The position numbers and the translations under genes were made by a program. A stretch of DNA of 35,451 nt from Sulfurospirillaceae bacterium (GTDB taxonomy: Bacteria > Campylobacterota > Campylobacteria > Campylobacterales > Sulfurospirillaceae). The stretch is taken from NCBI GenBank assembly GCA_028705785.1, contig JAQWCT010000003.1:1-35451 (forward strand), read 5' to 3'. Below the pieces are notes generated by a model. That model did no database searches. It saw nothing but the letters and a program-made list of their open reading frames with translations, and was not told the origin of the DNA. Below are positions 1 to 35,451 of this stretch, piece by piece (the first letter of the stretch is position 1; each line of letters opens with the position of its first letter).

Positions 1-100
1 GTTCGGCCTTGATGTGCGAGATCTTCGTCGGGCCGTAGACGACCTCCACGGCCTGCACCCGGTAAGCCTTGTCGAATCCGACAGGGCCAGCGGAGACGGT
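1..100. other. GC-rich segment, probable chimeric/foreign join at the window start
   Basis: Bases 1 to ~100 are GC-rich, in sharp contrast to the low-GC rest. The minus strand reads as an open frame with GC-rich codons (TVSAGPVGFDKAYRVQAVEVVYGPTKISHIKAE). The radical SAM reading frame becomes recognisable only from ~100. Confidence 0.7.
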
Positions 101-669
101 ATCTGAATATCAAAAATATCTTTGTCACGAATGGCTTTGAATCTAGCGAAGTGATAGAGGACATGGTAGGGCTCATCGACGCAGTCAATGTCGACCTCAA
201 ATCTTTCAATGAAACCTATTACAAAAAAGAGTTAGGCGGCAAGCTTGAGGTCATTCTTAAAAATCTAAAACACTTCAAAAAAAATAACATTTGGGTAGAG
301 GTCACAACACTCATTGTCCCCACCAAAAATGACAGTAGTGAAGAACTTTCCCAAATCGCCCATTTTATCGCTAAAGAGTTGGGTGCTTCTACGCCTTGGC
401 ATTTAAGCGCTTTTCATCCTGATTATAAAGAGCCTCACTTACCGCATACCTCTTTTTCATCACTTCAAAGAGCTTATACTATCGCCAAATCTGCTGGGCT
501 CCATCATGTCTACATCGGCAACACCAGTGTCGAAAACGATACTTTATGCTCTACATGTAAAGAAGTTTTGATTCAAAGAAAGCATTTTAAAGTCATGCAC
601 AACACACTCAAAAAAGGGTGCTGCCCCAAATGCCAAACCAAACTAGAGGGAGTTTTTGATGCAAGTTAG
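100..669 (+). CDS. amrS: AmmeMemoRadiSam system radical SAM enzyme, 5'-truncated C-terminal part
   Basis: Frame is open upstream of the called GTG at 151 (YLNIKNIFVTNGFESSEVIEDMVGLIDAVNVDLKSFNETYYKKELGG). PWHLSAFHPDYK motif and a C-terminal CPKC. Directly followed by the Memo-like gene. Confidence 0.8.
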   Translation, partial: YLNIKNIFVTNGFESSEVIEDMVGLIDAVNVDLKSFNETYYKKELGGKLEVILKNLKHFKKNNIWVEVTTLIVPTKNDSSEELSQIAHFIAKELGASTPWHLSAFHPDYKEPHLPHTSFSSLQRAYTIAKSAGLHHVYIGNTSVENDTLCSTCKEVLIQRKHFKVMHNTLKKGCCPKCQTKLEGVFDAS

Positions 670-1450
670 ACAAAGCGTCGTCTCTGGCGCCTTTTACCCC
701 AATGAATGTGACGAAATCCAACACTACATCGCTCACTTTAATGCAACCATGCCCAAAATAAATGTGGATATAACAGCTCGCGCACTCATCGTTCCTCACG
801 CAGGCTATATCTACAGTGGCTACACTGCCAACCTTGCCTATAACCTTACCGCATCCAAACGCTCCGACATCAAAAGAGTCATCGTCATAGGTCCAAGCCA
901 TCGCGTTTACCTTGAGGGGGCTTCCATCGCTTTATATGATGCTTTTCAAACACCCTGTAAAAATATCACTATCGACCTAGACTACAGCCTTGCACTCAAA
1001 GAACAATACGCTTTTTTGAACTTCATACCCCAGGCCCACAGTGAGCACTCCACTGAAACCCAAATGCCTTTTATCGCACACTACTTTCCACAAGCCAGCG
1101 TTGTTGAAATCGTCTATGGAAAAATAGCACATGAACCACTAAGCCTGCTCATCAACTCCCTTTTAGACGATGCCCAAAACCTCGTCGTCATCAGCACCGA
1201 CCTTAGCCATTTTCACACACAAGAAGTTGCCAATGCAAAAGATAAATACTGCATCGAAGCTATCAACCATCTTGATATACAAAACCTTGAACAATGCGAA
1301 GCCTGCGGTATCACAGGCGTAAAAGCCATGGTGCAAAGTGCTCAAAAACTTGGTCTAAAACCCCATTTTTTAGACTATCGCACCAGTTATGAACGCACTA
1401 AAGATGCGAGTCGGGTAGTGGGCTATGCTTCATTTATTTTAGGAGCTTAA
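656..1450 (+). CDS. amrB: AmmeMemoRadiSam system protein B (MEMO1 family)
   Basis: RQSVVSGAFYPNECDEIQHYI, LIVPHAGYIYSGYTA and VVISTDLSHFH motifs typical of Memo-like proteins. Overlaps the 3' end of the radical SAM gene. Confidence 0.88.
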   Translation: MMQVRQSVVSGAFYPNECDEIQHYIAHFNATMPKINVDITARALIVPHAGYIYSGYTANLAYNLTASKRSDIKRVIVIGPSHRVYLEGASIALYDAFQTPCKNITIDLDYSLALKEQYAFLNFIPQAHSEHSTETQMPFIAHYFPQASVVEIVYGKIAHEPLSLLINSLLDDAQNLVVISTDLSHFHTQEVANAKDKYCIEAINHLDIQNLEQCEACGITGVKAMVQSAQKLGLKPHFLDYRTSYERTKDASRVVGYASFILGA

Positions 1451-2292
1451 TGGATAGGCACATAAATCTCAGTACGCAAATTCTCAGGCTTCGTGCGCCT
1501 AGGATCGCGGTTGAGGTACTTCTCGAAAATGGGTTTATCGCGTAGTTTCACACCACTTTGAACCATCCACTGACCTATCTCATCGTAGGTAGCTTTGAGA
1601 TTTTCATACGCGCCCTTATGCAAAAATACCGCACATTTTCCACCATCCATCACCTTGCGAAAAACCTCACCTTTTGGCTCAACACTTGCGTCATTACAGC
1701 TAATGCACGCATCATAGCGCAGTAAATCTGGCTCGATAAGATTAGGATTGTCATGCCCGATGCCAAAGTGCATCGTCTCTTTGTCCATAATTTTTTTATG
1801 AAACTTCATCTTCTGCTCATACGCGAAAGGCATCAACACATTCCACGCTTCACACGCTGAGGTAGCATATGAACCTGTTTTTCGTACATACAAAACCGTT
1901 ATCGGCTCTACATTAACCACTTTTGGCGTTACCATCACAACTCCTTGTTTCACTTTGAGCTGATCCGCAAAAGCCCTCGGACTCATCCCAAAATGTTTTT
2001 TAAACGCTTTGGTAAAAGAGGCATTGGTTTCATAGCCGCTATCAAGGGCAATTTGAGTAATTTTCGGCTCGATTTTGAGCTTCAAAGTCGTCCCTTGAAG
2101 CCTTATACGACGAATATAATCCCCAATATTCTCACCACTAACAGCCCTAAAAATCCTATGAAAATGATACTTTGAAAACCCCGCCACTTTGGCTAACTCA
2201 TCTAGTGTAAGATCTTGCGCATAGTTAGCTTCAATGTAAAAGATGACCTTATACACACTGTGAACATAGTCCTCTTTGGTTATCTCTTTCAT
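1447..2292 (-). CDS. AraC family transcriptional regulator with GyrI-like effector-binding domain
   Basis: N-terminal AraC HTH (LTLDELAKVAGFSKYHFHRIFRAVSGENIGDYIRRIRL), C-terminal GyrI-like region. Confidence 0.88.
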   Translation of the reverse strand: MKEITKEDYVHSVYKVIFYIEANYAQDLTLDELAKVAGFSKYHFHRIFRAVSGENIGDYIRRIRLQGTTLKLKIEPKITQIALDSGYETNASFTKAFKKHFGMSPRAFADQLKVKQGVVMVTPKVVNVEPITVLYVRKTGSYATSACEAWNVLMPFAYEQKMKFHKKIMDKETMHFGIGHDNPNLIEPDLLRYDACISCNDASVEPKGEVFRKVMDGGKCAVFLHKGAYENLKATYDEIGQWMVQSGVKLRDKPIFEKYLNRDPRRTKPENLRTEIYVPIH

Positions 2293-2365
2293 AGCCCCTC
2301 TTCAAAATGTTTATGTGAAAGTGTAGAGTAATGGCGAAATTAAAACTACTCCGTGATTGCTAAGT

Positions 2366-3238
2366 TTATCTTATAATTTGTTGCCGAATTTTCTTGGTAA
2401 AATTATAAATGTCTTTTTTAGTCTTTAAATCCTCAAAATGAGATTTTTTTAACCATAAGTGTAATAAATCTCTGCGAAATATAAAATGAGTGATTAAAAG
2501 ATATTTTGTATAGTCGTGCAAAGTATGGTCTTTAATAACGAATTGTAATCTCACAAATACCTCTTCGTATGCTGAATAAAGTGCAAAGAAATAAACAAAT
2601 GGCAAATATAGAATTGATAGTAAGATTGGAACACTAAAATCACGCAATTTTTCTAATGTACAAACTTCATCAAAGTGAATATATATCTGCCATAAACTAT
2701 ATATTATTAGTGAAAAACCTAAAAATATTGCAATGCCATTTAATAATTTTTCTACAAGCCTATGTTTTTCATCACGATTTGAAATAGCAATCATTGCACC
2801 AAGTACGAATGTACAGGGAATAAAAATTAATTCAAACCAAAGTGAAAATACATTTAAATTAACTATAAAATCAATTAACACGGTCAATTTAAAATTTTCA
2901 ATAATCGCTTTTTTAAAAAACATTTTATCTTCATTAATTTTATTCAATTTAAAAAACATCGAAAATGCGCTTGTCACACTCCAAATCAATGTCGCATTTA
3001 ATTGTGAATTATCCCAAATATCAAATTGATACAAGAACAAAACTATGATTAAAATATAACAAACCATTGAAAAAATACTCATCAAAATAGGTTTTGTTAG
3101 AAATGTTTTTATCAATGCATTTAATGCATCTCTGACATTTTTGTTTTTCGTAACCCAAAAAAGTATTAGAAAAATCCATATTATTAAAGCTATTTGTCTA
3201 TTATCAAAGTCATTTATAAAATCTAAGATTACTTCCAA
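2366..3238 (-). CDS. hypothetical multi-pass membrane protein
   Basis: 290-aa ORF with several hydrophobic segments. More AT-rich than its neighbours. No family recognised. Confidence 0.6.
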   Translation of the reverse strand: MEVILDFINDFDNRQIALIIWIFLILFWVTKNKNVRDALNALIKTFLTKPILMSIFSMVCYILIIVLFLYQFDIWDNSQLNATLIWSVTSAFSMFFKLNKINEDKMFFKKAIIENFKLTVLIDFIVNLNVFSLWFELIFIPCTFVLGAMIAISNRDEKHRLVEKLLNGIAIFLGFSLIIYSLWQIYIHFDEVCTLEKLRDFSVPILLSILYLPFVYFFALYSAYEEVFVRLQFVIKDHTLHDYTKYLLITHFIFRRDLLHLWLKKSHFEDLKTKKDIYNFTKKIRQQIIR

Positions 3239-3240
3239 GT

Positions 3241-3807
3241 TTATCTCTTCCTCTCAATATGCACAATCAACTCCTCAATCACATCCACATAATCTTGCGC
3301 ATTACCACTCGCTTTGGCTGCTAAAATAGCGCCTTCAATCGTTGAGGTAATGAAAAGTGCGAGTTTCGTTGTATCGCACGGCTGCATCTCTTTTACTTCA
3401 ATGGCTTTATCCAAAATGGCTTTGATGTTGGCACGAAAAGCGCCATAGATGGACTTCATGAGTGTGTTAAAATCTTCGTCGATGTTGGACATCTCTTGGA
3501 CAATGTTGGCGATGGGGCATCCGCGTTTGAAATCTCGCACAGAGGTGTCGCGCAAACGGGTGTAAAATTCTTCAAGAAAACCGCTGGTGTAAGTTTCAAC
3601 ATAACGGTATTTTTCAGCGTTTTTTTGGAGTATCGTCTCTTCGATGGAGGCGAGGGCTAACTCTTTTTTATTGGCAAAGAAATGATACATCGAACCTTTA
3701 TGTACGCCTGCTTTTGCCAAGATATCTGAGAGTGATGCACCTTGATAGCCATGGGAAAAAACCTCATCAAATGTTGCGTTTATAAGTTTTTCTCGTGTTG
3801 TTTCCAT
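3241..3807 (-). CDS. TetR/AcrR family transcriptional regulator
   Basis: METTREKLINATFDEVFSHGYQGASLSDILAKAGVHKGSMYHFFANKKELA is a classic TetR HTH. Confidence 0.93.
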   Translation of the reverse strand: METTREKLINATFDEVFSHGYQGASLSDILAKAGVHKGSMYHFFANKKELALASIEETILQKNAEKYRYVETYTSGFLEEFYTRLRDTSVRDFKRGCPIANIVQEMSNIDEDFNTLMKSIYGAFRANIKAILDKAIEVKEMQPCDTTKLALFITSTIEGAILAAKASGNAQDYVDVIEELIVHIERKR

Positions 3808-3853
3808 TTTTTTTCCTCAATATATTGGCTAGATTATAACATATTTTTGCACC

Positions 3854-3907
3854 ACTTGACTAATTGGTCAATTTTGGTTAAACTTCTGCTTGACCAATTA
3901 GTCAAGT
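3854..3907. promoter_or_regulatory. Divergent-promoter operator: 18-bp inverted repeats, likely TetR binding sites
   Basis: ACTTGACTAATTGGTCAA (3854-3871) and its exact reverse complement TTGACCAATTAGTCAAGT (3890-3907). Each arm is itself near-palindromic (TTGACYAATTRGTCAA). Sits between the tetR-like gene and the divergent hydrolase gene. Confidence 0.85.
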
Positions 3908-3921
3908 CGTAAGGAGGTTTT

Positions 3922-4470
3922 ATGAAACGAGCTCTTATCGTCGTCGATGTTCAAAATGAGTACTTCAGTGGTGGCGCTTTGCCCATTACTTATCCGCCCG
4001 ATAGTTTTGAGCATATCAAAACAGCGATTGCAAAAGCGCAAAAGGTCAATGTGCCTATCGTCTTAGTGCAACACACCTCGCTTCAAGCAGATGCAAAAGC
4101 TTTTGTAAAAGGCAGTCACACTTGGGAATTTCACGAAGAAATTAAGCAGATTAAGCCAGAGATTTACATCGAAAAGAACCATGCAAGCTCTTTTGTGGGA
4201 ACTGATTTAAACTGGAGGCTAAGAAGTCTTGGTGTCGATACGGTTACCATCGTAGGCTATATGACACAAAACTGTTGTGATGCCACCGCACGCGATGCTT
4301 CACAACTTGGATTTACGGTTGAATTTCTCAGCGATGCCAATGGCACACTGGATTTTGAAAACAATGCAGGAAAAGTGAGTGCCGAAGAGTTACATCGCTC
4401 ATTTTTAGTGGCTCAGGCGTTTGGATTTAGTCGCGTTTTAACGCTTAACGAATGGATATCATTACTTTAA
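3922..4470 (+). CDS. cysteine hydrolase, isochorismatase family
   Basis: RALIVVDVQNEYFSGG start; VTIVGYMTQNCCDATARDASQLGFTVEFLSDA motif. Confidence 0.9.
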   Translation: MKRALIVVDVQNEYFSGGALPITYPPDSFEHIKTAIAKAQKVNVPIVLVQHTSLQADAKAFVKGSHTWEFHEEIKQIKPEIYIEKNHASSFVGTDLNWRLRSLGVDTVTIVGYMTQNCCDATARDASQLGFTVEFLSDANGTLDFENNAGKVSAEELHRSFLVAQAFGFSRVLTLNEWISLL

Positions 4471-4482
4471 AAGGAAAAAATT

Positions 4483-5016
4483 ATGCCTATCATTAACACA
4501 GTCAAACCAGAAGATGCTACAGGTGAGCTTGCCGAGCTTTATGGAAAAATTACAGCGATGCGAGGACGGGTAAGTAACTCAGCGCAAATCTTTAGTTCTA
4601 GCCCTGAACTTATCAAGCAACAAATGAGCTTCATCGGCTACTATATGAATCACAAAGTGCTCTCCATGCCACTTTTAGCCTGCATCCGCACCCTTATTTC
4701 TGATAAAAACAACTGCCAATACTGTGTCGATTTTAACTCCTCGATGCTTATCAATATGCTTGGCTGGACACCCAAAGAGGTGGAAGCCATGCGAGCGAAT
4801 CCAGCAGATGCAAAGCTAGAGGATAAAGAAAAAGCTATGCTTCTGTTTGTCCTCAAAGCAGTGCGAACACCTCATACGATTGAAGCTCAAGATGTCCAAA
4901 CTTTGCGTAATATTGGCTATGATGATGGTGATATATTGGATGCTACAAACCATGGTGCGCGCATGTCTGCCATCGATATTATCTTTGATGCCTTCAAAAT
5001 AGAGAAAGATTTTTAA
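4483..5016 (+). CDS. carboxymuconolactone decarboxylase / AhpD-like family protein
   Basis: LLACIRTLISDKNNCQYCVDFNSSMLINMLGWTPKEVEAM: AhpD-like CxxC-containing fold. Downstream of the hydrolase in the same operon. Confidence 0.85.
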   Translation: MPIINTVKPEDATGELAELYGKITAMRGRVSNSAQIFSSSPELIKQQMSFIGYYMNHKVLSMPLLACIRTLISDKNNCQYCVDFNSSMLINMLGWTPKEVEAMRANPADAKLEDKEKAMLLFVLKAVRTPHTIEAQDVQTLRNIGYDDGDILDATNHGARMSAIDIIFDAFKIEKDF

Positions 5017-5086
5017 GCACTTGTGCCTTAAAAGTAAATAGGAAATTAAGGTATAATTGCCTAATTCTTTTAAGGCACTATTTTTT

Positions 5087-6670
5087 ATGATTAATAACGA
5101 AATTTTCTACCTTTTTGCCATCATTTCTGTTGGTTACATCTTAGGCAACATCAAAATCCGAGGTTTTTCGCTCGATGTGACGGCTATGCTTATCGTGGCA
5201 CTCATCGCAGGACATTATGGGATGGTTATCTCTGATGCGTTTCAGTATTTTGGATTGGCTATTTTTATCTATGCCGTTGGACTTCAATCAGGTCCTGGTT
5301 TTTTTGATACTATCAAAAATGAGGGTCTCAAGCTGAACCTCATTGCCACTGCCCTTTTAGTCCTTCTTTTTGTCATTATCTTTGGTTTTGGTTATTTTTT
5401 CGACTTACCAAAAACGATTATCGACGGTATTTTTACAGGAGCACTTACTTCAGTACCCGCACTCGCAGCCGCATTGGAAATCAAACATACACCGACAACT
5501 TCGGTTATCTTTGGTCTTGTTTATCCGTTTGGCATTGTAGCAACTGTACTTTTTATCCGTTTGCTTCCTGTACTTTTTCGTGTCGATTTGCAAAAAGAGG
5601 TTGAAGAGTACGAATCAGCTCAAAAGATCCGTTTCCCCGATATCCACACACGAAACTTTCGTATCACCAATGAAAATTTTAGAAATACCGAAATCAAAAA
5701 ATCAAAAATAGAGAGTATGACTTCAACCGTCATCGAACGGATGACCTCAGATAGGGCGGAAGACCACACCACAGAAGATATTTCGCTTAGCTTTGGAGAT
5801 GTTATTCGCGTGGTAGGAACAGATGAGCAACTTGCTAGTCTTAGCATCGTTTTGGGTCAAGAGATCGGCGAAGACCATGAATTTCAAGACAATATGATTG
5901 TTTTAAGACTATTGACGACTTCCAAAGAAATCGTGGGCAAAAAAATCGGTGTGATTAAAGAGCTTAAATCCCTTCGTGCAGTCATTACTAAAGTACGACG
6001 CGCGGGCATCGACATTCCTGCATATCCTAGTCTTACCTTGCGACTTGGTGATAAACTCTATGTTGTTGCCCCTCAATCCTACGCTGAAAAAGTCACCAAA
6101 CTCATCGGTAATGACCTTTTAAAATACCCAGCCGCAGACTTCTTGCCTATATCTTTAGGGGTTGTTTTTGGTATCTTAATAGGTAGCATTCCTCTTTATA
6201 TCCCTGGTGTTGGAGCTATCAAACTAAGCTTTGTTGGTGGCATTTTGATTACCGCTTTAATATTAGGAAGACTAGGTCGTGTAGGCCCTATCGTATGGAA
6301 CCTTTCACCACATTCAACTACCCTTTTAAAAACCCTTGGTCAGCTTATCTTTATAGCAACGCTTGGAACCAACGCAGGCAAATACCTCGTCGAATCTTTA
6401 GAAAACAATGGCATCCTTCCAATCGTACTCGCCCTTGGTGCCCTCATCGTTTCTTTAGGGATAGTGACCTTTACATGTAGAAAGATTTTGAAGATGAATT
6501 TCTTAGATATTTTAGGTCTTCTCTCTGGAGCGATGACCTCTACGCCATCTCTAACAATGGCAAACAACATGACTAAAACAGACTATCCTTCCATCGCTTA
6601 TGCCGCTGTATATCCGCTTGGTTTGGTACTTGTCATCGTTTTAGCACAACTAGGCATGAAGATAATGTAG
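5087..6670 (+). CDS. transporter of the aspartate-alanine exchanger (YidE/YbjL-like) family with TrkA-C domains
   Basis: Two hydrophobic halves flank a central soluble TrkA-C-like region. ATG at 5087 preferred over the upstream TTG at 5057 of the ORF track. Confidence 0.8.
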   Translation: MINNEIFYLFAIISVGYILGNIKIRGFSLDVTAMLIVALIAGHYGMVISDAFQYFGLAIFIYAVGLQSGPGFFDTIKNEGLKLNLIATALLVLLFVIIFGFGYFFDLPKTIIDGIFTGALTSVPALAAALEIKHTPTTSVIFGLVYPFGIVATVLFIRLLPVLFRVDLQKEVEEYESAQKIRFPDIHTRNFRITNENFRNTEIKKSKIESMTSTVIERMTSDRAEDHTTEDISLSFGDVIRVVGTDEQLASLSIVLGQEIGEDHEFQDNMIVLRLLTTSKEIVGKKIGVIKELKSLRAVITKVRRAGIDIPAYPSLTLRLGDKLYVVAPQSYAEKVTKLIGNDLLKYPAADFLPISLGVVFGILIGSIPLYIPGVGAIKLSFVGGILITALILGRLGRVGPIVWNLSPHSTTLLKTLGQLIFIATLGTNAGKYLVESLENNGILPIVLALGALIVSLGIVTFTCRKILKMNFLDILGLLSGAMTSTPSLTMANNMTKTDYPSIAYAAVYPLGLVLVIVLAQLGMKIM

Positions 6671-7147
6671 ATGAATATGCTCATTTTGACGCATAACCAT
6701 TGGCTAAATAACTACATCCTCAATAAAGAATTTAGCCTTCTTGCAGGCATCTCTTCCAATGCTTATCGTTACTGGAACGGTGTCGAAGCTGCCAAATTTG
6801 ATGATGCGAGAGTCGTTTTTTTGCGCAAAGAGAGTGTTCTACCCAAATACAAAGCAATCGCCCAACAATGCACCAACCTTTTTGGCATGGTACAATCTCA
6901 AGCTTTTTGCAAATACACTGGACTTGCACCCTCTCATCTCATCGAAAAAAATCACTCTTGTATCTATGAAGCCCTAGAGATTATCGATATCTGCGACATC
7001 AAATTTGTCAATCTTAAAAAATTTTATGATGATTTAAAACTAGATTATAAGTACCACATCTACATCGAAAAATGCAAGTATTTTGGCCCTTCACCACTAG
7101 AAAAAAAGATAAACTTAAGTAGTGGCATCTGCGTGGGGTACTATTAA
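6671..7147 (+). CDS. hypothetical protein
   Basis: 158-aa ORF starting immediately after the transporter stop codon. No family recognised. Confidence 0.6.
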   Translation: MNMLILTHNHWLNNYILNKEFSLLAGISSNAYRYWNGVEAAKFDDARVVFLRKESVLPKYKAIAQQCTNLFGMVQSQAFCKYTGLAPSHLIEKNHSCIYEALEIIDICDIKFVNLKKFYDDLKLDYKYHIYIEKCKYFGPSPLEKKINLSSGICVGYY

Positions 7148-7194
7148 TTGCCACATAAGCACAAAATGGCTATACTTTCACCCTTATCTAAGAT

Positions 7195-7282
7195 GGGCAG
7201 ATGGGAGAGTGGTTTAATCCAGTCGCCTGGAACGCGGCCGTGGGGCAACTCACCGGGGGTTCGAATCCCCCTCTGCCCGCCA
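7195..7282 (+). tRNA. tRNA-Ser (anticodon GGA)
   Basis: Acceptor GGGCAGA/TCTGCCC; anticodon stem GTCGC/GCGGC with loop CTGGAAC; long variable arm GTGGG-GCAA-CTCAC; T arm GGGGGTTCGAATCCCCC; encoded CCA. Confidence 0.96.
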
Positions 7283-7283
7283 T
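7266..7283. repeat. left attachment-site direct repeat in the tRNA-Ser 3' end
   Basis: TCCCCCTCTGCCCGCCAT, identical to 11856-11873. Confidence 0.93.
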
Positions 7284-8549
7284 ACCCCTTTCAAACCCCC
7301 TAAAATAGGCACTTCTGATATTTCAAAACCTCCAAAATCTGTCTGCTATGACGACTTTTCAAAAATACCACAAAAAACACTAGAAAACTATGCTAGTTTA
7401 AGACTATATAGAGTTAATAATATATACTATTACAGAAGAAACATTTTAAAAAAATGTTATAGAATATCACTTAAAACAACCGATATTAAAAAGGCTATAT
7501 ATTTAAAAAAGTGTTTTGATATCTTAAAAAAAGAGGAGTTTATTAGAATGTTTGAATTAACAAAAGGCGAAATGAAAATTTTGTTTGAATATGACAACAT
7601 AGAAGAATTAAGAGAAACCTTAGATGCTTTAGAAAAAAAACTTTTTCAAGTTGAAAATATTAATCCTTCACGATATTGTAGTTTTCAAGAATTAGAAACA
7701 CATTTTATAGCACATAAACGAAAGTTAGAAAAAGTTGGAGATAGTAGTTTTAGAATGTATTTAGCGACATTTAACAAGCTAAAAGACTTTTTTCAAGATA
7801 AAAGTATTTGCGAATTAAGATATCAAGATGTTGAGGATTTTCAACAATATCTAAAAAGTAAAAAAATAGGAAATACGACTATAAACAATCATTTAACATA
7901 TTTTAAAATGTTTATGGATTTAGCTGTTAAAAAAGAAATAATAGAAAAAAATATAGTTATTGGGTTTGATACATTAAAACAAGTTAAGCCAAAAAAAGAA
8001 AATTTCATCGATGAAGAAATTGGAGTTTTAATAAACTATAAATGGGATGATTATGTTTATAATCAAATTTTTAAAATTTTAGCCTTAACTGGAATGCGAA
8101 TTCATGAGGTTTTATCAATCTCACAAAATGATATAAAAACAGATGAAAAGGGAATAGTTTATATAGACTTACCAAAATCAAAAACTGAAAATGGTTATAG
8201 AAAAATACCTCTTCACAAAGATTTTCCAACTGTTATTTTTCCTCTTTTTATCAAACCTGAAAAACAAAATTTTATAGATTTCACTGATTCAATTGGTAGA
8301 AGAATAAATAGAAGAATTCATCAAGTGATTAAAGACAAAGGAAAAACTTGCCACACATTTAGGGGGACATTTATTCAAAAATTATCTAATTTATTTCCAG
8401 AAAAAATTAATATAGTTCAAGAAATAGTGGGGCATTCAAAAGGGTCTAAATCTTTAACTTTAGACACATACAGCAAAGAATTTTATTTAGAAACAAAAAA
8501 AGAAATGATTGATAAAGTAAGCTATAAAGATTTAATTTTTAAAAGATAA
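7284..8549 (+). CDS. tyrosine recombinase/integrase, 3' portion of a split gene (intC). ATG at 7548 is the first possible start in the integrated state
   Basis: Frame open from 7218 through 8549 with no ATG/GTG/TTG before 7548. Upstream codons encode an arm-binding-like domain (RLYRVNNIYYYRRNILKKCYRISLKTTDIKKAIYLKKCFDILKK). Catalytic signatures: ALTGMRIHEVLSI, K in PKSKTENGYRKIPL, CHTFRGTF, VGHSKGSKSLTLDTYSK. Confidence 0.88.
   Translation, partial: TPFKPPKIGTSDISKPPKSVCYDDFSKIPQKTLENYASLRLYRVNNIYYYRRNILKKCYRISLKTTDIKKAIYLKKCFDILKKEEFIRMFELTKGEMKILFEYDNIEELRETLDALEKKLFQVENINPSRYCSFQELETHFIAHKRKLEKVGDSSFRMYLATFNKLKDFFQDKSICELRYQDVEDFQQYLKSKKIGNTTINNHLTYFKMFMDLAVKKEIIEKNIVIGFDTLKQVKPKKENFIDEEIGVLINYKWDDYVYNQIFKILALTGMRIHEVLSISQNDIKTDEKGIVYIDLPKSKTENGYRKIPLHKDFPTVIFPLFIKPEKQNFIDFTDSIGRRINRRIHQVIKDKGKTCHTFRGTFIQKLSNLFPEKINIVQEIVGHSKGSKSLTLDTYSKEFYLETKKEMIDKVSYKDLIFKR
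7343..7359. repeat. 17-bp direct repeat, copy 1 (candidate integrase arm site)
   Basis: CTGCTATGACGACTTTT, identical to 11713-11729. Confidence 0.75.
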
Positions 8550-8722
8550 TAATTCAAGTTTTATCTTTAATTTTAAATCGCGAATATTAGCGGCAGAACA
8601 TGTTGTTTTATTGATTCTGAATTTAGATTCAATATTGTTCATGGTGAGTCTATAGCCAAGGAATTCAACATATTATTTATTACTATCAAATGTGAATAAC
8701 AGAAAACATTTTTAGCAGAAAA
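8536..8722. repeat. Large inverted repeat, left arm (IR-L)
   Basis: 8536-8574 is the exact reverse complement of 10891-10929 (39/39). 8677-8722 is the reverse complement of 10745-10790 with one mismatch (45/46). The middle is diverged. Confidence 0.88.
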
Positions 8723-8764
8723 CACCGTTTTAATACCTCCGATTTTTTTGTGTTTACACAAAAA

Positions 8765-8839
8765 AACACCATAGGAAACAAACAAAGTTTTAAAAGAACG
8801 CTAGTGATTTTAAAACTTCGTTTGTTCCTATTAGGTGTT
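8765..8839 (+). other. Long imperfect stem-loop upstream of the relaxase gene (candidate oriT or regulatory hairpin)
   Basis: aacaccataggaaacaaacaaagttttaaaa / ttttaaaacttcgtttgttcctattaggtgtt around a 12-nt loop gaacgctagtga. Preceded by a second hairpin ttttttgtg-ttta-cacaaaaaa. Confidence 0.65.
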
Positions 8840-8901
8840 ATTGTTATAAACGAAATTTGCTATCTATAATTAAATTACAAAAATTTAATTAGGAGAAAAA
8901 A

Positions 8902-10533
8902 ATGGCAAATTCAACATTCCTTTGTAAAGAAATAAACTTTACAAAAACTGGCAAAGCGGGCAAAAACGGTATAAACAAAAACAGCTATATTCAACTTTTA
9001 AAGAGTATTTTACACTCTTTAAGAATTGAAATGGAAGAAAAAAATATACATATTATTAATTCAAAAACACATGAAAATATAATTTATACGGATGAAAAAA
9101 TATATTTTGATAACAAAGAAATTATTGAATTGATAGAGAAAGAAATTGCTGAAAATATAAAAAAATATGAAAATATAGACGACAAAGAAAACAGATTAAA
9201 AATCTTAAAACAGTTTCAAGATGCTAAATCTGCGATAGCAAAAAAGACAGATATTAAAACATTAGATAAATTATTAGACGATAATTTAGACACTACAGAA
9301 TTATTGAAAAAATTGAATTTGGTAAATGATAAAAGAACAATAAAAACTTTAGAAAACTATATTACATTAAAAAAAGAAAGAGACGAAATTAAAACAGAAA
9401 CGAGGGCTTATCAAAATCAAACTTTAGTAAAAGAAATTATTTTTAAAATTCCAGAAGGACAAAGTTTAAATATAAAAAATGAAGACTGGATTACTCTACA
9501 AAATAATTTTTTAAAAAACTATTTTAAAGAATATAAGCTACATTTTTCAGCAATTCATTGTGATGAAGGAACAGAGAACAAATCACATCTTCATATGTTT
9601 TTAAGTGGTTTTAACCATATTAAAAATGATTTTGATATCAATGAAAAGATATTTAGCGATATGAATAAAAAGTATAGTTTGAATTTAGATTACAACAAAG
9701 TAGAAGACCACAAAATAGCTATGCGAAAGTTTCAAGAAGATTTTTATGATTTCTTTAATAAAGAATTAAAATTATTAAATTACAAAGACAAAATAGAACT
9801 AAAAACATACACAACAGAAGACGAAATCAAAAAAAGATTAAAAATTAAAAAAGAGGACAACTTAACGATTACACAAAAACACACTAAGCTAATTAATCAA
9901 AAAATTAGCGAAACATTGGAAAAAATGGAAGGTGAAAAACCAAAAATTCTAAAAAGTGAAGTTAAAGAAAATTCTACTTTTTTAAATAAAAAAACATATA
10001 AATTAGAACTTGAGACAGAAACAAAAGAAGAAATGAAAAAAGTTGTTGATAGTATTAAAAACTATTCAAAAATATCTAATTTTGTAAAAGATTTAGAAAA
10101 AGAAAAACAAGACGCTAATAATAAATATTATATATTAAAAAGTGATGCTACTAATAAAATAAATTACTTAACAAGCAAAGAAGACGAATTACTATTAAAA
10201 GTTAAAAAACTACAAAATGAATTAAGCGACACATTAAAATATAAAAATGAAATTGTAAAAATAGAAGAAAAAAACAAAATTCTAAAAGATGTATTAGAAA
10301 AAAACACACATATTAAAATTTCTGATACTGATATAGATAGCAATTTAGATAACACGATTACACAAAAAAGAAATATAAAAGATGAAGAAGATAAGAAATT
10401 TATAGCAGAAGAACTAAAAAGAATAAAGGACGAAAGAGAAAAACTAGCTAAACAAGAAGAAACACCACAAAGAGACATTAAAGACGAATTTGAAGAATTT
10501 AAAAGAAATAGAAAAATAGAAAAAAATAAGTGA
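8902..10533 (+). CDS. putative MobV/Pre-like relaxase (plasmid mobilisation-type protein) with coiled-coil C-terminus
   Basis: LHFSAIHCDEGTENKSHLHMFLSGF matches an HxDE...HxH metal-binding motif as in MobV/Pre relaxases. Lys/Glu-rich coiled-coil C-terminal half. RBS AGGAG and TATAAT upstream. Confidence 0.6.
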   Translation: MANSTFLCKEINFTKTGKAGKNGINKNSYIQLLKSILHSLRIEMEEKNIHIINSKTHENIIYTDEKIYFDNKEIIELIEKEIAENIKKYENIDDKENRLKILKQFQDAKSAIAKKTDIKTLDKLLDDNLDTTELLKKLNLVNDKRTIKTLENYITLKKERDEIKTETRAYQNQTLVKEIIFKIPEGQSLNIKNEDWITLQNNFLKNYFKEYKLHFSAIHCDEGTENKSHLHMFLSGFNHIKNDFDINEKIFSDMNKKYSLNLDYNKVEDHKIAMRKFQEDFYDFFNKELKLLNYKDKIELKTYTTEDEIKKRLKIKKEDNLTITQKHTKLINQKISETLEKMEGEKPKILKSEVKENSTFLNKKTYKLELETETKEEMKKVVDSIKNYSKISNFVKDLEKEKQDANNKYYILKSDATNKINYLTSKEDELLLKVKKLQNELSDTLKYKNEIVKIEEKNKILKDVLEKNTHIKISDTDIDSNLDNTITQKRNIKDEEDKKFIAEELKRIKDEREKLAKQEETPQRDIKDEFEEFKRNRKIEKNK

Positions 10534-10627
10534 TAGAGGATGGATGGATAGATTATTAAATTATGAATAATTTAAAATCTATCTTTTTAGGATATGGTAA
10601 GTTAATAAAAACTATCTAAAACTATCA

Positions 10628-10702
10628 AAAAACACTAAAAAACCATAGCAGGTTATATCTGCTAATAGTTTTCTATTGTTTTATCTTTTTTAGTGTGTTT
10701 TT
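10628..10702 (+). other. Nested stem-loop downstream of the relaxase gene
   Basis: Outer stem aaaaacactaaaaaa / ttttttagtgtgttttt; inner stem tagcag-gttatat-ctgcta. Confidence 0.5.
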
Positions 10703-10744
10703 GTGGTTTTAAAGTATGATTTGAATTCTGATGCTATAAATTTC

Positions 10745-10929
10745 TTTTCTGCTAAAAATGTTTTCTGTTATTCACATGTGATAGTAATAAACACTATTGA
10801 ATACTGATGCTACAGCAGACTTACATGATAATAAACATAAATCTAAATCTAAATAAACAACTTCTTTTGCTGCTAAATGGTTTTATTTCCAAAATTAAAG
10901 ATAAAACTTGAATTATTATCTTTTAAAAA
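10745..10929. repeat. Large inverted repeat, right arm (IR-R)
   Basis: Reverse-complement partner of 8536-8722 (see left arm). Confidence 0.88.
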
Positions 10930-10933
10930 TTGA

Positions 10934-11087
10934 TGGAAAACGATACCTTCTGAATTATGCATACTGAATTAGATAACAAGTAATATCAACTATTTAGTAT
11001 TAGCTACTTTCACATGTAGATTAATATGAGTCTTAATATAACTGCGTCTATCGACTTGTTATATTAAGAAGATACTATCGTTTTCCA
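10934..11087. other. Nested inverted repeats in the leader of the 186-aa ORF
   Basis: TGGAAAACGATA (10934-10945) / TATCGTTTTCCA (11076-11087); ATAACAAGT (10973-10981) / ACTTGTTAT (11054-11062); CTTAATATAAC (11032-11042) / GTTATATTAAG (11058-11068). Confidence 0.7.
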
Positions 11088-11138
11088 CTTTTTTATGATC
11101 TATAATTAAAAAATCAAAACTAAAAAGGAAAAACAGAA

Positions 11139-11699
11139 ATGAAAAAAACAGAAGTTTATAGTGTTATAAACAATTATATATTCGATTATTTGACTACTTT
11201 TAGTAGGAAAAACTTATATTTAATAGTAAATAGTGGAAAAGTAGTAATTGAGAGTGAAGGATTTAATTTTTGTAGAAAATTAAAAGAAGAAAATAGATTA
11301 AAAGATTTTAATTCAAAAGATTTAAAAAATATTATTGAAAAAATTTATCTTTATATTATTCAAAATCAAAAAGAACTATTTGAAAAATATGGAAATGGTG
11401 GAAGGTATAAAAACAAAGTTTTAAATTGTAAAACACTAAAACAAAAACAAAAAATCAGCGGTGAAACAACAGCTAAAATCAATAGTCAAAAGAAACAAAA
11501 TTTAGTAGTTAAAACAATAGAAAACTTATTAAAAACACAGCAAAAAATAACTATCAAAGCTATTTGTAGTGTTTCAAAATTAGATAATAAAACTGTTATT
11601 AAATACTATCAAAATTTAAAAAATGAAATAAAATTACATAATTCAAAAATCAAAATTTTCAATAAAGAAATTGATAAGTTTTTAAAAGAACTTTTTTAA
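11139..11699 (+). CDS. hypothetical protein with possible C-terminal helix-turn-helix region (element regulator or replication protein candidate)
   Basis: 186-aa ORF with upstream TATAAT and RBS. VVKTIENLLKTQQKITIKAICSVSKLDNKTVIKYYQNLKNEI resembles a DNA-binding HTH. Confidence 0.55.
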   Translation: MKKTEVYSVINNYIFDYLTTFSRKNLYLIVNSGKVVIESEGFNFCRKLKEENRLKDFNSKDLKNIIEKIYLYIIQNQKELFEKYGNGGRYKNKVLNCKTLKQKQKISGETTAKINSQKKQNLVVKTIENLLKTQQKITIKAICSVSKLDNKTVIKYYQNLKNEIKLHNSKIKIFNKEIDKFLKELF

Positions 11700-11712
11700 T
11701 AGTTGCGTTATA

Positions 11713-11729
11713 CTGCTATGACGACTTTT
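11713..11729. repeat. 17-bp direct repeat, copy 2 (overlaps the putative promoter of the integrase 5' fragment)
   Basis: CTGCTATGACGACTTTT, identical to 7343-7359. Overlaps a -10-like TATACT at 11709-11714. Confidence 0.75.
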
Positions 11730-11750
11730 TAATGGGGAACAGGTGAAAAA

Positions 11751-11897
11751 ATGACGATTTCAATGAACGAAATACAATTTAAAAAGATACTAAACACCGC
11801 CGTAGCCGATGTTTTGAAAGGTTTAGGGTTTAATGAAAAAGGGAAATTGGTAAATTCCCCCTCTGCCCGCCATTACATTTTTAACCCCGTATTTTAG
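11751..11897 (+). CDS. integrase 5' fragment (intN): start codon and first 40 codons of the split integrase, running through the att site into host DNA
   Basis: AGGTG RBS then ATG; MTISMNEIQFKKILNTAVADVLKGLGFNEKGKLVNSPSARHYIFNPVF*. The att repeat is read SPSARH in the same frame as at the left end, where 7281-8549 is open to the integrase stop. Confidence 0.8.
   Translation: MTISMNEIQFKKILNTAVADVLKGLGFNEKGKLVNSPSARHYIFNPVF
11856..11873. repeat. right attachment-site direct repeat
   Basis: TCCCCCTCTGCCCGCCAT, identical to 7266-7283. Confidence 0.93.
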
Positions 11898-12022
11898 GCA
11901 TTTGCGAAGCACCTATTTCTCACTGTGACCAAATCGTGCCCAAAACTATGCTACAAGATTTAAAAATACGGCTTTTCATCTGTATCTCTCTTTACATGTA
12001 AGGATGAAATTAAATTTTCCTA

Positions 12023-12283
12023 TTAATAAATATCTCCTCTATTGTCACCATCTAGCATTAATATAACCAATTCATTATCAATAATATCGTAGACAAATCT
12101 ATAATTATTGATTCTTAGCCTATAAAAGGGGGAGTTAGATAATTTTTTAATGTCCAATAATGAATTTGGGAAAGGATTGTTTTTTAAAATTTTGAGTTTA
12201 GAATCTATATTTTCTTTATCTTTTGGGTTTCTTTTTTCAATAAACTTGATAACATTTTTTTTGAAAATAAGTTTATAAGTCAT
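12023..12283 (-). CDS. type II toxin-antitoxin system RelE/ParE family toxin
   Basis: YKLIFKKNVIKFIEKRNPKDKENIDSKLKILKNNPF...KKLSNSPFYRLRINNYRFVYDIIDNELVILMLDGDNRGDIY is a typical RelE-like fold sequence. Confidence 0.88.
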   Translation of the reverse strand: MTYKLIFKKNVIKFIEKRNPKDKENIDSKLKILKNNPFPNSLLDIKKLSNSPFYRLRINNYRFVYDIIDNELVILMLDGDNRGDIY

Positions 12284-12516
12284 TATAGAACATACTCTTC
12301 AAAGTCATCTCTTTTCCCATTTTTAAAATCATTTGATACTGTTTTCAATTCTGACAAAGTCTCATTTGACACATAGTCAAAGTCTTTAGTTGAAAGTTTT
12401 GCTGTATCAATTTCATTAACAATATCAATTTCATTTTTTGAAAAATGGCTGAGTAACCATTGAAATTTATCAAAAGCTGATTCATTAATTTTAAGGGTAA
12501 TTGTTTCCATTGGCAT
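12283..12516 (-). CDS. putative antitoxin of the RelE/ParE-type pair
   Basis: 77-aa ORF whose end overlaps the toxin start (ends ...FEEYVL). Start may be the second Met (12510). Confidence 0.75.
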   Translation of the reverse strand: MPMETITLKINESAFDKFQWLLSHFSKNEIDIVNEIDTAKLSTKDFDYVSNETLSELKTVSNDFKNGKRDDFEEYVL

Positions 12517-12762
12517 CCTTTAAAAAATAAAATATTGCATAGATTATTCATGATTTTAGAATTCTATTTTGTAAAGATTATAGCAAAAATTGAGTCGATA
12601 TCTTATTGTCATTTTTATATTTTTAAAGGATACAACAATGCTTCAAGTTTTTGATTTTATAAAAGTATGGTAAAAAAATGAAAATTCAAATGCTCGCCAT
12701 ACATCAATACTCGCATCATATAGAAGCTGCTTGCTTTGTGATTGATACCGTATATTTACTTG

Positions 12763-14619
12763 CTAACCTACAACACAATTCCTACCATTGTGCTTTGCTT
12801 GATAGAGAGCTTTATCTGCGCGTTCAAATAACACTTTAACGGTATCATTTTCCTTAAATTCAGCAATACCAAGGCTTATTGTCATACTTTTAATCTCTGT
12901 AAATGTATATTTTTCCACAGCGATTCTTAATTTTTCAGCCAACAATATCGCTGAGTCACGATTTGTTTCTGGACAAATAATCAAAAATTCTTCACCACCA
13001 TAGCGACCCACAATATCACCTTTTCGTAAATTACCTACTAATATTTTTGCCAAAGTTTGCAAAGTGATATCCCCTACGAGGTGCCCATAAGTATCGTTTA
13101 TATGCTTAAAATGGTCAATGTCAAGCATGATAAATGATAAAGGCTGATGATATCGATTTGCTCTTTGCGATTCAAGGTCCATATACTCATCAAGCTTTCT
13201 TCGATTGTATATTCCTGTAAGTTTATCAATTTCTGAAAGTCTTTCGACTTCTTTTTTGGCGGTGATATCATTACCTACTGCCATATAAGAAATAATCTCA
13301 CCATTTTCATCTTTTATGGGGATGATATTTTGCTCTATATAATAAGTGTTGCCATCTTTGCCTATATTTTTCAACTCGCCTTGCCAGTTATTTCCTGATT
13401 CTATAGTATTCCAAAGTTCAGAATAGACTTCATTTGGGGTATCTGGATGGCGAATAACATTGATTTTCTGACCTATTAATTCCTCTTTAGTATATCCATA
13501 TTTTTTTGTAAAAGCACTACTTACTGAGGTGATTATGCTATTTGTTTTTGTTGTGACTGTGAGTACATAAGTATCTATAATATCAGAGAAGCGTTTTAAA
13601 TCTTTATTTACTGAGATAAGGGATTGTTGAAGTTTTGAAGGTGCTATGGAAGCCAATATGGCAAGAGGAATACTAATGATTATACTCAAGAAAATAATAA
13701 TTAAACTGGTTTTGATATTGGACGCCAATAATGTACTTTTGTAGGTATTTTTTGGTTTTAAAATCAATATCGCCTTATCTTCATTATCCAAGATATCATT
13801 TAATGGAAAGCTATAAAAGGCTTCTCCTTTATTTTCTCCTGCTAATATTTTTTGGGCTTCTGCTGGAAACTCATCGTATAATCTAATATTGGAATTAGTA
13901 TAGCGCGACCATGAATACTGATCGTTGGGGTGTAGGATAAAATAACCATCTTTATCAATGATAAAATGATCAAAACTGGTTGATTTTTTCAAACCATTAA
14001 TCATTTCGGCGGCAAGTAGATTAACAATCACCATTCCAACAAATTTATTTTCTTTAAAAATAGGTTGAGCCACCCTAAAAGTAGGTTTATAGGGAACTTC
14101 TATCTTGCCGTTTTCAATATTAAGATCAACGCGCGAATGCCAAATTTTTTGCTCATTCATATGACTTACAATTTGAAAATAATCGCGTTGGCTTTTACCC
14201 TGTAAATTTGATTCTGCTACGATAAAAGGTTTATCATATTTGCTATTTCTATCAACTCGAATCTTCTCATTTCCCTCAGCATCAATAAAGCGAGCTTGCA
14301 TAATAAAGTTATTTGACATAGCAATTGCATAAAAAACACTGGTTAAACTCTCTTTTTTTTCACTTATAGGATTTTTTAAATAGCCATCTAAAGAAGGGTT
14401 GCTGACCAATGCTTTGACAATTTCATCAAATCTTTCTACATCTGGCTTTAGATAATCAAATTTTTTAATCAACCCCACTTCTTGGGAAGCTTTTTCTATA
14501 TTTTTCTGGATATCAATAAGATTCATATTGAAGCCAACAAAAGAACCAAATAATGCCACAAAAATACCAAAAACTATAAAGTAAGTAAAAAATATCAATT
14601 TAAAATTTTTATTTATCAT
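12763..14619 (-). CDS. membrane-anchored diguanylate cyclase: Cache-type sensor, PAS, GGDEF
   Basis: N-terminal TM and extracytoplasmic sensor; PAS region (SAFTKKYGYTKEELIGQKINVIRHPDTP); RYGGEEFLIICPE intact active site. Confidence 0.93.
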   Translation of the reverse strand: MINKNFKLIFFTYFIVFGIFVALFGSFVGFNMNLIDIQKNIEKASQEVGLIKKFDYLKPDVERFDEIVKALVSNPSLDGYLKNPISEKKESLTSVFYAIAMSNNFIMQARFIDAEGNEKIRVDRNSKYDKPFIVAESNLQGKSQRDYFQIVSHMNEQKIWHSRVDLNIENGKIEVPYKPTFRVAQPIFKENKFVGMVIVNLLAAEMINGLKKSTSFDHFIIDKDGYFILHPNDQYSWSRYTNSNIRLYDEFPAEAQKILAGENKGEAFYSFPLNDILDNEDKAILILKPKNTYKSTLLASNIKTSLIIIFLSIIISIPLAILASIAPSKLQQSLISVNKDLKRFSDIIDTYVLTVTTKTNSIITSVSSAFTKKYGYTKEELIGQKINVIRHPDTPNEVYSELWNTIESGNNWQGELKNIGKDGNTYYIEQNIIPIKDENGEIISYMAVGNDITAKKEVERLSEIDKLTGIYNRRKLDEYMDLESQRANRYHQPLSFIMLDIDHFKHINDTYGHLVGDITLQTLAKILVGNLRKGDIVGRYGGEEFLIICPETNRDSAILLAEKLRIAVEKYTFTEIKSMTISLGIAEFKENDTVKVLFERADKALYQAKHNGRNCVVG

Positions 14620-14761
14620 GCTAAAAAACCTATTTTATTTTTATTATATCTTAAAAAATTAAGCAATACTCTAGCAAGTTGTTCAAAAAAATATTTTTGT
14701 GATTTTCTACAAAATACTTTATTTGCCGATATAGTATTAACTCTTATATAAGGAGTAAACA

Positions 14762-14953
14762 ATGGATCCAGTCGGTATGAGTGGGAGTATGACAACTCCT
14801 GAAATATATGCGATGAAACAAGCGACAAAAGTGCAAGAGAGGGCTATCTCACAAATTTTGGAAGGTCTTCAACAGCCTCTTGAGGCTTCGTCTTCAAATC
14901 GTTCTGATTTGACATCTGAGGGAATTGGTCAAAGCCTTGACCTTTTAGCCTGA
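14762..14953 (+). CDS. small hypothetical protein, possibly YjfB-like putative motility protein
   Basis: 63-aa ORF with strong RBS (aaggagtaaac). FliA-like CGATAT at 14727-14732 upstream. Confidence 0.5.
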   Translation: MDPVGMSGSMTTPEIYAMKQATKVQERAISQILEGLQQPLEASSSNRSDLTSEGIGQSLDLLA

Positions 14954-15021
14954 TGTCTTTGCTCACTGTTGAGACAATCCTTCGTTAAGAGGGATTTCGT
15001 CTCACACTTCTTTTAAACTAC

Positions 15022-15792
15022 TTATCTTTTTTTGGGTGTACTTTTCTTCACTATCGGACGATAATCCACAATTGTGGTAGTTCCTTTTCCTGGGTAGCGT
15101 TTCATCTCAAAATGCTCTTTGAGCTTTCCTAGAAGTGAAGTGATTTTGCTTGAGCCATAAGTTCGTGGGTCAAAGTCTGGGTATTGGCGTTTGATGTATT
15201 GACCTGCGGCAGAAACACTTGCCCAGCCCTCATCGTCTTGCGTTTTTTCAAACCCTACATGTAAGATTTTTGCCAGTTCTTTGAGCGAGTCTTCTTTGGA
15301 TTCTTTGGTTGACTTTTCTTCAAATTCTTCTTCCGCAAGGTCGTTGTTAAACTTGAGATTTTCGGTAAAGATAAAGTCATCGCAAGCGTTACGAAATGAA
15401 ATCGGTGTTTTATGCTCGCCAAATCCAAAAACATAAATCTCAGACTCTTTGAGACGAGATGCTAGTTTGGTAAAGTCACTATCGCTAGAAACCAAAGCAA
15501 ATGCATCAAATTTTTGCGTATAAAGCAAGTCCATCGCATCGATGATCATGGAAGCATCCGTAGAGTTTTTTCCCGTAGTATAGGCAAACTGCTGTATGGG
15601 CTGGACGGCAAGCTCATTGAGGCTCTCTTTCCAGTTTTTAAGATAACTACTCGACCAATCTCCATAGGCACGCTTCACGATAATATGACCATGCGTTGAA
15701 AGCTCTGCTAGGATGAGTTCGAGTTTACTCTGTTGTGCATTGTCTGCATCGATGAGAACAACGATTCGTTTTTGTTCGCTAATATCTTTCAT
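15022..15792 (-). CDS. NYN domain protein with C-terminal OST-HTH/LOTUS domain
   Basis: RIVVLIDADNAQ...DASMIIDAMDLLYTQKFDAFALVSSDSDFTKLASRLKESEIYVFGFGE; C-terminal WASVSAAGQYIKRQYPDFDPRTYGSSKITSLLGKLKEHFEMKR. Confidence 0.93.
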   Translation of the reverse strand: MKDISEQKRIVVLIDADNAQQSKLELILAELSTHGHIIVKRAYGDWSSSYLKNWKESLNELAVQPIQQFAYTTGKNSTDASMIIDAMDLLYTQKFDAFALVSSDSDFTKLASRLKESEIYVFGFGEHKTPISFRNACDDFIFTENLKFNNDLAEEEFEEKSTKESKEDSLKELAKILHVGFEKTQDDEGWASVSAAGQYIKRQYPDFDPRTYGSSKITSLLGKLKEHFEMKRYPGKGTTTIVDYRPIVKKSTPKKR

Positions 15793-15920
15793 GAAAATTC
15801 CTTCAAAGTCTTGTAAGAATTATAGCCCTTATCTCCCCTAAATGCGTTTGTTGTCATACGATAAACATAATAATTGAGTATAATTTCGACTTTAACTTAT
15901 ATTATCCATAGGAAATTTCG

Positions 15921-16535
15921 ATGCAAACTAATTCTCCAACTACGGTTAAAATAGAAACAGCGGACCCTTCATCTTTGGCTCTTTTTGGGCTTGCAATGGT
16001 CACTTTAGTCGCTTCAACACAAAAGATGGGTGTCACCGAGGGCTTATCGCTTATCATTCCTTGGGCGATTTTTTTGGGTGGTGGCGCACAGCTATTTGGC
16101 TGTATTGGAGATTTTAAACGCAATAATGTTTTTGGAGGAACTGCTTTTGGTGCATTTGCGCTCTTTTGGTGGTCAGTTGCGGCATCATGGATGATGAAGA
16201 TGGGTGTATTTGGTCCAGAGCTAGCAAAAGCTGTCGACACCAAACAGTTAGGATACGCCTTTGTGGGTTACCTTATTTTTTCTCTTTTTATGACGATTGG
16301 CTCGATGAAAAATAACAAAGTTTTGTTTGTTATTTTTGTTTTTATCGACTTACTCTTTATCGGTTTATCGCTTAGCATTCTTACCACTGGCGCTTTAGCG
16401 ACATTTGGGCATGATCTTGGTGCGTACTCAGAGTTGATAATTTCTCTACTTTCGTTCTATCTTTCTGCTGCAACCGTACTTAACCCTCACTTTGGGAGAG
16501 TGGTTTTACCTACGGGTAAGGCTTTGATGCAATAA
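15921..16535 (+). CDS. acetate uptake transporter family protein (GPR1/FUN34/YaaH, SatP-like)
   Basis: DPSSLALFGLAMVTLV, GGGAQLFGCIGDFKRNNVFGGTAFGAFALFWWSVA. Confidence 0.9.
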   Translation: MQTNSPTTVKIETADPSSLALFGLAMVTLVASTQKMGVTEGLSLIIPWAIFLGGGAQLFGCIGDFKRNNVFGGTAFGAFALFWWSVAASWMMKMGVFGPELAKAVDTKQLGYAFVGYLIFSLFMTIGSMKNNKVLFVIFVFIDLLFIGLSLSILTTGALATFGHDLGAYSELIISLLSFYLSAATVLNPHFGRVVLPTGKALMQ

Positions 16536-17469
16536 GCAACTTCAATATTTTTTTATCTACTGTGGAGATAGCAAGTTTGTCTATCTCCTCCACGCTAAAC
16601 CAACCATCAACCTCTTTTATAGGCTCACACAACAGCACTTCAAGTTCAAGTTTAAAATGGGTATATACCTGCTCAACTCTGCCTAATTTCTTATAACCAT
16701 TTGGTCTACCCAGTGTTTGAACAAACCCCCACAAACCATGAAGCAAACGCTCTTTTCGCTGAATTAAACCTAATTTGTTATCTTTATACATAACCAAAGC
16801 GATTTTTTGTCGTACTGGAATGGCATTTTTCTTTTGAGGCAAAGGATAATTATGTGGATCGATTTTTCCGATACACTTTACATGTAAAGGACATTCACCA
16901 CACAAAGGATTTCGAGAAGTACAAATCAAAGAGCCCAAATCCATCAAAGCTTGATTGTGTTCGTAAGGATGTTTTTGGTTTAAAAATTCCCACGCTCTTT
17001 CCCAAAGAACTTTTTCATCCTTAGTTGACAAGCCAAAAAAACGACATAAAACGCGTTTGACATTAGCATCTAAAATGGGCAATACCTGCCCATACGCAAA
17101 CACACCAATAGCATGTGCCGTACTTTTGCCAATGCCTTTTAAAGCTTCAAGTTCTACGATATTTTGAGGCAAAATACCTTTACATGTAAGGGCTGTATAA
17201 TGAAGATTTTTGGCTCTTGTGTAGTAACCTAGTCCTTCCCACCTTTTAAGCACATCATCTAGTGGTGCATCTGCAACGGATTTGAGTGTGGGGAAAGTTT
17301 CCAAAAAAGGAAAATAGAACCGCTCTAAAACTGTTTTAACTTGCGTTTGTTGAAGCATAATTTCACTGAGATAAATGTGGTAAGCATCTTTAGTATTTCG
17401 CCAAGGAAGCTCATGCCTCCCAAAAATCGCATACCACTCAAAAAGTTTATCTTGAATCATAAACACCAC
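16510..17469 (-). CDS. mutY: A/G-specific adenine glycosylase
   Basis: RHELPWRNTKDAYHIYLSEIMLQQTQVKTV; HhH ALKGIGKSTAHAIGVFAYG; FeS cysteines CTSRNPLCGECPLHVKC; NUDIX-like C-terminus. Confidence 0.95.
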   Translation of the reverse strand: MVFMIQDKLFEWYAIFGRHELPWRNTKDAYHIYLSEIMLQQTQVKTVLERFYFPFLETFPTLKSVADAPLDDVLKRWEGLGYYTRAKNLHYTALTCKGILPQNIVELEALKGIGKSTAHAIGVFAYGQVLPILDANVKRVLCRFFGLSTKDEKVLWERAWEFLNQKHPYEHNQALMDLGSLICTSRNPLCGECPLHVKCIGKIDPHNYPLPQKKNAIPVRQKIALVMYKDNKLGLIQRKERLLHGLWGFVQTLGRPNGYKKLGRVEQVYTHFKLELEVLLCEPIKEVDGWFSVEEIDKLAISTVDKKILKLLIASKPYP

Positions 17470-18128
17470 GAAATGGGCTTTATACCTTTACATGTAAGGA
17501 ATTCATTACTCTTGGAAAAAGGCTTTGAGCCAAAAAATCCACGATAACTTGAGAGCGGTGAGGGATGAGGCGCTTTTAAAATCAAATGCTTTTTACCATC
17601 TATTAAACTCGCTTTGGCGCCAGCTGGTGCACCCCAAAGGATAAACACCAAATGCTCTTTGTGCGCACTCAAAAGCTTTATCACTGCATCAGTGAAGTTT
17701 TCCCAGCCTTGATTGCGATGTGAATTGGCTTCACTTGCACGGACGGTTAAAACTGTGTTGAGTAGAAAAACACCTTGGTGTGCCCATGCGCTCAAGTTGC
17801 CACTTTTGGGAACTTCGCAACCCATATCATCTCTTAACTCTTTGAATATATTTTGTAAAGAAGGTGGATGAGGAACACCATCTTGTACCGAAAATGAAAG
17901 TCCATGCGCTTGATTTTCGCCATGATAGGGGTCTTGTCCAAGAATCACTACTTTGACATTATCAAAAGGAGTATTGTCAAATGCTGCAAAGATATTTGTG
18001 CTTTTAGGATAAATCTTTTGACTTTTTTTTTCTTCAACTAAAAATGCTTTTAAGGCTTCAAAATAGGGTTTTTGAAACTCATCAAAAAGGATCTTTTTCC
18101 AACTCTCTTCTATTTTTGGATCAATCAT
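17457..18128 (-). CDS. ung: uracil-DNA glycosylase
   Basis: VVILGQDPYHGENQAHGLSFSV; HLVFILWGAPAGAK; APHPSPLSSYRGFFG. Start moved to MIDPKIEES; the longer ORF would overlap the SRP RNA gene. Confidence 0.96.
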   Translation of the reverse strand: MIDPKIEESWKKILFDEFQKPYFEALKAFLVEEKKSQKIYPKSTNIFAAFDNTPFDNVKVVILGQDPYHGENQAHGLSFSVQDGVPHPPSLQNIFKELRDDMGCEVPKSGNLSAWAHQGVFLLNTVLTVRASEANSHRNQGWENFTDAVIKLLSAHKEHLVFILWGAPAGAKASLIDGKKHLILKAPHPSPLSSYRGFFGSKPFSKSNEFLTCKGIKPISWCL

Positions 18129-18161
18129 ATTCTCTTCTTTAAGAAATTTTGGGTAAAATAC

Positions 18162-18270
18162 GCTTCGCCTTCTTCTAGACCTGTGCAATGTCTTTTTAGA
18201 GCAAAGCTTCAGGGTGGGAACACAGCAGAGCACTTTTTTAAGGTGTGTGCCGCAGTCATCTGGAAGAGGG
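18162..18270 (+). ncRNA. ffs: signal recognition particle RNA (small bacterial type)
   Basis: SRP domain-IV-like core TTCAGGGTGGGAACACAGCAGAGCAC...GTGTGTGCCGCAGTCATCTGGAAG. Ends pair (CTTCTAGA / TCTGGAAG). Followed by a T-run. Confidence 0.8.
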
Positions 18271-18284
18271 TTTTTTACCTATCT

Positions 18285-19496
18285 TTACACTCCTAGATAC
18301 AACTCAATTTCTAAAGCCAATTTATAAAAATCAACTTTTTCCATTCTTCCTTTTTCTTGCAAAGCCTCTTTGATATGCTCTCGTCCTTGTATCAACTCTT
18401 TGGACTTCACACCATGCGAGATGGAAAGTGTTGCTTCGATAAAGGCTGAAATGCGGTCACAATTTTTAAGTGCAAGCCCATCAATGGCGTTGTATTTATC
18501 TTCATTGTAAGCTTCCAAATTATCCACGATTACGATGCCATTTTCATTGATTTTATTAAGAAATTCATCTTTTTGATTGTCGCCATAAAGCCCTAAGAGA
18601 TACTTAAAAGGCTTGATGATATTTTCAGGCAAATAGACCAAAATTTCTTCTTCAATCATCTTGATTTCAAATTCACTAATAATTTCATCAAGTCCACTGA
18701 CGGAGTACTTAACAGGTGAAATGATGTCACGGGTGAGTGCTTCGGGAAAATCATGGAAGAGGGCACAAAAAAAGTTATTTTCCATTCTTTTGTCACATGC
18801 TTTAATAGAAAGCGAGTAAAAATAACCCAAAATAGCCACAATCAGCATATGCCCCAATACTGAAGTTTCAGGAATTCTAGGCGTTTGTGCCCAACGCTTT
18901 TGAAAACGAAGTCGTCCACTGAGGTCGATAATTTTGGAGATTTTTTTATTCATCGCCATTTTACGAACGCCAATGAGCTCATAATAATCTTCGATTTCTT
19001 CATCAACGGCTTCTTTGACTCTGTCGATATTATTGAGAAATTGACTGGTTTGATAAACGATAGAAAACTCCCATTTAGTCGCCATATACGAAGCGGCTTT
19101 AAGGATAAATCGCTCTTTTTTATACATAGTAGGGTCTTTAAGATAAGTCTCAAATCGCTTATAAAATGCTCCCTCTTCAATGTCACTCAAAGAGTCATAT
19201 AATTGCTCTAGTACCCATGCATTAATCTCTTTTTCTTTCTTTTGAAGTGCTCGTCTAAACACATCAGGGCGAATGTCAGTCACCACCACACGGCGCAAAA
19301 ATTCAAAAATGCCTGCTTCTATCATGGAAACCATATTGATACTCTCTTTGGGTTCCATCTTCGCTAAAAAATAAGCGATGATAAACTTGTGTGCTTGTTT
19401 ATCAAGTTCCACTAATTCAACCATCCTTGGATAGTCATTCCACCTCTGTATGGAAGCTGCACCGAAAAATTGTTCGATAAGTTTAGGACTTAACAT
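18285..19496 (-). CDS. HD domain-containing protein (YfbR-like phosphohydrolase region)
   Basis: PETSVLGHMLIVAILGYF...FFCALFHDFPEALTRDIISPVK: H...HD and PEALTRD motifs. Confidence 0.82.
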   Translation of the reverse strand: MLSPKLIEQFFGAASIQRWNDYPRMVELVELDKQAHKFIIAYFLAKMEPKESINMVSMIEAGIFEFLRRVVVTDIRPDVFRRALQKKEKEINAWVLEQLYDSLSDIEEGAFYKRFETYLKDPTMYKKERFILKAASYMATKWEFSIVYQTSQFLNNIDRVKEAVDEEIEDYYELIGVRKMAMNKKISKIIDLSGRLRFQKRWAQTPRIPETSVLGHMLIVAILGYFYSLSIKACDKRMENNFFCALFHDFPEALTRDIISPVKYSVSGLDEIISEFEIKMIEEEILVYLPENIIKPFKYLLGLYGDNQKDEFLNKINENGIVIVDNLEAYNEDKYNAIDGLALKNCDRISAFIEATLSISHGVKSKELIQGREHIKEALQEKGRMEKVDFYKLALEIELYLGV

Positions 19497-19885
19497 CCTA
19501 TCTCTTTATTGACAATGTTAGAATCTATCTCGATAACGGTATGAACATTGCCTCTAGGATTAAAATCCGCCACTACTTTGAGCCATTTTGGGTTGATTTT
19601 GGAAACAAGCATATCGTAGATTTCATTGGCACTGTTTTCGTGGCTGATATGCCGTGTCATAAAGCTATTGATGTAGAGTTTAATGGCTTTAAGCTCGACT
19701 ACAAATTCGTTAGGAATGTAGTCAATATAAATCGTCGCAAAATCAGGATAACCGCTTCTAGGACAAAGGCAACAAAATTCAGGTAGCGTCATCTTAATCG
19801 TATAGTTTTTTTTGTTATTGTTAGGCCAAATTTCCAAATCTTTTTCGATATCAAATTCTTTGATAATTGCTTCACCATATTTCAT
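19490..19885 (-). CDS. queF: preQ1 synthase (NADPH-dependent 7-cyano-7-deazaguanine reductase)
   Basis: LPEFCCLCPRSGYPDFATIYIDYIPNEFVVELKAIKLYINSF; HENSANEIYD. Confidence 0.95.
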   Translation of the reverse strand: MKYGEAIIKEFDIEKDLEIWPNNNKKNYTIKMTLPEFCCLCPRSGYPDFATIYIDYIPNEFVVELKAIKLYINSFMTRHISHENSANEIYDMLVSKINPKWLKVVADFNPRGNVHTVIEIDSNIVNKEIGC

Positions 19886-21283
19886 TTATTTCTCCTATTG
19901 TTTTTGGTTTTGAGATGTAAAATCCTTGAATATAATCAGGATTAAACGCTTTCATTTTGCTAAAAAGTGCCTCTTTATCGGCAAATTTTAGCATGGTTTT
20001 GATTTTTAAATTGCGTGCAAATTGCATGTACATTTCTAATATTTGAGCATATTTTGGGTCTTCTATCTTTTTGGTAAATTCCATATCAAATTTGAGTATA
20101 TCGATAGGTAAATATTTGATGTATTCAAAACCGCAGTTATTGCCACCAAAATTATTGAGCGCTATTTTAAATCCACTTTTTTGATAATCGCCAATGATTT
20201 CGCGAAAACGAGACATATCTTCATAACTATTTTTTTCGCTAATTTCTAAAATAAACCGACTAGGGTCTATTTTTTTATCATGAAAAAGCGTTGTGAGATA
20301 GAGTTTAAAGCTATTATTTCTCAGCGATACGGGTGAAATATCTACACTAAAGAGGATATTTTTATCCATTAGTGGTGAAATTTCATCCAATAGCAGTGAA
20401 AATATTTTTTCATCAAATACTTTTTCATAACCCGTATAATTAACAATCCGCTCAATCTGAGATTTCGATAAAAATCCATGCTCTTTAGTTGAAATTCTCG
20501 TCAAAACTTCTACGATTTTAATCTCACCACTTTGTATTTCCATTGAGGGTTGATATTTAAAAAATATTTTGTCATTTTTAAGTGCTTCGTCTACAATTTG
20601 TTCAAAAATATCTGGTTTAATATTGGGAAAAACAAAATCACTTTTTTTACTCTCCTCAAGAAGTATATAAAGTTTTTCAATGATATTTTTAACATTGGTA
20701 TCATAATCTGCCTCAATTAAAGAAAAATCCATTTTTACTTCTATATCATTAATACCAATATTTTTAAGTTCTTTAGAAAATATAGTCAATAAATGCGTCA
20801 ATTCTTTTGGATAACACTTAATCGGAAAAATAAAATTCCCACTCCAACACCTACCAATGGGTGTATTATAAAAATAGTATTTTTTTAAAAAATCATTCAA
20901 TCTTTGTATAAATAATTTTAACAATAAGTCACTATTGCTTGCGCCATATCTCTCATTGATATCATCTATATTGTCTACATGTAAAAGTACAATCGTATAA
21001 TTTTCTTTTGCTCCAAGTTCTTCAATAATAGAAATAATTTTCTTAAATGTAAACGCTTTAGTCGTAGAATCAATAAGTGTTGTTCTAAAACCATGATAAA
21101 TAAGATAAAAAATATAATAAACATAGATAGGAATTAAGATAATGAGAAGAAAAAAGTTTTCAATACTTTGATTGAAAATTTTGAAAAGGGAAAAAAATAT
21201 AAAAATCAGAAGAAAGAAAGGAAAAACGATTTTAAGTGCCGTGATAAATCGGTTTTCCCTCTCTTTAACTTCGGAATAGAGCA

Positions 21284-21284
<1 letters not shown>
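19872..21284 (-). CDS. degenerate GGDEF / EAL domain protein
   Basis: GGDEF-like domain with CWSGNF in place of GGDEF. EAL-like domain (KIVEVLTRI ... ALNNFGGNNCGFEYIKYLPIDILKFDMEF). Confidence 0.85.
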
Positions 21285-24686
<3,402 letters not shown>

Positions 24687-24841
24687 TGGAGTCTCCTTTT
24701 ATTATATTTAATTAAAATAGTTGAAGTAGTAGTTTAGGGTGAACTTGTGAAAACATAAACATTATACCTCAAATTAGGGCTGATTGGAGGTGAAAGAAAG
24801 AGAATCAAACTTTCACATCTCATCACTTATTTTTTAAAACT

Positions 24842-26167
24842 TTACATTTGTTTGGTCAATATCTTATTTTTTAGGTCTTCTACTCTTAATTTAAATGATT
24901 CATTAGTGATAATAAGTTCGTTAATTTTTTTAATGTTGTGTGATACAGCGGTATGGTCTTTCATACCAAAATAAGTGGCTAAAGATGGCATAGAATTAGG
25001 CGTGAGTGTTCGCGCTAAATAGATGCCAATACGCCTTGCTTCTACAATGTTTTTACTGCGCTTGGTTGATTTTATTTCACTAGGCTTAATATTAAGGTCT
25101 TTTGAAATCGTGAGTATAATATCTTCTAATGTGATATTTTCTCTTCTTTCTTTAATTTGTTCACGCATAACATTTTTAGCAAATTCAAGGGTTATCTCTT
25201 GGCGCATTAAAGATGCGTAAGCATTGAGATTGATGATAGCACTTTCAATTTCACGGATATTATCACCCATATTAGAAGCGATGTAATTGACAATATCGCT
25301 ATTGAGGTTAATTCCATCAAGTTCGCATTTTTTATTGATAATAGCAATCTTAGTTTCAAGTTCAGGCAATCCAATATCAGCAATTAAACCCCATTCAAAT
25401 CTACTTTTAAGGCGATCTTCTAGTCCATTAATCATTTTTGGTGGTTTATCTGAGGTGAGGACGATTTGTTTACCAGCAGAGTGAAGTTCATTAAAAGTAT
25501 GAAAAAATTCTTCTTGAGTCTGAATTTTATTAGATAAAAATTGCGTATCATCAATAAGTAAAACATCACAATTTCGGTATTTATCCCTAAATCTATCCAT
25601 AGATTGGTTGCGAAGGTTGTAAGTAAAATCATTCATAAATTGTTCAATGGTTGCATAAATAACACTTTTGCCTTTGGCTTGAACATAATTACCAATGGCA
25701 TGAATAAGGTGTGTTTTTCCAAGCCCTGTAGGTCCATAAATAAAAACAGGATTATACATGATGCCAGGTTTTTCTGCGATAGATTTTGCAGCAGTATATG
25801 CGTATTGATTTGAACTGCCCACTACAAAACTTCCAAAAGTATAAGAAGGATTTAAAATAGTGCTTTTGGTATTTTTATTAACATCAACCATTTCAATAGG
25901 AGTAGGTTTACTTTTAGTGATTTTCAGATGTTCTTTGAGAACAATTTTGATTTCTGGTTTTTTTCCTGTTTTGAGTTCAAAGAGATGACCAAGTTTCTCG
26001 CTGTATTTTGTTTTTACCCAGTTAGCGATGAGAATATTGGGAGCAATAAAGACCATCTGGTCGGAGTTTGAAGCTTTTTCATGGAATTTAAGTTGTTTAA
26101 TGTAGCGATCATATTCTAGTGAAGAAATTTCTTCTTTTAAAAGTGATAAGATAGTATCTGCTAACAA
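24842..26167 (-). CDS. dnaA: chromosomal replication initiator DnaA
   Basis: NPVFIYGPTGLGKTHLIHAIGN, VLLIDDTQFL; domain IV YLARTLTPNSMPSLATYFGMKDHTAVSHNIKKI. Confidence 0.98.
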   Translation of the reverse strand: MLADTILSLLKEEISSLEYDRYIKQLKFHEKASNSDQMVFIAPNILIANWVKTKYSEKLGHLFELKTGKKPEIKIVLKEHLKITKSKPTPIEMVDVNKNTKSTILNPSYTFGSFVVGSSNQYAYTAAKSIAEKPGIMYNPVFIYGPTGLGKTHLIHAIGNYVQAKGKSVIYATIEQFMNDFTYNLRNQSMDRFRDKYRNCDVLLIDDTQFLSNKIQTQEEFFHTFNELHSAGKQIVLTSDKPPKMINGLEDRLKSRFEWGLIADIGLPELETKIAIINKKCELDGINLNSDIVNYIASNMGDNIREIESAIINLNAYASLMRQEITLEFAKNVMREQIKERRENITLEDIILTISKDLNIKPSEIKSTKRSKNIVEARRIGIYLARTLTPNSMPSLATYFGMKDHTAVSHNIKKINELIITNESFKLRVEDLKNKILTKQM

Positions 26168-26189
26168 AAAAATCTCCTTAAAAAAATCT

Positions 26190-26325
26190 TCACCCTGTGA
26201 ATAACGCTGTGAATAAGTGACTTTTATTTTAGCTAAAAAATTATTAGTTATATGTTAAACTATGATTGATATAATGTGAAAATAGTTATTCACACTGTGA
26301 AAAAGCAGTGAATAAAGGGCTTTAG
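26190..26325. other. oriC: putative oriC region (DnaA-box cluster with AT-rich stretch) between dnaA and ruvC
   Basis: TGTGAATAA at 26196-26204 and 26208-26216, TTATTCACA at 26286-26294, variants at 26296-26304 and 26307-26315. Very AT-rich 26221-26277. Confidence 0.8.
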
Positions 26326-26796
26326 GTGATTATTTTAGGAATAGATCCAGGGACAAGAAATTGCGGTTATGCCATTTTAAAAAAAGAGAAAAATAGTCTT
26401 ACTTTGATAGAAGCAGGACTGATAAAAATTAAAGAAAAAGTACTCCAACATCAAATTATGGAGTTGGTTGAGGGTCTTGATATTATCTTTCAAAACCACA
26501 CGATTGATGAAGTTGCCATTGAAGATATTTTTTATGCGTTTAACCCTAAAACTGTTTTAAAGTTAGCACAATTTCGTGGAGCACTGAGTTTAAAAGTTTT
26601 ACAAGTGATTGGAAATTTTAGTGAGTATACGGCACTACAAGTTAAAAAGGCGGTCACGGGTAATGGAAAAGCCGCTAAAGAGCAGGTCTCTTTTATGGTA
26701 AAAATGATTTTGGGCATTAAACAAGAGATTAAACCTCTGGATATTACGGATGCTATCGCTATTGCTATCACGCATTCCCAGAGGGTTAAAGCTTAG
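26326..26796 (+). CDS. ruvC: crossover junction endodeoxyribonuclease RuvC
   Basis: [55 protein letters not shown]. Confidence 0.97.
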
Positions 26797-27407
26797 TTTT
26801 TTTCTTTGATAGTAAAGATATATTTATGCTCTTCTGGCAGCACATCGTAGAGTGCATGAGCAAGATTTTGAATTTCCCAAAGGGCAGATTTATCACTTCT
26901 TAGGGTTAAAAAGTTTTGAAGACTTCGCGCATTGACTGTCCATGTAAGTTCGGTTTTATAACTCTCTGGAAGGCAGTATTTTGCCTTATCATTACTGATT
27001 CCCGTAAGTAAGACCAAGCGAAGATTTTCTAGGGCACGGATACTCATCTCATCAACCATATCAACACCGGTTAAAACAAGATACTTAGAAGCTCTTTCCA
27101 AATCCTTACATGTAAAGGTTTCTTCGCTCTTTAATTCTTTGAGTGTATAGCGGGATGATTTAACCGATAAAGATGCCATGCGGTGTCTTGAAAACTCTTG
27201 AAGAAGGGCTCTACTGATACCTTGAATATAAAAGTTATAAACCAAATGTTCTAGTGTTGAAGCATGTTTAAATTTGTTTCCAACGCGGTCAATAAGCTCT
27301 TTATCTTTTTCTCCACCCTCATCACTTTTGTCAAAACTTTGCCAACAAGTTCGAATGGCGTTAGCGCAATAGATAAGTGGTGTATAGTGTTGTAGTGTTA
27401 TGTTCAT
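26793..27407 (-). CDS. thyX: FAD-dependent thymidylate synthase
   Basis: [21 protein letters not shown] (RHRxxSxxxxSxR) and [20 protein letters not shown]. Confidence 0.97.
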
Positions 27408-27410
27408 GTA

Positions 27411-27437
27411 TTAGTCCCAAGTAAATATTGGGACTAA
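27411..27437 (-). promoter_or_regulatory. perfect 10-bp hairpin directly upstream of the thyX start codon
   Basis: TTAGTCCCAA-gtaaata-TTGGGACTAA. On the minus strand it ends 3 nt before the ATG. Confidence 0.7.
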
Positions 27438-27464
27438 TTGTATTACATGTAAGCTAAAAAATTG

Positions 27465-30029
27465 TTATTTGAGTTGGAGTAGTGTGTTGAGCATTTCATC
27501 CGCAGTGGTAATCGTTTTTGAGTTAGCTTGGTAACCTCTTTGAATAACGATTAGTTGAGTCAATGAACGAGAAAGATCCACATTACTCATCTCCAGTGAA
27601 CTTGCCTGAATTGTACCTTTTCCACCCGTTGCTGCTTGTCCGATGATAGGATCACCTGAGTTGGAAGTTTGGATAAAACAGTTACCACCATCACTCTCTA
27701 AACCTTGATTATTGGTAAAGATTGACATAGCCACTTGAGCGAGGGCAAAACTTCTTCCGTTGGTAAAACTACCGATAACCGTGCCTGTTTCATCAACACT
27801 TAGACCATTAATATCACCACCAGCGTAACCATCTTGGCTGACAGAGGTTGTACTAGAGTCTTTATCAAAACTACTAATACCGTCAAATTGTCCTAGCGTT
27901 CCAAATTTGAGTTCAATATTTTGGTTAGAAGTTGAACCATTGTTCGCAGTATATGTGAGGTTTCTTGGAGAATACGTTGCCAAAGAACCATCGGAATTAA
28001 AGCTCACAGTTCCTGTGACAATATTTTTTGGGTAGTTTCCAAGATTGATATCGCCTGGTTCTGGAACAGAGATAAGGACTGACCATTCTGTACCACCATC
28101 ACTAGTATAACCGGTTTTAGTATATTCAAATCTAACGGTATGTTTTGAACCCAAAGAGTCATAAACATCTGTACTAGAAGCCAAAGAGGCGGCATAGATA
28201 CTTTGAGATGATCGTACAGATGTACCTCCCGTTAATGTACCTTGAAGCGCATTGATAGTCGTACTAAAATTACTATTTGCAGCGACATTATTGCTAGCAT
28301 TTGTAAGATTGGTGACGGCTAAATAAAGATTATGATCATTGTCAGTTTTTAAGTTTGTTCCGACTGGATAAATCATTGGTGTACCAGCACTAGCTATAAG
28401 TGTTGAACCTGTTGGTATAGTTGCTGACTCTGAAAGTGTGATAGCAGCACCAAGAGCGCCTGCTGGAACAAGAGCACCATTAATCATCGTTGCAGCAGAA
28501 AGAATAGTACCTGCTTGAAGAATAGTAGTTGCTGGAAATGAGATGGGTTCAGAGGTAATGGTATTAGCCGTGATTTGTGAAACGACTGCAGATGGTGTAG
28601 CATCTATAACATCTCCATCATCAGTATTAAAGGCATCTCCTTTTGGGTTAGTAATTTCAAACTGTCCTGTTTTGCTAACACTTACGGCAACGCCATCATT
28701 TTTATTAAGCGTTTGAGCTCCCGTAGTTGCCCATTCATTTCTAGAATTTAAATCGGCATCCGCACCATCAGCAACAGTAGTTCCTAAATAGTTAACATAC
28801 AATCTAGCATCTTTTTGCATTGCTTCTCTAAGGTCTTCAGTTGTTGAAAATGTTCTAGCCGTAGCATCATCATAAAGGTGCGTTGTGTTTAAAGGGCTAC
28901 TGGTATAAGTATATTGATATGCCGTGATAACATCGGTACTTACCAATGGAGTTGTGTCTGTACCATTTTTGGTAAGTTTAATATTTTTAGTTGCTGCTTC
29001 AGTGCCTGTTTGATTGCTGTTGGTAAGATAAATTTGATTACCACCTGTGATATTAGCTTCAACACCCGTTTTGGAAGTTTTAGCATTAATCAAACCAGCG
29101 ATGATAGAAGCTACTGTAGCAGGATCAGTATCCAATGTTGAACCAGTGATGGTTTCACCATTAAGCACAATATCAACGACAGTAGGTGAAGCTGGAGGGC
29201 TAGGTACTGTAACTGTAGCACTCTTAGATTGCGCATAGCTTATCCAAACACCTTGTCCTGTTGTAAGATTAAAAGCTTTACCATCGGAGTTAAAAAGTGC
29301 GCCAAAGTCTTGTCCTCGTTCATAAAGTTTTTTATCAGCATTAAAAGCATTAGATCCTACATCATTTTCGTCGTGTTTTTCACTGGTTAAACCTACATCA
29401 ATCGTACCATTTCCATTGGTATCAACCCAACCACTATTTGAATCTAAAGAGTAAATAACGGATTTTTGGTTGCCAACGGTATCGCCTGAATCAAGGTTGG
29501 CTTTAACCGCAATGTAAGTAGAAGCATTAGCAGGTGTAGTCAGTCCTGGAGGAATAGTGATATTGCCTATAGGTGAAGTAGAATCAAGTTTTCCCGTCGC
29601 CTCATCTCGCACCCATCCTTGGATAATATAACCATTGGTATCGACGAAGTTACCATTGGCATCAAAGGTAAAGTCACCACTTCTCGTATATTTATAGGTA
29701 CTTCCACCATCGGGGGAGACAACAAAGAAACCGTCTCCTTGAATGGCAAGGTCTGTACTTTTATCGGTAGTTTCAATGGAGCCTTGTTTAAATATTTTAG
29801 TAACAGTATTGACTTGTGTTCCAAGTCCAATCTGCATTGCATTTTTACCACCAAGTTCTCCTTGAGGGGCAGTTGCAATTTTGGCAGTTTGACTTAAGAG
29901 ATCAGAAAAATTTGCTCTACTGTATTTAAAACCTGTTGTATTAACATTTGCAATGTTGTTACCTTCAACATCCATTGCGATCTGGTGTGCCTGCAATCCG
30001 GTAACGCCGGCCCAGAGTGATCTCATCAT
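27465..30029 (-). CDS. flgE: flagellar hook protein FlgE
   Basis: MMRSLWAGVTGLQAHQIAMDVEGNNIANVNTTGFKYSRANFSDL; C-terminal SNVDLSRSLTQLIVIQRGYQANSKTITTADEMLNTLLQLK. Confidence 0.95.
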   Translation of the reverse strand: MMRSLWAGVTGLQAHQIAMDVEGNNIANVNTTGFKYSRANFSDLLSQTAKIATAPQGELGGKNAMQIGLGTQVNTVTKIFKQGSIETTDKSTDLAIQGDGFFVVSPDGGSTYKYTRSGDFTFDANGNFVDTNGYIIQGWVRDEATGKLDSTSPIGNITIPPGLTTPANASTYIAVKANLDSGDTVGNQKSVIYSLDSNSGWVDTNGNGTIDVGLTSEKHDENDVGSNAFNADKKLYERGQDFGALFNSDGKAFNLTTGQGVWISYAQSKSATVTVPSPPASPTVVDIVLNGETITGSTLDTDPATVASIIAGLINAKTSKTGVEANITGGNQIYLTNSNQTGTEAATKNIKLTKNGTDTTPLVSTDVITAYQYTYTSSPLNTTHLYDDATARTFSTTEDLREAMQKDARLYVNYLGTTVADGADADLNSRNEWATTGAQTLNKNDGVAVSVSKTGQFEITNPKGDAFNTDDGDVIDATPSAVVSQITANTITSEPISFPATTILQAGTILSAATMINGALVPAGALGAAITLSESATIPTGSTLIASAGTPMIYPVGTNLKTDNDHNLYLAVTNLTNASNNVAANSNFSTTINALQGTLTGGTSVRSSQSIYAASLASSTDVYDSLGSKHTVRFEYTKTGYTSDGGTEWSVLISVPEPGDINLGNYPKNIVTGTVSFNSDGSLATYSPRNLTYTANNGSTSNQNIELKFGTLGQFDGISSFDKDSSTTSVSQDGYAGGDINGLSVDETGTVIGSFTNGRSFALAQVAMSIFTNNQGLESDGGNCFIQTSNSGDPIIGQAATGGKGTIQASSLEMSNVDLSRSLTQLIVIQRGYQANSKTITTADEMLNTLLQLK

Positions 30030-30081
30030 TGCGTATCCTTTTTAAAGTTACTTTTTAATTTATTTAATTTCGTATCAAATG

Positions 30082-30101
30082 AAAGCAATTTTTATTCCAT
30101 A
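30082..30101 (-). promoter_or_regulatory. putative sigma54 promoter upstream of flgE
   Basis: Minus strand TATGGAATAAAAATTGCTTT: GG-N10-GC spacing. Confidence 0.6.
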
Positions 30102-30115
30102 AATATCATATACTT

Positions 30116-31876
30116 TTAGGTTTTCATATTGATAGCATTTTGTAGCAATTCATCACTGGTTGTGATACTTTTAGAGCTGGCATCAAATGCTTTTTGAATC
30201 ACAATAAGCTCAGTTAACGCAGTTGCCAGACTAACATTACTACCTTCTAATTTATTACTAAAAATTTGTGAGCCTAGAAAACTTTCACCATTTTTAGTAT
30301 AAAAAATAGCTTCGCCACTGTTAGAAGATTCTTCAAAAAGCGTTGAAGATGTTTGCGAAAGTCCTTGGTCATTTTGAAAATGGTAGATGGCGACTTTTGC
30401 AATAGCAGAACTTTTCCCATTGCTGAATTCCGCAACGACATTACCATTGCCATCCATTGCATAATCTTTTAAAAATCCTTCAACAGAACCATCTGAAGTT
30501 ACAACATTGGCTTTTTCAATAGTCGTACTTGAGATAAGGCCATCATAATTACCGGCTGTTCCAAGATTAAGTGTTAAAAGGGTTCCACCATTGGAAAGTA
30601 CTGGTACCGAGTTTGATAAAAGCTGTCCCGCACCACCAAAGGCGAGTGTACCAGTTTGAGCATCTACAATGTCATAAACTTTTTTGCTTGTTGTATCGAT
30701 GTAATATTTTGTAGGGTCATAAATTTTTGTAACGGTTCCTTTGATTGTATCCACAGTATAAACTGAAGTATCGTATGTTTTAGTAGAATCGTAATTTTCT
30801 ACCGTATAATCTTCAAAATAACTTAGTATCTTAATTTGAGCATCCCATGTGCTGCCTGATACCACTTGAGGAACTTGTTTAGTAAAAGTCATATCAATAA
30901 TGTCTTTTGTGCCATCAGGGGCAATGATACCCGTAGTATAATGCTCGACATTGGCAACTTCTTGAGTAGATTTTACTGAAACACTTGCCGTTAGGTCGCT
31001 GGCGACATTTAAATTACTCACATCATAGTTGGCAATACTCCAATTTTTAGAAGCATCAAGCTGTGTTGAAATGTTGAGCGTTTTTCCATCAATATCTGTT
31101 AGCGTAATGGTAACTGTATCCCCCTCTTTGGGGTTTTGCAGCGCCGTAGTATTGCTAACGCCTCCACTAAGACTTACTCTTCCAGTAGTTGGAGTCACAG
31201 TTGGTGTATAATCAGCAGATGAGAGGGGAACAACGACGGCATCTGTTTCAATAGTCGGATCGAGATTTGAACCGTAAGAGACTTTTGATGTTGCAATCGG
31301 TGGATAATAGAGAAAATCGGGTAATGTTACTTTTGTTTGAGCTCCCACACTTCCCAAAGGGACATTATCCATAGCGGTAATAGCGTAAGGTATAGCTGGA
31401 GCGGATGTAGCTGCTTTGTAGTAGGTTCCAAATTGAGCAAGTGTCTTAGCATCAAGCGTTGTAGCCGCAATGTTATTGCCAGATGTTGCCATGAGATAAT
31501 TACCACTTGCATCAACCAAAGAGCCTGCTGCATCGATTGAAAAAGCGCCTGCTCTTGTATAGTATGTTTTTCCATTTTGACCTTGTACACCAAACCAACC
31601 TTCGCCTTGGATAGCAAGATCAAAAGGGCTATCAGTATTTTCTAGGACACCTTGTTCTAGATTGAGGCTAGTGGTTTGGCTTTGTGCGCCAAGCCCTTTA
31701 TCATTTGCCAAAGAAAAATAAGCGCCTGTCAATGTGGTTGAAAAAAGCGTTGAAAATTCTGGAGTGCTGCCTTTAAATCCGCTGTTATTGATATTTGCAA
31801 TATTATTGGCTTGGACATCAATCGCAAATTGTTGCGTCTTAATGCCTGAAACACCATTGTAAAAAGAACTATTCAT
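30116..31876 (-). CDS. second flagellar hook / hook-basal body protein of the FlgE family
   Basis: MNSSFYNGVSGIKTQQFAIDVQANNIANINNSGFKGSTPEFSTLF; C-terminal GSNVSLATALTELIVIQKAFDASSKSITTSDELLQNAINMK. Confidence 0.9.
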   Translation of the reverse strand: MNSSFYNGVSGIKTQQFAIDVQANNIANINNSGFKGSTPEFSTLFSTTLTGAYFSLANDKGLGAQSQTTSLNLEQGVLENTDSPFDLAIQGEGWFGVQGQNGKTYYTRAGAFSIDAAGSLVDASGNYLMATSGNNIAATTLDAKTLAQFGTYYKAATSAPAIPYAITAMDNVPLGSVGAQTKVTLPDFLYYPPIATSKVSYGSNLDPTIETDAVVVPLSSADYTPTVTPTTGRVSLSGGVSNTTALQNPKEGDTVTITLTDIDGKTLNISTQLDASKNWSIANYDVSNLNVASDLTASVSVKSTQEVANVEHYTTGIIAPDGTKDIIDMTFTKQVPQVVSGSTWDAQIKILSYFEDYTVENYDSTKTYDTSVYTVDTIKGTVTKIYDPTKYYIDTTSKKVYDIVDAQTGTLAFGGAGQLLSNSVPVLSNGGTLLTLNLGTAGNYDGLISSTTIEKANVVTSDGSVEGFLKDYAMDGNGNVVAEFSNGKSSAIAKVAIYHFQNDQGLSQTSSTLFEESSNSGEAIFYTKNGESFLGSQIFSNKLEGSNVSLATALTELIVIQKAFDASSKSITTSDELLQNAINMKT

Positions 31877-31887
31877 TGCAGGTTCCT

Positions 31888-32586
31888 CTATTCCGCATAA
31901 TACTCAACTACCCTACTCATAGGATAATAAGTAGAACCTAATTTGACATAAGTAGATCCACTGTCATAGCGAATAGACTCAACAGGATAAACGCCAGCTT
32001 GTGTCGTTTTTGAAGCACCTGAAGCATCTACATAATCAGCGGTAACCCCATAAGTTGCGTCATCAAGCTGTACGCCATCATTATCTTTACCATCCCACTG
32101 AAAGGCGATAACGCCACTTTTCCCTGCTACTGTATCACCAAGATCGAGAGTTTTAACAACTTTACCATCTTTATTTTTGATACTGAGTGTTCCATCTTTA
32201 ATTTCTGTAGGGAAATAGACTTCATAGGTTGATTTAGCATTTTCAAGTGTAATGGCTGTTGTGCCCAAGCTTCCCATCTTCCCGATCAAAGATGTTGCAT
32301 TGGAGCTGACGCTTTCTTTAAGTTGAGCCGATAGATTTTCCAAGGCAGTGTTTGTTTTGGTTGCTGATTCAAGTGTGGCAAGTTGAGAAGTTTGTGTCAA
32401 AATTTTCTCAGTATCCATAGGACTAGTTGGGTCTTGGTATTGAAGTTCTACGAGAAGAAGTTTTAAAAAGTCATCTTTGCCTAAAACATCAGAACTGCCT
32501 GTTTTATCTTCAGCCTTTGTTGTTGTTGAACTTGCTGTGCCTGGATTAAGAAGGCTTTCGTAGCCTTTCGTATTTATTGTTGCCAT
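31888..32586 (-). CDS. flgD: flagellar hook assembly protein FlgD
   Basis: LGKDDFLKLLLVELQYQDPTSPMDTEKILTQTSQLATLES; FlgD Ig-like C-terminus. Confidence 0.94.
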   Translation of the reverse strand: MATINTKGYESLLNPGTASSTTTKAEDKTGSSDVLGKDDFLKLLLVELQYQDPTSPMDTEKILTQTSQLATLESATKTNTALENLSAQLKESVSSNATSLIGKMGSLGTTAITLENAKSTYEVYFPTEIKDGTLSIKNKDGKVVKTLDLGDTVAGKSGVIAFQWDGKDNDGVQLDDATYGVTADYVDASGASKTTQAGVYPVESIRYDSGSTYVKLGSTYYPMSRVVEYYAE

Positions 32587-32607
32587 AATGTATCCTTTTT
32601 TTATAAT

Positions 32608-34227
32608 TTATACATATTGAGGAATGACAATCTCTAATAGAGCGGTCTCTTCCTCGTTAAATTCTTCAAAATTGCCTATAGTTCCACTGTTTTGTTTTGG
32701 GTTATGTTGTTGTGATTGGTCACTGTTTCGCTGGTCACTGAAATTCATCTCCAAATTGGTAAAGCCCATATTGATAAGCGCAGTCTTAACCTCTGCTTGG
32801 TTTTGGGTAAAAAGTGACATGGTGTTAGAACTTGAAGAGATGTTTACATGTAAGTTACTTCCTCGTGTGAGTAAGGTAATATCAACATCACCTAAATTTT
32901 TAGGACTCAAGGAGAGTTCTACTTTCATAATAGGAGGTCTATAAGCTTCTATTTTTTCTTTAAGATCGCTTGCAAACTGATTTAAGCTCTCTTTTACAGG
33001 CGTATTTTTAACGGTTATATCTTGTTTGTTTGTTGTTTTAAGGTCGCTTCTAACATCGGTGGTTGTTTGAGTCTCTTCCAAATCCGAAGAAGTATTGCTT
33101 GTTTTTGTCTCTTCTGTAATAATGGTTTTTTGTATTAGACCTGTTTCCTCAACCGTTTTTTCTGTTTTAGTCGTCTTTATAAGCATATCAGGAATATCTT
33201 TTTCGGCTTTTGTATTTTGTTCGACTTTGACTTCACTCATTCTTGTGACTTTGATAGATTCTTCCTCACTAATAGGAACTTCTGTTTCGACAGGTATTTC
33301 TACTTTTTTTGTTTCGTTTGAATTGACTACTTTTTGTACTACGGTTTCAAGAGGTACGGTTGTTTTTTCTACTGTTTCATCTTGAAGTAATGTTTGTAAA
33401 ACTTGTTTTTGAGTGGTTTCAGTTTGTTTAGTTTCAATTTGACTGATTTGTTGTTTTTCATTTACCAATAAAGATTCTTCAATAATGGGAGTATCAACGG
33501 GCACATTATCTACAATAGGAGTTGTTTTTGGTTCTGTTTTAATCTCTTTAGAAATGAGTTCGCTTAACATAGAGGGAATGGGTGTTGGTTCTGTTTTTTG
33601 GAGTTGTTTGTCCAAAAAGCTGATAACATTGGTTGCTGTAGGTTGTGATTCATCACTTGATAATGAAGATTTTGTAGCATCTAGCGCTGTTTGAAGGTCA
33701 TCGAAAAAATTATTTTGTGCTAGCGATGGGAATGAGGTTTTGAGATTATCAATATTTTCTTGTGAAATAGAAAGTTTTTCTAAGCCAAGATTGTATTTTT
33801 TGGATAAGTCTACAAGGTCGTTGACACTTTTAACATTTGCAAAATCTTGGCGTACGGTTTCACTGGTAAGAATTTTTTCCAATGTTGAAGAAGGTTTAAG
33901 TGATGGAAAAACCGTTGTTTGTGCGTTTTGTTGTAGTGCATTGACAACACTTAAAAGATCATCCAAAAGGTGCTCGTCAATACTTTTTGCTTTATCATCA
34001 GTTGGTGCAAGGTCAAGAAGACCTTCGCTTAATGGTGTTGTTGGAAGTGTTTGTAGGGGTTCGCTTAGTATTTCGACTTCATTCTCTTGCGTCAATTGCC
34101 CAAGGATGATAGAGAAAAAACTTTGAGCAAAAGAGCCATCACTGTTCTCACTTTTCATTGTTTCAGTGGTATTGGGTGCCAAAGAGAGAGCACTTTTGGG
34201 CTGAACAAGAGAGAAAATATCTTGCAT
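32608..34227 (-). CDS. fliK: flagellar hook-length control protein FliK
   Basis: Long Thr/Glu/Val-rich central region; C-terminal MKVELSLSPKNLGDVDITLLTRGSNLHVNISSSSNTMSLFTQNQAEVKTALINMGFTNLEMNFS (Flg_hook-like domain); start of the flgD/flgE cluster. Confidence 0.88.
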   Translation of the reverse strand: MQDIFSLVQPKSALSLAPNTTETMKSENSDGSFAQSFFSIILGQLTQENEVEILSEPLQTLPTTPLSEGLLDLAPTDDKAKSIDEHLLDDLLSVVNALQQNAQTTVFPSLKPSSTLEKILTSETVRQDFANVKSVNDLVDLSKKYNLGLEKLSISQENIDNLKTSFPSLAQNNFFDDLQTALDATKSSLSSDESQPTATNVISFLDKQLQKTEPTPIPSMLSELISKEIKTEPKTTPIVDNVPVDTPIIEESLLVNEKQQISQIETKQTETTQKQVLQTLLQDETVEKTTVPLETVVQKVVNSNETKKVEIPVETEVPISEEESIKVTRMSEVKVEQNTKAEKDIPDMLIKTTKTEKTVEETGLIQKTIITEETKTSNTSSDLEETQTTTDVRSDLKTTNKQDITVKNTPVKESLNQFASDLKEKIEAYRPPIMKVELSLSPKNLGDVDITLLTRGSNLHVNISSSSNTMSLFTQNQAEVKTALINMGFTNLEMNFSDQRNSDQSQQHNPKQNSGTIGNFEEFNEEETALLEIVIPQYV

Positions 34228-34272
34228 TTTATGACCTTAATTTAAATTATAGAGACAATTCCACACACTTAA

Positions 34273-34290
34273 CAAGCAATACTCATTCCA
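34273..34290 (-). promoter_or_regulatory. putative sigma54 promoter upstream of fliK-flgD-flgE-like operon
   Basis: Minus strand TGGAATGAGTATTGCTTG: GG-N10-GC spacing. Confidence 0.65.
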
Positions 34291-34442
34291 ATTATAGAAA
34301 AGTAGTAATAAAAATGCTTTACATGTAAGGCTATTTTACATTTAGGGATAAAATGGTATAATCGCTCATATTTACTCCAAAATACAAAACCCAAACACTT
34401 TTTATTTTAGAGGTATAAAAGCCAAAATCAGAGGAGATTTTT

Positions 34443-35451
34443 TTGCAAGAGTTTAGAAATATTGCCGTTATCGCACACGTTGACCACGGCAAAACCACAT
34501 TAGTGGATGAGTTATTAAAACAATCAGGAACTTACACAGCACATCACAAAGTTGAAGAACGCGCCATGGACAGCAATGACCTTGAAAAAGAACGCGGAAT
34601 TACTATTTTGTCTAAAAATACAGCTATTCGTTATAAAGAGACTAAAATTAACATTATCGACACTCCAGGCCACGCCGACTTTGGTGGTGAGGTTGAGCGT
34701 GTTTTAAAAATGGTGGATGGTGTTTTGTTACTTGTGGATGCACAAGAGGGCGTTATGCCTCAAACCAAATTTGTGGTTAAAAAAGCGTTGAGCTTGGGTC
34801 TTTGTCCCATCGTTGTTATCAATAAAATTGACAAGCCAGCTGCGGACGCTGAGCGCGTGGTTGATGAAGTTTTTGACCTTCTTGTCGCTCTTGGTGCCAA
34901 TGACCAACAACTTGAATTCCCCATTATTTACGCAGCAGCAAGAGATGGTTATGCTAAGTACAATATGAGTGATGAAAATAAAAACTTTGAACCTTTATTT
35001 GAAACTATTTTAACGCATGTCCCAGCCCCTTCAGGTAGTGCAGAAAATCCTCTTCAATTACAAGTTTTCACCCTTGATTATGACAACTATGTAGGAAAAA
35101 TCGGAATTGCTCGAATTTTCAACGGAAGAATTAAGAAAAATGAAACAGTTATGCTTGCTAAAGCAGATGGAGAACAACTTCGAGGAAGAGTTTCAAAATT
35201 GATTGGTTTCCATGGATTAGAGAGAATTGATATTAATGAAGCAGAAAGTGGTGATATCGTAGCTATTGCTGGTTTTGAAACCCTTGATGTAGGTGATAGT
35301 ATCGTTGATCCTAGCAATCCAATGCCTCTTGATCCATTGCACATTGAAGAGCCTACGCTTTCTGTTGTTTTTGGTGTTAATGACTCACCTTTTGCAGGAC
35401 TTGATGGCAAGTATGTCACTTCAAATAAAATCAATGAACGACTCGAAGCAG
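34443..35451 (+). CDS. typA: translational GTPase TypA/BipA, N-terminal part (truncated by the window end; TTG start)
   Basis: [31 protein letters not shown]...[19 protein letters not shown]...[39 protein letters not shown]. Missed by the ORF track because no stop lies in the window. Confidence 0.96.

Follow-up and report, generated by a model that had tools for sequence, protein, structure and literature searches.

The integrated element and its tRNA target

The window is a 35,451-nt stretch of DNA from a Sulfurospirillaceae bacterium whose genome is a draft of 281 contigs. It holds an element of 4,590 bp, measured between att cores, that lies in a tRNA-Ser(GGA) gene. The core, TCCCCCTCTGCCCGCCAT, consists of the final 17 bases of the tRNA plus one more and occurs exactly at both ends of the element and nowhere else in the genome. 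With a tRNA 3'-end direct repeat at both ends and the tRNA left whole, the locus satisfies the definition of an integrative element at a tRNA gene. The features are as follows.

7148–7176, + strand: promoter-like site TTGCCA-17-TATACT upstream of the tRNA (consensus match only)
7195–7282, + strand: tRNA-Ser(GGA), the integration target, intact after integration (ARAGORN)
7266–7283, + strand: attL core, 18 bp
7284–7547, + strand: int coding sequence that lacks a start codon when integrated, encoding a linker and a beta-beta-beta-alpha N-terminal domain
7343–7359, + strand: putative P' arm-type Int site CTGCTATGACGACTTTT, inside int
7533–7550, + strand: internal translation start, GAGGAG at 7533–7538 and ATG at 7548 (kept in 13 of 13 subfamily A members; assessed by synonymous shuffles)
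7548–8549, + strand: Int(C), 333 aa, core-binding and catalytic domains (Pfam PF13102 and PF00589; R, HxxR, H and Y columns invariant)
8902–10533, + strand: 543-aa protein, possible MobV-like relaxase (HCDEGTENKSHLH motif, HxDE...HLH, by eye only)
11139–11699, + strand: 186-aa protein, possible DNA-binding protein (weak PHROG 2391 match, E 0.009)
11713–11729, + strand: putative P arm-type Int site, identical to 7343–7359
11741–11745, + strand: Shine-Dalgarno (SD) sequence AGGTG of int(N), read from the sequence
11751–11873, + strand: int(N), 41 codons from ATG 11751, the last ones being the att core
11856–11873, + strand: attR core, 18 bp (the right flank adjoins tRNA 3'-end sequence in another genome)

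No terminator-like site was found in 6900–8700, and it is possible that the promoter-like site upstream of the tRNA also drives int(C) transcription, although only a consensus match speaks for it. A clean empty tRNA-Ser site with the same flanks was not found in the genomes of relatives that were searched. In one of these (G242) the right-flank sequence runs into a tRNA 3'-end fragment; as no tRNA was found close by, we regard this as the end of another element or a rearranged region rather than an empty site.

The 543-aa protein has no family match: searches of Pfam, NCBIfam, PHROGs and PDB returned nothing to back the relaxase reading. The view of the element as a mobilizable element (IME) is only a possibility resting on the relaxase motif seen by eye. 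Inverted repeats at 8534–8722 and 10745–10931 (41 bp at 100% and 53 bp at 94% complementarity) surround this gene and might delimit a sub-element or form a transfer or replication structure. Just outside attR, on the minus strand at 12023–12516, lie a ParE-like toxin gene (PF05016) and a likely upstream antitoxin.

The integrase gene is split at the attachment site

The reading frame of the integrase ORF at 7548–8549 remains open upstream across the att core to a TAA at 7215–7217, with no in-frame ATG, GTG or TTG anywhere within 7218–7547. At the other end of the element the ORF begun by ATG 11751 reaches the second repeat in the integrase frame and, in the chromosome, continues past it to a stop at 11895–11897. 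Joining 11751–11873 to 7284–8549 gives 1,389 nt that encode 462 aa with no internal stops, and att occupies codons 36–41 of this fusion. The split and the continuity of the frame are thus seen directly.

The fused protein met the criteria for a tyrosine recombinase/integrase (PF13102, E 4e-12; PF00589, E 4e-7), and in an alignment of 11 homologues R273, H358, R361, H385 and Y397 were invariant. Downstream of att, a variable linker leads to the motif LYxVxxxYYYRRxIxxKxYRISLRT, which is encoded by the 264 nt upstream of 7548, is kept in every close homologue and lies in a region that weakly resembles DUF6538. A structural model of the N-terminal domain gave three strands and a helix (residues 42–81 of the 422-aa frame that follows att) and places the end of the domain upstream of the internal start. 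From this model, which is of only moderate reliability (pLDDT ~65), and without binding data, we infer a resemblance to the arm-binding domain of lambda-type integrases. Ordinary relatives start directly before the N-terminal domain, and thus int(N) plus the linker constitute an added leader that spans attP.

The split is conserved in Campylobacterota

We searched 300 genomes of the same order with the fused protein and then ran profiles against the family, the phylum and GTDB contigs. Some thirty homologues, close or moderately so, were found, all in Campylobacterota, their sources including Sulfurospirillaceae, Sulfuricurvum, Sulfurimonas and Helicobacteraceae metagenome-assembled genomes. 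In nearly all of them the integrase frame reaches without a stop into the 3' end of a tRNA gene, the targets being tRNA-Ser(GGA, UGA, GCU), -Asn(GUU), -Arg(GCG), -Met(CAU) and -Leu(UAG). A core-domain profile sets these homologues sharply apart: above 150 bits, leaving aside truncated or damaged genes and those without a recognised tRNA, the open int frame always takes in the tRNA 3' end. Less closely related integrases beside tRNA-Ser, from another family of the order (f11), have their own start downstream of the tRNA; the layout therefore belongs to the subfamilies described here and does not follow from the tRNA sequence.

Both att copies could be read in 15 elements, the window included, although not all of these are independent. 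They lie at tRNA-Ser, -Asn and -Arg genes, measure 2.1 to 21 kb and in several cases are within complete chromosomes. In all 15 the far att copy is entered in the integrase frame by an ATG with an SD-like motif, versus 3 of 30 for the other two frames, a difference that chance does not explain. There is a slight bias toward this result, in that G020 and G309 each have two att copies and the copy was chosen by presence of the ORF. Subfamilies A and B use different frames of the same tRNA-Ser(GGA) end, and the far-end ORF matches the frame of each. With att left out, conservation of the N-part was 29.4 in subfamily A versus a shuffled maximum of 17.9 (0 of 500 shuffles) and 52.3 in subfamily B versus 29.7 (0 of 2000), the conserved cores being around M(I/T)xSLSxxxxExL in A and KGFCGYNKxW in B. 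The draft state of the window's assembly cannot account for the layout, which genomes assembled into one or two contigs have too. We consider it very likely that the split gene is real and conserved.

These comparisons bear on the sequence-only reading of the window. Its open frame without a start before 7548, its ATG at 11751 with AGGTG and its 462-aa fusion all held, every coordinate being confirmed. So did its claims that the codons upstream of 7548 are genuine integrase N-terminal sequence (7284–7547 aligns across the family) and that the circular junction is in frame (the frame is kept in every element with both ends). None of the three conditions that it had named as refuting was fulfilled; the close homologues, in particular, have no start of their own near att. 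The same intN/intC division, which it had proposed to look for in related genomes, was found at tRNA-Ser and other tRNAs.

The partitioned layout occurs in at least three subfamilies. A tree of partitioned and ordinary integrases, made by a quick method, has seven changes between the two states as labelled (L055 and L106 being mislabelled), and its starred branches force at least four. The need for several changes makes more than one origin, or several losses, likely. L106 was rejected as a partitioned integrase, as it has its own start. L055 (4805–5971) is a partitioned int(C) that is preceded by att without a tRNA or an int(N) upstream, possibly the outcome of tandem insertion at the same tRNA. 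L039 (G020) has two att copies past the integrase (12980 and 14503 in reverse-complement coordinates), only the nearer of which has an int(N); this may be a tandem or accreted element.

A probable internal start within the integrated gene

All 13 distinct subfamily A genes have an SD-like motif and an ATG, GTG or TTG located 20–23 codons past SL[KRQ]T, just downstream of the N-terminal domain; usually the remaining frame has no other such place. When synonymous codons were shuffled (1000 trials) a mean of 3.2 and a maximum of 9 of the 13 genes retained the combination. The glutamate codons that form the SD are GAG in 7 of 7, 10 of 14 and 8 of 12 sequences versus 27% overall, and the three glutamate columns before the internal start are the top three for GAG in the alignment. 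Moreover, start codons are rarer by a factor of four in the 73 codons that follow the tRNA (12/1460 versus 246/7622), a test that was not corrected for relatedness. In subfamilies B and C an ATG is found at a similar place, without a consistent SD.

The internal-start signature of subfamily A is thus shown, and its presence in 13 of 13 genes implies that the integrated gene is probably not silent but yields a truncated Int. Together with the depletion of start codons it suggests that the integrated gene is geared to yield Int(C) and not the N-terminal domain. In the absence of expression data we lean, without great assurance, toward a functional truncated product in subfamily A. Its role can only be inferred: Int(C) might excise the element, aid full-length Int or block recombination.

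Direct repeats resembling arm-type sites

Direct repeats flank the core on both arms, and their sequence differs by subfamily: the 17-bp CTGCTATGACGACTTTT in the window, ACTATGATAC in other A members, TGTCCAAC in B and TTTACAACTTTTAAG in C. In 12 of 15 elements the longest arm repeat exceeded those of mononucleotide shuffles (p below 0.01). Dinucleotide shuffles, which are stricter and mix imperfectly, gave weaker support, above all for subfamily C, G016, G036, G259 and L054. The repeats themselves are observed; their likeness to arm-type Int sites is inferred from sequence without binding data and the assignment remains putative. As one set lies within the int coding sequence, the gene contains attP in its entirety. 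In G172 (L134), and in L057 near position 2283, a copy of the arm repeat at the far end, AAACTATGATAC, contains the start codon of int(N), and it is possible that Int represses its own expression by way of this copy.

Movement and decay of the integrase module

A second Sulfurospirillaceae species carries an int module with 95.5% DNA identity to that of the window, versus 73–78% for the host flanks, and the remainder of the element differs. This disparity argues that the module moves between species and that the movement was recent. Most integrated copies retain an uninterrupted frame across the stretch that lacks a chromosomal start codon, the decayed copies being G051, G259 and G139. Such intact startless frames would fit recurrent passage through a circle that expresses the whole gene, although this is inferred. 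The window–L048 pair did not show purifying selection over 7284–7547 (dN 0.024, dS 0.039), a comparison made uninformative by having only seven changes. An intact uninterrupted int was not found in the PLSDB plasmids, INPHARED phages, IMG/VR or GTDB genomes searched, and the circle is therefore only deduced; intact homologues in unintegrated plasmids, which the sequence-only reading had suggested seeking, were likewise absent from PLSDB.

A model for a self-splitting integrase and its rivals

In our model the promoter, the SD, the start codon and the codons for a short N-terminal helix would precede the core in the circle, and the linker and the arm-binding-like, core-binding and catalytic domains would follow it in the same frame. 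The circle would make the 462-aa full-length Int, which would integrate the element into tRNA-Ser. Integration would leave the 41-codon int(N) at the element's far end and the remaining int directly behind the tRNA where, with about 88 codons lacking a start, no full-length Int could be made. From the internal SD and start, a truncated Int(C) without the N-terminal domain would be translated, probably through read-through from the tRNA promoter. This product may stabilise the integrated state, or it may excise the element jointly with the full-length Int of a relative.

An attP-split int that gives the full-length protein from the circle and a truncated form from the chromosome is very likely the best explanation of the whole, although part of it is inferred. 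That full-length Int comes from the circle only is also very likely, with the circle and its expression inferred. The sequence-only reading had proposed that integration would separate the promoter and N-terminus from the catalytic part; the split is supported, and the circle and the expression switch remain inferences because no circle or expression data were seen. Its expectation of no Int or a truncated form once integrated is refined, in that the internal start at 7533–7550 should give the 333-aa form and the gene is probably not silent. A bolder reading, which we can neither favor nor discount, is that position sets two products, a full-length Int with its arm-binding domain from the circle and a truncated Int with a dedicated start from the chromosome, and thereby the direction of recombination without a directionality factor, the arm sites lying in the same coding sequence.

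One rival explanation is that the integrase is complete from ATG 7548 (or from a non-standard codon near att), the upstream frame and the ORF at 11751 being coincidence or relics. The good SD at ATG 7548 speaks for this, as do the distant Campylobacterales integrases at tRNA-Ser that start themselves after the tRNA. However, the upstream 264 nt encode a domain kept in every close homologue, and the conserved far-end ORF with its ATG and SD is in frame in 15 of 15 elements, which already contradicts this rival; we consider it very unlikely. A more serious alternative is a one-way suicidal trap, in which the integrated gene is dead, the internal ATG gives no functional product and spread relies on rare escape or on the full-length Int of an incoming relative. 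The decayed copies support it, as does the archaeal precedent, in which truncated Int is poor or inactive and excision needed full-length Int in trans (PMC8371274). The synonymous-site conservation of the internal SD and start in subfamily A argues instead for a product, and the majority of integrated copies are intact. We consider the trap fairly unlikely.

It is also possible, though in our view fairly unlikely, that swapping of promoter and start is the main point, int(N) being a mere leader for expression from the circle. In favor of this view ordinary relatives begin just before the N-terminal domain, which makes int(N) an extra leader, and ICEKp1 and ICEclc swap int promoters at tRNA genes (PMC13023037). 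Against it, int(N) is conserved as a peptide, and integration also ends translation of the N-terminal domain, which promoter swapping alone would not do.

Relation to known systems

The attP-split model most resembles the archaeal SSV-type integrases (SSV1, SSV2, pTN3, pT26-2), which have attP within int, such that integration at a tRNA separates int(N) from int(C), and in which int(C) lies behind the tRNA promoter and often has an early in-frame start (PMC8371274). Archaeal Int(C) recombines poorly, and excision occurred when an inactive full-length Int was supplied in trans, which implied that Int(C) is expressed (PMC8371274). Unlike these proteins, the window integrase does not match PF16795 (Phage_integr_3), its best matches being PF13102 and PF00589; the hosts are bacteria, and the Campylobacterota split gene holds a conserved internal SD and start plus arm repeats. 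Thus, the window integrase works like the archaeal suicidal integrases but, given the absence of PF16795 and the bacterial host, is not a member of their family.

Among bacterial systems, the Myxococcus phages Mx8 and Mx9 are similar in that integration alters the protein, attP lying in int in Mx8 (PMC6070905, PMC4383910). Mx8 differs in having attP at the int 3' end; its C-terminus is swapped, the promoter and start are kept and Int stays active with altered specificity. An att at codons 36–41 of 462 does not fit the Mx8 arrangement. As Mx8 is an earlier case, the idea of attP within int was already known in bacteria, and the sequence-only claim of a layout not known in Campylobacterota is refined to that extent. 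ICEclc and ICEKp1 also have int beside a tRNA, state-dependent expression and a far-end promoter that drives int in the circle (PMC13023037), but their int coding sequence stays whole and the promoter alone is exchanged. In mycobacteriophages of the BPs type attP lies in the repressor gene, and a switch likewise arises when integration alters one of the element's coding sequences; there the altered gene encodes the repressor, not the integrase, and it is the C-terminus that is cut. Within the open-licence literature, to which our search was limited, a family of N-terminally split bacterial integrases appears undescribed.

Self-splitting (suicidal) recombinases were considered exclusively archaeal in a 2021 review (PMC8371274), and their persistence a paradox; Campylobacterota now show the same arrangement. 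Integrases unrelated to the archaeal ones are split likewise, across three subfamilies or more and many different tRNA targets, which implies a convergent origin. Annotation pipelines probably report these integrases as truncated or set their start at the internal ATG, and thereby overlook attP and the N-terminal half. To the question of what the integrated half of such a gene does, the conserved internal start gives a concrete answer, and Campylobacterota provide mesophilic, culturable hosts in which self-splitting integrases could be tested.
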